DNA of 64,000 bases from Flavobacteriales bacterium. Its GTDB lineage: Bacteria > Bacteroidota > Bacteroidia > Flavobacteriales > Flavobacteriaceae. Location: positions 1-64,000 of the forward strand of contig SGZF01000004.1 of the NCBI GenBank assembly GCA_004213645.1, read 5' to 3'. Position numbers and translations under genes: made by a program. The number at the start of each line of letters is the position of its first letter. Position 1 is the stretch's first letter. Under the pieces are notes generated by a model. It had not been told where the DNA came from. It did not search any database and worked only from the letters and a program-made list of their open reading frames with translations. Positions 1 through 64,000 of the stretch are shown here, piece after piece.

Positions 1-378
1 AATTGGATACATATTGTCTGAGACAATTAACCTATTATCAGAAGATACTAATTCCCAATACTGATCATAAGTTGGAAGACTAACGCCTGCCCATTTACAA
101 TATTCAATTACATCGTTGTAACTAACTTGTGTGACAGGTAAACTGTCTACAGAAAGATTAATTCCATCAGGCTTTAACCAATTAGCACCATTTACAATTT
201 TAAAATCATAAACATCTTGCTGAACAAATGACCAACCATACTTTTCTGCACTAGTTGTATACCCTGTTGCACTAATAAATTCTTTAAATTCTTTAACAGA
301 GACTGTTTTAAGGTTGTAATCTTTTGGAGATAAACATGAAACTAAAATAGTAAATAAGAATAAGTATAATTTTTTCAT
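1..378 (-). CDS. Formylglycine-generating-enzyme (SUMF1/FGE) family lipoprotein, 5' part only
   Basis: I translated this by hand; the start codon is at 378 and the frame is open to the window edge, so 126 N-terminal residues are present and the C-terminus is missing. Residues 1-15 form a lipoprotein signal ending in the lipobox LVSC (Cys15), which points to lipid anchoring in the envelope. The rest matches the N-terminal half of the FGE-sulfatase fold: a GYTTSAEKYGWSFV segment, then LPVTQVSYNDVIEYCKWAG, which is the family's PV-x-VSW-x-DA-x-AYC-x-WAG signature, then a LPT segment. Members either oxidise a sulfatase cysteine to formylglycine or, as in GldJ and GldK of Bacteroidota gliding/T9SS machinery, are structural lipoproteins without that activity. 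The catalytic cysteines lie in the missing half, so I cannot say which applies. Confidence 0.8.
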   Translation of the reverse strand, partial: MKKLYLFLFTILVSCLSPKDYNLKTVSVKEFKEFISATGYTTSAEKYGWSFVQQDVYDFKIVNGANWLKPDGINLSVDSLPVTQVSYNDVIEYCKWAGVSLPTYDQYWELVSSDNRLIVSDNMYPI

Positions 379-426
379 ATTAATTATATATAAAGCTTTT
401 ATCTAATTCCTCATGTAGTAACAATA

Positions 427-469
427 TAAAAAAAGATTGTTCAAAGTAAGTTTTAGCTTTAAACAATCT
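427..469 (-). terminator. Intrinsic terminator of the tRNA unit
   Basis: On the minus strand a 13-bp stem (AGATTGTTTAAAG with CTTTGAACAATCT, one G-U pair) encloses a 10-base loop and is followed by seven T. It lies 15 bases past the 3' end of tRNA-Arg, so it most likely ends the Ser-Arg tRNA transcript before the FGE-like gene. Confidence 0.85.
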
Positions 470-483
470 TAGATTAAAAATAG

Positions 484-557
484 TGATCGCGATAGGATTC
501 GAACCTATGACCGTCTGCTTAGAAGGCAGATGCTCTATCCAGCTGAGCTACGCGACC
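484..557 (-). tRNA. tRNA-Arg (anticodon TCT)
   Basis: The 74-base cloverleaf is read on the minus strand. The acceptor stem GGTCGCG pairs with CGCGATC, the discriminator is A, the T-arm contains GGTTCGAATCC, and the anticodon loop carries TCT for AGA codons. CCA is not encoded. It is the second gene of a two-tRNA unit, only 6 bases after tRNA-Ser, and is followed by a strong terminator. AGA is the dominant Arg codon in the genes of this window. Confidence 0.96.
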
Positions 558-563
558 AGTTTG

Positions 564-647
564 CGGAGAGACTGGGATTCGAACCCAGGCAACGTTTACA
601 CGTTGACAGATTAGCAATCTGCTCCATTACCACTCTGGCACCTCTCC
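564..647 (-). tRNA. tRNA-Ser (anticodon GCT)
   Basis: The 84-base class II tRNA has acceptor stem GGAGAGG pairing with TCTCTCC, discriminator G, a long variable arm (CAACGTGTAAACGTTG region) and anticodon GCT for AGC/AGT. The long variable arm is diagnostic for tRNA-Ser. CCA is not encoded. It is the first gene of the unit; a TAAATTTG -7 box lies just upstream. Confidence 0.96.
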
Positions 648-658
648 AAAATAATTTA

Positions 659-666
659 CAAATTTA
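659..666 (-). promoter_or_regulatory. Candidate -7 promoter box for the tRNA unit
   Basis: TAAATTTG on the minus strand is a perfect match to the Bacteroidota -7 consensus TAnnTTTG. It ends 11 bases before the mature 5' end of tRNA-Ser, giving a leader of a few bases. A clear TTTG -33 element is not visible. Confidence 0.5.
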
Positions 667-695
667 GATAAAAAAATGACCTGAAAAAGAATTAT

Positions 696-1928
696 TTAAT
701 CTTGTTGTTCTAAAAGATTTTTCATTTCCATATAACCAGAATTATCACCAATAGTTCCATATATATTCATCAGTGTTCTAATTGCCTCTGTATTATTGTT
801 AATTGAAATAAGCTCAGATAAAATTGGTACACATTGCATGTATAGATTTTCTCTTAGCTCTTTCAATTCATCGTATTTAAGATTATCAGCTCTTGAGGTT
901 CCCAGAGTATTCATTTCATTGACAATATCTTGCTCTCCATCTAAAATAAGGGCTACTAAATTTAAATAACTATTTTCGTTATTTGGATCTAACTGAATAG
1001 ATTTTTCATAATAAGAAATTGCATTTTCTTTTTCACCAAGTTCTGAACTAATAACTCCTAAATTATAATACAATACTGGATTGTTTGGTTCTTTATCTAT
1101 TGCCTCAGACATTGCAAGCTTAAAAGCCTCTTTATCGTCTAACTCAAAATAAATATTAGCAGCAGTTATAATTAAGCTAACATCATCTGGATTAGAAGCT
1201 CTAGCTGTTTCTATTGCTGCTAGTGCTTTATCATTTTCACCTAACTCTTTATAAATTAATGCTATATTTTTGACAATCTCCGGAAATCTAGACTCAGTTT
1301 CTTCCTCACGAGGATTTTCATAATCTTTAGATTTTTGAAGTATATTGAACTCAGCTTCTGAGTTTATTTCAATTTCATTCCCCGAGCTTATTTCAGTTAT
1401 GTAAAATTTATTTTCAATTCCAGTATATCTAACATTTCTCAATTCCTCATAAAACTCTAATGCTAATTGTAAATTTGAGGAGTTTACTGCTGATGAAGCA
1501 GCATAATAAAGGTATTGTTGATTCATCTCAGGATTTATATCATAAACCAATTTTAATTTATTGGCAGCTGAATCATAATCTTCAGTCTCGTTATCTCCCA
1601 CTGCGCTGGTAATAATTGCTGTTTCAAGCTTGTTTATTTCAAAATCTAAAACATCCCTAGAAGTACCCAAACTCTTTGAAATTTCAAAAGATTTAACTGC
1701 AAGATCAAAATCCTCCATTGTAGTGTATATTTTTCCATACAACAGGGTTACTTGAGCTCTTATTTTATCTTCACTAGAATCGAATAAAGATTTACTGGAA
1801 TCTAAGAGGTCAATTGCTGAGGAGAACTCACCAGACTCATAAAATTTATTTGCATTTCGAAGTTCTTTCTTTTGGGAATGAACAAAAGAAATTGAGAGCA
1901 TCAGGGAAAATAATATTAGTTTTTTCAT
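696..1928 (-). CDS. Exported tetratricopeptide-repeat protein
   Basis: This 410-residue protein begins with a typical signal peptide (MKKLILFSLMLSISFVHSQ), so it should be exported to the periplasm. The mature part is built of TPR-like helical hairpins: an N-terminal set at about residues 22-90 and canonical repeats at about 215-320 with spaced G/Y/A/P positions such as YYNLGVISSELGEKENAISY. The C-terminus is helical. TPR arrays are protein-binding scaffolds, and no catalytic motif is present. It starts 6 bases after the gyrA stop and is probably co-transcribed with it; I recall this gyrA-TPR pairing in other Flavobacteriia. The partner and exact role are unknown. Confidence 0.8.
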   Translation of the reverse strand: MKKLILFSLMLSISFVHSQKKELRNANKFYESGEFSSAIDLLDSSKSLFDSSEDKIRAQVTLLYGKIYTTMEDFDLAVKSFEISKSLGTSRDVLDFEINKLETAIITSAVGDNETEDYDSAANKLKLVYDINPEMNQQYLYYAASSAVNSSNLQLALEFYEELRNVRYTGIENKFYITEISSGNEIEINSEAEFNILQKSKDYENPREEETESRFPEIVKNIALIYKELGENDKALAAIETARASNPDDVSLIITAANIYFELDDKEAFKLAMSEAIDKEPNNPVLYYNLGVISSELGEKENAISYYEKSIQLDPNNENSYLNLVALILDGEQDIVNEMNTLGTSRADNLKYDELKELRENLYMQCVPILSELISINNNTEAIRTLMNIYGTIGDNSGYMEMKNLLEQQD

Positions 1929-1934
1929 CGTTTT

Positions 1935-4424
1935 TTAATTTACAGTATCTCCGTTAACTTCAATATCATTAACATCCTCAATATTATCATCATCTTTCAT
2001 GACCTTGGCAACAGCAGCAATGTTATCTCCATCTTTTATACTTATAACCTTAACCCCTTGAGTTGCTCTGCCCATAACCCTTAAATCTTCAACTTGCATT
2101 CTAATTGCAATTCCAGATTTATTAATAATCATTAAATCATCATTATCAGATACACTTTTTATAGTTACTAATTTACCAGTTTTATCTGTAATTGATATAG
2201 TTTTTACACCTTTTCCTCCCCTATTGGTTAATCTATAATCCTCTAGTGAAGATCTTTTTCCATAACCATTTTCAGAAACCACTAAAATATTTGCATCCAT
2301 ATCGTTCACAGATATCATACCAACCACCTCATCACTATCATCTTTCAACCTTATACCTCTTACTCCAGATGCATTTCTACCCATTGGTCTAGTTTTACTT
2401 TCTTCAAATCTGATGGCTTTACCGGATTTAACAGCCAACATAATTTGACTGTTTCCATTTGTAAGTTTAGCCTCTAATAATTCGTCATTATCCCTAATAG
2501 AAATTGCATTAATTCCATTAGACCTTGGTCTAGAGTATTGCTCTAAGGATGTTTTCTTTACTTGGCCCATTTTGGTTGCCATTATTACAAAATTACTATT
2601 TACATAGTCCTCATCTTTTAGGTCTTGAGTACATATGAAAGCTTTAACTCTATCATCCTGTTCAATATTTATAAGGTTTTGAATAGCCCTCCCTTTTGAA
2701 TTCTTTGATCCCTCTGGTATTTCATAAACTCTCATCCAGAAACATTTTCCTTTTTGAGTAAAAAACAACATATACTGATGATTTGTACCAACAAATAAGT
2801 CTTCTAAAAAGTCTTCATCTCTTGTTTTAGTTGCTTTCTGACCAACACCACCTCTATTTTGAGTTTTATATTCAGTTAGAGGTGTTCTTTTAATATATCC
2901 AGCATGCGATATGGTAATTACAACTTTTTCATTAGGAATTATATCCTCTACTCTAAAATCACCGCCAGCATATTCAATCTCAGACCTTCTCTCATCACCA
3001 TATTTATCTTTTATGTGAGTAAGTTCTTCTTTGATAAGAATCATTCTTTTAGGCTTACTATCTAATAACTCTTTGTATCCTTTGATAGTTTTTTGAAGAT
3101 CATCATATTCTTCTCTTAACTTGTTTTGTTCTAAACCGGTTAATTGTCTTAATCTCATTTCAATAATAGCTTTTGCTTGAATTTCAGTAAGCTTATATTT
3201 CTTTTCAAGTTTTAACCTTGCATCTTCTGCATTTGAAGACTTCTTTATAAGGTCAATAACATCATCAATATTATCACTTGCAATAATTAGCCCCTCTAAG
3301 ATATGAGCTCTTTGTTCAGCTTTTCTAAGCTCATAATTTGTTCTTTTAACAACAACATCATGTCTATGATCAACAAAATGATGAATCAAGTCTTTTAAAT
3401 TTAGTAGTTGAGGCCTTCCGTTAACTAAAGCAACATTATTAACACTAAAAGAAGATTGAAGTTGAGTGAATTTATAAAGCTTGTTTAAAACTATATTAGG
3501 AATAGCATCTCTTTTTAATACGTATACAATTCTCATACCTTTCCTATCTGATTCATCTCTTATAGTAGATATTCCCTCTATTTTTCCGTCATTAACCAAA
3601 TCAGCAGTTTTCTTTATCATATCTGCTTTATTTACCTGATATGGAATCTCAGATACAATTATACATTCTCTGTCTTTTACATTTTCTATAATTGCCTTAC
3701 CTCTCATAACCACCCTGCCCTTTCCTGTATGAAAAGCTTCTTTCACTCCGTCATAACCATAAATTGTTCCACCTGTTGGGAAATCTGGGGCCTTAATATG
3801 CTGAATAAGTTCATCAATTGTAACGTCATTGTTGTCTATATACTGAATTATTCCATCAATAACTTCAGAAAGATTGTGAGGAGGCATATTTGTAGCCATT
3901 CCAACAGCAATTCCTGAAGCACCATTAATTATGAGAGCAGGAACTCTGGTAGGAAGAACTGTAGGTTCCATTATAGTATCATCAAAATTAAGTTGAAAAT
4001 CAACAGTTTCTTTATCAATATCAGACAACAATTCTTCTGAAATTTTTTGCATTCTAGCTTCTGTATATCTCATAGCAGCTGGACTATCACCATCAACAGA
4101 ACCAAAATTTCCTTGACCATCAACTAAATTATATCTTAAGCTCCATTCTTGTGCCATTCTTACCATTGTATCATAAACTGAACTATCGCCATGAGGATGA
4201 TATTTCCCCATAACATCACCAACTATTCTTGCAGATTTTTTATAAGAAGATGAAGATCTAACTCCCATTTCATTCATTCCAAACAATACTCGTCTGTGAA
4301 CTGGCTTTAATCCATCTCTTACGTCAGGGAGGGCTCTAGAAACAATTACAGACATCGAATAATCGATGTAAGCTGACTTCATTTCATCTTCTATCTTTAT
4401 TGGGATTAGTTTTTCTTTTTCCAT
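1935..4424 (-). CDS. gyrA: DNA gyrase subunit A
   Basis: GyrA is the DNA-cleaving subunit of the enzyme that introduces negative supercoils. I place the start at the ATG at 4424 ([16 protein letters not shown]), which gives 829 residues; an in-frame upstream start would add an unconserved 11-residue leader. The catalytic tyrosine is Tyr120 in [10 protein letters not shown]. The quinolone-determining stretch reads [10 protein letters not shown] with Ser81 and Asp85 intact, which is the sensitive type. A GyrA box (QNRGGVG) is present before the C-terminal beta-pinwheel of DNA-wrapping blades, which favours gyrase over topoisomerase IV ParC. The acidic tail is also typical of gyrase. It is divergent from clpC and is followed by the TPR gene. 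Confidence 0.97.
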
Positions 4425-4559
4425 ATAATATAAGTTAATGCTAAAATAAATAATCAAGTCTTATTTTAGTTAAACAAATTGTAACAAAAAAGGAATATTT
4501 ATTAACATTAATAATTGAAAAGTTTTATCTCAAAATAAACAATTAGTATAGGTTTTTTC

Positions 4560-4588
4560 TTTGTTAATTTATATTAATGATATATTTT
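4560..4588 (+). promoter_or_regulatory. Possible promoter of clpC
   Basis: TTTG at 4560-4563 is followed after 17 bases by TATATTTT at 4581-4588, seven of eight matches to TA-n-n-TTTG. The clpC ATG is 21 bases further on. The spacing is slightly short and the last base is off, so this is only a candidate. I saw no HrcA (CIRCE) or CtsR-type operator in the 185-base gyrA-clpC gap. Confidence 0.3.
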
Positions 4589-4609
4589 AGTCAACTAAAT
4601 ATTTGATTA

Positions 4610-7162
4610 ATGGATGATAATTTTTCTTCGAGAGTAAAAGATGTTATTTCTTACAGCAAGGAAGAAGCACTTAGATTGGGTCATAAACAAATTGGAACAG
4701 AACACCTGTTACTAGGTATGTTAAGGGATGGGGCTGGAAAAGCAATTTCAATATTAAACTCAATTGAAGTAAATCTTGATGAGCTTAGAAAAAAAATTGA
4801 GCTTTTAAATCCAGCAATAATTGATAGTTCGTCTATTGGATTGAACGAAAAGAAGAACTTACATCTTACTAGACAGGCAGAAAGAGCTCTAAAAACTACA
4901 TTTTTGGAAGCAAAACTTTTTCAAAGTACAAATATTAACACCGCTCATCTCCTTCTATGTATTTTAAGAAATGATAATGATCCGATTACTAAAGTTTTAT
5001 CAAAAATGGATATTAATTATGACAATGTCAAAGATAAATTTAAATCTATGATAAATGAAACTAGTTCGGATGATATTATTGAATATCCAACATCAGCAGC
5101 ATTTCCAGATGAAAAGGATGATTCTCAAGAGTCCTCTAAAAATCCTTTTTCACAAAAACAGAAATCAAAATCAAGCTCCAACACGAAAACTCCAGTATTA
5201 GATAATTTTGGTAGAGATATTACTGCATTAGCTGAGGCTGATGAATTAGACCCTGTTATTGGAAGAGAAAAAGAAATTCAAAGAGTTTCTCAAATCCTAA
5301 GTAGAAGAAAAAAGAATAATCCTCTTTTAATAGGTGAGCCTGGCGTTGGAAAATCTGCTATCGCTGAGGGTTTAGCACTAAGAATAATTCAAAAAAAGGT
5401 ATCTAGAATTTTATATGGCAAAAGAGTTATAACTCTTGATTTAGCTAGTCTAGTTGCAGGAACTAAGTACAGAGGTCAATTTGAGGAAAGGATGAAAGCA
5501 GTTATGAATGAATTGGAGAAGAATAGAAACATAATCTTATTTATTGATGAAATTCATACTATAGTTGGTGCAGGAGGTGCAACAGGCAGTTTAGATGCAT
5601 CCAATATGTTTAAACCTGCATTAGCAAGAGGAGAAATTCAATGTATTGGAGCTACAACTCTAAATGAATACAGCCAACATATTGAAAAAGATGGTGCCCT
5701 AGAAAGAAGATTTCAAAAAATTCTTGTTGAAGAGACTAATAAAGAAGAGACAATTGAAATTTTAAGAAATATAAAAGATAAATATGAATCTCATCACAAT
5801 GTGAATTATACAGAAGAGGCTATTATAGCATGTGTTGAGTTAAGTCAAAGATATATTACGGATAGATTTCTTCCTGATAAAGCTATAGATGCTTTAGATG
5901 AGTCTGGATCAAGGGCTCATATAAACAATATGGACGTGCCTGAAGAAGTTGTTCTATTAGAGAAGCAGTTAGAAGATGTTAGAGAATTAAAAAACTCTGT
6001 AGTAAAAAAACAAAAATATGAAGAAGCAGCTAAACTTCGTGATGATGAAAAAAGAGTTGAAAAAAAGCTTGTTGATGCTCAAAATAAGTGGCATGAAGAT
6101 TCAAAATTAAACAGGGTTAAAGTTGATGAAAATGAAATTGCTGATGTAGTCTCAATGATGACAAATATTCCAGTAAATAAGATAGTTTCATCTGAAAAAA
6201 ATAAATTATCGAAACTAGAAGATATAATTAAAGATAAAATTATTGGTCAAGATGAGGCTGTATCAAAAGTTGTAAAATCAATTCAAAGAAATAGAGCAGG
6301 ATTAAATTCTCCAAACAGACCCATAGGATCTTTTATTTTTTTAGGTCAAACTGGGGTTGGCAAGACCCAGCTTGCTAAAGTATTAGCTTCTGAAATATTT
6401 GAATCAGAAGAAAACCTTATTAGAATTGATATGAGTGAATATATGGAGAAATTTTCTGTATCGAGATTAATTGGAGCCCCTCCTGGATATGTTGGTTATG
6501 AAGAGGGTGGTCAATTGACTGAAAAAGTAAAAAGAAGACCCTACTCGGTAGTTTTGTTTGATGAAATTGAAAAAGGTCATCCCGATATCTATAGTATGCT
6601 TCTCCAAATTCTAGATGATGGTTTTTTGACAGATAGTGTAGGAAAGAAAATAAATTTTCAAAACACCATAATAATCATGACATCAAATATAGGGGTTAAG
6701 CAGATTAACGACTTTGGTATTGGTGTTGGATTTGAAACTAAATCGTCTGTAAATCAGACATCTAAAACAGAGCAAAAAGTTATTCAGAGAGCATTAAAAA
6801 ACACTTTTGCCCCTGAATTCTTAAATAGAATTGATGATTGTATAATATTTAACTCATTATCAATTAAAGATATAAATAAGATTGTCACAATAGAAATAAA
6901 TAAGCTTATAGAAAGAGTTAGCAATTTAGGATATGATCTATCTATATCTGCAAAAGCAAAATCTTTCATATGCGATAAAGGATTTGATAAAAAAAATGGA
7001 GCTAGACCACTTAACAGAATGATTCAAAAGTATATCGAAGATCTTATTGCTGAACACCTTGTGTCAGATAAAATTAAAGTTGGTGATAAACTATATATTG
7101 ACCACAAGAGTAATTTAGAGAGCCTTATACTATTAATTAATAAAAAAGAGACAGCCTCTTGA
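4610..7162 (+). CDS. clpC: ATP-dependent Clp protease ATP-binding subunit ClpC
   Basis: ClpC is a two-AAA+ ring unfoldase that feeds substrates to ClpP. In order the protein has a double Clp-N domain (residues 2-145), a low-complexity linker (about 150-195), AAA-1 with Walker A GEPGVGKS near 241 and Walker B FIDEIH near 306, a UVR-type coiled middle domain with EEAAKLRDDEKRVEKKL near 469, AAA-2 with Walker A GQTGVGKT near 578 and VVLFDEIEKGH near 647, and a D2-small domain. The UVR segment and 850-residue length separate it from ClpA and ClpB. A VGF tripeptide in the loop near residue 706 fits the ClpP-docking motif. It leads the run into thrA, overlapping its start by 4 bases. Confidence 0.96.
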   Translation: MDDNFSSRVKDVISYSKEEALRLGHKQIGTEHLLLGMLRDGAGKAISILNSIEVNLDELRKKIELLNPAIIDSSSIGLNEKKNLHLTRQAERALKTTFLEAKLFQSTNINTAHLLLCILRNDNDPITKVLSKMDINYDNVKDKFKSMINETSSDDIIEYPTSAAFPDEKDDSQESSKNPFSQKQKSKSSSNTKTPVLDNFGRDITALAEADELDPVIGREKEIQRVSQILSRRKKNNPLLIGEPGVGKSAIAEGLALRIIQKKVSRILYGKRVITLDLASLVAGTKYRGQFEERMKAVMNELEKNRNIILFIDEIHTIVGAGGATGSLDASNMFKPALARGEIQCIGATTLNEYSQHIEKDGALERRFQKILVEETNKEETIEILRNIKDKYESHHNVNYTEEAIIACVELSQRYITDRFLPDKAIDALDESGSRAHINNMDVPEEVVLLEKQLEDVRELKNSVVKKQKYEEAAKLRDDEKRVEKKLVDAQNKWHEDSKLNRVKVDENEIADVVSMMTNIPVNKIVSSEKNKLSKLEDIIKDKIIGQDEAVSKVVKSIQRNRAGLNSPNRPIGSFIFLGQTGVGKTQLAKVLASEIFESEENLIRIDMSEYMEKFSVSRLIGAPPGYVGYEEGGQLTEKVKRRPYSVVLFDEIEKGHPDIYSMLLQILDDGFLTDSVGKKINFQNTIIIMTSNIGVKQINDFGIGVGFETKSSVNQTSKTEQKVIQRALKNTFAPEFLNRIDDCIIFNSLSIKDINKIVTIEINKLIERVSNLGYDLSISAKAKSFICDKGFDKKNGARPLNRMIQKYIEDLIAEHLVSDKIKVGDKLYIDHKSNLESLILLINKKETAS

Positions 7163-9594
7163 AAGTCCTAAAATTTGGCGGTACATCAGTCGCTAATTCA
7201 AATTCATTAAGGAAGGTTATATCTATTTTAAATGACAATGATGGTAGTTCATTAATTGTTGTTTCTGCCCTTGGGGGTATTACTAATCTTCTACAAGAAT
7301 GTCTTATTTTGAAAGGTAAATCTACCCAAAAGGTTTTAAAAGAGATTGAAATAAGGCATTTAGAAATTATAAATAATCTATCTTCCCAAAAAAGCCAAAA
7401 ACCACTTAAAAAATTTTTAAAAGAAAAATTAAGTGAATTGGAAGAAATTCTTTATGCTATTTCAACTATAGATGAAGTAACCAAGAAAACGGTTTCTAAA
7501 GTCTTAACATTAGGAGAAATATTGTCGTGTAAAATAATATATAATATTCTTAAAGAGAATAATTTTGATATATCCATAATTGACTCTAGCTCTATTATAT
7601 TTACAAAAAAGGCTAATAATAATGATGTTTTAGATGAGGATAAAACATCAATTAATATTAAAAATAAATTAGCTTTAATCAAGTCTAAATATATAATTGC
7701 ACCTGGTTTTATTTGCTCAAATAATGATGGTGAAATTTCTAATCTAGGAAGGGGTGGTTCAGATTACAGTGCAGCTATATATGCTAAATACCTTAACGCT
7801 AAATCCTTGGAAATCTGGACTGATGTTAGTGGTGTTTTCAGTGCAAATCCTAAAATTGTAAAAAAAGCTTCACCAATTGAGTTTCTTTCATATAAAGAGG
7901 CAATGGAGCTTTCTTTTTTTGGTGCAAAAGTCATATATTTCCCTACTCTTCGACCATTAATTGAAAACAATATTCCTGTTTATATTAAAAACACTTTTGA
8001 ACCCAAAGCTAATGGAACATGTATTTCAAATTCTACAAAACTTGATCAAGATGAAGTTGTAAAAGGAATTAGTCATATTGAAAATATTTCCATAATAAAT
8101 TTTGAAGGTTCCGGAATGGTAGGAGTTCCAGGTTTTTCAAAAAGATTTTTTGAATCATTATCAATTCACAATATTAATGTAATAATGATTACTCAAGCCT
8201 CTTCAGAATTCTCTATTTGTATTGCAGTAAACTCAACTGACGCTTCACTTGCAAAAGATGTGATTGATAAAGAATTTGAATTTGAAATATCCCAAAGAAG
8301 AATAAATGAGTCTGAAATTGAATCTGAATTATCAAATATTGCTATAGTTGGTGATAAAATGAAAAGTAAAAAAGGTATTAGCGGAAAGTTATTTAATTCT
8401 TTAGGGCAGAACAATATTAACATAAGGGCTATAGCGCAAGGAGCATCTGAGAGAAATATATCAATTATAATTGATCAAAAAAACACAAAAAAAGCTTTAA
8501 ATGCTCTTCATGAAACTTTTTTTGAAAAAGACTTGAAAGATATTCATATATTCATTACAGGTGTTGGAAATGTTGGGAAATACCTAATTGAGCAAATAAA
8601 AAACCAAAAGAAGTTTATTTCTGAAAATCTTAAAATAAATCTTAAAGTATTAGGTATTTCTAATTCAAAAAAAATGATTATCTCAAAATCTGAAATTGAT
8701 TTAAACAATTGGTTAGAAAATTTAAAAAAATCGAATAAAATTTCACATAGTGAAGATTTTCAAAATAAGGTAATTGAATTAAATTTAAGAAACAGTTTGT
8801 TCATAGACAATACTGCAAGTGACTTAATACCAGATACATATAGCCATTACCTGAACAATGGTATTGGGATAATCACTTGTAATAAAATTGCAAATTCAGG
8901 TTCTTATTCAAACTATCAGAGTTTAAAAGTGTTATCAAGAGATAATAATTCACCATTTCTTTATGAAACCAATGTTGGGGCTGCATTACCAGTAATCAGC
9001 ACACTTAATAATTTAATAAACTCTGGAGATAAAATCGTTAAAATAGAAGCAGTATTATCAGGGACATTAAATTATATTTTTAATAGTTTTAATGAAGTTG
9101 ACACATTTCATGAAATCGTTTCAAAAGCTGTAGATTTAGGTTATACTGAGCCTGATCCAAAAATTGATTTATGTGGTATCGATGTATCTAGAAAAATATT
9201 AATTCTTGCCAGGGAAAGTGGATATAAATTAGAAATTGATGATATTAAAAAAAATCACTTTCTACCAGAAGACTCTATTAAAGCAGAATCTAAAGATGAT
9301 TTTTTATTATCACTAAAGAAAAATAAAGAACATTTTAATTCAATTCTTAAAGAAGCTCAAAAATCTAATTCAAGATTAAAATTTGTAGCTAAGCTTGACA
9401 ATGGAGAAGCTAGTGTTGGACTAGAAGCGGTAAATATTGATCATCCGTTTTACAACTTAGAGGGTTCAGATAATATTACAGTATTCTATACAGATAGATA
9501 TAATGATTCACCTCTTGTTGTTAAAGGAGCTGGTGCGGGTGGAGAGTTTACAGCATCAGGTGTTTTTGCAGATATTATTAAAGCGAGTCAATAA
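7159..9594 (+). CDS. thrA: Bifunctional aspartate kinase / homoserine dehydrogenase I
   Basis: The enzyme catalyses the first and third steps from aspartate to threonine and methionine. Residues 1-280 are the amino-acid-kinase fold, starting KVLKFGGTSVA and containing GRGGSDYSAA. Residues about 310-455 hold two ACT-type regulatory segments, the usual site of threonine feedback inhibition. The homoserine dehydrogenase part starts with the NAD(P) loop ITGVGNVGKYL near 465 and has GTLNYIFN near 634 and GYTEPDPKIDLCG. At 811 residues it is the normal size of the fused enzyme. The start is TTG, overlapping the clpC stop as TTGA; no better start exists. thrB begins 3 bases after the stop. Confidence 0.96.
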   Translation: MKVLKFGGTSVANSNSLRKVISILNDNDGSSLIVVSALGGITNLLQECLILKGKSTQKVLKEIEIRHLEIINNLSSQKSQKPLKKFLKEKLSELEEILYAISTIDEVTKKTVSKVLTLGEILSCKIIYNILKENNFDISIIDSSSIIFTKKANNNDVLDEDKTSINIKNKLALIKSKYIIAPGFICSNNDGEISNLGRGGSDYSAAIYAKYLNAKSLEIWTDVSGVFSANPKIVKKASPIEFLSYKEAMELSFFGAKVIYFPTLRPLIENNIPVYIKNTFEPKANGTCISNSTKLDQDEVVKGISHIENISIINFEGSGMVGVPGFSKRFFESLSIHNINVIMITQASSEFSICIAVNSTDASLAKDVIDKEFEFEISQRRINESEIESELSNIAIVGDKMKSKKGISGKLFNSLGQNNINIRAIAQGASERNISIIIDQKNTKKALNALHETFFEKDLKDIHIFITGVGNVGKYLIEQIKNQKKFISENLKINLKVLGISNSKKMIISKSEIDLNNWLENLKKSNKISHSEDFQNKVIELNLRNSLFIDNTASDLIPDTYSHYLNNGIGIITCNKIANSGSYSNYQSLKVLSRDNNSPFLYETNVGAALPVISTLNNLINSGDKIVKIEAVLSGTLNYIFNSFNEVDTFHEIVSKAVDLGYTEPDPKIDLCGIDVSRKILILARESGYKLEIDDIKKNHFLPEDSIKAESKDDFLLSLKKNKEHFNSILKEAQKSNSRLKFVAKLDNGEASVGLEAVNIDHPFYNLEGSDNITVFYTDRYNDSPLVVKGAGAGGEFTASGVFADIIKASQ

Positions 9595-9596
9595 AA

Positions 9597-10526
9597 ATGG
9601 ATAGTATTAAAGTTTTTTCTCCAGGAAGTATCACAAATTTATCTTGCGGTTATGATATATTAGGATTATGTCTTAATAACCAAGGTGATGAAATAAAAGT
9701 TTCAAAAAAAAGTTCTCAAGGAGTTATTATTAAATCAATTCAAGGGTATAGTTTAACAAAAGACATTGATAAAAATGTTGCTGGAATTGCTGCTCAAGAA
9801 CTACTCAAAAATATTGATATTAATTTTGGGTTTGAAATTGAAATTAATAAAGGTATAAGGCCAGGAAGTGGGATTGGTAGTTCAGCAGCAAGCTCTGCTG
9901 GAACTGTATTTGCTATAAACCAACTCCTAGAGTCACCATTTAACCATCTAGATTTGATTAAATTCTCTATGGAAGGAGAAAAATTCGTAAGCGATTCTTA
10001 TCATGCTGATAATGTGGCACCAATAATATTAGGCGGTATTACTCTTGTAAGATCTCTTAATAAAATTGATGTAATAAAGCTTCCTACTCCAAAAGATTTA
10101 GAAGTAATTATTGTTAGACCAGATATTGAAATAAAAACTTCTGACTCAAGAAAAGTTGTTAAAAAAATGATTCCAATTGAAAAGGTTGTTCAACAATCTG
10201 CTAATCTTAGTTCTTTTGTAAGTAGTCTTTATCTTGAAGATTATGATCTGATGTCAAAATCTGTTGTAGATGTAATTGTAGAAGAAGATAGAAAAGAGAT
10301 GATTCCAGAATTTGATAATATTAAAGAAATTTCTTTAAAATGTGGTGCAATTGCAGTTGGAATATCTGGATCTGGTCCATCTATTTTTTCTTTATCCAAT
10401 GATAATAATGTATCTAATAAAATTTTAGACAGCATTATTAATCATTATAATGAACAAGACATAGATAGTAATGGTTTTATATCAAAGATAAATTCTAATG
10501 GAATAAAAATACTTGAATCAAGGTGA
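9597..10526 (+). CDS. thrB: Homoserine kinase (GHMP family)
   Basis: ThrB phosphorylates homoserine to O-phosphohomoserine, the penultimate step to threonine. The GHMP ATP-binding loop RPGSGIGSSAASSAG lies near residues 86-100, preceded by the N-terminal substrate motif SPGSITNLSCGYD. The C-terminal glycine-rich motif GAIAVGISGSGPSIF near 250 is also conserved. The length of 309 residues is normal. It sits between thrA (2-base gap) and thrC (GTGA overlap), so translation of all three enzymes is probably coupled. Confidence 0.96.
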   Translation: MDSIKVFSPGSITNLSCGYDILGLCLNNQGDEIKVSKKSSQGVIIKSIQGYSLTKDIDKNVAGIAAQELLKNIDINFGFEIEINKGIRPGSGIGSSAASSAGTVFAINQLLESPFNHLDLIKFSMEGEKFVSDSYHADNVAPIILGGITLVRSLNKIDVIKLPTPKDLEVIIVRPDIEIKTSDSRKVVKKMIPIEKVVQQSANLSSFVSSLYLEDYDLMSKSVVDVIVEEDRKEMIPEFDNIKEISLKCGAIAVGISGSGPSIFSLSNDNNVSNKILDSIINHYNEQDIDSNGFISKINSNGIKILESR

Positions 10527-11830
10527 AATATATTAGCTTAAATCACAACTCAGTTCCTACATCATTTAGAAAAGCTGTTATAAATGGATTAGCTCCTGAT
10601 AAAGGACTTTATTTTCCTGAAAAAGAAATTAATCTTCCAAAACACTTTATTGAATCAATTAAAGATATAGATGATAAAGAAATTTGTTTCGAAGTAATTA
10701 ACAAATATATTGGAGATGAAATTCCAAAATCTAAGTTATTAAACATAATTGAAAAGACAGTTTCATTTAAAATTCCCCTAAAAAAAATTGAGGATTCAAT
10801 ATATTCTCTTGAATTATTTCATGGACCTACTCTTGCTTTTAAAGATATTGGTGCAAAATTTATGGCTTCATGTCTTGACTATTTTAAAGAAAGTTACTTG
10901 TCAAAAAAAATTACTGTTTTAGTTGCAACATCAGGAGATACGGGTGGTGCAGTAGCAAAAGGATTTGCTGAAACAAAAGATATTGATGTATGCATACTTT
11001 ATCCAAAAGGAAAGATTAGTGAGGTTCAAGAAAAACAGATTACAACAAATGGCTCATATGTTAACGCAATTGAAGTGGATGGTGATTTTGACTTATGCCA
11101 ATCAATGGTAAAAAAAGCATTTAATGATGAAGAAATTAATAGGAAAATTGCTCTTACATCAGCAAATTCAATAAATGTAGCAAGATGGTTGCCTCAAATG
11201 TTTTACTTTTTTTTAGCCTTAAAAAAAATTAAAAATAAAAAAAGAAATGTTTTTTCAGTACCAAGTGGAAACTTTGGGAATATTTGCGCTGGCATTCTAA
11301 GTAAATCAATGGGTCTTCCGATTGATCATTTTATTGCATCAACGAATATTAATGATACAATTCCAAGATACATAAAGGATGGTATTTTTGACCCTCATAA
11401 TACTAAAAGAACAATATCCAATGCAATGGATGTTTCAGATCCAAGTAATTTTATAAGAATTCAAAAAATATATAATAATGATTTACAAAAATTAAGGAAA
11501 AATATATCTGGATATAGTTTTAATGATAATGCAACAAAAGATACTATTTTTAAACTATATAATTCTTATGGTTATATAATTGATCCACACTCATCTATTG
11601 GTTATCTTGGTATAAAAGAATATTTAAAGAACCTTCAATCTCGAGAAGTAAATGGCATATTCATTTCTACTGCCCATGCTATAAAATTTAAAAGTATTGT
11701 AGAAAAAACAATAAATACAGAGTTAAAATATCCAAGATCCTTAAAAAAAATATTAACAAAAGAGAATATTTCTACTTCAATTGATAGTTATTCAGAGCTT
11801 AAAGAGTTCTTATTAAATAAACCCCAATAA
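10523..11830 (+). CDS. thrC: Threonine synthase
   Basis: ThrC is a PLP enzyme that converts O-phosphohomoserine to threonine. The PLP lysine is Lys107 in the motif HGPTLAFKDIGAKFM. The phosphate-binding segment ATSGDTGGAVAKG and the later SGNFGNICAG follow in the usual order. The 435 residues fit the bacterial ThrC class that begins with the MKYISLNH-type N-terminus. It starts with GTG overlapping the thrB TGA by 4 bases, and it closes the thrABC block. Confidence 0.96.
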   Translation: MKYISLNHNSVPTSFRKAVINGLAPDKGLYFPEKEINLPKHFIESIKDIDDKEICFEVINKYIGDEIPKSKLLNIIEKTVSFKIPLKKIEDSIYSLELFHGPTLAFKDIGAKFMASCLDYFKESYLSKKITVLVATSGDTGGAVAKGFAETKDIDVCILYPKGKISEVQEKQITTNGSYVNAIEVDGDFDLCQSMVKKAFNDEEINRKIALTSANSINVARWLPQMFYFFLALKKIKNKKRNVFSVPSGNFGNICAGILSKSMGLPIDHFIASTNINDTIPRYIKDGIFDPHNTKRTISNAMDVSDPSNFIRIQKIYNNDLQKLRKNISGYSFNDNATKDTIFKLYNSYGYIIDPHSSIGYLGIKEYLKNLQSREVNGIFISTAHAIKFKSIVEKTINTELKYPRSLKKILTKENISTSIDSYSELKEFLLNKPQ

Positions 11831-11846
11831 TAGTTAATTTTAACAG

Positions 11847-12917
11847 ATGAAAAAAACAACTCTTTTTAAACGTCACAAGGAGTTAAATGCAAAAATTGTT
11901 GATTTTGCAGGCTACCTTATGCCAATTAGTTATTCATCAGTTAATGAAGAACACATTCATGTCAGGAACGAAGTTGGAATATTTGATGTTTCTCATATGG
12001 GGGAAATTGAAATATCAGGAAAAAATTCTTTTAACTTGGTTCAGTATTTATGTACAAATGATATTTCAAAATTAAGTATTGGAAAAGCTCAATATAATTG
12101 TATGACTAATGAACTAGGTGGTATAATTGATGATCTAATTGTATACAGATTAGATATAGAAAAATTTCTTTTAGTTGTAAATGCCTCCAATATATCAAAA
12201 GACTGGGATTGGATCATACTACAAAACAAAGAATTTAATTCAAATGTTGTTAATATATCTGATACTATATCTCTTATCTCGATTCAAGGGCCAAAAGCTG
12301 AATCACTTTGTCAAAAACATACTGATCAAGACTTACATTCATTAAAAAATTACTCTTTTAAAATTGCTTCTTTCGGAGGATGTAATGATATTATAATTTC
12401 CAAAACTGGATATACTGGATCTGGAGGATATGAGCTATATATTCCTAATAATAAAGTAACACAAATTTGGGATACATTATTTTTAGATAAAAAAATTGAT
12501 TTAAAACCAATTGGGCTTGCTGCTAGAGACACTTTAAGAATTGAAATGGGCTTCTGTTTATATGGAAATGATATCAATGAAAAAACAACTCCAATAGAAG
12601 CATCTTTAAAATGGATAACTAAGGTTGAAACTGGTTTTATAGGATCTGAGAATATTAAAAATCAAATTCAATTAGGATGTAGGAAAAAATTAATAGGGTT
12701 TAAGTTAATTGAAAAGTCAATTCCAAGAAATGGTTACGAAATTTTTAATTCTTATAATAAATTAATTGGAAAAGTTACTTCAGGGACATACTCACCAACT
12801 TTAAAAGAGGGAATAGGATTAGCTTATATAAAGAGTGATGTAGATATTAAAACTATTTATGTTAAAATTCGAAATAATCTTAAAAAAGCAGAAATTGTTA
12901 AAACACCATTTATATAA
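11847..12917 (+). CDS. gcvT: Glycine cleavage system T protein (aminomethyltransferase)
   Basis: GcvT transfers the methylene group from the aminomethyl-lipoyl H protein to tetrahydrofolate and releases ammonia. The N-terminal segment with NEVGIFDVSHMGE and the downstream CTNDISKL and GGIIDDLIVYR motifs are diagnostic, as are the TGYTGSGGYELY folate-site region and the C-terminal SGTYSPTLKEGIGLAYI. At 356 residues it is full length. No gcvP or gcvH lies in this window, so the gene stands apart from its partners; it follows thrC by 16 bases and precedes the yebC-like gene by 2 bases. Confidence 0.95.
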   Translation: MKKTTLFKRHKELNAKIVDFAGYLMPISYSSVNEEHIHVRNEVGIFDVSHMGEIEISGKNSFNLVQYLCTNDISKLSIGKAQYNCMTNELGGIIDDLIVYRLDIEKFLLVVNASNISKDWDWIILQNKEFNSNVVNISDTISLISIQGPKAESLCQKHTDQDLHSLKNYSFKIASFGGCNDIIISKTGYTGSGGYELYIPNNKVTQIWDTLFLDKKIDLKPIGLAARDTLRIEMGFCLYGNDINEKTTPIEASLKWITKVETGFIGSENIKNQIQLGCRKKLIGFKLIEKSIPRNGYEIFNSYNKLIGKVTSGTYSPTLKEGIGLAYIKSDVDIKTIYVKIRNNLKKAEIVKTPFI

Positions 12918-12919
12918 TT

Positions 12920-13636
12920 ATGGGAAGAGCATTTGAATTTAGAAAAGCAAGAAAAATGAAAAGATGGTCAAACATGGCTAAAACTTTTACTCGAATAGGA
13001 AGAGAAATTATTATTGCAGTAAAAGAATCTGGTCCTGACCCTTCATCAAACTCAAAGTTGAGAGCAGTAATTCAAAATGCTAAAACAGTTAATATGCCAA
13101 AGGAAAATATTGACAGGGCAATTAAGAAGGCATCTGAGAACAGTACGGAGAATTTTAAAGAAGTTTTATTGGAAGGATATGCACCCCATGGTATTGCAAT
13201 CATTGTTGAAGCAGCAACTGATAATAATAATAGAACTGTAGCAAATATTAGAAGCTATTTTAATAAATGTGAAGGAAACTTAGCAACTTCTGGTTCAGTT
13301 GATTTTTTATTTAGTCATTTATGTTTTTTTCAAATAAAAGATAAAGGAATTAATATTGAAGAGCTTGAGCTTGATTTAATAGATTTTGGAGTAATTGAAT
13401 TAAGTCACTTAGAGAATGAAATCAGTATTACTGGAAAATTTGAAGACTTTGGATCAATTCAAAAAGAATTAGAAAGAAGAAAAATTGAAATTTTATCTAG
13501 TGAATTTGAAAGAGAAGCTATGGTTTTTAAGGATTTATCTTCTGAAGATAGATTGAAAGTTAATAAATTGATAAATATGATTGACGAAGACCAAGATGTA
13601 CAAAATGTCTACAGTAATATGAAGGCTAATAATTAG
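12920..13636 (+). CDS. YebC/PmpR family protein
   Basis: The 238-residue protein shows the family signature MGRAFEFRKARKMKRWSNMAKTF at its N-terminus (split here: GRAFEFRKARK then RWSNMAKTF), a central NMPKENIDRAIKKA motif, and EGYAPHGIAIIVEAATDNNNRT. The family has been described both as DNA-binding regulators and, more recently, as translation factors that relieve ribosome stalling; the sequence alone does not decide between these. The last 4 bases overlap the convergent acyltransferase gene. Confidence 0.93.
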   Translation: MGRAFEFRKARKMKRWSNMAKTFTRIGREIIIAVKESGPDPSSNSKLRAVIQNAKTVNMPKENIDRAIKKASENSTENFKEVLLEGYAPHGIAIIVEAATDNNNRTVANIRSYFNKCEGNLATSGSVDFLFSHLCFFQIKDKGINIEELELDLIDFGVIELSHLENEISITGKFEDFGSIQKELERRKIEILSSEFEREAMVFKDLSSEDRLKVNKLINMIDEDQDVQNVYSNMKANN

Positions 13637-14166
13637 TTTTTATTTCTAATAAGAACATCGCTAACCTTGTTTTCAAGCTCAGAAATATCTTTTGTAATAT
13701 CCCCTGATGTATAAAACCTATCATTAATTTTAACTTCTTTTCTTACATAGTCAAAGGATACCATTAGTATTGGCAATTTTGCTTTTAATGCTATGTAGTA
13801 AAACCCTGTTTTCCATTTTCTCACACTTTTTCTAGTGCCCTCAGGAGCTATAGCAAGTATTTCAATTTTATTTTGATTGAACAGGTTAACAACTCCATCA
13901 ACCAAATTATTATTTTTACTTCTATCTACAGGAATCCCTCCAAGAAATTTAAAAAAGAAACTAGTAATTGGATTAAATAACTGATTTTTTCCAATAAATT
14001 TTATTTTTAACCCAGAATAGGTCCTAATTAGAATAGCAATTATTAAATCAAAATAACTTGAATGAGGAACAACAGCTATAATGTATTTTTCATTAACAGG
14101 TAAGTAGCCGATAACAGTCCATCCGATAATCTTATTTAAGATAAACTTAGATAGAATTTTAATCAT
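13633..14166 (-). CDS. PlsC-like 1-acyl-glycerol-phosphate acyltransferase family protein
   Basis: The 177-residue protein carries the four acyltransferase blocks: the H-x4-D catalytic motif as PHSSYFD (His35, Asp40), a GKNQLF segment near 59, GGIPVDR at 76-82, and PEGTR at 108-112. It is short relative to PlsC (about 240) because it lacks most of the N-terminal membrane region, a form I associate with small acyltransferases in Bacteroidota. The acceptor could be lysophosphatidate or another lyso-lipid. The start overlaps the end of kdsB by 8 bases, so the two envelope-lipid genes are probably expressed together. Confidence 0.85.
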   Translation of the reverse strand: MIKILSKFILNKIIGWTVIGYLPVNEKYIIAVVPHSSYFDLIIAILIRTYSGLKIKFIGKNQLFNPITSFFFKFLGGIPVDRSKNNNLVDGVVNLFNQNKIEILAIAPEGTRKSVRKWKTGFYYIALKAKLPILMVSFDYVRKEVKINDRFYTSGDITKDISELENKVSDVLIRNKN

Positions 14167-14881
14167 TTGATAAAATATATTTTTTAGCTTCTATAAGGTC
14201 CTCAGGAGTATCTATTGATATTCCAGGAGAATCAGTATTTACCATTCTAATTGTTTTTGAATTTTCAACTACTCGAATACCTTCAAGGTTTTCAATTATT
14301 TCAAGTTTTGATCTTTTAAGATTAGAAAATTCAATCAAAGACTCTTTTAAAAATGCATATATACCAATATGACGATTATAATCATTAATATTTTTTGAGG
14401 CATAAGGAATTGGTAGTCTTGAAAAGTATATAGCATTACTATTGTTGTCAACTATTACCTTAACATTATTTGGGTTATTTAATTCATCTAAAGATTTAAA
14501 TTTTGTCATAAGTGAAGCCATATTAACTTGCGGATCATTAAAAACTTTTATTAAATCACTCATTGATTTTTTTTTAATAAAAGGCTCATCACCCTGAAGA
14601 TTAATAACCAAGTCATGATCAATGTTTTTTGCAGCTTCCGCAATTCTATCTGTACCTGAATTATGATCTTTTGAAGATCTAAATGTATCTCCTCCTGCAG
14701 ATTTAATAATATTTATAATTTGATCATTTCCACTGACTACATAAACTTTATCAAATAAATTAGTTTCTAATGCATTTTTATATGTTTTAAGAATTATCGG
14801 TGTTCCATTAATTTTTTGAATCAATTTATTAGGAAACCTTTTAGATTCAAGTCTTGCAGGTATGAGAGCTATAGTTTTCAT
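14159..14881 (-). CDS. kdsB: 3-deoxy-manno-octulosonate cytidylyltransferase (CMP-Kdo synthetase)
   Basis: KdsB activates Kdo with CTP for the lipopolysaccharide inner core. The N-terminal nucleotide-binding stretch IPARLESKRFPNKLI is nearly invariant in the family; NLQGDEPFI and the YFSRLPIPY region, plus HIGIYAF, follow in order. The 240 residues match the normal length. Its presence shows that the organism makes a Kdo-containing outer membrane. It is divergent from the 14972 gene across a 90-base promoter region. Confidence 0.95.
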   Translation of the reverse strand: MKTIALIPARLESKRFPNKLIQKINGTPIILKTYKNALETNLFDKVYVVSGNDQIINIIKSAGGDTFRSSKDHNSGTDRIAEAAKNIDHDLVINLQGDEPFIKKKSMSDLIKVFNDPQVNMASLMTKFKSLDELNNPNNVKVIVDNNSNAIYFSRLPIPYASKNINDYNRHIGIYAFLKESLIEFSNLKRSKLEIIENLEGIRVVENSKTIRMVNTDSPGISIDTPEDLIEAKKYILSND

Positions 14882-14916
14882 TTATAAATATTTTTCTAAT
14901 ATAATTCATTTATATA

Positions 14917-14949
14917 TTGTTTAACGAAAAAAAAAAAATTGTAGATTTG
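14917..14949 (+). promoter_or_regulatory. Candidate promoter for the 14972 gene
   Basis: TAGATTTG at 14942-14949 is a perfect -7 box of the TAnnTTTG type; a TTG at 14917-14919 lies 22 bases upstream, slightly further than the usual 19-21. The downstream ATG is at 14972, giving a leader of roughly 17 bases. A run of 12 A lies in the spacer. Confidence 0.45.
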
Positions 14950-14971
14950 TTTAAATCAAATAATTACCAAA

Positions 14972-15628
14972 ATGAATAAAAAACGTGCATTAGAATTATT
15001 TTTATGGGTACTATCAATATTTTTTGCTACACAAATATACAGTTCTATTAATGGACCAATAAAATTTAATCAAGTAAAAAATGATAGATATACAATGGTT
15101 ATTGATAGATTGAAAGATATCAGAACTGCTCAAATTGCGCATAAGGATGTCAACGGATTTTATGCTAATAATTTTGATAGTCTTGTTAGTTTTATAGATA
15201 CAGGGATATTTACACTAATTGAAAAAAGAGATTCATCTTATCTAGAATATAACAGAACCTACAGGATTGACATGTTAAAAGAAATTGAAATAGTAGACAC
15301 TCTAGGGTTTGTATCTGTAAAAGATTCTTTATTTGGTGATAATGAGTCATATAAAATGATGGCAGTAGTTCCAATTGATGGAACTAATAGTGAATTTTCA
15401 ATAAAAGCTGATATAATAGATAAAAATGGCTACCAAGTTCCAGTATTTGAAGTTAAAATTCAGAAAAATATTGTTCTTTTTGATCAAAATAAAGATTTAC
15501 TTGATCAAGAAAACAAGATCATTTCAGTTGATGCAGTAAATGGTCCAGAAATTATATTAGGCTCAATGACAGATGTTAGCACAAACGGAAACTGGCCTAC
15601 ATTTTTTGATGCAAAAAATAAAGAGTAA
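14972..15628 (+). CDS. Membrane-anchored protein of unknown function with a pilin-like N-terminus
   Basis: I recognise the general type from Flavobacteriia but know no assigned function. Of 218 residues, the first 7 are basic, residues about 8-27 form one transmembrane helix (ALELFLWVLSIFFATQIYSS), and the rest should be outside the inner membrane. After the helix comes an amphipathic region with RYTMVIDRLKDIRTAQIAH and then NGFYANNFDSLVSFI; this helix followed by a short strand region resembles the layout of pseudopilin-like proteins, but there is no prepilin peptidase site. It has its own promoter candidate and its end overlaps the next gene by about 20 bases. Confidence 0.6.
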   Translation: MNKKRALELFLWVLSIFFATQIYSSINGPIKFNQVKNDRYTMVIDRLKDIRTAQIAHKDVNGFYANNFDSLVSFIDTGIFTLIEKRDSSYLEYNRTYRIDMLKEIEIVDTLGFVSVKDSLFGDNESYKMMAVVPIDGTNSEFSIKADIIDKNGYQVPVFEVKIQKNIVLFDQNKDLLDQENKIISVDAVNGPEIILGSMTDVSTNGNWPTFFDAKNKE

Positions 15629-16358
15629 TATTAACAACGCATTAATTTATTATTTTGAATCATTCTTTCATATAGATTCACAAATTGATAGTAGATCATT
15701 AAAAAATGATGATAAAAATTTACCGTCAATACTCTCAGAATTATTTAGTGCTAATAATGATATTTCAATTAAAATACTTCACTTTAATGCTCAACCATCA
15801 ATTGTTCCATTCAAATATTTTGATAAAAACTTAATGGATAAGTATTTAGAAACAAATACTAAAATTTCCGGAAAATTAATTAATGATCTGTCAAAAGATA
15901 AAAAAATAAATATTGTATACTCAATAGATGAGTTTTTAACTAGGTTATTTAATAAAGTTGAAATAAAAGTAACTCACAATAATTACTTTACACTCATTTA
16001 CAATAAGCTTTTTAATAGAGTCAGCAGGTCAAAAGGATTATGTTTTTTTATTAATTTAAATTGTAGTTCATTTGATGTAATAATCTTTAATAACAACGAA
16101 TTTATTTTTTTTAATAAATTTAATATTAATGATGAAGATGAGTTTTTATATTACCTTTTATTTGTAATCAACAACTTCGAAGGCTCAAATAATAATGAAA
16201 AGATAATTTTTTTAGGAAGGTTTGAAAAATTTAATCATTATTATGAACTAGCTTCAAAATACTCCCAAATTGAATTTATTGAAGATAGTGAATATTCAAT
16301 TTTAGACTATAATTCACAATCTTTTTCAATAATAAATGAGAATAATTTCAGGAAGTAA
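15609..16358 (+). CDS. DUF3822-like protein
   Basis: I prefer the ATG at 15609 (MQKIKSNINN; 249 residues) over an upstream in-frame ATG at 15573 that would overlap the previous gene by 56 bases. The protein has no signal peptide or membrane helix. Its layout, with alternating strands, a central Ser/Asn-rich loop, and a position just before rsmD, matches what I remember of DUF3822 proteins in Bacteroidota, which have a predicted actin/ASKHA-like fold. That assignment is from memory of context and should be read as likely. It overlaps rsmD by 23 bases, so a role linked to ribosome assembly is possible but unproven. Confidence 0.55.
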   Translation: MQKIKSNINNALIYYFESFFHIDSQIDSRSLKNDDKNLPSILSELFSANNDISIKILHFNAQPSIVPFKYFDKNLMDKYLETNTKISGKLINDLSKDKKINIVYSIDEFLTRLFNKVEIKVTHNNYFTLIYNKLFNRVSRSKGLCFFINLNCSSFDVIIFNNNEFIFFNKFNINDEDEFLYYLLFVINNFEGSNNNEKIIFLGRFEKFNHYYELASKYSQIEFIEDSEYSILDYNSQSFSIINENNFRK

Positions 16359-16881
16359 AAAAAGCATTTTAATAAAAGCTCCAAAGAAGCTTCCTGTTAG
16401 GCCTACAACTGATAAGGTTAAAGAGTCTCTTTTTAATATAATATCGAATAAATTTGATATTGCTGAACTTATTGTTCTTGATCTATTTTCTGGTACCGGC
16501 AATATTTCATATGAGTTTTCTTCCAGAGGTTGTAAAGAAGTTTTATCTGTAGATAATAACATTAATTGTATAAAGTTTATAAATAAAACCAATTTTGAAC
16601 TGGGACTAAAAATTAATACTAAGAAAATTGACTTTAAAAAATTTTTAATAACTAATACTAAAAGATTCGATATAATTTTCGCAGATCCCCCATATAATTT
16701 TTTATTGAAAGAATATATAGAAATGATTAATTTAATAAAAGAAGGTGAAATATTAAAAGAGAATGGAGAGATAATTATAGAACACAGCTCAAAAATTTTA
16801 TTATCTGAAAATTATAATGAAATAGATGAGAGAAAATACGGATCTTCTTCATTAAGTTTTATAAAAAAAGCAAGCCTATAA
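16336..16881 (+). CDS. rsmD: 16S rRNA (guanine966-N2)-methyltransferase RsmD
   Basis: RsmD methylates G966 of 16S rRNA during 30S assembly. The N-terminus MRIISGSKKSILIKAPK and RPTTDKVKESLFNII are typical, the SAM-binding motif I is VLDLFSGTGNISYE near residue 50, and the N6/N2-methyltransferase motif IV is FADPPYN near 115. The 181 residues are full length. The final codons (Ala-Ser-Leu-stop) lie opposite the 3' end of the RNase P RNA gene, so the two transcripts converge and overlap by 12 bases. Confidence 0.93.
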   Translation: MRIISGSKKSILIKAPKKLPVRPTTDKVKESLFNIISNKFDIAELIVLDLFSGTGNISYEFSSRGCKEVLSVDNNINCIKFINKTNFELGLKINTKKIDFKKFLITNTKRFDIIFADPPYNFLLKEYIEMINLIKEGEILKENGEIIIEHSSKILLSENYNEIDERKYGSSSLSFIKKASL

Positions 16882-17150
16882 GCCGGATTCTGTCGTGTCT
16901 TATCATTTATCTAGGTATAATATTACTATTACACTCAAACCGCCTACCCTTCTACTTAAAACGAGCAGTTTTAAAACGTAGATATACTTGGCGTTTCACC
17001 ATGCAGAGTTTACAAGATTCCACTACAGCATTACCTGTACATACTTTCTGTTGCACTATTCCTATCAATTATGATGGCGGGCGTTACCCGCTACATTGCT
17101 CTTTGGTGTCCGGACTTTCCTCTGAAAAATTCAGCGATAAGAAGGCTTGC
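16870..17150 (-). ncRNA. rnpB: RNase P RNA (type A, compact)
   Basis: The catalytic RNA of RNase P, read on the minus strand. Helix P1 is a perfect 8-bp pairing of the 5' GCAAGCCT (17143-17150) with the 3' AGGCTTGC (16870-16877). Conserved elements appear in order: GAGGAAAGTCCGGACACC (P4 5' strand, CR-I), a CAGAAAGTAT element (CR-II), GGTGAAACG (CR-III), GATAAATGATAAGACACGAC, and ACAGAATCCGGCTTAT (CR-V, P4 3' strand). About 281 bases is short for a type A RNA, so some peripheral helices are probably reduced. The 3' 12 bases overlap the end of rsmD. A -7 promoter box is 5 bases upstream of the 5' end. Confidence 0.95.
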
Positions 17151-17154
17151 AATA

Positions 17155-17162
17155 CAAATATA
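17155..17162 (-). promoter_or_regulatory. -7 promoter box of rnpB
   Basis: TATATTTG on the minus strand is a perfect TAnnTTTG match ending 5 bases before the 5' end predicted from helix P1. Promoter and RNA start therefore support each other. No clear TTTG -33 element is seen. Confidence 0.6.
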
Positions 17163-17224
17163 ATACTTGTTGATAATTTTATTAAAAAAAATAGTCTATT
17201 TAAGAATAAAATTTTCTCAATCTT

Positions 17225-17232
17225 TATATTTG
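17225..17232 (+). promoter_or_regulatory. -7 promoter box of dnaX
   Basis: TATATTTG is a perfect TAnnTTTG match whose last base is only 6 bases before the dnaX ATG (17239). If used, the mRNA would have a leader of at most a few bases. A -33 TTTG is not evident, so this is weaker than the rpsA promoter. Confidence 0.45.
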
Positions 17233-17238
17233 TTGTTA

Positions 17239-18297
17239 ATGAATAGTTCACTTTCATCTGCATCAGAATATAGACCTAAGACCTTCAAAGATATGATAGG
17301 TCAAGATGCTATTGTAAAGACACTTTCTAATGCTATAAAGAATGACAATATACCTCAAGCTCTTCTTTTTTGTGGTCCAAGAGGAGTTGGTAAAACATCT
17401 TGCGCTCGAATTTTAGCAAAGAACATAAACAACTTAGAAGAAAATTTTGAATATAATATTTTTGAACTTGATGCAGCATCAAATAATTCTGTTGAAGATA
17501 TCAGAAATATAACTGATCAGATTAGGATTCCACCTCAAGTTGGCAAGTATAAAGTATATATAATTGATGAAGTTCATATGCTTTCAAATCAAGCATTTAA
17601 TGCATTTCTTAAATCATTGGAAGAACCACCTAAACATGTTGTATTTATTCTTGCAACAACTGAAAAAAATAAAATTATTCCTACAATTTTATCTAGATGT
17701 CAGATTTATGATTTTAAAAAAGTAGATAATACATCAATAATCAAGTTATTAAGTAATATTTGTGAGGATAAAAAAATTAAATATGATGAAAATTCATTAT
17801 CTCTAATTGCAGATAAATCAGATGGGTCTATAAGAGATTCGCTATCAATGTTTGATAGACTAGTCAGCTTTACTGATTCAAATTTAAATATAGAAAATGT
17901 AACATTAAATCTTAATATTTTAGATTACGATACATACTTTGAGATATCAAGCTACATTCTAGAAAAGAACATAAATGGTATCCTAACTAAATATAATGAT
18001 ATTTACAATCGTGGATTTGATGATGTTAATTTATTAAATGGTTTGTCAAGGCATTTTAGAGAAATATTAATAACTAAAATGAATTCTTCAGATAACATTT
18101 CAAGTCTAAAGAATGATCTAGTTAAAAAATATTTAAAATACTCAAAAGATTTCTCAGATGAAAATCTCATTTTAATGATTGATGTTATAAATGAAACCTT
18201 AATAAATTATCAAAAGGTAAATGATAAAAGGATTCATACTGAGCTTTGCTTAATGAAATTAGCTTCAATTGATAGCTCTAAAAAAAAAAATCCCTGA
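17239..18297 (+). CDS. dnaX: DNA polymerase III subunit gamma (short product of dnaX)
   Basis: DnaX is the AAA+ clamp-loader subunit. I start it at the ATG at 17239 (MNSSLSSASEYRPKTF), since upstream in-frame codons lie in the rnpB/dnaX promoter region. Walker A is GPRGVGKT (46-53), Walker B IIDEVHM near 108-113, and the sensor SRC is at 152-154. The four-cysteine zinc module that follows Walker A in Escherichia coli is absent: AKNINNLEENFEYN runs straight into FELDAAS, as I recall for other Bacteroidota. The frame ends after 352 residues at TGA 18295-18297, two codons past an 11-A run. The tau C-terminal part continues in the -1 frame, so this is read as gamma. Confidence 0.93.
   Translation: MNSSLSSASEYRPKTFKDMIGQDAIVKTLSNAIKNDNIPQALLFCGPRGVGKTSCARILAKNINNLEENFEYNIFELDAASNNSVEDIRNITDQIRIPPQVGKYKVYIIDEVHMLSNQAFNAFLKSLEEPPKHVVFILATTEKNKIIPTILSRCQIYDFKKVDNTSIIKLLSNICEDKKIKYDENSLSLIADKSDGSIRDSLSMFDRLVSFTDSNLNIENVTLNLNILDYDTYFEISSYILEKNINGILTKYNDIYNRGFDDVNLLNGLSRHFREILITKMNSSDNISSLKNDLVKKYLKYSKDFSDENLILMIDVINETLINYQKVNDKRIHTELCLMKLASIDSSKKKNP
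18280..18290 (+). promoter_or_regulatory. A11 slippery run in dnaX (putative frameshift site)
   Basis: Eleven consecutive A (18280-18290) read as AAA AAA AAA AAT CCC TGA in the gamma frame. A shift of -1, or insertion of one A during transcription, continues into an intact downstream frame. The -1 frame has a TAA immediately before the run (18279-18281), so it can only be entered within the run. Thermus thermophilus dnaX uses transcriptional slippage at an A run and Escherichia coli uses A-AAA-AAG ribosomal frameshifting, both to make gamma and tau. A sequencing or assembly error in the homopolymer is the main alternative. Confidence 0.7.
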
Positions 18298-18836
18298 TTA
18301 AAACTTCAGAATTAAAAAATTTTAAAAATGATTCTAATCAAATAAAAACTAAACAATTAAGCAGCACTTCAAATCTTTTGATAGATAATAAGGAAAAAAA
18401 TATTTCTTCACTTTCATTAGCCAGCCTAAATTTAAAAAAAACAAATGAAATTATTGAAAAAGAAATATTACCAAATAACGAATTTACTGAAAATGATTTT
18501 TTAAATGCATGGAAAAAATTCTGTGAGATAGAAAAAGATAATGGTAATAATAATATTCTATCACTTTTAAATATGAATAATCCAAGTATTAAAGACAACG
18601 TAGTTTTTATTAATACAGTTAATAAAATGAATTTTAAGGAAGTTAATGCATACAAGAATAAAATTCAGGCTTTTATCTCAAAAGAATTAAATAATTATTC
18701 AGTTTCCGTAGAGGTTAAGTTGTCAAAAGATAAAAACAAAAAATCATATATTGATAATAAAGAAAAGCTTGATATTATTAGTAAAAGCAATACAAGTGTT
18801 GCTTTATTAATTGACGAATTTAAATTAAGAATCTAA
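18288..18836 (+). CDS. dnaX: Tau-specific C-terminal extension of DnaX (-1 frame)
   Basis: This frame is open from the A11 run to TAA at 18836 and adds about 180 residues, so shifted DnaX (tau) would have 532 residues. The first 80 are a polar, Lys/Ser/Asn-rich linker. From about 18480 there is a compact domain: FTENDFLNAWKKFCEIE, then a strand-rich part, and a final TSVALLIDEFKLRI, which matches the C-terminal domain of Bacteroidota gamma/tau proteins as I remember it (a W-K-x-F segment, then a final LID-x-F-x-L). In tau this region binds the polymerase alpha subunit and helicase. There is no independent ATG start ahead of the domain. The last 12 bases overlap the convergent ppx gene. Confidence 0.8.
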   Translation, partial: KSLIKTSELKNFKNDSNQIKTKQLSSTSNLLIDNKEKNISSLSLASLNLKKTNEIIEKEILPNNEFTENDFLNAWKKFCEIEKDNGNNNILSLLNMNNPSIKDNVVFINTVNKMNFKEVNAYKNKIQAFISKELNNYSVSVEVKLSKDKNKKSYIDNKEKLDIISKSNTSVALLIDEFKLRI

Positions 18837-19721
18837 TTTTTTAGAAATATTTTCATAATATATTTGTTTTATCATACCATCAACTAATCCGACTTTTGGT
18901 ACAAACATTTTATTTAAATTAAGAATATCAAGCGTAAATATAAATATTTTTAATCCAGGTATAATTACATCAGCTCTATCAGGACTTAAATCGAACTTAA
19001 TAATCCTTTCTTTGTAATTATATTTTATTAGATTGTTGTAAAGATTTTTTATTGAAAGATATGAAATTGGTTTACCCGGCTTAGAACCTGACATTGAATG
19101 AATCTTATTAATATTTCCTCCTGTTGAAAAGAGTTTAATTTTATCATCAATATCAATGTTAGAATATAACCACTTCGAAACCTCATTAAACACATTTTTA
19201 TCAAATGAATTATTCAAAAATCTGACTGTACCAATTTTAAAAGATTTTGATATTTTTTCTTGACCTCTTCTTAAAATTGAGTATTCAGTACTTCCACCGC
19301 CTACATCAACATATATATATGTTTTATTAAATTCTAATATTTCTTGAGGGTTACCTTTTGCAATTATTTTTGCTTCGTCTAAACCACTTATTAAACTAAT
19401 AATCAGACCTGATGAATTTTGAACTTCAGAAATAACTTTTTTGGCATTTTTTGACTCTCGCAATGCAGATGTAGCATAAATTTGATATTGTTTGACATTA
19501 TGAACTTTCATTATATATTTAAAAGAGTTTAATGCATCCGAAAGAATTTGAATTTTTGTATCTGAAATAACCCCTGTTTTGAATGAGTCTTCACCAAGTC
19601 TTAAGGGTAGTCTTAAATAAGAGTTCTTTTGAAAAATAAGCTTATTTTTAGAGGAAAATACGTAACATATAAGCATTCTCACAGCGTTAGAACCAATATC
19701 AATAGCAGCAATTTTTTTCAA
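18825..19721 (-). CDS. ppx: Ppx/GppA family exopolyphosphatase
   Basis: The 298-residue ASKHA-fold protein has the phosphate-1 motif AIDIGSNAVRML at its N-terminus and the phosphate-2 motif YVDVGGGSTEYSI near 138. It is the short form without the C-terminal HD domain of E. coli Ppx. It should hydrolyse terminal phosphate from polyphosphate, or act on pppGpp. Translation starts with TTG directly after the ppk1 TAG, with no spacer, so synthesis and breakdown of polyphosphate are encoded in one unit. It converges on dnaX with a 12-base overlap. Confidence 0.92.
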   Translation of the reverse strand: MKKIAAIDIGSNAVRMLICYVFSSKNKLIFQKNSYLRLPLRLGEDSFKTGVISDTKIQILSDALNSFKYIMKVHNVKQYQIYATSALRESKNAKKVISEVQNSSGLIISLISGLDEAKIIAKGNPQEILEFNKTYIYVDVGGGSTEYSILRRGQEKISKSFKIGTVRFLNNSFDKNVFNEVSKWLYSNIDIDDKIKLFSTGGNINKIHSMSGSKPGKPISYLSIKNLYNNLIKYNYKERIIKFDLSPDRADVIIPGLKIFIFTLDILNLNKMFVPKVGLVDGMIKQIYYENISKKLDS

Positions 19722-21758
19722 CTAATCTAATATTTTTTTAAAATAAGAGTAGGTATCCCATTGGGATCTTACAATTTTTTTTGAATTATTAACAAATTTA
19801 TTTTGGGTTTTGTGGTTTATTAGTCTAGTTTTTACGTTATCACTATCACTAATTTTAAGGGTATCTAAAATCTGTTTTTTTAGATCCTCTTGATAAATTG
19901 GACAAGCTACCTCTACTCGTTTCTCTATATTTCTTGTCATAAAATCTGCAGATGAAATAAAAACTTTTGGATCACCTGAATTATTAAATATATAAACTCT
20001 AGAATGCTCAAGATATTTATCCACAACACTTTTAACTTCGATATTCTCACTTAATCCAATTTTATTTGGAATTAAACAACAAATCCCCCTAACTAAAAGT
20101 TTGACTTTTACCCCTAAATTACTTGCTTCGTAGAGTTTATCTATAAATTTATAACTAGTAAGACTATTTAATTTTAATATTATCCCTCCATTTAAACCCT
20201 TTTTTACATTTGAGATCTCACCATCAATTAAATCAAAAATTCTTTTAGATGTTTGATGAGGTGAAACTATCAAATGTTTATAGTGATATATTTTATTATT
20301 TGATTTGAGAAAATTAAATACTTTGTAAACTTCTTTTAAAATCTTTTGATTAGAAGTGAATAAAGTAAAATCAGAATATATTTTAGCAGTAGATTCATTA
20401 AAGTTTCCTGTACTAATGAATCCAAAATATTTTTTCTTATTGTCATTATACCTTTCAATTAAACATATTTTGGAATGAACTTTTAGACCCTTTAAACCAA
20501 ATATTAAATTAACCCCAGCAGACTTTAACTGCTCAGAAACTTTTATATTATTTTCTTCATCAAATCTAGCTTGAAGTTCAATTTGAACTAAAACTTTTTT
20601 TCCATTTTTTGCTGCATTTATAAGTGAACTTATTACATTAGATTTTTTTGAGAGTCTATATAAAGTTATTTTAATTGACCTAACACTAGGGTCAATTGCT
20701 GATTGCCTCAAGACAGAGACTAGATAAGAAAAAGAATGATAAGGAGTATACATCAAAAAATCTTTCACTAATAACTGGTCTAATAGGTTAGATTCTATTT
20801 TGAAATTATGGATATTTAAAGCTTTTTCTTTAGGGTACAAAAGATCAAATCTTCCCAGCTCAGGAAAATTCATGTAATCACTTCTATGATGGTATTTACC
20901 CCCTGGAATTAAACTATCATGAGATGTAATTTTTATTTTTTTTAATAAATAATTTAAAGTATTATTTGGTATATTTTTATCATATACCAGTCTCACAGGG
21001 TTGCTTATTTTTCTTCTATTAACATAATCCTGGATTTTCTTTATATAACTCTTAGAAAGGTCCATGTCGTCAATATCCAACTCAGCATCTCTTGTTATTT
21101 TAAGCATATGTGCTTCAATTTCTGTATAATTAAAAAAACTAAAAATAATACTCAGATGATATCTAATTATATCATCAATAAACATTATATACATTTTATT
21201 CTTTATGCTAGGAAGAACAACAAACCTATTAATATTTTTAGGAATCTCAACCAGTGCATATAAACTGTTTTCAACCAGTTTAAGATTAGCAATTAGGAAA
21301 GCCTTATTATCTTTAAAATCATGTAATTGATTATTCGATAGTATTACTGTAACCAAAGCAGGACTAATTTTTCTTAAAAAATAATCCTTTAGAAAGTTTT
21401 CATGTTGTTTTAAGACACCCTTTTCGTCAACAAATACAATATTTTCTCTTTTTAATGATTTTTCAATTGAATTTAGAATTAATGAACTTTCTGATTGAAG
21501 ATTAATTACCTTGGAAGTTATTCCATCAAGAAGTTCTTTTGCAGCAATGTTATCTTTATTCTTTATAGAGGTTTTTGTATCAGCAATTCGTTTAACAGTT
21601 GCATACCTGACTTGAAAAAATTCATCTAGGTTGTTAGAAAAAATACCTATGAACCTTAATCTTTCAAGAATTGGAACATTTTCATCAGAAGCTTCCTGAA
21701 GAACTCTTGCATTGAAATCTAACCAACTAAGCTCTCTGTTTATATATCTAGGTTCCAC
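19722..21758 (-). CDS. ppk1: Polyphosphate kinase 1
   Basis: PPK1 makes polyphosphate reversibly from ATP through a phospho-histidine. The N-terminal RELSWLDFNARVLQEA motif opens the 678-residue protein. The two phospholipase-D-like active-site histidines are His428 in VHSKICLI and His585 in LEHSRVYIF; their spacing of 157 residues equals that of E. coli His435 and His592. The start is GTG and overlaps the sixA gene by 11 bases. It is co-oriented with ppx downstream and sixA upstream. Confidence 0.96.
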   Translation of the reverse strand: MEPRYINRELSWLDFNARVLQEASDENVPILERLRFIGIFSNNLDEFFQVRYATVKRIADTKTSIKNKDNIAAKELLDGITSKVINLQSESSLILNSIEKSLKRENIVFVDEKGVLKQHENFLKDYFLRKISPALVTVILSNNQLHDFKDNKAFLIANLKLVENSLYALVEIPKNINRFVVLPSIKNKMYIMFIDDIIRYHLSIIFSFFNYTEIEAHMLKITRDAELDIDDMDLSKSYIKKIQDYVNRRKISNPVRLVYDKNIPNNTLNYLLKKIKITSHDSLIPGGKYHHRSDYMNFPELGRFDLLYPKEKALNIHNFKIESNLLDQLLVKDFLMYTPYHSFSYLVSVLRQSAIDPSVRSIKITLYRLSKKSNVISSLINAAKNGKKVLVQIELQARFDEENNIKVSEQLKSAGVNLIFGLKGLKVHSKICLIERYNDNKKKYFGFISTGNFNESTAKIYSDFTLFTSNQKILKEVYKVFNFLKSNNKIYHYKHLIVSPHQTSKRIFDLIDGEISNVKKGLNGGIILKLNSLTSYKFIDKLYEASNLGVKVKLLVRGICCLIPNKIGLSENIEVKSVVDKYLEHSRVYIFNNSGDPKVFISSADFMTRNIEKRVEVACPIYQEDLKKQILDTLKISDSDNVKTRLINHKTQNKFVNNSKKIVRSQWDTYSYFKKILD

Positions 21759-22236
21759 TTTTCAAATTGTTTATATAAGATAACGGTTTTAAATCAAAGA
21801 TATTAGACCAATGATTGGTATCAAATCTAAGAGAGAACCATCTTGCAGTCGGTAAATTTAAAATTTTATTTTCAGAAAAATAATTTGATATTTCCGTATA
21901 GGCAGGATTATGACCAACTAGGACAACTTTAGAATAATCATTATCGATAGCTTTTATAAAATTGAATACATCATCTTTACTAAATGTGTATAAGTCTTTA
22001 CATACTTTTATTCTATCAAAATTTATAGATAATGTGTTACAAAGAATTCTAGAAGTTTGATGAGCTCTGATTGCAGGACTAGTGAAAATTATTTGAGAAG
22101 AAACAAGAATATCAAATGAAGAATCAGCAATTTTTTTAATTTTTTCTATTCCAAATTCGTTTAATGGTCTATTTATATCAGAGACATCAAAATCCCAGGA
22201 TGATTTAGAATGTCTCAAAAAGGTTATCTCTTTCAT
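21748..22236 (-). CDS. sixA: SixA-type histidine phosphatase
   Basis: The 162-residue protein belongs to the histidine phosphatase superfamily: the catalytic motif is LRHSKSSWDF (RHS in place of the usual RHG, as in SixA), then a SPAIRAHQTSRIL helix with the second active-site arginine, and VLVGHNPAY with the second histidine. SixA removes phosphate from phospho-histidine. The overlap with ppk1, whose catalysis uses a phospho-histidine, is suggestive, but a direct link is inference. It starts immediately after pdxH. Confidence 0.88.
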   Translation of the reverse strand: MKEITFLRHSKSSWDFDVSDINRPLNEFGIEKIKKIADSSFDILVSSQIIFTSPAIRAHQTSRILCNTLSINFDRIKVCKDLYTFSKDDVFNFIKAIDNDYSKVVLVGHNPAYTEISNYFSENKILNLPTARWFSLRFDTNHWSNIFDLKPLSYINNLKSGT

Positions 22237-22875
22237 TTAAGGAGATAAAAGACTAAGTTCCCATTTATCATCAATAAAATTACAAACCACCCTATTATGA
22301 AGTCTATTCTCTCTACCTTGCCAAAATTCAATTTCATAAACAAATAATTCAATACCACCCCAATGACTAGGTCTCTGTAAATTAGAATTTTTATTTTCTT
22401 TTATAAAACTATTATACTTAAATAATAGATCTTCATAGCTTGATATTTTTTTACTCTGATCTGAAATTATTGCTGCCACTTGACTATTAAAGGGTCTTGA
22501 TTTAAAGTAATTATCAGAATAAACTTTAGAGGTTTTTTTTGCAATTCCCTTAAAAATTACTTGTCTTTCCAGTGGAGCCCAGTAAAATGACGCACATATA
22601 TTTGGATTTTTATCAATTGCTTGGCCTTTTCTACTTTTATAATTTGAAAAAAATATTAAGCTTCTAGCTTTTATCTCTTTAAGTAGGACCACTCTAGAGG
22701 ATGCTGAGTTATTTTGATCAACAGTAGAAATAGTCATAGCATTTGATTCAATAATTTCTTGAGAATTTTCTGCATCTTGAAACCACTTAAGAAAAAAGCT
22801 GAAAGGATTTTCACCAATTTCATTTATACTTAAAGTATCCTTTTCGTATAGCCTTCTATGATTATATAATTTCAT
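22237..22875 (-). CDS. pdxH: Pyridoxamine 5'-phosphate oxidase
   Basis: PdxH oxidises pyridoxine or pyridoxamine phosphate to PLP using FMN. The 212-residue protein has the N-terminal NPFSFFLKWFQDAE motif, SSRVVLLKEI, and the FMN-binding part FFSNYKSRKGQAIDKNP. The C-terminal substrate motif WQGRENRLHNRVV is also conserved. The length is normal. It lies between pyrB (2-base gap) and sixA (no gap). Confidence 0.96.
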   Translation of the reverse strand: MKLYNHRRLYEKDTLSINEIGENPFSFFLKWFQDAENSQEIIESNAMTISTVDQNNSASSRVVLLKEIKARSLIFFSNYKSRKGQAIDKNPNICASFYWAPLERQVIFKGIAKKTSKVYSDNYFKSRPFNSQVAAIISDQSKKISSYEDLLFKYNSFIKENKNSNLQRPSHWGGIELFVYEIEFWQGRENRLHNRVVCNFIDDKWELSLLSP

Positions 22876-22877
22876 TG

Positions 22878-23816
22878 TTAATTGATTGAAAAGTTCATTT
22901 TTGATGCAAGCAAATAAATTACAGCCATTCTTATTGCAACTCCATTTTCTACTTGATCTAAAATAATTGAATTATTTGACTCTACAATATCTGACGTAAT
23001 TTCAACACCTCTATTAATTGGTCCAGGGTGAAGTATTATTATATCTTTCTTTATCTTGTTAATTTTATCAATGTTAAGGCCAAATAACATTGAGTACTCT
23101 CTATCATTTGGAAAATAAGATTTTGACATTCTCTCTTTTTGAACTCTCAATACATTAGCAGCATCACACCATTGTAAAGCTTTTACGATATCTGTTTCAA
23201 TAGAAACATTAAGATTCTCAATATCTTTTGGTATAAGACTTAAAGGACATGATAACTTAACGTTTGCTCCTAACATATTAAGAGTATAAATATTAGATAA
23301 AGCTACTCTGGAATGGAGAATATCTCCTACAATCAAAATATTTTTATTTTTTAGATCTCCTAGTTTCTCATTCAATGAAAAGGAATCTAATAATCCTTGT
23401 GTTGGATGTTCATTAGCTCCATCTCCAGCATTAATAATACATGAATTTGTATATTCTGAAAGCAGTAATGAGGATCCTGGACTGGGATGCCTTAGAACAA
23501 TCATATCAACCTTCATAGCAAGAATATTATTAACAGTATCAATTAAGGATTCACCTTTTTTGAGTGAAGATGAAGAACTTGAAAAGTTTATAATATCCGA
23601 GCCTAGTCTTTTTTGAGCTAATTCAAAAGATATTTTAGTTCTTGTACTATTTTCAAAGAATAAATTAGCAATTGTAATGTCTCTTAGTGAAGGAACCTTT
23701 TTAATAGGTCTATTTATTATTTCTTTAAAATGAGTGGCAGTTTCAAAAATAAGTTTAATATCACTTATTTTTAGAGATTTTATTCCTAGAAGATGGTTAA
23801 AAGTCAACTTATTCAT
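22878..23816 (-). CDS. pyrB: Aspartate carbamoyltransferase catalytic subunit
   Basis: PyrB joins carbamoyl phosphate and aspartate, the committed step of pyrimidine synthesis. The carbamoyl-phosphate loop is FFENSTRTKISFELA (Ser57-Thr-Arg-Thr60), with VLRHPSPGSS and NAGDGANEHPTQGLLD further on and HPGPINRGVEI near the end. At 312 residues it is a standard catalytic chain; no pyrI regulatory subunit follows. It overlaps pyrR by one base, so the pyrR-pyrB pair is translationally linked. Confidence 0.96.
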   Translation of the reverse strand: MNKLTFNHLLGIKSLKISDIKLIFETATHFKEIINRPIKKVPSLRDITIANLFFENSTRTKISFELAQKRLGSDIINFSSSSSSLKKGESLIDTVNNILAMKVDMIVLRHPSPGSSLLLSEYTNSCIINAGDGANEHPTQGLLDSFSLNEKLGDLKNKNILIVGDILHSRVALSNIYTLNMLGANVKLSCPLSLIPKDIENLNVSIETDIVKALQWCDAANVLRVQKERMSKSYFPNDREYSMLFGLNIDKINKIKKDIIILHPGPINRGVEITSDIVESNNSIILDQVENGVAIRMAVIYLLASKMNFSIN

Positions 23817-24352
23817 TAATTTTCTATATAAATTATATTATTTTTAGAATTATCATCCCAAATAACGTTTACTCTATCTCCTTTAAAAGTGTCAATTTTG
23901 ACACCAAAATAATTAGCTTCTATAGGAATCTCCCTCTTATATCTTCTATCAACAAGAACCAAAAGCTCAATAGATTTTGGTCTTCCATATGAATCAATTG
24001 AAGCCATCGCAGATTTAACACTTCTACCAGTAAAAAGTACGTCATCAATTAATACGATTTTTTTATTTTCAATTGTAAAGTTAATGGAAGTTTTATTTGC
24101 AGAAATAGTCTTACTAGTTCTTCTAAAATCATCTCTAAAAAATGTATAATCTAAAATTCCATTATTAATTTTAAGATGAGGAAAGTCAATATTTAATACT
24201 TCTAGTATCCTCTTTACTAAAAAAACACCTCTAGGTTGAAGGCCTATCAAAACTGTGTTTTTAAAATCTTTATGATTTTCAACTAATTGACAAACAAGTC
24301 TTTTAAGTATGATGTCTATTTTTTTTGAATCTAAAAGAATTTTTTTTGACAT
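23816..24352 (-). CDS. pyrR: PyrR uracil phosphoribosyltransferase / regulator
   Basis: I take the ATG at 24352 (MSKKILLDSKKIDII), as three residues upstream of it are not conserved; this gives 178 residues. The PRPP-binding loop is VVLIDDVLFTGRSVKSAM and the N-terminal NTVLIGLQPRGVFL is typical. In Bacillus PyrR binds attenuator RNA; in Bacteroidota its regulatory role is less clear, and I see no anti-antiterminator structure in the 87 bases upstream. It directly precedes pyrB. Confidence 0.92.
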   Translation of the reverse strand: MSKKILLDSKKIDIILKRLVCQLVENHKDFKNTVLIGLQPRGVFLVKRILEVLNIDFPHLKINNGILDYTFFRDDFRRTSKTISANKTSINFTIENKKIVLIDDVLFTGRSVKSAMASIDSYGRPKSIELLVLVDRRYKREIPIEANYFGVKIDTFKGDRVNVIWDDNSKNNIIYIEN

Positions 24353-24400
24353 AATTATCATTTAATACAAAAATATAAATTTTAAGGTTTAGTATTAAAC

Positions 24401-24429
24401 AAAAAAAAATCCTCAAAAAATGAGGATTT
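24401..24429 (-). terminator. Intrinsic terminator of rpsA
   Basis: On the minus strand AATCCTCA (complement of 24421-24428) pairs with TGAGGATT around a 5-base loop, followed by a tract of about nine T. It lies 11 bases past the rpsA stop and separates rpsA from the pyrR unit. Confidence 0.88.
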
Positions 24430-24439
24430 AAAATATTTA

Positions 24440-26209
24440 TTATTCATCTTTTTTTGACTTTTTCATCTTTTCCTTTTCAGTTGATTTTTCGGGTAAAGAA
24501 TCATTGTTAGTCTGAACATGAGAAACAACAACTCGTTTAAATTCTTTACTAAATTCTATAACTTTAAATTCAGCTGTATTACCTTTTGAGAGTTTAGATC
24601 CATCCTTATTATCCAAATGTCTTGAAGGACAAAATGCAGATATATCTTCATTAAAATTAATGATAGCTCCTTTATCAATTATTTCAGAAATTTCAGCCTT
24701 ATGAATTGTATCAACTGCAAATTGGTTTTCATATATATCCCATGGATTTGACATTGTCTGTTTATGACCTAGGCTAAGTTTTCTTCCATCAACATCTAAA
24801 TCTAAAATTACAACATCAATTTTATCATCAATAGAAAGAAACTCTGATGGATGTTTAATTTTCTTAGTCCAAGATAAATCAGATATATATACTAATCCAT
24901 CTATACCTTCTTCAAGCTCAATAAAAACACCAAAATTAGTAAAGTTTCTAACAGAACCTGAATGTTTAGAACCAATCGGGAATTTCTTTGTAATATCTGT
25001 CCAAGGATCTTGAGAAAGTTGCTTTATTCCCAAGGACATTTTTCTTGACTCTCTATCAAGATTTAGTACAATAGCCTCAATATTGTCACCAACATTAACA
25101 AAATCCTGAGCACTTCTAAGATGAGTTGACCATGACATCTCAGATACATGAACAAGTCCTTCTATTCCTTCATCAATTTCAATAAATGCACCATAATCAG
25201 CGATTACAACAACTTTACCATCGACCTTAGACCCCTCAACTACATCATCTCCTAATTTATCCCAAGGATGATCAGTTAACTGTTTAAGACCGAGCTGAAT
25301 CTTAGATTTGTCATCATCAAAATCTAAAATGACAACCTTAATTGACTGGTCTAAATCAAGAATTTCATTAGGGTGATTAATTCTACTCCATGATAAATCT
25401 GTAATGTGTATAAGACCATCTACCCCGCCTAAATCAATAAAAACACCATATGAAGTCATGTTTTTTACAGTTCCTTCTAGTACCTGACCCTTTTCAAGTT
25501 GACTAATTATACCTTTTTTCTGTTCTTCGATGTCAGCTTCAATCAAAGCTTTGTGAGACACAACAACATTTTTAAACTCATGATTAATTTTAACCACTTT
25601 AAAGTCCATGTTTTTATTAGTATACTGATCATAATCTCTAATTGGTTTAACATCAATTTGAGATCCTGGGAGAAAAGCCTCTATTCCAAAAACATCAACT
25701 ATCATCCCACCTTTAGTTCTACACTTTACAAAACCTTGAACAACTTCGCCTTTGTCATGTGCATCGTTTACTCTATCCCAAGCTTTGATAACTCTAGCCT
25801 TTCTGTGAGATAATACTAATTGTCCAGATTTGTCTTCTCTTGTATCCACGATTACTTCCACCTTATCTCCTATTTTAAGATTAGGGTTATATCTAAATTC
25901 ATTCTTTGAAATTACTCCTTCTGATTTTGCATTTATATCAATTATAACGTCCTTATCAGTAAGATGAATTACCTCACCTTCGATTATGTTCTCATCAGAA
26001 GTATCGACAAAATTTTTAGCAACTAGTTTCTCAAATTCTGAAATTTGCTTGTGATCAAGTTCATCAATTCCCTCTTGATATTGATGCCAATTAAAATTAT
26101 TTAGAAATTCATCTTTTGAATCAGCCTTAACAGAAGACTTTTTTGGAGCAGATTTCTTAGGTTTTTCAGACTCCTCAATGTTAGTATTAGCAATATTTTC
26201 TTCACTCAT
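24440..26209 (-). CDS. rpsA: 30S ribosomal protein S1
   Basis: S1 binds mRNA on the 30S subunit and is expected to matter in a lineage that rarely uses Shine-Dalgarno sequences. I start it at the ATG at 26209 (MSEENIANTN; 589 residues); a TTG three codons upstream overlaps the promoter. After a Lys/Pro/Ser-rich N-terminal segment of about 35 residues come six S1 repeats, recognisable as GEVIHL..VIIDINAKSEGVI, GFVKCRTKGGMIVDV, GTVKNMTSYGVFIDLGG, GKVVVIADYGAFIEI, GSVRNFTNFGVFIEL and a divergent sixth. The C-terminus is a charged Lys-rich tail. A strong promoter is just upstream and a terminator just downstream, so it appears monocistronic. Confidence 0.97.
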   Translation of the reverse strand: MSEENIANTNIEESEKPKKSAPKKSSVKADSKDEFLNNFNWHQYQEGIDELDHKQISEFEKLVAKNFVDTSDENIIEGEVIHLTDKDVIIDINAKSEGVISKNEFRYNPNLKIGDKVEVIVDTREDKSGQLVLSHRKARVIKAWDRVNDAHDKGEVVQGFVKCRTKGGMIVDVFGIEAFLPGSQIDVKPIRDYDQYTNKNMDFKVVKINHEFKNVVVSHKALIEADIEEQKKGIISQLEKGQVLEGTVKNMTSYGVFIDLGGVDGLIHITDLSWSRINHPNEILDLDQSIKVVILDFDDDKSKIQLGLKQLTDHPWDKLGDDVVEGSKVDGKVVVIADYGAFIEIDEGIEGLVHVSEMSWSTHLRSAQDFVNVGDNIEAIVLNLDRESRKMSLGIKQLSQDPWTDITKKFPIGSKHSGSVRNFTNFGVFIELEEGIDGLVYISDLSWTKKIKHPSEFLSIDDKIDVVILDLDVDGRKLSLGHKQTMSNPWDIYENQFAVDTIHKAEISEIIDKGAIINFNEDISAFCPSRHLDNKDGSKLSKGNTAEFKVIEFSKEFKRVVVSHVQTNNDSLPEKSTEKEKMKKSKKDE

Positions 26210-26215
26210 AGTGCG

Positions 26216-26246
26216 CAAAAATATAATTAATTAAGTTATTGGCAAA
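26216..26246 (-). promoter_or_regulatory. Promoter of rpsA
   Basis: On the minus strand TTTG (26246-26243) is followed after exactly 19 bases by TATTTTTG (26223-26216), matching the Bacteroidota TTTG-N19-TAnnTTTG consensus at every defined position. The last G is only 6 bases before the rpsA ATG, so the transcript should start at or within a few bases of the start codon. Confidence 0.75.
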
Positions 26247-26265
26247 GTTAAGTTTAGTTTTTTAT

Positions 26266-26922
26266 CTACTGTAAATTAATTTTTTGAATTAATTTTTCAA
26301 AAACTTCCTCTATGTTAAGGCAGGAAACATCTATTTCAAAAGCATCATCAGCTTTTTTTAAAGGAGCAATCTCTCTTGTTGAATCAATATTATCTCTGGT
26401 TTTTATTTCTTTTTCTATAGATTCAACTTTAACAGACAAATCATTGATTTGCTTATGTCTTCTTTGAGCCCTTATTTTCGGGTCTGCTAAAAGAAAAAAT
26501 TTAAAAGTAGCTTTCGGAAACACAACTGTGCCAATATCTCTTCCATCAATAACCAAAGAAGAAGATTCTGCAGAAATTCTAAGTTGTCTATAGACAAAAT
26601 TTCTAATTTCTTGCTTTTTAGCATATTTACTTACATATGAAGACACTTTAAAACCTCTTATTTTGTGAGTAACATCAATTCCATTTAAATCTATTTTTAG
26701 ACTACCCTCTTCAAAAGATTGTTCTACATGAATCTTGTTAAGTATGGTTTCTGGAATACTTTTGTCAGAGCTAATATTTTTTTGGATAAGATAAAGTGTA
26801 ATTGCTCTGTAATATGCACCAGAATCTCTATAGTTGTAATTAAAATATTTTGCTATTTTTTTTGCTTGTGTACTCTTTCCTGTAGATGCTTGACCGTCAA
26901 TAGCTATGATAATAGAGTCCAA
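26266..26922 (-). CDS. cmk: Cytidylate kinase
   Basis: Cmk phosphorylates CMP and dCMP to the diphosphates. The P-loop is AIDGQASTGKSTQA (residues 7-20), followed by YRDSGAYYRAI for monophosphate binding, DGRDIGTVVFP near 125, and the LID arginines in DPKIRAQRRHKQ. The 218 residues are normal for bacterial Cmk. The start is TTG; no ATG or GTG is available nearby. It lies 1 base from the lon stop. Confidence 0.95.
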   Translation of the reverse strand: MDSIIIAIDGQASTGKSTQAKKIAKYFNYNYRDSGAYYRAITLYLIQKNISSDKSIPETILNKIHVEQSFEEGSLKIDLNGIDVTHKIRGFKVSSYVSKYAKKQEIRNFVYRQLRISAESSSLVIDGRDIGTVVFPKATFKFFLLADPKIRAQRRHKQINDLSVKVESIEKEIKTRDNIDSTREIAPLKKADDAFEIDVSCLNIEEVFEKLIQKINLQ

Positions 26923-26923
26923 G

Positions 26924-29374
26924 TTAAATAAGTTTAGGGTTTTGAACTTTTCTATTTGTAAGAGCGTAAAAAATTACATCTTTCATAGTGTCTACATAAA
27001 TGAATTTTAATCCTTTTAGATATTTTTGATTTACCTCTTCAATATCTTTTCTATTGTATGAACTTAAAATAATTTCTTTAATATTTGCTCTTTTTGCTGC
27101 AAGAATTTTTTCTTTTATACCTCCTACTGGCAAAACTTTTCCTCTTAAAGTGATTTCACCAGTCATTGCAATATTTTTTTTCACTCTCTTTTGAGTAAAC
27201 AATGATACTAATGATGTTAAAATTGTAATTCCTGCACTTGGACCATCCTTGGGAGTAGCTCCTTCAGGAACATGAATATGAATATTATATTTTGAATAAT
27301 CTATAGCTTTGTTTATTCCAAGTTCATTAAAATTAGACTTAATAAATTCTAAGGCAATTATTGCAGATTCCTTCATAATTTTTCCTAGATTCCCAGTTAT
27401 GGTAAGATTTCCTTTTCCATCAGATATGGATGACTCAATAAATAATATTTCACCTCCAACAGATGTCCATGCAAGCCCTGTTACAACTCCTGCTACTAAG
27501 TTATTTTCATATTTATCTTTAAAGAATTTTTTAGGCCCTAGAATATTTTTTAAATAGTTTTCATCCTTAGAGTCATTAACCTCAGATTTTGAAACTATAT
27601 TTTTTGCTCTATTTCTTATTAATTTCGCAATTTGTTTTTCCAAGTTTCTAACACCCGATTCTCTTGTATAGTCACTAATAATATCCTTTAAGATTTTGGA
27701 GTTAATTTTAAAATCATTACCCTTCATACCATGTTCAGATAATTGTTTTTTTACAAGAAATTTAGAAGCTATTGATACTTTTTCTTCAGAAGTATAACCA
27801 GAAACATTTATTAATTCCATTCTATCTAAAAGAGCAGGATGCATTGTTGATAAATTATTTGCAGTAGCAATAAACATAACTTTTGAAAGGTCGTATCCAA
27901 CCTCTAAGAAATTATCATGAAAAGAATTATTCTGTTCAGGATCAAGTAATTCTAAAAGTGCAGAACTCGGGTCTCCCTGAGATCCACTAGAAATTTTATC
28001 TATTTCATCTAAAACAAATACTGGATTTGAAGTACCCGACTTTCTAATACTTTGGATAATTCTCCCTGGCATAGCTCCTATATATGTTTTTCTATGACCT
28101 CTAATCTCAGCTTCATCTCTTAGCCCTCCAAGAGAAACTCTAACGTATTCTCTGTCAATTGATTTAGCAATTGATTTTCCCAGAGAGGTTTTTCCAACAC
28201 CAGGAGGACCATATAAACATAAAATAGGAGACTTCATATCACTCCTTAATTTTAATACGGCTAAGTATTCAATAATTCTTTTTTTAACATCTTCAAGTCC
28301 AAAATGATCATTATCTAATATTTTTTGAGCTTTATCTAAATCAAAATTATCCTTTGAAAATTTATCCCAAGGCAATTCAACTAAAAGATCAAGATAATTT
28401 CTTTGAACAGAATATTCTGCAACCTGAGAATTCATTCTCTTAAGTTTTGATAGTTCTTTTTCAAAATGAGATTTAATATCCAAATTCCAATTTTTGTTTT
28501 TTGCTTTATTTATTAATTCTTGAATATCTTCTTGATATGAATTTTCTCCTAACTCTTCCTGAATAGTCTTCATTTGTTGTTGAAGATAATATTCTCTTTG
28601 CTGCTGATCTAAGTCGTTTCTAACTTTTGATTGAATATCATTTTTTAAAGCAAGTTTTTCATATTCAACATTTAAGAACTTCAAACACTTAAGCGCTCTA
28701 TTATTAACACTTAGACTTGAAAGCAAATCTTGCTTATCTTTTACACTAATATTCATGTTAGAACAAACAAAATTTATTAAAAATGAAGAACTATGAATAT
28801 TCTTAATTGCAAATGAAGCTTCTGATGGAATATTTGGATTTTCTTTGATAATTTTTAATGCAATGTCTTTAATTGCATCTATTGTTGCAGTGAACTTAGA
28901 ATCAGGTTTTTTTTGATTTTTATCTGAAACAGGATCAATCGTAGCTTGAATATATGGATCTGTTTTAACAACCGATTTAATTTTAAATCTTTTCTTTCCT
29001 TGAATGATAACTGTTGTGTTTCCATCTGGCATTTTAAGAACTCTTAGAATTTTAGCTACAGTACCTATGCTATAAATATTTTCAATATTTGGATTTTCAA
29101 TTTTTATATTCTTTTGCGCAATAACTCCAATTAATTTATTTGATTTATTCGCATCTTTAATAAGCTTTATAGACATATCTCTACCAGCATTTATCGGTAT
29201 GACTACCCCAGGAAATAGAACGGTGTTAGTTAAAGGTAGTATTGGTAAGACTTCTGGAAGACTTTCTTTCTCAAGAGCTTCCTCATCTTCTGAGGTCATT
29301 AAGGGAATAAACTCAGATTCATCATTAATGTCACTAAATGACATATTGTCTATGTTATTAAAAATAATACTCAT
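26924..29374 (-). CDS. lon: ATP-dependent protease Lon
   Basis: Lon degrades damaged and regulatory proteins in the cytoplasm. The 816-residue chain has the LON substrate domain (about 40-245), a coiled middle part (EYYLQQQMKTIQEELGE), the AAA+ module with Walker A GPPGVGKT near 389 and VFVLDEIDKI, and the protease domain with the Ser-Lys dyad: Ser713 in PKDGPSAGIT and Lys756 in GGIKEKILAAKR, 43 residues apart as in E. coli. The upstream 91 bases hold an inverted repeat (29402-29431) but no clear promoter match. Confidence 0.97.
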   Translation of the reverse strand: MSIIFNNIDNMSFSDINDESEFIPLMTSEDEEALEKESLPEVLPILPLTNTVLFPGVVIPINAGRDMSIKLIKDANKSNKLIGVIAQKNIKIENPNIENIYSIGTVAKILRVLKMPDGNTTVIIQGKKRFKIKSVVKTDPYIQATIDPVSDKNQKKPDSKFTATIDAIKDIALKIIKENPNIPSEASFAIKNIHSSSFLINFVCSNMNISVKDKQDLLSSLSVNNRALKCLKFLNVEYEKLALKNDIQSKVRNDLDQQQREYYLQQQMKTIQEELGENSYQEDIQELINKAKNKNWNLDIKSHFEKELSKLKRMNSQVAEYSVQRNYLDLLVELPWDKFSKDNFDLDKAQKILDNDHFGLEDVKKRIIEYLAVLKLRSDMKSPILCLYGPPGVGKTSLGKSIAKSIDREYVRVSLGGLRDEAEIRGHRKTYIGAMPGRIIQSIRKSGTSNPVFVLDEIDKISSGSQGDPSSALLELLDPEQNNSFHDNFLEVGYDLSKVMFIATANNLSTMHPALLDRMELINVSGYTSEEKVSIASKFLVKKQLSEHGMKGNDFKINSKILKDIISDYTRESGVRNLEKQIAKLIRNRAKNIVSKSEVNDSKDENYLKNILGPKKFFKDKYENNLVAGVVTGLAWTSVGGEILFIESSISDGKGNLTITGNLGKIMKESAIIALEFIKSNFNELGINKAIDYSKYNIHIHVPEGATPKDGPSAGITILTSLVSLFTQKRVKKNIAMTGEITLRGKVLPVGGIKEKILAAKRANIKEIILSSYNRKDIEEVNQKYLKGLKFIYVDTMKDVIFYALTNRKVQNPKLI

Positions 29375-29401
29375 AAGCTGTTTTTACAGTCATTTTGTCA
29401 T

Positions 29402-29431
29402 AGTCTATCTATATTAAGATTTAAATAGACT
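29402..29431. repeat. Inverted repeat upstream of lon
   Basis: AGTCTAT (29402-29408) and ATAGACT (29425-29431) are perfect 7-base inverted repeats with a 16-base spacer, in the gap between the MFS gene stop and the lon start. There is no T-tract on either side, so it is not a normal terminator; an operator is possible but unsupported. Confidence 0.35.
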
Positions 29432-29465
29432 TAAAAAGCTAATTCATTATAAATAAGGACAAAAG

Positions 29466-30788
29466 CTATGCCAACATATTTTTATCAATTCTTGGAACTC
29501 TTGTAAGAAGTACAGCTCCTAAAAAGAAAAAGAACATAAATATTATAACAGAAAACCTTACAGTTCCTGTAACTTGAGCAGCTATTGCATAAAACAACAT
29601 TCCAAATACGATGCCAATTTTTTCTGTAACATCATAAAAACTAAAGAATGATGTAGTGTCTTTTGTCTTAGGAATAAATAAAGAAAATGTAGCTCTTGCT
29701 ACTGGCTGAGTACCGCCCATAAGCAAACCTACAAGACCTGCAATCATGTAGAATTGAGAAGGTGTATTAATGTAATATGCATATAGACATACACCAGCCC
29801 ACAAAAAAATTGCAAAAGTCAAAACAATAATATTACCATATTTTTGAGCAAGTCGAGTAAAAATATAAGCTCCTCCTATAGCAACTATCTGAATTAATAA
29901 AATACTAATTATTAAACCTGATGTCTGTTCACTTGAACTACTCCAATCAATTTCACTTACACCAAAATATGAAGCTATATACAAAACCGTTTGTAATGAA
30001 AATGAAAAAATAAAAAATGCTAATAAAAACCTAGTAAATCTCTTACTAGATCTAATTACCTTGTAAACTTTTTTTAACTCTTTGAATCCATTCCATATTA
30101 TATTTCTTGGTATTTTTACTCCTTTATTCCCTTTTGGCAAGTGGTAAAATGAATATTGGCTAAATCCTAACCACCAAACTCCAACTATAGCAAATGAAGA
30201 TTTCATTGCATTTATTTCTGATGAAAATCCAAATGATTCATAGAAGTTTATCATAATAAGATTTATGAGTAAAAGAATAACACTTCCTATATATCCCATA
30301 GTATAACCCCTAGCACTAACTATATTAGTTTGTTTTGGAAATGTTATATCAGTCAAATATGAATTATAATAAACCAGACTTCCCCAGAAACCAATTAGAG
30401 CTAGAGTATAAAAAAGTAAACTTATCTCAATTGTCTCCAGTTCAAACCAATATAAACCAATACATGAAAGTGATCCCATATAAACGAAAAATTTCATAAA
30501 TATTTTTTTATTTCCAATATAATCTGCTATTCCACTTAAAATAGGAGATAAAAAGGCAATTAATAAAAATGAAAACCCAGAAACTGAACTAATTAAGGTG
30601 TCTTTATTAATTTCAAAATTAAAAATTATAACAGAGTTTGTTTGTGAAAATATATATTGAGAATAATAAATTGGAAAAATTGCAGATGATATAACAAGAG
30701 AATAAACAGAATTTGCCCAGTCATAAAGAGTCCAAGCACCTATAAGCTTTTTACTTCCCCTCGGGTGATCAGTTTTTTTATTTATCAT
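29466..30788 (-). CDS. MFS transporter of the UMF1/Atg22-like family
   Basis: The 440-residue protein is highly hydrophobic with about 12 predicted membrane helices. The N-terminal GAWTLYDWANSVYSLVISSAIFPIYY region (GAWTLYDWANSVYS) and the GLVGLLMGGTQPVARATFS segment late in the protein are hallmarks of the Atg22-like UMF1 branch. In yeast Atg22 exports amino acids from the vacuole; the substrate in bacteria is not known. It stands between lon and the divergent msrB gene. Confidence 0.88.
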   Translation of the reverse strand: MINKKTDHPRGSKKLIGAWTLYDWANSVYSLVISSAIFPIYYSQYIFSQTNSVIIFNFEINKDTLISSVSGFSFLLIAFLSPILSGIADYIGNKKIFMKFFVYMGSLSCIGLYWFELETIEISLLFYTLALIGFWGSLVYYNSYLTDITFPKQTNIVSARGYTMGYIGSVILLLINLIMINFYESFGFSSEINAMKSSFAIVGVWWLGFSQYSFYHLPKGNKGVKIPRNIIWNGFKELKKVYKVIRSSKRFTRFLLAFFIFSFSLQTVLYIASYFGVSEIDWSSSSEQTSGLIISILLIQIVAIGGAYIFTRLAQKYGNIIVLTFAIFLWAGVCLYAYYINTPSQFYMIAGLVGLLMGGTQPVARATFSLFIPKTKDTTSFFSFYDVTEKIGIVFGMLFYAIAAQVTGTVRFSVIIFMFFFFLGAVLLTRVPRIDKNMLA

Positions 30789-30833
30789 AAATTTAAATGA
30801 TTCTCAAATTAAGCAAATAAATCAAAAGATATA

Positions 30834-30841
30834 TATATTTG
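30834..30841 (+). promoter_or_regulatory. Candidate -7 promoter box of msrB
   Basis: TATATTTG matches TAnnTTTG and lies 12 bases before the msrB ATG (30854). No TTTG is placed at the expected -33 distance, so confidence is moderate. Confidence 0.45.
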
Positions 30842-30853
30842 TCAAAAAAATAG

Positions 30854-31345
30854 ATGTACAAGAAAATACAATTATTTGGAGTTTTAATTTTTAGTCTTAC
30901 ATTTCTAAATTGTCAAACATCCACAAATATTAATGAACCAAAAACAATTTTTAAAGTGAATAAAACAGATAAGGAATGGAAAGAAGAACTTTCCGCAGAA
31001 GAATATGATATTCTAAGAAATAAAGGAACTGAAAGACCGCATACCGGAATTTATAACATGCACTTTGAAGACGGTGTCTATGCATGTAGAGGATGTGGTC
31101 AGGCACTATTTAAAAGTAACAATAAGTTTATGTCTGATTGTGGATGGCCAAGTTATGAAAGTGCATTACCTGGTGCTATAACATATAAAAAAGATACTAG
31201 CCTAGGAATGATAAGAACTGAAATTTTGTGTTCTAATTGTGGAGGTCATCAAGGTCACGTATTTGATGATGGACCTACCGCAACAGGAAAAAGGTATTGT
31301 GTTAATTCTGCTAGTATAAATTTTATAAATAATAAAAATGAGTAA
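30854..31345 (+). CDS. msrB: Lipoprotein peptide-methionine (R)-S-oxide reductase
   Basis: MsrB reduces R-methionine sulfoxide in proteins. Residues 1-20 form a lipoprotein signal with lipobox TFLNC (Cys20), so this copy should act in the envelope. The zinc pairs are CRGCG and CSNCGGH, the catalytic cysteine is Cys149 in RYCVNSASI, and the SGCGWPSY-type motif appears as DCGWPSYE. The 163 residues are normal for an MsrB domain plus a signal. Its stop overlaps the lpd start by 8 bases. Confidence 0.94.
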   Translation: MYKKIQLFGVLIFSLTFLNCQTSTNINEPKTIFKVNKTDKEWKEELSAEEYDILRNKGTERPHTGIYNMHFEDGVYACRGCGQALFKSNNKFMSDCGWPSYESALPGAITYKKDTSLGMIRTEILCSNCGGHQGHVFDDGPTATGKRYCVNSASINFINNKNE

Positions 31346-32729
31346 AAAATACGATTTAATTGTTATTGGAAGTGGTCCTGGTGGATATGTAACTGCAATA
31401 AGAGCATCTCAATTAGGATTAAAAACAGCTATTATTGAAAAAGAGAGTCTTGGGGGTGTATGTCTAAATTGGGGGTGTATTCCAACAAAAGCTTTGTTAA
31501 AATCTGCACAAGTTTTTGAATATCTTAAAAAAGCTGATAGCTTCGGTTTAAAAATTAAGGATTTTGATAAAGATTTTAATTCAGTAGTAAACAGGAGTAG
31601 AAACGTAGCTGATGGAATGAGTAAAGGTGTAACATTCTTAATGAAAAAAAATAAGATTGACGTAATTAATGGTTATGGAAAGATATTGCCTGATAGAAGT
31701 GTTTCAGTCGAAAACAACAGCAATATTGACAATTTTGAAGCTAGTAACATTATAATTGCTACTGGTGGAAGATCAAGAGTAATTGATTCAATTCCTCAAG
31801 ATGGTAAAAAAATTATTGGCTACAGGGAAGCAATGACTTTAAAAAAACAACCAAAAAAAATGATAATTGTTGGCTCAGGTGCAATTGGAATTGAATTTGC
31901 TTATTTCTACAACTCAATGGGAACTGAAGTTAAATTAATTGAATACATGGATAGAATTCTTCCAGTTGAAGATAAAGACATATCAAATCAATTAAATAAA
32001 ACATTTAGAAAATCAGGTATTGAAATTTTAACTGACTCTGAAGTTATATCTTCTGAAACTAATGGTAAAGGTGTAAAAGTTCAAGTTAAATCTAAAGGTC
32101 AGATTTCTGAGCATGAAGCAGATATATTACTTTCAGCTGTTGGATACAAAAGTAACATTGAAAATATTGGACTTGAAGAAGTTGGAATTGCAGTAGATCA
32201 AGATAAAATAATTGTCGATGAGTACTATCAAACCAACATACCCGGATATTATGCAATTGGTGATATAACCTCTGGACAGGCTCTTGCACATGTTGCCTCT
32301 GCTGAAGGAATTCTTTGTGTTGAAAAAATAGCAAACCATGAAGTTGAACCAATTGATTATGAAAATATACCTGGTTGTACATACTGTTATCCTGAAGTAG
32401 CATCAGTTGGTTTAACAGAAGAAAAAGCATTAGAAAAAGGATATGATATCAAAGTAGGTAAGTTTCCTTTTACTGCCTCAGGAAAAGCTCAAGCATCAGG
32501 GCATTCTGATGGTTTTGTTAAAGTTATTTTTGATGAAAAATATGGAGAATGGCTTGGATGTCATATGATTGGAGCTGGTGTTACAGATATGATAGCTGAA
32601 GCTGTACTTGGAAGAAAGCTTGAAACTACCGGAAAAGAGATCTTAAAATCAGTTCATCCTCATCCAACTATGAGTGAAGCTTTAATGGAAGCGGTAGCTG
32701 ATGCATATGATGAGGTTATCCACCTGTAA
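31338..32729 (+). CDS. lpd: Dihydrolipoyl dehydrogenase
   Basis: Lpd (E3) reoxidises dihydrolipoamide in the 2-oxoacid dehydrogenase and glycine cleavage complexes. The FAD loop is VIGSGPGGYVTA, the redox disulfide is GGVCLNWGCIPTK with Cys42 and Cys47, the NAD loop is IIVGSGAIGIEFAY, and the C-terminal active-site His-Glu pair is in VHPHPTMSEAL. The 463 residues are full length. No E1 or E2 genes are nearby; gcvT at 11.8 kb is a possible user. The 3' end overlaps the convergent aroQ by 14 bases. Confidence 0.96.
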   Translation: MSKKYDLIVIGSGPGGYVTAIRASQLGLKTAIIEKESLGGVCLNWGCIPTKALLKSAQVFEYLKKADSFGLKIKDFDKDFNSVVNRSRNVADGMSKGVTFLMKKNKIDVINGYGKILPDRSVSVENNSNIDNFEASNIIIATGGRSRVIDSIPQDGKKIIGYREAMTLKKQPKKMIIVGSGAIGIEFAYFYNSMGTEVKLIEYMDRILPVEDKDISNQLNKTFRKSGIEILTDSEVISSETNGKGVKVQVKSKGQISEHEADILLSAVGYKSNIENIGLEEVGIAVDQDKIIVDEYYQTNIPGYYAIGDITSGQALAHVASAEGILCVEKIANHEVEPIDYENIPGCTYCYPEVASVGLTEEKALEKGYDIKVGKFPFTASGKAQASGHSDGFVKVIFDEKYGEWLGCHMIGAGVTDMIAEAVLGRKLETTGKEILKSVHPHPTMSEALMEAVADAYDEVIHL

Positions 32730-33135
32730 TAAGACTCTCAAGTGCAAGTCTATAGCTATCTAAGCCAAAACCTATAATTATTCCACTTACAACTGGTGAC
32801 AAAAATGACTTCTGTCTAAATTCTTCTCTAGAATATGTGTTGGATATATGAACTTCAATAACTTTACAATCAATTGATTTAATAGCATCAGCAATACCTA
32901 TAGAAGTATGAGTATATGCTGCAGCATTTAGTATAATTCCATTACAATCTTTTGATTCATGAATAAAATTAATTATTTCACCCTCAATATTTGATTGAAA
33001 ATATTCAATTCTTACTTTAGGAAAATTAGATCTAATTGAATCTAGATATGATTCAAAATTTTGACTACCATATATATCAGTCTCTCTTGTTCCGAGAAGA
33101 TTTAAATTTGGTCCATTTATTATTGTAATTTTCAT
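32716..33135 (-). CDS. aroQ: Type II 3-dehydroquinate dehydratase
   Basis: AroQ dehydrates 3-dehydroquinate in the shikimate pathway. The 139-residue chain has the start INGPNLNLLGTRE, the catalytic tyrosine loop YGSQNF, the NAAAYTHTSIGIADAI region, and VIEVHISNTYSREEFR with the active-site histidine. It is divergent from xerD with a 42-base gap, an arrangement I recall from other Flavobacteriia. Confidence 0.96.
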   Translation of the reverse strand: MKITIINGPNLNLLGTRETDIYGSQNFESYLDSIRSNFPKVRIEYFQSNIEGEIINFIHESKDCNGIILNAAAYTHTSIGIADAIKSIDCKVIEVHISNTYSREEFRQKSFLSPVVSGIIIGFGLDSYRLALESLITGG

Positions 33136-33177
33136 ATATTATAAAGGTAATGCTTAAAGAGTAATTAAAAAATTAAA

Positions 33178-34071
33178 ATGAATTGGGATACAAGCATTGA
33201 GAATTTTAAAAACTACCTAAGATTAGAAAGAGGATTAAGTAATAACTCGATTCAGAGTTATGAATATGATCTTGATTTATTTAAAGTTTACTTAAAGGAA
33301 AATCAAATTAATGAAACTCCTCTTAGTTGTAATACAGAAACTATAAAAAATTACTTATATAAATGCTTATCAAAAAAAAAGACAAGTACTAAGGCTAGAA
33401 GTATTTCTGCAATTAAGAGTTTTTTTAATTACTTAATTTTTGAAGGGCATATAAAAAAATCTCCATTGTCTCATATAGAATCTCCTAGACAAAAGAAAAA
33501 ATTACCTGAGGTTTTGACTGAAGATGAGGTTGGAAAATTGATTTCATCTGTTAATCTTAATGATAATTTTGGACAAAGAAATAAGACAATTATTGAGGTA
33601 CTTTATGGAACTGGAATAAGAGTTAGCGAACTAACAGATTTAAAGCTGTCAAATATTTTTTTTAATGAAAATATTATAAAAGTAAATGGGAAAGGGAATA
33701 AAGAAAGGTTTGTACCATTAGGTGAAATTGCTTCAACAGAAATAAAAAAATATATTGTTTACAGAGATAAACATAAAATTGATGAAAAATTTTCCGATAT
33801 TCTTTTTTTAAATAAATATGGAAGACAACTCACTAGATCGATGATTTTTAAATTAATTAGTGATTATTCCAAATTAGCAAATATTAAAAAGAAAATAAGC
33901 CCTCACTCACTTAGACACTCATATGCTACTCACTTACTTAAAAACGGTGCTGATTTGAGAACTATTCAATTAATTCTTGGGCATGAAAGCATTACTACAA
34001 CTGAGATTTATACACATTTAGATACGTTTCACTTAAAGGAAATTCTTAAAAAATTTCATCCAAGAAAGTAA
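33178..34071 (+). CDS. xerD: Tyrosine recombinase XerD
   Basis: XerD resolves chromosome dimers at dif together with FtsK; many Bacteroidota have one or two Xer proteins. The N-terminal SAM-like domain (1-100) includes RLERGLSNNSIQSYEYDL. All catalytic residues are visible: Arg148 in GTGIRVSEL, Lys172, His243 and Arg246 in HSLRHSYATHLL, His269 in LGHES, and nucleophile Tyr278 in TEIYTH. The 297 residues are normal and there is no sign that it belongs to a mobile element. It contains an A9 run in frame. Confidence 0.94.
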   Translation: MNWDTSIENFKNYLRLERGLSNNSIQSYEYDLDLFKVYLKENQINETPLSCNTETIKNYLYKCLSKKKTSTKARSISAIKSFFNYLIFEGHIKKSPLSHIESPRQKKKLPEVLTEDEVGKLISSVNLNDNFGQRNKTIIEVLYGTGIRVSELTDLKLSNIFFNENIIKVNGKGNKERFVPLGEIASTEIKKYIVYRDKHKIDEKFSDILFLNKYGRQLTRSMIFKLISDYSKLANIKKKISPHSLRHSYATHLLKNGADLRTIQLILGHESITTTEIYTHLDTFHLKEILKKFHPRK

Positions 34072-34072
34072 A

Positions 34073-35866
34073 TTAGTCTTGGTTAAAATTTAAAGCACAA
34101 TCAATCAATGCAAGATGAGAATATGCTTGAGGAAAATTGCCTAAAAGTCTTTTTGACTTAAAATCTAGATCTTCACTATATAATCCAAGATGGTTACTGT
34201 ATTCTAATATCTTTTTGAAATAATCTTTAGATTTTTCTTTTTCACCAATTTTGTATAAACTGTTTATATACCAGAATGAACAAACTGTAAAAGATGATGA
34301 TGGAATTCCGAAATCATCTTTATTTTTATATCTAAATAATAGCCCATCATTCATTAAGTTTTTTTCGATTGCTTTAACTGTTTTAATATACATTGAATCA
34401 TTTGCATTTATAAAATCATATGACTCCATTAGAAGTAGAGAAGCGTCAAGGTCGTCAGACCCATATGATTGGGTAAAAGCACCAAGCTTGGAATTCCATC
34501 CGTGATTTAATATATCATTATAAATTTCAGATCTAATTAGTTTCCATTTCTCCAGATTAGAAGATTTTTTAATTAATACTGAAATTTTGATTGCTCTGTC
34601 TATAGCAACCCAACTCAATAATTTAGAAAAGGTAAAATGTTTATCCTCATTTCTAAATTCCCAGATTCCTTTATCAGGTAACTTCCAGTTATTTTTAACA
34701 ATCCAAACTATAGACTTAACAATTGACCATAATTCCTCATATTCATTATTTTCAGTTGGAAATTTTTCAATTTGATAATGAATAGCATCCATAAGTATCC
34801 CATATATGTCATTTTGTTTCTGAGAATATGCGGCATTTCCAATTCTAACTGGAGAAGAATCTAAATAGCCCGAAAAATGTTTTAAAGTCTTTTCTGTTAG
34901 TATTTTTTCACCATTAATACCGTACATTATTTGAAGTTTCTCATTTTTATCTGGAATAATGTCTAAAATAAATTTTATGAAATTTTTTACTATGTTTTTA
35001 TGTCCTAGCTTTGTTATTACTTTAATAACCATTGAAGCGTCTCGAATCCAACAAAATCTATAATCCCAATTCCTTTCCTCTCCAATAGTTTCTGGTAAAG
35101 AAGTTGTTACAGCTGCTAAAACAGCACCAGTTTTTTCATATGTTAATAATTTTAATGTTAGAGCACTTCTTAATATCTCATTATTAAATTCTTTAAAACT
35201 TGGAGTTTTACTTATCCAATTTATCCAATAGTTAGATGTTTTTTTTAACTCTAATAACACATCTTCAAGGTTTGGAATTAATAGTTTTTCATAATATGAA
35301 ATCTTAAAAAATAAATCTGAGTTTAATTCAATTTTATCAGAATCTAAAATTTTATTTAAATTAAGGTTTGAATATAGATATAGAGTTTCATAATTATCAT
35401 TTTCAGATACAGTAACGATAAAATCATCTTTAACATAAGATTTAGATTCCCCTAATGAGTAGTCTAGTTTTGGATCATATATAATTTTAATTTGAGGGTT
35501 ACCGTTAACAAGCCTTACTATTCTTGAAATTTCGGGAGGAGAATAATAATTATTTTTTTTTAGCTGATATCTTGGCATATAATCTATAACCTCAAACTTA
35601 TCAAAGCCATTGTTAAAGCTTGTTTTTAAAATAGATGTATTTTTAAAATATTCTTGCTTCACATTATAATTTCCTATTGGTTCTATTTTAAAGAATCCAC
35701 CAATTTTATTATCAATTATTTTACCAAATATCGATGGAGAATCAAATCTTGGCAAACAACACCAATCTATTGAAGAATCCTTATAAATAAGTGCAGATGA
35801 TTGACAATTTCCTATAATTCCATAATTAAGATTGTCTCTATATCCATAAGAATCGTTTAATTCCAT
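34073..35866 (-). CDS. Glycoside hydrolase family 15 protein (glucoamylase/trehalase-like)
   Basis: The 597-residue cytoplasmic protein (no signal peptide) has the bacterial GH15 layout: an N-terminal beta-sandwich starting YGIIGNCQSSALI and IDWCCLPRFDSPSIFG, then an (alpha/alpha)6 barrel with GEERNWDYRFCWIRDASM, and a C-terminal NFPQAYSHLALI motif. Such enzymes act on alpha-glucosidic bonds; some are trehalases. The neighbouring divergent trehalose-synthesis gene makes trehalose or a related glucan the likely substrate, but this is inference from context. Confidence 0.9.
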   Translation of the reverse strand: MELNDSYGYRDNLNYGIIGNCQSSALIYKDSSIDWCCLPRFDSPSIFGKIIDNKIGGFFKIEPIGNYNVKQEYFKNTSILKTSFNNGFDKFEVIDYMPRYQLKKNNYYSPPEISRIVRLVNGNPQIKIIYDPKLDYSLGESKSYVKDDFIVTVSENDNYETLYLYSNLNLNKILDSDKIELNSDLFFKISYYEKLLIPNLEDVLLELKKTSNYWINWISKTPSFKEFNNEILRSALTLKLLTYEKTGAVLAAVTTSLPETIGEERNWDYRFCWIRDASMVIKVITKLGHKNIVKNFIKFILDIIPDKNEKLQIMYGINGEKILTEKTLKHFSGYLDSSPVRIGNAAYSQKQNDIYGILMDAIHYQIEKFPTENNEYEELWSIVKSIVWIVKNNWKLPDKGIWEFRNEDKHFTFSKLLSWVAIDRAIKISVLIKKSSNLEKWKLIRSEIYNDILNHGWNSKLGAFTQSYGSDDLDASLLLMESYDFINANDSMYIKTVKAIEKNLMNDGLLFRYKNKDDFGIPSSSFTVCSFWYINSLYKIGEKEKSKDYFKKILEYSNHLGLYSEDLDFKSKRLLGNFPQAYSHLALIDCALNFNQD

Positions 35867-35890
35867 ATTTTTAGATTAATAATTTAAGAT

Positions 35891-38101
35891 TTGAGTAGAA
35901 CAATAATTGTTTCAAATAGGTTACCAATAAAGATATCTAATTTAGATAAATCTTTTGAATTTTCTTCCACAAGTGGTGGATTAGCTACAGGTATGAATTC
36001 AATTCATGAAAAAAAGAATTTTTTATGGATAGGTTGGCCTGGAATTGATGAAAAATCTTTAAGCAACAATCAATTAATAAATGCAAAAAAATTATTATTA
36101 GAAAAAAATTATATTCCTGTTTTTCTTAATAAAAAAGAAATAAATGATTTTTATTATGGAACCAGTAATGAGGCTTTATGGCCACTTTTCCATTACTTCA
36201 TTGAGTATTCAATATTTAATAAATCTCACTGGAAATCATATGTTGAAGTAAATAAAAAATTTGCTAGTTGTGTAATTCAAAATGCAAAAAAAGGCGATAT
36301 AGTATGGATTCACGATTATCAACTATTACTATGTCCAAAAATAATAAAGAATGAAAGGCCTGATTTAACAGTTGGATTCTTTCTTCATATTCCATTTCCA
36401 TCGTTTGAAATATTTAGAATTTTTCCTTGGAGAGAAAAACTACTTGAAGGAATACTTGGAGCAGACCTGATCGGGTTCCATACCTATGATTATGTTAGAC
36501 ATTTTTTAAGTTCAGTTAAAAGAATACTAAGATATAACGTGGTTTTTAATAAAATAGAGGTTGGTTCTCGAGAAGTATTAGTTGACACATTCCCAATGGG
36601 TATTGATTACTTAAAGTTTTTTAACTCAGCAAAACAAAAATTAAATCAAAAAAAATCAGAAATGTCTGAACTAAGAGTCAAACTTAAAGACCATAAAAAA
36701 GTTTCTACTGATAGTAAACTTATTTTATCTATAGATAGACTAGATTATACTAAAGGGGTTATAAATAGAATTAAAGCATTTGAAATCTTTCTTACAAAGT
36801 TTCCTGAGTATAGAAATAAGGTTAGATTGATAATGTTAACAGTTCCATCAAGATCAGATGTTGATGATTATAAAAAGCTAAAAAAACAGACAGATGAAAT
36901 AGTGGGAAGAGTAAATGGTAAATTCGCATCAGTTAACTGGACTCCAATATGGTATTATTATCGTACAATGAGTTTTGATGAATTAATTGACTTGTATACA
37001 ATTTCTGATATTGCAATGATTACTCCCGTTAGAGATGGCATGAATCTAGTTGCAAAAGAATTTGTAGCGACTAGAGTCAAAGGTGATGGTGTTTTAATTT
37101 TAAGCGAAATGGCTGGAGCTTCTAAGGAATTATATGAGTCATTAACTGTAAATCCATTTGACTTAAATGATATGTCCAATGTAATATTTAAGGCTATTAA
37201 TATGCCAGAAAAGGAACAAATAAAAAGAAACAAAAGTATGCAAACTAGGTTGAGTAGATACACTGTTAATTATTGGGCTAATGATTTTATGAAGAATTTA
37301 ATAAGTAGAGGAAAGTCTAATTTAAAATCTATAACAAATATTTTTGATATTTCAGAAATAAATAAACTTATCGATAAACTTAAATTATCAAGTAAAAAAT
37401 TAATAATACTTGATTACGATGGAACTCTAGTTAATTTTAAGGATAATCCAGAATTGGCAATTCCAGACGATAATTTAATTAAAATTTTAAAAAATTTAAC
37501 CTCTATTAAAGGACTTGATGTTGCAATTGTTAGTGGAAGAGATAAATTATTTCTAGAAAATAATCTAGCTGAGTTAGATATTACTTTAATCGCAGAACAT
37601 GGACACTTCTACAAGAAAAAAAATAAGAATTGGAAAAATCTTGGAGTTATTGATAATGGCTTTTTAGATGAGATATACTCAATTCTTCAATCTTTTTCAG
37701 ATAAAACTCCAGGTACATTCACAGAAAAGAAAGAAAGTGGTCTAGTATGGCATTTTAGAAAGTCTGATCCAGAACTAGCTACTGAAAGAGTAGTAGAGAT
37801 AGAAACAGTTCTAAATAGCCTTTTAACAGATCAGTTTCAGATTTTAAATCTTAATAAGGCTATTGAAATTACTAGTAGAAAATTTGATAAAGGATCAGCA
37901 GTAGATCAATTAAGAAAAAATAAAAATTATGATCATATACTTTGTATTGGTGATGATGTAACAGATGAAAACATGTTTAAGAGTCTAGATAAAAATTCAA
38001 CATCAATTAAAGTTGGAACCAAAAATACGATTGCTAAGTTTTATATTAAAGACACAAAAGGTGTAATTGATCTATTAAGTGAATTAATTAATAGATTATA
38101 A
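35891..38101 (+). CDS. otsAB: Bifunctional trehalose-6-phosphate synthase / phosphatase (OtsA-OtsB fusion)
   Basis: The 736-residue fusion makes trehalose from UDP-glucose and glucose 6-phosphate. Residues 1-470 are the GT20 synthase with VSNRLPIKI, GGLATGMNS, WIHDYQLLLCP, LHIPFPSFEIFR, DRLDYTKGV and RDGMNLVAKEFVA. Residues about 495-736 are the HAD phosphatase with nucleophile loop ILDYDGTLVNF near 505 and GDDVTDENMF near 700. The start is TTG (35891) giving MSRTIIVSNRLP; no ATG is closer. It is divergent from the GH15 gene with only 24 bases between starts. Trehalose is expected to serve as an osmolyte or stress protectant. Confidence 0.95.
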   Translation: MSRTIIVSNRLPIKISNLDKSFEFSSTSGGLATGMNSIHEKKNFLWIGWPGIDEKSLSNNQLINAKKLLLEKNYIPVFLNKKEINDFYYGTSNEALWPLFHYFIEYSIFNKSHWKSYVEVNKKFASCVIQNAKKGDIVWIHDYQLLLCPKIIKNERPDLTVGFFLHIPFPSFEIFRIFPWREKLLEGILGADLIGFHTYDYVRHFLSSVKRILRYNVVFNKIEVGSREVLVDTFPMGIDYLKFFNSAKQKLNQKKSEMSELRVKLKDHKKVSTDSKLILSIDRLDYTKGVINRIKAFEIFLTKFPEYRNKVRLIMLTVPSRSDVDDYKKLKKQTDEIVGRVNGKFASVNWTPIWYYYRTMSFDELIDLYTISDIAMITPVRDGMNLVAKEFVATRVKGDGVLILSEMAGASKELYESLTVNPFDLNDMSNVIFKAINMPEKEQIKRNKSMQTRLSRYTVNYWANDFMKNLISRGKSNLKSITNIFDISEINKLIDKLKLSSKKLIILDYDGTLVNFKDNPELAIPDDNLIKILKNLTSIKGLDVAIVSGRDKLFLENNLAELDITLIAEHGHFYKKKNKNWKNLGVIDNGFLDEIYSILQSFSDKTPGTFTEKKESGLVWHFRKSDPELATERVVEIETVLNSLLTDQFQILNLNKAIEITSRKFDKGSAVDQLRKNKNYDHILCIGDDVTDENMFKSLDKNSTSIKVGTKNTIAKFYIKDTKGVIDLLSELINRL

Positions 38102-38107
38102 TAAGTT

Positions 38108-38806
38108 TTATTCTTTCATTAATCTAAAGCCTTCTCCATGTACGTTAATTATTTTTAGACTATTATCTTTTTCTAGATATTTTCTAAGTTTAGCAATATA
38201 AACATCCATACTTCTTGAAGTAAAATAATTAGCATCTCTCCAAATCTTATTTAAAGCTATGTCTCTTGGAAGTAAATCATCAAAATTTAACACTAACATT
38301 TTAAGAAGCTGATTTTCTTTTGGTGACAATTTATATGAATCACCATCTTTATATTCAAGAATACGCAATTTAGAATTAAAATTAAAATCTCCAAATTTAA
38401 ATTCAAATATGTCAACCTCGTCATTATTAACATTTGGCTTTCTATTTAAGATAGATTTAATTTTAGCTAACAATATTTCTGAGTCGAATGGTTTAGTTAA
38501 ATAATCATCAGCACCAATTTTATATCCCTTAAGTACATCATCTTTAAGATTTTTAGCAGTAAGAAAAATTAATGGTATTTCCTCATTTACTTCTCTTATT
38601 TCTTTTGCTAACGTTAACCCATCCTTAAAAGGCATCATAATATCGAGAATACATAAATCAAAATCAGATCTATTAAATTTTTCAAACCCCTCTATACCAT
38701 TAACAGCAAGTGAAACATCATAATTATTTATAGTTAAATAATCTTTTAGAATTCTCCCAAAATTCGGATCATCCTCTACTAATAGAATGCGTTTATTTGA
38801 TTTCAT
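38108..38806 (-). CDS. OmpR-family response regulator
   Basis: The 232-residue protein has a receiver domain with the acidic pair EDD (11-13), phospho-acceptor Asp55 in CILDIMMPFKDG, and Lys in LTKPFD, followed by a winged-helix output domain with RSMDVYIAKLRKYLEKD and INVHGEGFRL. It is 1 base from the upstream histidine kinase gene, so they form a two-component pair. The target genes are not evident. It converges on otsAB with 6 bases between stops. Confidence 0.93.
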   Translation of the reverse strand: MKSNKRILLVEDDPNFGRILKDYLTINNYDVSLAVNGIEGFEKFNRSDFDLCILDIMMPFKDGLTLAKEIREVNEEIPLIFLTAKNLKDDVLKGYKIGADDYLTKPFDSEILLAKIKSILNRKPNVNNDEVDIFEFKFGDFNFNSKLRILEYKDGDSYKLSPKENQLLKMLVLNFDDLLPRDIALNKIWRDANYFTSRSMDVYIAKLRKYLEKDNSLKIINVHGEGFRLMKE

Positions 38807-38807
38807 A

Positions 38808-40385
38808 TTAAATGTTTTTTAATGTTATGTAGAACTTAGTTCCAATGTCTTTTTTGCTATCTAATGAAATTTTTCCATTATGAAAGTCAATAATTTTTTT
38901 AACATATGATAAACCTAACCCATGTCCTTTAATATCATGTATATCTCCATTTTGTTCTCTATAAAACTTTTCAAATATCATTTTTTGAGTGTTTTTATTC
39001 ATACCAATACCTTTATCTTCAATACAAACTATTATATTTTCATTAGAGTTTGATGATGTTATAATTATACTGGGCTTCTCTTTAGAATATTTTACAGCAT
39101 TATCTAGTATGTTTATAATAATATTCTCTAAATGATTACTGTTACCATTTATTTTACTTTTTAATGCTTTAAGTGAAATGCTTATTGACCCTTTTTTACT
39201 TTCAATAATTAATTTTACATGTTCAATTGCATCCTCAATTACTTCATGAATATCAGTTTCCTCCATTTCAAAAGGATTAGAACTTTTTTCAAGTTGAGAA
39301 ATTCTTAAAATATTTTCAACTTGTGATAGCATTCTAGAATTTTCTTCTCTTATCATTCCCAAATAAGATATAAATTTGTAATTGAGGTTGTTTTTAGAAC
39401 TTGTAATAGCATCTAGAGCTAGATTTATTGTTGCTATTGGTGTCTTAAATTCATGTGATATATTATTAATAAAATCACTTTTAATCTCAGATAACTTTTT
39501 TTGTTGGATTATTTGGTATAATGCTGTTGTAGAAATTACAATAACAATCAATGTAAGCATGAAAGATAAAGTTGCAACTCCTATTATACTTGATAAAACA
39601 TATTCTTGCTTTTCAGGAAAAGACACTACTAAATTGTAAGAAACTGTGCTAGATCTATCGAATAAGAAAGGGATCGAATATTTAGGACCAGACTGAATTT
39701 CAAGATAATTATTAGACTTAACTTTAGTGGATAATCCATTACTATATATTCCAAATTCATAAGGCGTAACTATGTTTCTATTACTAAAACCTTCATTTAA
39801 TAACATCTGGATTTCTCTTGAAGTAGTTCTTTTATGAATAGGTAATGATGACGCATATTCTTGAAAAGCAGATTTATATTTTTCAAATTTAAATATGTCT
39901 ATATCCTCTACGCTTTTAAGTTTAGAAATAGATGCATTTAGCCTATTCTCTCTTCTATCAAATATATTCTTGTTTACAATGGTTGTTTTGACTGCTTTGT
40001 AATCTTTAAGTTCATCATCTCCATATCTGTTGGATAAATTATTTGGAAGATTTATATTATAGTCCTCCTCAAGAATTCCATATGCAAAAAAAGTTGAAAG
40101 ATTTGATGACTGATCTTCATCTAAGAAAAGAAAGACATCTGTAAAATTAGACTCATCTGGTGTACCGATTGAATCAATCAACATCTGATATGTGTATACG
40201 TAATCATTCAGCTCTCTGCTTTGAATTTCATCAACAACTTCTCTAAGAGTTCTATTAATAGCAAGTGAGAATTCCTCTTCTTTATTTTGCCAAGATGAAT
40301 ATATCCAATAACCCTGCATTAGAATAATCCCTATCAAAGAAAAGGACATCAATAAAACTAATGAAGTATAAAATCTTTTATTCAT
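38808..40385 (-). CDS. Membrane sensor histidine kinase
   Basis: The 525-residue protein has a membrane helix near 7-30, an extracytoplasmic sensing region of about 230 residues with no family I recognise, a second helix near 268-292, then a HisKA dimerisation domain with His311 in NNISHEFKTPIA and a HATPase domain with ENIIINILDNAVKYS (N box), DKGIGM (G1) and GHGLGLSYV (G2). This is the normal layout of a transmembrane kinase. It is paired with the response regulator downstream and follows coaE by 60 bases. Confidence 0.93.
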   Translation of the reverse strand: MNKRFYTSLVLLMSFSLIGIILMQGYWIYSSWQNKEEEFSLAINRTLREVVDEIQSRELNDYVYTYQMLIDSIGTPDESNFTDVFLFLDEDQSSNLSTFFAYGILEEDYNINLPNNLSNRYGDDELKDYKAVKTTIVNKNIFDRRENRLNASISKLKSVEDIDIFKFEKYKSAFQEYASSLPIHKRTTSREIQMLLNEGFSNRNIVTPYEFGIYSNGLSTKVKSNNYLEIQSGPKYSIPFLFDRSSTVSYNLVVSFPEKQEYVLSSIIGVATLSFMLTLIVIVISTTALYQIIQQKKLSEIKSDFINNISHEFKTPIATINLALDAITSSKNNLNYKFISYLGMIREENSRMLSQVENILRISQLEKSSNPFEMEETDIHEVIEDAIEHVKLIIESKKGSISISLKALKSKINGNSNHLENIIINILDNAVKYSKEKPSIIITSSNSNENIIVCIEDKGIGMNKNTQKMIFEKFYREQNGDIHDIKGHGLGLSYVKKIIDFHNGKISLDSKKDIGTKFYITLKNI

Positions 40386-40445
40386 TTATATAAAATTCTC
40401 AATTTTAAAATTAAACTTTCTTAACGAAATGTTAATGTATTATAC

Positions 40446-41024
40446 TTATCCAATCAAATCTGTATGAATTTGAGCTACTTTATCCTTTAAGTCAGATAGG
40501 TTATAATTGTCAATTATATAATCACATTTACTAATTATTGAAGACTCATCTACCTGATTCTTAATCCTTTTAATTACGTCATATCTTGAGGTATCATCTC
40601 TTAATAATACCCTTTTAATTCTTTCCTCTGAAGGTGCTCTGACTAGAATAATTTTATCATAAGTATTTTCAGATTTTGTCTCAAAGATTATTGCTACCTC
40701 CTTAACTATATAGATCTCATCATTTGATTTAACAAAAGAATCAAAATCATTTGAGACTGCTGGATGAATAATTGAATTAAGCACTTTTAATTTATCTGAG
40801 TCCTGAAAAACAATTTTAGATAACTGCTTAGTATCTAATTTATTTTTTTTATAAATATTATTGCCAAAAACTTTTTTTATTGAGTCTATTAAGGCTCTAT
40901 CTGTATTAATTAGTTTCTTTGCAGCGTTATCTGCGCTATATGTCTTTATTCCAAGATCTTTAAATTCATTGAGAACAGTAGATTTACCAGAACCAATACC
41001 TCCAGTTAATCCAACAATTTTCAT
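40446..41024 (-). CDS. coaE: Dephospho-CoA kinase
   Basis: CoaE carries out the last step of coenzyme A synthesis. The P-loop VGLTGGIGSGKST is at the N-terminus, and YSADNAAKKLI and NSIIHPAVSNDF are conserved. At 192 residues it is full length. It overlaps fabI by 4 bases. coaBC, two steps earlier in the pathway, is 2.5 kb upstream in the same strand run; coaD is not in the window. Confidence 0.94.
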   Translation of the reverse strand: MKIVGLTGGIGSGKSTVLNEFKDLGIKTYSADNAAKKLINTDRALIDSIKKVFGNNIYKKNKLDTKQLSKIVFQDSDKLKVLNSIIHPAVSNDFDSFVKSNDEIYIVKEVAIIFETKSENTYDKIILVRAPSEERIKRVLLRDDTSRYDVIKRIKNQVDESSIISKCDYIIDNYNLSDLKDKVAQIHTDLIG

Positions 41025-41836
41025 TTTGAATTTAATTTATCTATAATCTCCTGGCTTACTCCAACACTTGAAAAACCTCCATCATTAAAAATGTTTTGAA
41101 GAGTAACTCTTTTGGTATAATCAGAAAATAAAGAAACAGTTAGATCAGCACAATCCTCTGCAGTTGCATTACCTAATGGTGATGTTAAATCAGCATATTT
41201 AATAAAGTCGTCAAGCCCTTTGACACCTTTACCAGCGGTAGTTAGAGTTGGTGATTGAGATATGGTATTGACCCTAACATTCTTCTCCTTACCAAAGAAA
41301 TATCCAAAGCTTCTTGCAATAGATTCGAGATATGCTTTATTATCAGCCATATCATTATAATTTGGAAATGTTCTTTGTGCAGCAATGTATGTTAATGCAA
41401 CAATACTTCCCCATTGATTCATTGCATCTAATTTAAATAAAGATTGCATTAATTTATGAAAAGATACTGCGGAAACATCCCAACCCTTTTTCAACCATTC
41501 ATAATTTAAATCTGTGTAATGCTTACCTTTTCTGACATTAACAGACATTCCTATTGAGTGTAATACAAAGTCTAGTTTGCCACCAAATTTATTAGTAGCT
41601 GTGTTAATTAAGTTTTCAAGATCTTCTATATTAGTAGCATCTGCTGGTATTACTTCAGAATTTGTTTTTTTTGCTAATTCATTTATGCTTCCCATTCTTA
41701 TAGAAACCGGAGCATTTGTTAAAATAAATTCGCCTCCTTCATTATAGACGCGTTCTGCAGTTTTCCATGCAATAGAGCTGTTATCTAGAGCGCCAAAAAT
41801 TATTCCTTTTTTACCTTTTAAAATATTGTTTCCCAT
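41021..41836 (-). CDS. fabI: Enoyl-[acyl-carrier-protein] reductase FabI
   Basis: FabI reduces enoyl-ACP with NADH in fatty acid elongation. The 271-residue SDR-like chain starts with LKGKKGIIFGALDNSSIAW, the variant cofactor motif of FabI enzymes. The catalytic pattern Tyr-x6-Lys appears as YNDMADNKA, and SQSPTLTTAGKGVKG is the substrate-binding loop region. It starts 15 bases after the recN stop. Confidence 0.94.
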   Translation of the reverse strand: MGNNILKGKKGIIFGALDNSSIAWKTAERVYNEGGEFILTNAPVSIRMGSINELAKKTNSEVIPADATNIEDLENLINTATNKFGGKLDFVLHSIGMSVNVRKGKHYTDLNYEWLKKGWDVSAVSFHKLMQSLFKLDAMNQWGSIVALTYIAAQRTFPNYNDMADNKAYLESIARSFGYFFGKEKNVRVNTISQSPTLTTAGKGVKGLDDFIKYADLTSPLGNATAEDCADLTVSLFSDYTKRVTLQNIFNDGGFSSVGVSQEIIDKLNSK

Positions 41837-41850
41837 GATGTAAATATAGT

Positions 41851-43503
41851 TTAATTCAATAATTCATTAGCTAGCTCATTAGCTGACTTGTTAGATTTAT
41901 CACCAGATAACATTTCGGCAATTTCATTAACTCTTTCTTTATCAGATAGCAATTTAATGTCAGTGATAACTTTATCATCATGTTCTCTTTTGAATACTTT
42001 AAAATGGAAGTCACCCTTAGATGCTACTTGAGCAGTATGTGTTATAACTATTACTTGCATATTTTGTGCCATAAATTTCATTAGCTCACCAACTTTAGAG
42101 GATACTGAACCCGAAATCCCAGTATCTATTTCATCAAAAATTATTGAGGCCAACTTTGTGTATTTAGAAAGAATAGACTTTACAGATAGCATTATTCTTG
42201 AGATCTCTCCACCTGAAGCAATATCCTTCAACTCATTGTAAAGACTTCCTTTATTAGATTTTAAAAGTAGCTTACCAATACTTAATCCGTTTTTATGAAT
42301 TATTTCTGTTTCTGATAGATCAATTTTTATTTCAGATTCTTCCATACCTAACTCAATTAAATTCTTGTTCATCAATTTTTCAAAATCAGGTATTACAGAT
42401 TTTCTTTTATTATGAATTTTAACTGCAATTGCTTTAAGATTTAACATTAGACTTCTAATAGATTCTTCAATTTTAATTATATCATTGTCTATATCATTTT
42501 GAGTCAAGATCTTTGATTCAATATCATTTTTAATTTTTAATAAGTCTTCAATTGAATTAACCCTGTGCTTATTTTGAAGTGAGTAAATCTTATCTTGTAT
42601 ATTCCTTAAGTTATTAATGTTTTCTTGATTATTATCAATGTCAGATAATATTAATTCTGTATCACTAGAAATTATGTTTAATTCCTCAATAATTGTTTGG
42701 ATCCTTGCACAGAGTAAACTGATTCTCTCTGAGGAGTTTGATAGTCTATTTAGGTTTCTTGAAATATCTTGAAGTTTATCCAAGACTCCAACATCTTCAG
42801 AATTTAAGTGACCTATTGTAATAGATAGTACATCTTTAATTTGATCTAAGTCATCAGCCTCTTTGATTTTATCCTGAAGTTCTTCAAGATTAATATTATT
42901 GATTTCAAGATTATTAAACTCGTCATGTAAGAATTTATTGTAATCTAAATCAGAATTTAGTTTATCCCTCAATAATATCTTATCATTAAGTTCTTTCTCA
43001 AGTGATTTTAATGATTTAAAATTACTTGAGTATTCTTTAACTATTTGTTCGTTCTTTGATAATGAGTCTAAAATCAGAAAAATAAAATTTGAGTCAAGGA
43101 TACTTAGATTATTAAATTGAGAATGAACATCAACAAGTTTATTTGTAAGGTCAGATAATTGATCAAGTTTTACAGGAGTGTCGTTAATAAAAGCTCTTGA
43201 TTTTCCATTTTGATTGACTTCTCTTCTAATTATAGTTAATTCATCATAATCCAAATCATTTATTCTAAAATAATCCTTTAAGTATATATTACTTAAATCA
43301 AATGTTACTTCAACAAAACATTTTTTTTCTTTATTTATAATTTTGGAATTATCAACTCTAGAACCTAAAACCATTGACAATCCACCTAATATAATAGATT
43401 TACCAGCACCTGTCTCTCCTGTAATTGAAGTCATTCCCTTATTAAAAGTAATTTCTAAGGAATCAATTAATGCGTAATTGTTAATTTTTAGTTTTGTTAA
43501 CAT
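41851..43503 (-). CDS. recN: DNA repair protein RecN
   Basis: RecN is an SMC-like ATPase in double-strand-break repair. I use the ATG at 43503 (MLTKLKINNYALID; 550 residues) rather than a TTG two codons upstream. Walker A GETGAGKS is near residues 29-36, a long coiled coil spans about 150-370, and the ABC signature ASGGEISRIMLSVKS and Walker B SIIFDEIDTGISG follow near 430 and 460. The start lies inside the 3' end of coaBC (23-base overlap). Confidence 0.95.
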   Translation of the reverse strand: MLTKLKINNYALIDSLEITFNKGMTSITGETGAGKSIILGGLSMVLGSRVDNSKIINKEKKCFVEVTFDLSNIYLKDYFRINDLDYDELTIIRREVNQNGKSRAFINDTPVKLDQLSDLTNKLVDVHSQFNNLSILDSNFIFLILDSLSKNEQIVKEYSSNFKSLKSLEKELNDKILLRDKLNSDLDYNKFLHDEFNNLEINNINLEELQDKIKEADDLDQIKDVLSITIGHLNSEDVGVLDKLQDISRNLNRLSNSSERISLLCARIQTIIEELNIISSDTELILSDIDNNQENINNLRNIQDKIYSLQNKHRVNSIEDLLKIKNDIESKILTQNDIDNDIIKIEESIRSLMLNLKAIAVKIHNKRKSVIPDFEKLMNKNLIELGMEESEIKIDLSETEIIHKNGLSIGKLLLKSNKGSLYNELKDIASGGEISRIMLSVKSILSKYTKLASIIFDEIDTGISGSVSSKVGELMKFMAQNMQVIVITHTAQVASKGDFHFKVFKREHDDKVITDIKLLSDKERVNEIAEMLSGDKSNKSANELANELLN

Positions 43504-44698
43504 TTTCAATAATTTGATTTATAATATCATTTGAAACATCAATCTTTAATTTTTTCTCAAAGGATGTTATCTCTAAATTCGAATTTATAAAATCAATTTG
43601 ATTATAGTCACTTGAAATCGGGTTAAAATCTCCAATTTTATTAACTACTATTGCATCAAGGTTCTTAGACTTTAGTTTACTTTTTGCATTTTCAATTACA
43701 TTATCTGTCTCTAAAGCAAAACCAACTAAAAATTGTGATGTTTTAATTTTACCTAGTTCTTTAAGAATATCAAGTGTTGGCTGAAGATCTATAGAGTCTA
43801 AACCAGACTCTTTCTTTATCTTACTATTGTTGATTTTTTTTGGCTTGAAATCTGAAATAGCAGCAGAAAAAATCACAATATCGGATTCTTTAAAATATTT
43901 TATAGTCTGAGAATACATTTCATCAGAATCTTGAACTCTTATACACTCAATGTTGTGTAGATCCATCGAAAGATTAGTTGGACCTAATAAAAGTTTCACA
44001 TTTGCTCCAAGTTCACTTGCAATTTTTGCCAATGAATATCCCATTTTACCTGACGAGCTATTTCCAATATACCTAACTGGGTCTATTTTTTCATGAGTAG
44101 GTCCTGCTGTTATTAAAAAATTTAAAGAATTTAATGGTAGGGACTTTTTGATTTTATTTTCAACATAATCAATTATCTCATTTGGCTCAAGCATCCTACC
44201 TTCCCCTTCCAGTCCACTAGCTAGAGAGCCCGAACCTACCGGTAAAACGTTAGTATTATTCGATACTAATTTTTTAATATTTGTTTGATTGAGAGTGTTT
44301 TTATACATTTCTAAATCCATTGCAGGAGCAACAAAAACTGGACATGTAGAAGACAAATAACATGCTAGGAGCAAGTTGTCGCATCTAGCACTAGCCATTG
44401 AAGATATTGTATTGGATGTTGCTGGAGCAATAATAAAAATATCAGCCCACTCAGCAAGTTCTACATGGTTGTTCCAAGTTGGGTTATTATTTTTTTCAGT
44501 TGTAAATTCAGAAAAAACATCATTTTTTGAAACTGTGGAAAGAGTTAGAGGTGTAACAAACTCCTTGGATGAGGGAGTCATTACAACTTTTACATTTGAT
44601 TTAAAATTAATTAACTGTCTTACTAATAAAGGTATTTTATAAGCAGCTATTCCACCTGAAACTCCGATTAAAATATTTTTTTGAGCTAAAACACTCAT
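43481..44698 (-). CDS. coaBC: Phosphopantothenoylcysteine decarboxylase / phosphopantothenate-cysteine ligase
   Basis: CoaBC makes 4'-phosphopantetheine from phosphopantothenate and cysteine. Residues 1-180 are the FMN decarboxylase with GVSGGIAAYK, His78 in NNHVELAEWAD and PAMDLEMY (125-132; the N of the usual PxMN is D here). The loop GSLASGLEGEGRM has Ser161 where E. coli has its catalytic cysteine. Residues 185-405 are the ligase, with TAGPTHEKIDPVRYIGN and SSSGKMGYSLA. Length is normal at 405. The last 23 bases overlap recN. Confidence 0.94.
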   Translation of the reverse strand: MSVLAQKNILIGVSGGIAAYKIPLLVRQLINFKSNVKVVMTPSSKEFVTPLTLSTVSKNDVFSEFTTEKNNNPTWNNHVELAEWADIFIIAPATSNTISSMASARCDNLLLACYLSSTCPVFVAPAMDLEMYKNTLNQTNIKKLVSNNTNVLPVGSGSLASGLEGEGRMLEPNEIIDYVENKIKKSLPLNSLNFLITAGPTHEKIDPVRYIGNSSSGKMGYSLAKIASELGANVKLLLGPTNLSMDLHNIECIRVQDSDEMYSQTIKYFKESDIVIFSAAISDFKPKKINNSKIKKESGLDSIDLQPTLDILKELGKIKTSQFLVGFALETDNVIENAKSKLKSKNLDAIVVNKIGDFNPISSDYNQIDFINSNLEITSFEKKLKIDVSNDIINQIIENVNKTKN

Positions 44699-44712
44699 GT
44701 TAGATGATTAAA

Positions 44713-45045
44713 TTATTGATCACTTTCAGATTCAGTGTCTCTAAAATAAATTTTATTATCTAACCATTCTTGTACTGCAATAGCATATGATTTAGGAAGT
44801 TTTTCATAAAATCTGGATACTTCAATTTGCTCTTTATTTTCAAATATTTCTTCTAAACTATCATTATGTGTTGCAAATTCATCAAGTTTATCATGAAGTT
44901 CTTTTTTAATTTCAGAATTTATTTGACTAGATCTTTTAGCAATAATAGATATAGCTTCATATATATTATTCGTTTGATTTTCAATCTCGTTCTTATTATA
45001 TGTCTTAGTTGTATTTGATGCGTTTGTATTTCTGTATTTATTCAT
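44713..45045 (-). CDS. rpoZ: DNA-directed RNA polymerase subunit omega
   Basis: The 110-residue protein is the Bacteroidota-type omega: an N-terminal Asn/Thr-rich stretch, the conserved helix NIYEAISIIAKRSSQI in the position of the omega family's A-x-R-A-R-Q-I motif, and a C-terminal acidic YAIAVQEWLDNKI segment. Position between bamD and coaBC agrees with rpoZ in related genomes. It lies 9 bases after bamD and 14 before coaBC. Confidence 0.88.
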   Translation of the reverse strand: MNKYRNTNASNTTKTYNKNEIENQTNNIYEAISIIAKRSSQINSEIKKELHDKLDEFATHNDSLEEIFENKEQIEVSRFYEKLPKSYAIAVQEWLDNKIYFRDTESESDQ

Positions 45046-45054
45046 TTTTTCTAT

Positions 45055-45837
45055 TTATAAAAGTTTTTTTGCTGTATTAATTTTTTCTGATAAATCTTCA
45101 ATAAAGATCGTTTCTGGATAATATCTTAGAAAGTTATTAAAAGATCTTTCAAGCTCAGTTATTCTCTCATTTATTCTTGATTCTATGCTATTTATGGCTA
45201 TCTCATACTGTGCTAACCATCTATAGTATAATGCTTCCTCTCTAAAATTTGTACCTGGATTATCTGCTATAAAATTATCAAAAGATTTAATTGCAGAGTT
45301 ATAGTCTCTAATTGTGAAATATTGTTTAGAAACTTCAAATTCTTTTTTCTCTATTTTATTCTGGAGTTGTTCCATAAGCTCTAGAGCTTCGGTAACATAC
45401 TCACTATTTGGAAATCTATTTATAAACAGCTGGAGTTTATCAATACCAGTAAATGTATCTTCTTGATCAAGAGTATAAATAGGAGAAAGCATAAAATAAG
45501 ATTTTGCTTCCATGAAATAAGCCTCTTGAACTCTTTGACTATTTGGGTATGATTTAATAAAATTTTCAAACTGTATTGCAGCCGAATAATATGTTTTTAT
45601 TTCAAAATATGAATTCGCAAAGAAAAAGACTAATCTTTCACCTTGAGGTTTTCCTCTGTAACTAGGAATAATTTGCTCTATTAAAGAATTTGCTCTTCTA
45701 AATTCACCATTTTTATAATATTCTTCAGCAGCTGTATACTTATTAACTTCATTTTCTGGACTATTCAATAATTTTTGATAGTCATTACAAGAAATAACCA
45801 AAAATGAAATAAATATCAATAGATAAGATCTAAACAT
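45055..45837 (-). CDS. bamD: Outer membrane protein assembly factor BamD
   Basis: BamD is an essential TPR lipoprotein of the beta-barrel assembly machine. The signal ends at lipobox LVISC (Cys17). The 260-residue protein has TPR hairpins such as KYTAAEEYYKNGEFRRANSL, then RLVFFFANSYFEIKTYYSAAI with PNSQRVQEAYFMEAKSYF, the conserved BamD segment. It is full length, and the long helix near residues 205-240 closes the protein. It follows ligA by 35 bases. Confidence 0.93.
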   Translation of the reverse strand: MFRSYLLIFISFLVISCNDYQKLLNSPENEVNKYTAAEEYYKNGEFRRANSLIEQIIPSYRGKPQGERLVFFFANSYFEIKTYYSAAIQFENFIKSYPNSQRVQEAYFMEAKSYFMLSPIYTLDQEDTFTGIDKLQLFINRFPNSEYVTEALELMEQLQNKIEKKEFEVSKQYFTIRDYNSAIKSFDNFIADNPGTNFREEALYYRWLAQYEIAINSIESRINERITELERSFNNFLRYYPETIFIEDLSEKINTAKKLL

Positions 45838-45872
45838 TTAGAGTAAAGTATTTTGGCAAATTTAATATAAGT

Positions 45873-48704
<2,832 letters not shown>

Positions 48705-48708
<4 letters not shown>

Positions 48709-49184
48709 ACTAAGGTTTTTATCATCCATACAGGACATGCGGTGTGACCTGTGTTGCCTAAAGGTCCATCTATATATTTGAATCCTTTCTTTAAATATAA
48801 TTTTTGTGCATTAATCATATTTGGCATAGTCTCTATGTAGCATTTTTTAAAATTAGATTTAATTGCAAAATCTAAACAAAGTTCAATCATCTTATCACCA
48901 ATTCCCCTACCTCTTAAAGATTTATGAAAATACATTTTTTGAAGCTCACAGATATCAGGTTCAGCATCCCTAAGAGGGTTAATACCTGCACCTCCTAATA
49001 TTTTATCATTTTCTTCAACTACAAAATATCTTGATTTAGTTGAATTATAGGAGTTATACATGTTGTCAATCTCAGGATCTTCATATGCAGAACCATTTTT
49101 AGGTATATTCATCTCAATTAGAACTTCTCTCAATATAATTGCTAAAGGTTTGTTATCAGATTCATTTATTAGTCTAATAAGCAT
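48705..49184 (-). CDS. GNAT family N-acetyltransferase
   Basis: The 159-residue protein has the GNAT fold: the acetyl-CoA-binding loop LRGRGIGDKMIELCLDFA (R/Q-x-x-G-x-G/A) near 95-112, preceded by a strand ELQKMYFHKS and followed by CYIETMPNMINAQKLYLKKGF. The substrate cannot be deduced. It overlaps prmC by 4 bases, so both are probably translated from one mRNA. Confidence 0.88.
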
Positions 49185-49235
49185 AGTTGAGCTTTTTGAC
49201 TTAAATTTACAATTCTAATTTTATTACATAGTAAA

Positions 49236-50273
49236 GTGGATGATATTAAATTCATGAAGAGATGTATAGACCTAGCATCAATAGGTATAGGTTATACTTA
49301 TCCTAACCCATTAGTTGGTTCTGTAATAGTCCATAATAATAAAATTATCGGAGAAGGTTATCATGCTAAATATGGAGAAAGTCATGCAGAAGTAAATGCC
49401 ATAAATAGTGTTGCTAATAAAGAGTTACTAAGAGAGTCAACTTTATATGTAAATCTTGAACCATGTAATCATCATGGTAAAACTCCACCTTGTACAGAAG
49501 CAATAATAAATAACAATATTAAAAGAATAGTCATTGGCTCTAGAGACCCTAATAGATTAGTTGATGGGAGTGGAATAGATAAGCTTAGGTCAAGTGGATG
49601 TGATGTAATTGTTGGAGTAATGGAATTAGAGTGTTCTGATCTCAATAAAAGATTTTTTAAATTCCACAAACATAAAAGACCATATATAATTTTAAAGTGG
49701 GCTGAGTCAAAGGATGGTTTTATAAGTCCATTAAAATCTAATCAGTCACCAAGAAAAGTAAATTGGATTTCAGGAGAAAATTCAAAAAAATTAACTCATA
49801 AATGGCGAAGTGAAGAACATTCAATCTTGGTTGGAGTCCAAACTATAATTGATGATGACCCATTACTAACTACTAGATTTATTGATGGAAAGAATCCAAT
49901 TAGGTTAGTGTTAGATCCAAATTCTAGAATTCCAATTGATTCCAAGGTTTTATCACAAACTTCTAAAACAATAGTATTATCTAAGAAAGAAAATAATCTT
50001 ATCCCTAATTATACAAAATCTTCAAATTTTGAGAATATTCAATTAATTATAAAGTCTCTTTATGATATGAAAATTCAATCAATATTGGTTGAAGGTGGAA
50101 CAAAAACAATAAATCATTTTCTTAATAATGATTCATGGGATTCAATTAGAGTATTTAAATCAAATAAAAGTATTACAGATGGGATTATAAGTCCTGATGT
50201 AGACTTATCAAAATTTTCAAAGAGGGATATCGGAGATGATATATTATATGAAATTAATAGGTATACAAATTAA
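49236..50273 (+). CDS. ribD: Riboflavin biosynthesis protein RibD (deaminase/reductase)
   Basis: RibD deaminates and then reduces the pyrimidine intermediate of riboflavin synthesis. The zinc deaminase domain (1-145) has His50 and Glu52 in SHAEVNAI and Cys77 and Cys86 in PCNHHGKTPPC. The reductase domain (about 148-345) has DGFISPLKSNQ, GVQTIIDDDPLLTTR, and ILVEGGTKTINHF. At 345 residues it is full length. The start is GTG at 49236. The end overlaps the convergent thioesterase by 4 bases. Confidence 0.95.
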   Translation: MDDIKFMKRCIDLASIGIGYTYPNPLVGSVIVHNNKIIGEGYHAKYGESHAEVNAINSVANKELLRESTLYVNLEPCNHHGKTPPCTEAIINNNIKRIVIGSRDPNRLVDGSGIDKLRSSGCDVIVGVMELECSDLNKRFFKFHKHKRPYIILKWAESKDGFISPLKSNQSPRKVNWISGENSKKLTHKWRSEEHSILVGVQTIIDDDPLLTTRFIDGKNPIRLVLDPNSRIPIDSKVLSQTSKTIVLSKKENNLIPNYTKSSNFENIQLIIKSLYDMKIQSILVEGGTKTINHFLNNDSWDSIRVFKSNKSITDGIISPDVDLSKFSKRDIGDDILYEINRYTN

Positions 50274-50662
50274 AATAAGTCACTTATAATTTTTGGACAT
50301 CTTACAGGTTTCATTGTATCAGAATTTAAAAAAGCAAGTAATGTCCTTCCCTCTGTTGTTTTTTCTCCTCTACTATTAAAAATTTCATATGAAAATTCAA
50401 TTGATGATGTAGGTTTTTTAGAACAATGAACTTCTACTGTAAAAGAATCTCCAAAAACAAGTGGTTTTAAGAACTTTAATTCACAATTAACTACTGGAAG
50501 TATAATTTTATTTCTCTCAATCTCCTGATACGGCATTTTTAATTTTTCAAGCCACTCAATTCTTGCAAATTCAAAAAATTTTAAATAATTACTGTGATGA
50601 ACAATACCCATTTGATCAGTTTCATAATATCTAACTTTGATTTTATCCGTTGTGTAATTCAT
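50270..50662 (-). CDS. YbgC/4HBT family acyl-CoA thioesterase
   Basis: The 130-residue hot-dog-fold protein has the 4HBT active-site segment RYYETDQMGIVHHSNYLKFF, with the catalytic Asp in YETDQMG, followed by the helix EFARIEWLEKL. It should hydrolyse short acyl-CoA or acyl-ACP thioesters, though the substrate is uncertain; YbgC in some bacteria sits with the Tol-Pal system, which is not present here. It converges on ribD. Confidence 0.9.
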   Translation of the reverse strand: MNYTTDKIKVRYYETDQMGIVHHSNYLKFFEFARIEWLEKLKMPYQEIERNKIILPVVNCELKFLKPLVFGDSFTVEVHCSKKPTSSIEFSYEIFNSRGEKTTEGRTLLAFLNSDTMKPVRCPKIISDLF

Positions 50663-50845
50663 ATTTATGATTTAGTGAAGGAATATATAATAATTCCTAC
50701 ATAATTACCACCTTTGATTTTAACAAAAAAAAAATTAAAAATCAATAGCTAACATTATTTTTTTTTCATTTTTTTTAACTAATATTTGTAATCAACCAAA
50801 AACAATGTTTCATAAATATATTCAATTAATATCTAGGTAAAAAAA

Positions 50846-52273
50846 ATGAGTCAAACACCCTCTGCTGTATGGAACAATTGTTTATCTTTTATAAAGGATA
50901 ATATTCAGCCACAAGCTTACAACACTTGGTTTGAACCAATTATTCCAATTAAACTTACAGATGAAGCTTTGAGTATTCAGGTTCCTAGTAAATTTTTTTA
51001 TGAGTGGATCGAGGAACATTATGTGAAAATCTTACGTATTGCATTAACTAAAGAACTAGGACCCGATGCTAAACTTGTCTACATAATCAAAATGGAAAAT
51101 ACGTTTGGTAATAAAATGCCATTTACGGAAAAAATCCCTAGCTCATCTAGCACAAACATCAAATCTCAATCTATTGACTCACCCTTTAGCAACTTTGCTT
51201 CAGAACTTAAGAACCCATTTGTAATTCCTGGTATAAGGAATTTACAGATAGAATCTCAACTTAATGCTAATTATACATTTGAAAACTTTTTAGAAGGTGA
51301 TTCCAATAGATTAGCAAGGTCAGCTGGTATTGCGGTTTCAAATAAACCTGGAGGCACATCATTTAATCCACTTTTAATATATGGAGGTGTAGGACTGGGA
51401 AAAACTCACCTCGCTCATGCTATTGGAGTTGATGTAAAACAAAAATATCCTGATAAAACTGTTCTTTATATTTCAGCTGAAAAATTCACACAGCAATATG
51501 TTGACTCAGTTAAAAAAAATTCGAGAAATGATTTTATCCATTTTTATCAAGTCATTGATGTTTTAATTGTTGATGATGTTCAGTTTCTTTCCGGAAAATC
51601 AGGAACTCAAGATGTATTCTTTCATATTTTTAATCATCTTCATCAAAATGGTAAACAAGTTATTTTAACTTCTGATAAATCACCAATTGAAATGCAGGAT
51701 ATAGAACAAAGACTGTTATCTAGATTTAAATGGGGATTGTCAGCAGAATTACAAAATCCTAATTTTGAAACTAGAGTTTCGATTCTAAAAAATAAACTCT
51801 ATAGGGACGGAGTTACAATTAAGGATGAAGTTATAGACTATGTCGCAAAAAATATTAATTCTAATGTTAGAGAGTTAGAAGGAGCTATAATTTCATTAAT
51901 TGCTCAGTCATCATTTAATAAAGCCGAGATTACTGTAGATCTTGCAAAGGAAGTTATTAATAAATTTGTTAAGAATAATAAAAGAGAGGTTTCTATTGAC
52001 TATATTCAGAAAGTTGTTTCTGATTACTTTCAAATGGATATACAAACTTTACAATCAAAAACTAGAAAGAGACATATTGTTCAGGCTAGACAAATTGCAA
52101 TGTATTTTGCAAAAAAATTCACTAAAGCTTCACTTGCAAGTATTGGATCTCAAATAGGAAGAAGAGATCATGCTACTGTACTTCATGCATGTAAAACTGT
52201 AGACAACTTAAGCTTTACAGACAAGCAGTTTAGAAAATATGTTGAGGATTTAACTCAAAAACTTTCAAATTAA
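50846..52273 (+). CDS. dnaA: Chromosomal replication initiator DnaA
   Basis: DnaA opens the origin for replication. The 475-residue chain has N-terminal domain I (AVWNNCLSFIKDNIQPQAY with the hydrophobic WFEP motif), a linker of about 50 residues, AAA+ domain III with Walker A YGGVGLGKTHLAHA near 179-192, VLIVDDVQFLSGK, and SRFKWGLSAEL, and domain IV with the DnaA-box-binding helix RRDHATVLHACKTV near 445. I found no clear DnaA boxes in the 183-base AT-rich upstream region or the rest of the window. Confidence 0.97.
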   Translation: MSQTPSAVWNNCLSFIKDNIQPQAYNTWFEPIIPIKLTDEALSIQVPSKFFYEWIEEHYVKILRIALTKELGPDAKLVYIIKMENTFGNKMPFTEKIPSSSSTNIKSQSIDSPFSNFASELKNPFVIPGIRNLQIESQLNANYTFENFLEGDSNRLARSAGIAVSNKPGGTSFNPLLIYGGVGLGKTHLAHAIGVDVKQKYPDKTVLYISAEKFTQQYVDSVKKNSRNDFIHFYQVIDVLIVDDVQFLSGKSGTQDVFFHIFNHLHQNGKQVILTSDKSPIEMQDIEQRLLSRFKWGLSAELQNPNFETRVSILKNKLYRDGVTIKDEVIDYVAKNINSNVRELEGAIISLIAQSSFNKAEITVDLAKEVINKFVKNNKREVSIDYIQKVVSDYFQMDIQTLQSKTRKRHIVQARQIAMYFAKKFTKASLASIGSQIGRRDHATVLHACKTVDNLSFTDKQFRKYVEDLTQKLSN

Positions 52274-52274
52274 A

Positions 52275-53303
52275 CTATCTATATATTCCTTTGCTATTTA
52301 TCCATCGAATATATGCTCTTTTGTTTCTATTATGACCTTGTAAATCACTTGCAAAAAGATGATATCCTCTATTTGATGGGTTGGCTACCATAAACAAGTA
52401 GTTATGTTTCTCGTAATTAAGCACTGCATCTATTGCTGATATATCTGGCATTGTTATAGGTCCCGGAGGAAGACCTTTTATTTTGTATGTATTAAAATCT
52501 GAATTAAGTTTGAGGTCACGGTAAAGAACTCTTCTAATAATAGTATCGAAGTTATTATAATATTCTTTTATTGTATAAATAACAGTTGGATCAGCTTGAA
52601 GTCTCATCTTTTTTTTGAGTCGGTTTATATACAAACCTGCAACTTTTGGTCGTTCATCAATTTTTCTACTCTCAATCTGAACAATAGATGCAAGAGAAAT
52701 TACTTCTAATTTACTTAAGCCCATGTTTTCAGCTTTTTTAGATCTGACTTGATTCCAAAACTTATTGTATTCAGTTAACATTTTGTCTCTAAAATCATCT
52801 GAAGTGGTATTCCAGTATACATTATATGAATTAGGTATAAATATTGATAAAACATTTTTATCATTTAAACCATTTTCTTTTAGAAAATCTTCATTTCTAA
52901 AAGCTTTTATTAAAGACAAACTGTCCTCGAGAATTTGCTTTGAAACTCTTGATGCTAAATTTTCAATTCTTTCTTGATTATTAAAGGTTACATTTACTGG
53001 AGTATTGTTAAACTTTAAAGATCTTACTATTTCATTATTTCCAACACCTTTATCGATCTTGAACCTACCTGTTTTTTTATTATTTAAATAGCCTAGTTTT
53101 TCAGCTACTTTATAAAAAGTTTTTGTAGACTTAAAATATTTTGATATTGAATCAGTAAACCCTAGACTATCATCTTTTATTACATATAAATAGATACTTT
53201 CATTTTCAAAATCCGTATTGTCTTTATAATATTTATTGTAATAATCGACTGATAAAATTGAAATAATAATTATAATTGGAATAGCTATTTTAAATACTTT
53301 CAT
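52275..53303 (-). CDS. mltG: Endolytic murein transglycosylase MltG
   Basis: MltG cuts nascent peptidoglycan strands at the inner membrane. The 342-residue protein has one N-terminal membrane helix (about 4-20), a LysM-like middle part, and the YceG domain with the catalytic glutamate in SLASIVQIESRK, then KVAGLYINRLKKKMRLQADPT, YKIKGLPPGPI and FMVANPSNRGYHLFA. Full length. It converges on dnaA with one base between stops and overlaps the GNAT gene by 4 bases. Confidence 0.94.
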   Translation of the reverse strand: MKVFKIAIPIIIIISILSVDYYNKYYKDNTDFENESIYLYVIKDDSLGFTDSISKYFKSTKTFYKVAEKLGYLNNKKTGRFKIDKGVGNNEIVRSLKFNNTPVNVTFNNQERIENLASRVSKQILEDSLSLIKAFRNEDFLKENGLNDKNVLSIFIPNSYNVYWNTTSDDFRDKMLTEYNKFWNQVRSKKAENMGLSKLEVISLASIVQIESRKIDERPKVAGLYINRLKKKMRLQADPTVIYTIKEYYNNFDTIIRRVLYRDLKLNSDFNTYKIKGLPPGPITMPDISAIDAVLNYEKHNYLFMVANPSNRGYHLFASDLQGHNRNKRAYIRWINSKGIYR

Positions 53304-53803
53304 TTTTTGATAATTTTTTGATAAAGTAACTCATCATTGAACTCATTATTATAAAATATCCAGTCTCTTTTTAGCCCAACTTTTTCAAAACCACACTTTT
53401 CAAATAAAGATATACTTTCTAAATTATTTGATGAAATATTAGCAAATAACTGGTGAATCGGAACATGTTTAATTAAATAACTCTCAACCAATTTAATTGA
53501 TTGATAAGCTATACCTTTTAATCTAAATTTTTTAAAAATTATAATTCCAACCCCTACCCTTCTGTTTACATGGTCATAATCAAAAAGATCTATAAAACCC
53601 ATAGATGTTTGATCATTTGAGATAACTAACCTTAATTGCTTGTGCTCAATAATATCTAAATGTGAGTTTTGTATAAATTTTTTAAGTGTATTTCTAGAAA
53701 AAGGAGATGACGTATTTGAATATATCCAAAGCGACTCATCATTTTCAATTTCATACACTAAATCTAAATCACTTGGTTCAAGCGCTCTTAGCTTCAAATT
53801 CAT
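53300..53803 (-). CDS. GNAT family N-acetyltransferase (RimJ/RimL-like)
   Basis: I prefer the ATG at 53803 (MNLKLRALEPSDLDLVYEI; 167 residues) because it begins exactly at the conserved RimJ-like L-R-A-L-E-P start; a TTG six codons upstream is possible. The fold is seen in GFIDLFDYDHVNRRVGVGI, the FRLKGIAYQSIKLVESY acetyl-CoA loop, and NNLESISLFEKCGFEKVGLKR. RimJ-type enzymes acetylate protein N-termini or small molecules; the target is unknown. It overlaps mltG by 4 bases. Confidence 0.88.
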   Translation of the reverse strand: MNLKLRALEPSDLDLVYEIENDESLWIYSNTSSPFSRNTLKKFIQNSHLDIIEHKQLRLVISNDQTSMGFIDLFDYDHVNRRVGVGIIIFKKFRLKGIAYQSIKLVESYLIKHVPIHQLFANISSNNLESISLFEKCGFEKVGLKRDWIFYNNEFNDELLYQKIIKK

Positions 53804-53875
53804 AGTATTCAAGTTAAACAATAGTTAAAATATAATTATTAAAAACTTTAATATCTTATTTTTATAAAAAAAATA

Positions 53876-55015
53876 ATGAAATTATATCTCAAAATTCTTT
53901 CTATATCAATATTTTGTTCAATATTAACTTTGATAACTTTTAATTCTATTTCAAACAAAAATGAAATTGTTTATAAAACTGAGTATGTTAATGATTCAGT
54001 TTCAGATTTTACAATTAATACTATTGCAAATCAAAGAAATATTAACTCAAACTCTTCATTACCTGATTTAACATTTGCAGCAAGTAAGTCAATTGATGCA
54101 GTTGTTCATGTTAAAAATACCAGTATAGTTAAAGATAGTGACAGTTGGGCTCTACAATTTTTTTATGGTGATGATTCAAGAAAAAAAGTTGGAACTGGTT
54201 CAGGAGTAATAATTTCTCCTGATGGATATATCATAACTAACTTTCATGTAATAGAAAATTCATCTGAAGTAATTGTTACTACCAACAACAATAAAGAATA
54301 TACAGCGGAGATTATCGGTTTTGATGAGGTCACAGATATAGCTGTACTTAAGATTAATTCTGATCTAAATCTTAATTATTTATTTTTTGGAGATTCAAAT
54401 TCATCACTTATAGGTGAGTGGGTTCTTGCAGTTGGAAACCCATACAATTTAAATTCGACTGTAACTGCAGGTATAATTAGCTCAAAATCTAGAGATTTGA
54501 ACGAATATGATCAAAAAAACCAATCATTTATTCAAACTGATGCAGCTGTAAACTTTGGAAATAGTGGTGGAGCTTTAGTAAATACAAGAGGTGAATTAAT
54601 AGGTATAAATACCCTAATCCAGTCAATGACAGGTGGTTATGTTGGGTATTCATTTGCTGTACCAAGTAATACTGTTCGAAAAATATTTGAAGATATAATT
54701 GAATATGGTGATGTTCAAAAAGGTCTCTTAGGTGTCAGAGGGGTTGCCCTAAATTCATCTTATTCAAAGCAACTGAACCTTACTGAAACAGAGGGATTCT
54801 ACATCGATGAAACTGAAGAAGGTTTTGGAGCTGACTCTGCTGGACTTGTCAGAGGAGATATTATTAAATCAATTGACGGATTTAAGATTAATAGATTTTC
54901 AGACCTATCAGGGTATTTATCTTCTAAGAGACCCGGAGACAAAGTTCAAGTTGATTATGTTAGAGATGGAAAATCTAAATCAACAACAGTTATTCTTAAG
55001 AAAAGCTCAAACTAA
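53876..55015 (+). CDS. HtrA/DegS-like serine protease with one PDZ domain
   Basis: The 379-residue trypsin-fold protease acts in the periplasm. It has an N-terminal hydrophobic anchor (about 4-24) that lacks a clear cleavage site, then the triad His124 in TNFHVIEN, Asp154 in VTDIAVLKI and Ser230 in NFGNSGGALV. Only one PDZ domain follows (about 280-375, with GLLGVRGVA and GLVRGDIIKSIDG). Classic DegP-like HtrA proteins have two PDZ domains and about 460 residues, so this one is closer to DegS in layout. It heads the ten-gene plus-strand series and overlaps trmD by one base. Confidence 0.92.
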   Translation: MKLYLKILSISIFCSILTLITFNSISNKNEIVYKTEYVNDSVSDFTINTIANQRNINSNSSLPDLTFAASKSIDAVVHVKNTSIVKDSDSWALQFFYGDDSRKKVGTGSGVIISPDGYIITNFHVIENSSEVIVTTNNNKEYTAEIIGFDEVTDIAVLKINSDLNLNYLFFGDSNSSLIGEWVLAVGNPYNLNSTVTAGIISSKSRDLNEYDQKNQSFIQTDAAVNFGNSGGALVNTRGELIGINTLIQSMTGGYVGYSFAVPSNTVRKIFEDIIEYGDVQKGLLGVRGVALNSSYSKQLNLTETEGFYIDETEEGFGADSAGLVRGDIIKSIDGFKINRFSDLSGYLSSKRPGDKVQVDYVRDGKSKSTTVILKKSSN

Positions 55016-55692
55016 TGAGAATTGATGTTTTAACATTATTTCCTGATGTCTTTAACAACCTCAATTCATTCTCAATCATTAAAAAAGCCATTGATTCTAA
55101 AAAAGTCGAATTGAAAACACATAATCTCAGAGATTATTCAGATAATTCAAGAAAAGTAGATGATTACCCGTATGGAGGATCTCCTGGAATGGTGATAAAA
55201 ATCGAACCTATAGATAAATGTATTGAAGAATTAAAGAAAAAAAATATTTACGATGAAATTATTTATTTAACTCCAGATGGTGATTTATTAAACCAAAAAA
55301 CATCTAATTATTTCTCTACTTTAAATAATATAATAATTATTTGCGGTCACTATAAGGGTATTGACCATAGAGTTAGAGATCATCTTATTACAAAAGAAAT
55401 ATCAATAGGTGAATTTGTAGTTTCTGGGGGTGAGCTTCCGGCTGCAGTTTTATGTGATTCTATAATTAGATTGTTACCAGGCATAATTGGAGATGAATCG
55501 TCTGCTTTATCTGATACATTTCAAGATAATCTTGTTTCAGCACCAATATATACTAGACCAGAGGTATACAAAGGGCTTCAAGTTCCAAAAGTTTTATTAT
55601 CAGGAAATAAAAAAGAAATCCAAAAATGGAACGACGAAAAATCAATTGAAAGAACAAAATTACTTAGACCAAAACTCTTTGATAATGAATAA
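55015..55692 (+). CDS. trmD: tRNA (guanine37-N1)-methyltransferase TrmD
   Basis: TrmD methylates G37 next to the anticodon and so prevents frameshifting. It is a SPOUT enzyme: the start MRIDVLTLFPDVF and the DDYPYGGSPGMVIKIEPI motif are conserved, and the trefoil-knot SAM site reads IICGHYKGIDHRVRDHLI then SIGEFVVSGGELPAAV. The 225 residues are normal. It overlaps htrA by one base and precedes rplS, a trmD-rplS pairing shared by most bacteria. Confidence 0.96.
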   Translation: MRIDVLTLFPDVFNNLNSFSIIKKAIDSKKVELKTHNLRDYSDNSRKVDDYPYGGSPGMVIKIEPIDKCIEELKKKNIYDEIIYLTPDGDLLNQKTSNYFSTLNNIIIICGHYKGIDHRVRDHLITKEISIGEFVVSGGELPAAVLCDSIIRLLPGIIGDESSALSDTFQDNLVSAPIYTRPEVYKGLQVPKVLLSGNKKEIQKWNDEKSIERTKLLRPKLFDNE

Positions 55693-55713
55693 AAAAGGTT
55701 TATTTTTGCCCGA

Positions 55714-55731
55714 GTTTGAGTTTAATCAAAC
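55714..55731 (+). promoter_or_regulatory. Small hairpin in the rplS leader
   Basis: GTTTGA and TCAAAC form a perfect 6-bp stem around a GTTTAA loop, 18 bases before the rplS ATG, in the 57-base trmD-rplS gap. No T-tract follows, so it is not a standard terminator. A regulatory role is possible; it may be chance in AT-rich sequence. Confidence 0.3.
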
Positions 55732-55749
55732 ATTATAAAAATTAATTAA

Positions 55750-56094
55750 ATGAATTCTTTAGTAAATTTAGTTCAAGAGAAACTTATTAATAAAAAAGAA
55801 TTTCCAGAGTTTTCAGCTGGTGATACAATTACAGTTTATTACGAAATTAGAGAAGGTGATAAAGTTAGGACTCAATCTTTTAAAGGAGTTGTTATTCAAG
55901 TTAAAGGTCGTGGTTTGTCTAAAACTTTCACTATTAGAAAAATGTCTGGTACTGTAGGTGTTGAAAGAGTTTTTCCATTAAATATGCCTGCTTTAAATAA
56001 AATTGAAGTTAACAAAAAGGGTAAAGTTAGACAATCGAGAATTTATTACTTCAGGGAACTAAGAGGAAAGAAAGCAAGGATTAAAGAAGTATAA
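55750..56094 (+). CDS. rplS: 50S ribosomal protein L19
   Basis: L19 lies at the 30S-50S interface. The 114-residue protein has the family motifs [27 protein letters not shown], and the near-invariant [19 protein letters not shown], ending in the basic stretch [12 protein letters not shown]. It follows trmD as is usual. Confidence 0.97.
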
Positions 56095-56099
56095 ATCTT

Positions 56100-57335
56100 A
56101 TGTCAAAAATTAAAGTAGCCAATCCCATAGTTGAAATAGATGGAGATGAGATGGCTAGAATTATCTGGAAGTTTATAAAAGAAAAATTAATCTTGGATTA
56201 CATCGACTTAGAAGTAATCTATTATGATTTAGGTATTCAGTCAAGAGACAAAACTGATGATCAAATTACTGTTGATGCTGCAAATGCTATTAAAAAATAT
56301 AATGTAGGTATTAAATGTGCGACTATAACTCCAGATGAGCAAAGGGTTGAAGAGTTTTCTCTTAGCAGAATGTATAAATCGCCTAATGGAACTATCCGAA
56401 ATATTGTTGGAGGAACCGTTTTTAGAGAACCTATAATTTGTAGATCTATACCTAGATACGTTCAAGGATGGTCAAGACCAATATGTATTGGTAGGCACGC
56501 ATTTGGCGATCAATATAGAGCTACGGATGTTACTACTCAGGGTCCTGGTAAATTAGAAATGAAGTTTACACCTTCTGATGGTAGTGAAGCAAAAACATGG
56601 GAAGTATATAATTTCGAAGAAAATGGTATAGCAATGTCAATGTATAATATTGACTCATCTATATATGGGTTTGCAAGATCTTGTATGAATATGTCTTTAA
56701 CAAAAAGATGGCCTCTCTACTTGTCAACTAAAAATACTATTCTTAAAGCCTATGATGGACGTTTTAAAGATATTTTTCAAGAAGTATTTGAAAATGAATT
56801 TAAGGATAAGTTTGAAAAAGAAAATATTACATATGAACACAGATTAATCGATGATATGGTTGCAGCAGCAATTAAATGGAAAGGTGGGTTTGTTTGGGCA
56901 TGTAAAAATTATGATGGTGATGTTCAATCTGATATTGTCGCTCAAGGATTTGGTTCATTAGGACTAATGACTTCAACTCTTGTTACTCCTGATGGAAAAA
57001 CACTTGAGGCTGAAGCAGCTCATGGAACAGTAACTAGACACTTTAGAAGACATCAAAAAGGTGAAGAAACATCTACAAATCCGATTGCTTCAATTTTTGC
57101 TTGGACAAGAGGGTTAATGCATAGAGGTAAACTTGATAACAATCAAGAGCTAATAAACTTTTGCAAAACATTAGAGGAAGTTTGTATTGAAACTGTTGAA
57201 GATGGTAAAATGACAAAAGACCTTGCTTTATTAGTTTTTAGAGATGATCTTGTTAACTCTAACTTTCTAACTACTCAGCAGTTTTTAGATGAATTAAAGA
57301 AGAACCTTAATCAAAAATTAAGTAAAATTGTATAA
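56100..57335 (+). CDS. icd: NADP-dependent isocitrate dehydrogenase (eukaryote-like dimeric type)
   Basis: The enzyme oxidises isocitrate to 2-oxoglutarate, the main route to NADPH in many bacteria. The 411 residues match the eukaryote-like homodimeric IDH subfamily: [13 protein letters not shown] at the start, [20 protein letters not shown] for isocitrate binding, [14 protein letters not shown], and [18 protein letters not shown] with the NADP-binding region near the C-terminus. This differs from the shorter NAD-type and the monomeric IDH. Its stop shares one base with murQ. Confidence 0.95.
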
Positions 57336-58150
57336 TGAACTCTGTTAATGTTACAGAACAAGAATCAAATCATAAAGATTTAGAAAAAAAAACCATTGCC
57401 GAACTTGTTGATGCGATGCATTTTGAAGACAATAATGCTTTAAAGGCCGTAAAAAACGTTCTTCCAGATGTTACTGAATTAATAAAAAATATTGTTCCTA
57501 AAATTAGAAAAGGTGGCAGGCTTTTTTATATTGGAGCAGGAACAAGTGGAAGACTAGGAGTTTTAGATGCCTCAGAATGCCCACCTACTTTTGGTACAAA
57601 TCCAGAAAAAGTTGTCGGTCTGATAGCTGGTGGTATTCCTGCTCTATACAGCTCAATTGAAATTGCAGAGGATGATTTAAATCAAGCATGGGAAGATCTT
57701 TCTAAAAATAAAATTGATAAAAATGACTTTGTAATCGGGATAGCTGCTTCTGGTTCAACTCCCTATGTGGTTGGTGGTCTAAAGCAATGTCAAGCAAATG
57801 ATATTTCAACAGCTTGTATTGTTTGTAATAAGAATTCACCACTATCTAAATATGCTGATTTTAAAATTGAAGTTATTGTCGGTCCAGAATTTTTAACGGG
57901 AAGTTCAAGACTTAAAGCTGGTACAGCACAAAAATTAATTTTAAATATGATTTCTACAATATCGATGATTCTTGATGGACATGTAAAAGGAAATAAAATG
58001 ATTGATATGCAGATGACTAATGAAAAGTTAAATAAAAGAGCTAGAAGAATTATTATGGAAGAATTAGGAGTAGATAAAGAAAAAGCAAATGAGCTAATAC
58101 TTAAACATAAAAGCATTAGATCAGTTATAGATAATTACTCAAATGAATAA
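57335..58150 (+). CDS. murQ: N-acetylmuramic acid 6-phosphate etherase
   Basis: MurQ cleaves the lactyl ether of MurNAc-6-phosphate, allowing cell-wall sugar recycling. The 271-residue SIS-fold protein has GAGTSGRLGVLDASECPPTFG (catalytic Glu in SEC), IGIAASGSTPYVVGGL, and GSSRLKAGTAQKLILNM. It overlaps icd by 1 base and the next small gene by 8. No anmK or murein transport gene is adjacent. Confidence 0.95.
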   Translation: MNSVNVTEQESNHKDLEKKTIAELVDAMHFEDNNALKAVKNVLPDVTELIKNIVPKIRKGGRLFYIGAGTSGRLGVLDASECPPTFGTNPEKVVGLIAGGIPALYSSIEIAEDDLNQAWEDLSKNKIDKNDFVIGIAASGSTPYVVGGLKQCQANDISTACIVCNKNSPLSKYADFKIEVIVGPEFLTGSSRLKAGTAQKLILNMISTISMILDGHVKGNKMIDMQMTNEKLNKRARRIIMEELGVDKEKANELILKHKSIRSVIDNYSNE

Positions 58151-58370
58151 ATATTTAAAAAAGGGGTTTATTCAAGTTTTTACAGGAATCTCTCTGTGTT
58201 TTATTGCTCCAGTTATTGTGTCTCAAGCGTTTAATAATCAAGATCATCCTTTCTTTTTGGTTGTCTTGATCATTGGGGCTATTCTACTTTTGCTTGCTAT
58301 TTTTTATGGATATAGAGGAATTGTCAATATATTAAACGGCACATTAGGGCCAAAAAATAAATTAAATTAA
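58143..58370 (+). CDS. Small two-helix membrane protein (DUF6095-like)
   Basis: The 75-residue protein has two predicted transmembrane helices (about 8-27 and 36-57) joined by the short loop NNQDHPF, and an Asn-rich, weakly basic tail. I recall a small membrane protein of this kind after murQ in other Flavobacteriia, annotated as DUF6095; the identification rests on size, layout and position. Its start overlaps the murQ stop by 8 bases. The function is unknown. Confidence 0.6.
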   Translation: MNKYLKKGFIQVFTGISLCFIAPVIVSQAFNNQDHPFFLVVLIIGAILLLLAIFYGYRGIVNILNGTLGPKNKLN

Positions 58371-58391
58371 ATTTGAACTTGAAATCTAGAT

Positions 58392-60341
58392 ATGATAAAC
58401 ATAATTTTTCCAGATAACACAGTTAAAGAATTTAAAAAGGGAGTTAAGGTTTTAGATGTTGCTAAGAGTATTAGTGAAGGACTTGCAAGAAAAGTAATTT
58501 CAGCTTCATATAACAATGAAATAATTGAACTTGAAACTGTATTAAATGAAAATGGTGATATTAAGTTCTTTACTTGGGACGACTATGAGGGCAAACAAGC
58601 ATTCTGGCATTCTTCAGCACATATATTAGCTCAAACAATTAAGTTTTTCTATCCAAAATCAAATCTAACAATTGGGCCTTCTATAGAAAGTGGTTTCTAC
58701 TATGATGTGGATTTTAAAGGTGAAAATATATCAGAAAAAGATTTTGATAAAATTGAAGCTAAATTTCTTGAGTTTGCTAGAAATGATAGTGAATTTAAAA
58801 TAAAAAAAATGTCTAAGAGTGATGCTCTAGAATTTTACAAACAAGAAAACAATGAATACAAAATAGAATTAATTGAAGGACTTGAAGATGGAACTATTAG
58901 CTTTTGTGATCATGCAGATTTTAGTGATTTATGTAAAGGTGGACATATTCCATCAACTGGAATTGTAAAAGCAGTAAAGCTTTTAAACATTGCAGGAGCA
59001 TACTGGAGAGGGGATGAAAAAAATAACCAACTAACTAGAATTTATGGTATTTCATTTCCAAAGCAAAAACTTCTAACTGAATATCTTGAATTAGTTGAAA
59101 AAGCAAAAGAAAGAGATCATAGAAAAATAGGTAAAGAACTAGAACTATTTACTTTTTCAAGTAGAGTCGGTAATGGACTTCCTTTATGGTTACCAAACGG
59201 AACTGTATTAAGAGATCTTCTTCAAGATTTTCTTGAGGATGCTCAAAAAAGAGCAGGTTATAAAAAAGTAATGTCATCACATATTGGTTCAAAAGAGTTA
59301 TACGAAACATCCGGTCATTACGAAAAGTATGGTGCTGATAGTTTTCAACCAATTTATACACCTAATGACAATGAAACATTTATTTTAAGACCTATGAACT
59401 GCCCTCATCATTGTGAAATATATAATGCAAAGCCTCAAAGCTACAGAGACTTACCGCTTAGACTCGCTGAATTTGGAACTGTTTATAGATACGAACAAAG
59501 TGGAGAATTACATGGTTTAAGTAGAGTTAGAGGGTTTACTGTTGATGATGCTCATATTTTTTGTACTCCAGATCAAGTTGACTCTGAATTTAAAAATACA
59601 ATTGATCTAGTTCTTTATGTGTTTAGATCACTTGGTTTTGAAAAATTCTCTGCTCAAGTATCATTAAGAGATCCTAATGATCCAGATAAGTATATAGGTT
59701 CAGATGAAAATTGGGAAATTTCTGAAAAAGCTATTTTAGACTCAGCCAAGGAAAAAGAATTAGAATATGTTGTTGAATATGGAGAAGCTGCATTTTACGG
59801 TCCAAAGCTTGATTTTATGGTAAAGGATGCATTAGGAAGAAGTTGGCAGCTCGGAACTATTCAAGTAGATTATAATCTTCCTGAAAGATTCGATCTTACT
59901 TATAAGGGTAGTAATAATGAGGATCTAAGACCAGTAATGATTCATAGAGCTCCTTTTGGAAGTATGGAAAGATTTGTTGCTATTCTTCTTGAGCATACTG
60001 GTGGAGTTTTCCCTTTATGGCTGGCAACCACTCAAGTTGAAATATTAATTGTTAGTGAGAACTTTAAAAATTATGGTCAAAAAGTTTTAAATATCTTAGA
60101 AAATCACGAAATTCGCGCGCACTTAGATGATAGAAATGAGACTGTTGGAAAAAAAATAAGAGAATCTGAGATAAAAAAGATTCCATTTATGATAGTTGTT
60201 GGAGAAAATGAAGTTAAAAATGATAGTATCTCAATTAGAAGACATCATGGAGATGATCTAGGTGAAATGAAAATTGAAAAGTTTATTGATATAATCAAAA
60301 AAGAAGTTTCTGATTGTATCCCGAAATTTAATATTAATTAA
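58392..60341 (+). CDS. thrS: Threonine-tRNA ligase
   Basis: ThrRS charges tRNA-Thr. The 649-residue chain has an N-terminal TGS domain (1-60), the editing domain with HSSAHILAQ and a [10 protein letters not shown] cluster, the class II catalytic core with zinc ligand Cys337 in [27 protein letters not shown] motif 2 (here [18 protein letters not shown]), PFGSMERF motif 3, and an anticodon-binding domain. It precedes infC by 11 bases, as in many bacteria. Confidence 0.97.
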
Positions 60342-60352
60342 AATTAGTTGTT

Positions 60353-60910
60353 ATAGCAATAAGAAGAAGAAGATCAAATCGGAGATTTAGAAGAGAAATA
60401 AAAGAAGATCCTCATAAAATCAACACAAGGATATCTGCTCATGAAGTTAGACTTGTTGGTGACAATGTAGATGTTGGAGTTTACCCAACTAATGAAGCTC
60501 TAAGGATTGCAAGGAATCTAGAATTAGATTTAGTTGAAATTTCTCCCAAAGCTTCTCCTCCTGTATGTAAAATTCTTGAATACAAAAAGTTCTTGTATGA
60601 ACAGAAAAAAAGGGACAAAGCACTAAAATCAAAAGCAACTAAAATAATTGTGAAAGAAATTAGATTTGGTCCTCAAACAGATGAACATGATTATCAGTTT
60701 AAAAAGAAACATGCAGAAAAATTTTTAAATGAAGGTGCCAAATTAAAAGCATTCGTATTCTTTAAAGGAAGATCGATAATATTTAAAGAACAAGGTCAAA
60801 TTTTGCTACTTAGATTAGCCCAAGACCTAGAAGAGATTGGTAAGGTTGAACAAATGCCGCAGTTGGAGGGAAAAAGGATGATTATGTTTATAATACCAAA
60901 AAAGAATTAA
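60353..60910 (+). CDS. infC: Translation initiation factor IF-3, with an ATA start codon
   Basis: IF-3 binds the 30S subunit and rejects non-standard start codons. The frame is bounded upstream by TAA at 60335-60337; the codons from there are TTA AAA TTA GTT GTT ATA GCA ATA, so no ATG, GTG or TTG is available ahead of the conserved N-terminus. Reading ATA 60353 as start gives [16 protein letters not shown], the standard beginning in related species, and 185 residues in total. Later motifs include [40 protein letters not shown] and [11 protein letters not shown] non-canonical start allows IF-3 to limit its own translation. thrS, rpmI and rplT flank it as usual. Confidence 0.93.
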
Positions 60911-60920
60911 AAAAGGAACT

Positions 60921-61118
60921 ATGCCAAAAATGAAAACAAAATCCAGTGCTAAAAAAAGGTTTAAAGTAACCGGTTCTGGTAAGATTAAAAGAAAACATGC
61001 TTTCAAAAATCATATTTTGACAAAAAAGTCAAAAAAAAGAAAGCTAAGGTTAACTCACTTTGGACTAGTTCATGAAAGTGATGAAAATAGTATTAAACGT
61101 CAATTAAGACTAAAATAA
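60921..61118 (+). CDS. rpmI: 50S ribosomal protein L35
   Basis: The 65-residue basic protein begins [20 protein letters not shown], the L35 signature, and continues [21 protein letters not shown]. It lies 10 bases after infC and 10 before rplT, in the standard infC-rpmI-rplT order. Confidence 0.97.
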
Positions 61119-61128
61119 ATTATTAGCT

Positions 61129-61473
61129 ATGCCTAGATCAGTAAACTCAGTTGCTTCCAGAGCAAGAAGAAAAAAAATATTAAAACAAGCTAAAGGATAC
61201 TTTGGTAGAAGAAAAAATGTTTGGACAGTAGCAAAAAATGCTGTTGAAAAAGCACTTGTATATGCTTATAGAGATAGAAAAACAAAAAAAAGAAACTTTA
61301 GATCACTTTGGATTACCAGAATAAATGCTGGTGCTCATCAATATGGTCTTTCTTACAGTGAGTTTATGTCTAAATTAAAAACAAATAATATATCTATTAA
61401 TCGAAAAGTTTTAGCTGATTTAGCTATGAACAATCCAAATGCATTTGAGGCGATTATTAAGTCATTAAAATAA
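61129..61473 (+). CDS. rplT: 50S ribosomal protein L20
   Basis: L20 is an early 23S-binding assembly protein. The 114-residue chain has the N-terminal basic tail [20 protein letters not shown] and the fold motif [16 protein letters not shown], then [20 protein letters not shown]. Full length. In some bacteria L20 represses its own operon; I saw no obvious L20-binding leader upstream of infC. Confidence 0.97.
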
Positions 61474-61500
61474 CTTTACCCCACTCCTACCTCAATTTTA

Positions 61501-61527
61501 TCATTTTTTTTAGATCAAAAAAAATGA
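61501..61527 (+). terminator. Possible terminator hairpin after rplT
   Basis: TCATTTTTTTT and AAAAAAAATGA form a perfect 11-bp stem around AGATC, 28 bases after the rplT stop. The stem is almost all A-T and no T-tract follows on the plus strand, so terminator activity is uncertain. Confidence 0.35.
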
Positions 61528-61573
61528 CTAATACTTTAACAAAACCTTGTGTTTAGATTAGTTTATTAAAAAA

Positions 61574-61581
61574 TATATTTG
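61574..61581 (+). promoter_or_regulatory. Candidate -7 promoter box of the outer-membrane receptor
   Basis: TATATTTG matches TAnnTTTG and ends 19 bases before the ATG at 61601. A TTG about 24 bases upstream could serve as an imperfect -33 element. Confidence 0.45.
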
Positions 61582-61600
61582 CTCAACCAAACTACTGATA

Positions 61601-64000
61601 ATGAACAAAATTTATTTATTTGTCTTGTTAATTTTTACTTCCCACACATTTTCACAAGAATATACTGCTGAGCAAAGAGCAAATTTTGCTAATATGATTT
61701 TTAATGTTTCAGGAATTGTGACTGATTCTGAAACCTTTGCGCCACTTGAGTATGCAACCATATCATTACAGCATAAAAGATTACCAGATAAAATTTTTGG
61801 TGGATTAACAGATGAAAACGGAAAGTTCTCAGTTGAAGTAAATCCCGGCATTTATGAAGTTATTGTTGATTACATATCATTTAAATCGTATTCAAATGAC
61901 AGTCTTTTAGTTAGACGTGATACAGATTTAGGGAGTATTGAATTAAACATAGATGTTGAAATGCTAGATGAAGTTGAAGTTAGAGCAGAAACAACTCAAG
62001 TAGAAATCAGACTTGATAAAAAGATATATAATGTGGGACAAGATATTACAGTGAAAGGTGGTAATGTCTCTGATGTTCTTGCAAATATTCCATCCATTGA
62101 TGTAGATTTTGATGGAAACATATCATTACGTGGAAATAACAACGTAAGAATTTTGATAAATGGTAAACCATCTGCACTATCTGGACCACAGGGCTTAAGA
62201 TCACTACCATCTGAGTCGATTGAGAAGGTTGAAGTTGTTACATCTCCATCTGCAAGATACTCTGCAGAGGGAACTGCTGGAATTTTAAATGTAATCCTAA
62301 AAAAACAAAATCTTCTTGGCTTTAACGGAAATATTAACCTAAATACTGGTATACCCAAAAACCTAGGTTTAAATGGAACATTGAATGTAAGAAATGAGAA
62401 AATAAACTTTTTTACTACATTTTACATAAATGACTCTGATAATTCTGGAAGAACATTTTCGAATACTGATTATTTTAAACAAAATTTAAAAATTGAAGAA
62501 TCTAATAATTGGGATTACAGCAATAAAGGTCTTTATTTTAACTTAGGTGCTGAATATTACTTTGATGATAAAACATCAATTACTTTAAGTAGTTTTTTTA
62601 AAGGCGGAGATGAATACAGTAATAATATAAATATTGTCAATGATATTACAAATCAATCAATTTCGTCAACAAATAAGAGGTTAAGAGACGAATCTGAAAT
62701 AGATGAAACATTTGAATATGCATTAGATTTTTATAAAGACTTTGAAAAAGAAGGTCATACATTAAGTGCTAGAATATCCTATGAGAAAAGTAATGACGAT
62801 GGTATTGAAGACATTGAAGACTTTTCAACATTTCCTTTTGTTTCAGAATCAGATTTTGAAAAAGTATCCAATATAGATTTTCAAAATAGATTTCTTGGAC
62901 AGCTTGACTATGTTTATCCATTTAACAACAATACTGAACTGGAGTTTGGATATAGAGGAAGATTTTTAGAGAGAGAAACAGACTATGACGTCTCATTGCT
63001 AGAAAATAGTGTTTTCATTTCAGATAAAGGTTTATCTAATATTTTTAACTATAAGGAATCAATAAACTCAATATATTCTCAGTTTGGGAAGAAAATTGAT
63101 AAATTTTCTTTTTTATTGGGACTTAGATATGAAAACTCAAAGCAAGAGATTAATCAGAAAACTACTAGTGAATTTGAAATTAAAAAATACTCAAATTTAT
63201 TTCCAACACTTAATATTGCATTTGAATTTTCAAAAATGGAAACTCTTACATTTGGATATAGCAAAAGGGTTAGAAGGCCAAGAGGTTGGAATATTAACCC
63301 ATTCCCTAGAAGAAATTCATTAACAAGATTTAGAAAAGGTAACCCATTCCTTGATCCTACATTTACCACAGCACTGGAAGTTGACTATTTAAAACGATTT
63401 AAAAAGGTCACATTAAATACTTCAATATTTTATAGACAATCGAATGGAAACATTGAAGATATTAATGAAGAAACTGGAGAAATCGTTGATCTTGTAATTG
63501 GTGATGATGCAAATAGCCCTCTTCTTCAAGTACCAGTATTAGAATCTTATCCAGTTAATCTCTCAAACAATAAAAGAATTGGATCTGAACTCAGTTTAAC
63601 ATATACTCCATCAAAAAGTGTGAGATTAAATTCGAGCTTCACAATTAATAATTCTTCAACCAGAGGTAACTATGAAAATCAAAACTTTGACTCTGATGAT
63701 ACTAATTGGAGTATGAGATTCAATGGGTTTTTTAGGTTACCTAAGGAATATAGTCTTCAATTTTTTGGTTTTATAAGAGGGCCAAGTGAAAGTGCATTTT
63801 CAAGAAGAAAAGCATTTGGTTTTGTAACAAGTGCTGTTCAAAAATCCGTTCTTAACAAAAAAGGAACAATATCACTAAAAATAAGTGATTTATTTGATAC
63901 TAACAGATGGAGATATGAAAACTTTAGAGATACTTTTAGAACTGAAGGAGAAGGAAGATGGAGAGAACAAACTTACGTTTTAACTTTTACATACAGATTT
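61601..64000 (+). CDS. TonB-dependent-receptor-like outer membrane beta-barrel protein, 3' end missing
   Basis: I translated 800 residues from the ATG at 61601; the frame is open to the window edge. Residues 1-19 are a signal peptide (ending HTFSQ). Next is a carboxypeptidase-regulatory-like beta-sandwich (about 38-110: VSGIVTDSETFAPLEYATI), then a plug domain with DVLANIPSIDVDFDGNISLRG, ILINGKPSAL, and VEVVTSPSARYSAEGTAGI, then a long beta barrel containing YSKRVRRPRGWNINPF, typical of the OMP_b-brl_3 group. The last visible residues (YVLTFTYRF) look like a final barrel strand, so only a short tail is missing. The substrate is unknown, and no SusD-like partner is visible upstream. Confidence 0.9.
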   Translation, partial: MNKIYLFVLLIFTSHTFSQEYTAEQRANFANMIFNVSGIVTDSETFAPLEYATISLQHKRLPDKIFGGLTDENGKFSVEVNPGIYEVIVDYISFKSYSNDSLLVRRDTDLGSIELNIDVEMLDEVEVRAETTQVEIRLDKKIYNVGQDITVKGGNVSDVLANIPSIDVDFDGNISLRGNNNVRILINGKPSALSGPQGLRSLPSESIEKVEVVTSPSARYSAEGTAGILNVILKKQNLLGFNGNINLNTGIPKNLGLNGTLNVRNEKINFFTTFYINDSDNSGRTFSNTDYFKQNLKIEESNNWDYSNKGLYFNLGAEYYFDDKTSITLSSFFKGGDEYSNNINIVNDITNQSISSTNKRLRDESEIDETFEYALDFYKDFEKEGHTLSARISYEKSNDDGIEDIEDFSTFPFVSESDFEKVSNIDFQNRFLGQLDYVYPFNNNTELEFGYRGRFLERETDYDVSLLENSVFISDKGLSNIFNYKESINSIYSQFGKKIDKFSFLLGLRYENSKQEINQKTTSEFEIKKYSNLFPTLNIAFEFSKMETLTFGYSKRVRRPRGWNINPFPRRNSLTRFRKGNPFLDPTFTTALEVDYLKRFKKVTLNTSIFYRQSNGNIEDINEETGEIVDLVIGDDANSPLLQVPVLESYPVNLSNNKRIGSELSLTYTPSKSVRLNSSFTINNSSTRGNYENQNFDSDDTNWSMRFNGFFRLPKEYSLQFFGFIRGPSESAFSRRKAFGFVTSAVQKSVLNKKGTISLKISDLFDTNRWRYENFRDTFRTEGEGRWREQTYVLTFTYRF

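Follow-up and report, generated by a model that had tools for sequence, protein, structure and literature searches.

A dnaX gene split at a conserved A-run points to slippage-made gamma and tau subunits in Bacteroidota

The dnaX gene of the window, the whole stretch of 64,000 nucleotides of Flavobacteriales DNA analysed here, is split at a run of 11 adenines into a frame for the gamma clamp-loader subunit and a tau-specific part that lies in the -1 frame. We propose, with a probability of about 0.84, that programmed RNA polymerase slippage (realignment) on this run yields both gamma and tau from the one gene. The locus comprises the following features:

17239 to 18297, plus strand: dnaX 0-frame open reading frame, gamma, with AAA+ clamp-loader ATPase, lid and domain III (open reading frame, Pfam, NCBIfam)
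18280 to 18290, plus strand: A11, the putative slippage run and sole possible frame junction (sequence; A10-A12 in 22 of 22 congeners)
18279 to 18281, plus strand: TAA in the tau frame across the start of the run, blocking an upstream junction (sequence; genus comparison)
18295 to 18297, plus strand: TGA terminating gamma in the default frame, 4 nt 3' of the run (sequence)
18299 to 18301, plus strand: TAA ending the third frame, 8 nt 3' of the run (sequence)
18291 to 18836, plus strand: -1-frame coding of the tau-specific part, 181 codons and a stop codon (NF011531 453-612; dN/dS)

Direct reading of the sequence in the window places the start of the DnaX frame at ATG 17239 and its end at TGA 18295-18297, giving a product of 352 amino acids. 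The A11 run (18280-18290) is flanked by T18279 and T18291, and the gamma frame passes through it as AAA AAA AAA AAT CCC TGA. As the tau frame has a TAA at 18279-18281 and is thereafter open until TAA 18834-18836, the junction between the two frames is confined to the A-run. The third frame is closed by TAA 18299-18301. With one added A, tau would consist of 347 residues, 4 lysines and a further 181 residues, 532 in total. The initial annotation had described a dnaX frame ending just past A11 with tau coding continuing at -1 to 18836, a junction possible only within the run, and products of 352 and 532 residues; all of this is borne out by the sequence, the tau length on the assumption of one extra A.

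Taken alone, A11 is not unusual in the AT-rich window, with three matches (two distinct runs) against 4.76 expected from dinucleotide shuffles. The remaining runs of at least ten A, an A12 at 14927-14938 and an A10 at 50725-50734, fall between listed open reading frames of at least 60 amino acids; the latter lies upstream of the open reading frame at 50846-52273, which by eye we take to resemble dnaA. Just upstream of dnaX, on the opposite strand, is an RNase P RNA (RF00010, 201.6 bits). Because this RNA occupies 16863-17153 on the minus strand, the open reading frame at 17001-17246 is probably spurious.

Profile searches identify both halves as DnaX. The gamma frame matches NCBIfam dnaX_nterm at 369.2 bits (cut-off 250) and exceeds the Pfam cut-offs for DNA_pol3_delta2, DNAX_ATPase_lid and DNA_pol3_gamma3 (PF13177, PF22608, PF12169). 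The full-length model NF011531 is matched by both, with gamma residues 4-349 covering model positions 4-367 and the tau part covering 453-612 of 614 (E 4.2e-11); its whole-protein cut-off of 685 bits is reached by neither half alone. In a profile search of the same genome, these two adjacent DnaX pieces were accompanied by only two further, weak DnaX-model matches (46.2 and 23 bits).

Domain V of tau, the KH-like polymerase-binding domain, shares a fold of the DnaA domain I type. The predicted model of the tau part (18291-18833) is of low confidence (mean pLDDT 69.1, pTM 0.44), and VIA ranks DnaA domain I first (rmsd 2.5 over 79 residues, Z 9.0). DnaA and DciA rows come next at Z 7.8-7.9, and numerous unrelated ones reach about Z 6. 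Such a likeness to DnaA domain I and to DciA, a helicase loader, would weakly suit a replisome-binding domain in the tau part, and the model hints at a replisome-binding module common to these proteins. A search of the tau profile against solved structures gave nothing at E up to 1, and Foldseek gave nothing at E of 0.001 or below. The matches listed in the structure comparison include no solved tau chain, which is not evidence against a domain V fold.

The split arrangement is shared within the genus. Our genus search covered 25 genomes and found dnaX in 22, with no dnaX-level match in G013, G014 and G023. An A10-A12 run sits at the junction of all 22 genes, and both frames other than that of tau are closed within 15 nt after it in every one. 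In 14 of them the gene is split with tau at -1, and each of these 14 carries a tau-frame stop at the same upstream place; in the other eight, tau is in frame with gamma. The comparison thus finds the run kept throughout and the shifted frame in the majority, and the eight unshifted genes all retain the run. The nearest named relatives, at 82-85% identity, are Cryomorphaceae bacterium MED-G11 and Flavobacteriales and uncultured Bacteroidetes records; among the genus search matches there is no second genome of the same species, the nearest showing 84% identity. The genus tree requires a minimum of four switches between split and intact. Adding four other rows of the family gives five changes, four of them forced by well-supported branches, and a FastTree tree of 125 loci, with branch support unweighted, gives 14 changes, or 16 with three states (two rows being +1). 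All of these trees were built from the dnaX sequence that precedes the run.

In split species, codon comparisons show purifying selection on the tau-only part. Across nine split-split pairs of the genus, its dN/dS lies between 0.14 and 0.27, close to the values in two intact pairs (0.226 and 0.229) and in one mixed pair (0.192). Two pairs were dropped, G003-G015 (misaligned, probably owing to Ns) and G000-G020 (saturated dS). The gamma part of the same split pairs shows tighter constraint than tau (0.056-0.117). Low tau-only dN/dS in split species implies that tau is probably produced there. Like the architecture of the locus, its conservation and the flips between arrangements, this selection rests on sequence.

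Beyond the genus, a run of at least nine A (A9-A13) is found at the site in 245 of the 264 Bacteroidota genomes classified, which are a subset of the search matches and are related, so that the counts are not independent. The run is present in 22/22 genomes of the genus, 99/100 of the family sample, 28/28 of a second genus (g132), 3/3 congeners of the +1 cases discussed below, 54/58 of the order, 18/19 of the class and 21/34 of other classes of the phylum. Of the 19 genomes lacking it, 13 belong to these other classes, where the most GC-rich stretches (0.70-0.73) are without the run; in families f9 and f23, A10 is retained despite 63-64% GC in the fetched stretch. All 41 named loci have A10-A12, although at least 19 of them are apparently genus members already counted. 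Upstream of the site, the gamma part of 125 loci holds just seven runs of at least nine A in 124,536 bases. Lysine triplets elsewhere in the gamma part are encoded by pure AAA in 1 of 28 instances, in comparison with at least nine A at the site in 123 of 124 loci, and we therefore reject a protein-level need for three lysines as the sole reason for the run. A chance run is likewise ruled out by the conservation in relatives, even if such a run is by itself no rarity in the window.

In 187 of 243 genes, stops close both non-tau frames no more than 15 nt past the run; among 4,920 control positions in the gamma part, this holds for 16%. In intact genes, an extra A leads into the frame with the nearer stop, at a median of 3 nt compared with 14 nt in the other frame. 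The splits with an assigned frame number 78, of which 73 are at -1 (71 with at least nine A) and five at +1; their runs are 9-12 long except at two A6G sites, and none is 7 or 8.

Several rules define these counts. The run was taken as the longest A-run starting between 60 nt before and 150 nt after the end of the match (or before the 0-frame stop); because it is defined by position, a few of the runs counted in intact genes may be non-homologous. The family sample is non-random, with all listed short-frame genes taken except G039 and G065 near contig ends, and its split fractions are therefore not rates. L131 (G162) was omitted from the counts, G235 and G276 run off the contig end, and G044 and G236 were scored by script as short without tau. 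By eye, L113 (G044) is a split dnaX with tau at -1 and GAA AAG TAA at the junction, with no long A-run. In L251 (G236), on a contig of 344,793 bases, dnaX seems to stop after gamma and no tau is present in the stretch examined; it may come from a reduced genome that encodes gamma alone.

Both the occurrence of slippage and its level, as well as a use for each subunit, are inferred here. An unslipped mRNA would give gamma of 352 amino acids, and an mRNA with one A more (or two fewer) would join the halves into tau of 532 (or 531) amino acids. The remaining class of mRNA would end at 18299-18301 with a gamma-like product. One gene would thus supply the clamp loader with both gamma and tau. Selection would act to preserve the run and the stops close to it in the non-tau frames, and small indels would flip the unslipped product between species. 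The reading of slippage-made gamma and tau offered in the initial annotation is supported, with both halves matching NF011531 and the gene split in 14 of 22 congeners. RNA polymerase slippage is indicated by the run length, the stops in both frames, the splits in both directions and the lack of a general hairpin: over 242 sites, structures after the runs have a mean z of -0.25, with 8.7% below -2.

The 73:5 bias to -1 speaks against the simplest model, in which slippage runs equally well both ways. Since one added A rescues a gene that is one base short, the excess fits insertion-biased slippage. In Buchnera, homopolymer runs held 151 of 157 transcription insertions as opposed to 16 of 57 deletions (PMC5574713). 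For E. coli RNA polymerase, no deletion was observed on the poly(A) runs studied, and on 7-11 A the efficiency of insertion is cited as at least double that of deletion (PMC6260861). Two observations from these studies weigh against slippage: the E. coli enzyme slips less readily on A-runs than on T-runs (PMC6260861), and in Buchnera no frame was seen to be restored (PMC5574713).

The main alternative is that the ribosome, not RNA polymerase, slips -1 at A_AAA_AAA within the run and so makes tau. The run in the window is A11 followed by T, which offers A_AAA_AAA and not the A_AAA_AAG slip site; the former occurs in phase in every run of at least nine, and the ribosome could accordingly supplement or replace RNA polymerase slippage. 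The -1 direction of 73 of the 78 framed splits is what such a mechanism predicts, and by the criterion given in PMC3711429 a one-sided direction would indicate ribosomal frameshifting. A review also places the reversed dnaX type under ribosomal frameshifting (PMC5009743). The 60 nt after the run in the window fold at -5.0 kcal/mol with z -2.4 (genus mean z -0.57), but the segment 18280-18380 gives -5.0 kcal/mol with z -0.36, a weak, AU-rich structure, and runs in general are not followed by a hairpin. An SD-like GATGGAG abuts the run in many genes of the family (e.g. L121, L123 and L125), yet by eye the 20 nt before the run in the window hold neither GGAG nor AGGA. Moreover, apart from the two A6G sites the splits have runs of at least nine where a heptamer would suffice, and the stops also close a frame that a -1 slip never enters.

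The +1 splits weigh further on this question. Since a -1 ribosomal slip is unable to make tau in these five genes, they support RNA polymerase slippage. Each is a single genome (G219, G116, G290, G204 and G237). In G219 and G116, a single A separates the gene from that of a congener, and these two may be homopolymer errors. A one-A error does not explain the other three: G290 has congeners with the same GGAGC start that are intact or -1, the other two classified genomes in the genus of G237 are -1, and G204 is the sole genome of its genus here. Having weighed the review's placement and the hairpin values, we consider ribosomal slippage unlikely at this locus, and comparison among relatives speaks for transcriptional slippage rather than -1 ribosomal frameshifting.

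Family f7 offers an instructive contrast. Two of its genomes, G241 (L231) and G269 (L247), carry CCA AAA AAG TAG instead of the long A-run, while the other nine classified genomes of the family have A10. A hairpin begins six or seven nt after the run in both, with a shared GGTCTG/CAGACC stem and energies of -26.5 kcal/mol (z -5.4) in G241 and -20.6 kcal/mol (z -1.1) in G269. With A_AAA_AAG, TAG and hairpin, these genomes probably use ribosomal frameshifting, which adds to the case for the ribosome as an agent. They share the slip site and hairpin with E. coli, but the shift would make tau, and the roles are therefore reversed. Judged by sequence, E. coli-like frameshifting seems to have taken the place of RNA polymerase slippage in this pair; the contrast rests on two genomes, and the genus of G241 has no other genome here.

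The remaining alternatives fare far worse. Long homopolymers are prone to error, the window genome is a draft of 77.69% completeness, and eight of the 22 congeners are intact, all of which would suit an assembly or sequencing error that hides a gene with A12 (or A9) reading through in a single frame. Against this, 14 species of the genus have the split, separate projects produced the named records, and G006, G017, G011, G010, G016 and G012 have A10 followed by C or G, which is not a mere change in A count; we regard error as very improbable. Decay of the gene, with tau lost and its frame a relic, is less probable still: the small genome (1,043,041 bases) and the stop in the 0-frame would agree with it, but tau-only dN/dS in split pairs resembles that of intact pairs, the tau frame is open over 181 codons, the split recurs in 14 genomes, and the own-genome search gave just the two weak DnaX-model matches. 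Both explanations are rejected on the split shared in the genus and the low tau-only dN/dS, and the open tau domain, taken in the initial annotation as a sign against decay, is upheld as such.

Returning to slippage by RNA polymerase, the distribution suggests that it is probably ancestral and near-universal in much of Bacteroidota, with the A-run and not the frame being conserved, and that one lineage switched to ribosomal frameshifting with a new hairpin. As long as the run is the conserved trait, repeated flips of the unslipped product between gamma and tau would cost little, and almost all would go the way that insertion-biased slippage is able to rescue.

Split dnaX genes have precedents. 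With GeneTack, Antonov et al. (2013; PMC3711429) described a split dnaX with A10 among 17 genes in 12 genera, none of which was so annotated in RefSeq. Poly-A was present in 12 of the 17 (nine with A10, the others with 9, 8 and 7), and transcriptional realignment was proposed. Those genes resemble the present one in having two open reading frames, a -1 shift at the DNA level, poly-A at the junction and a tau that needs recoding. They differ in that the run is A11 here. The section on those genes names just three species, all Chlorobi; it describes no genus with both split and intact genes, nor a reversed direction, nor a run conserved in intact genes. The reversed dnaX type is also mentioned in PMC5009743, with an unpublished Chlorobium candidate. 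The initial annotation knew of no such description for Flavobacteriia. This may still hold for Flavobacteriia, as no account of dnaX slippage there was found among the titles and abstract beginnings of the literature matches listed, but a split A10 dnaX as such had been reported in 2013. What looks new is the wide spread in Bacteroidota and the recurrence of the flips; the split poly-A dnaX was already known.

Other recoded genes offer partial parallels. Thermus thermophilus dnaX has A9, transcriptional slippage, stops in both other frames, and gamma and tau as products (PMC1088944, PMC5009743); slippage is predicted for the present gene. The window shares two Thermus-type features, a conserved run of at least nine A and, 4 and 8 nt beyond it, stops that close both non-tau frames. 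In Thermus, however, tau is the unslipped product, whereas here it is gamma; eight of the 22 congeners have the Thermus arrangement. E. coli dnaX also gives gamma and tau from one gene (PMC5009743, PMC3711429), as predicted here, but there gamma arises from a -1 ribosomal frameshift at A_AAA_AAG, stimulated by an SD-like element and a stem-loop. In Shigella flexneri mxiE, slippage is likewise required for the longer product of two overlapping open reading frames (PMC1088944), although this is a different gene with a U run.

If the proposed mechanism is true, a stop inside an essential replication gene would be normal in many Bacteroidota, and many of their dnaX genes may carry truncated or broken annotations. 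The need for gamma has long been controversial in E. coli (PMC5009743). The making of both gamma and tau would have been retained across most of the sampled phylum while the route to them drifted, and these lineages would serve as natural replicates in studies of why cells require gamma.
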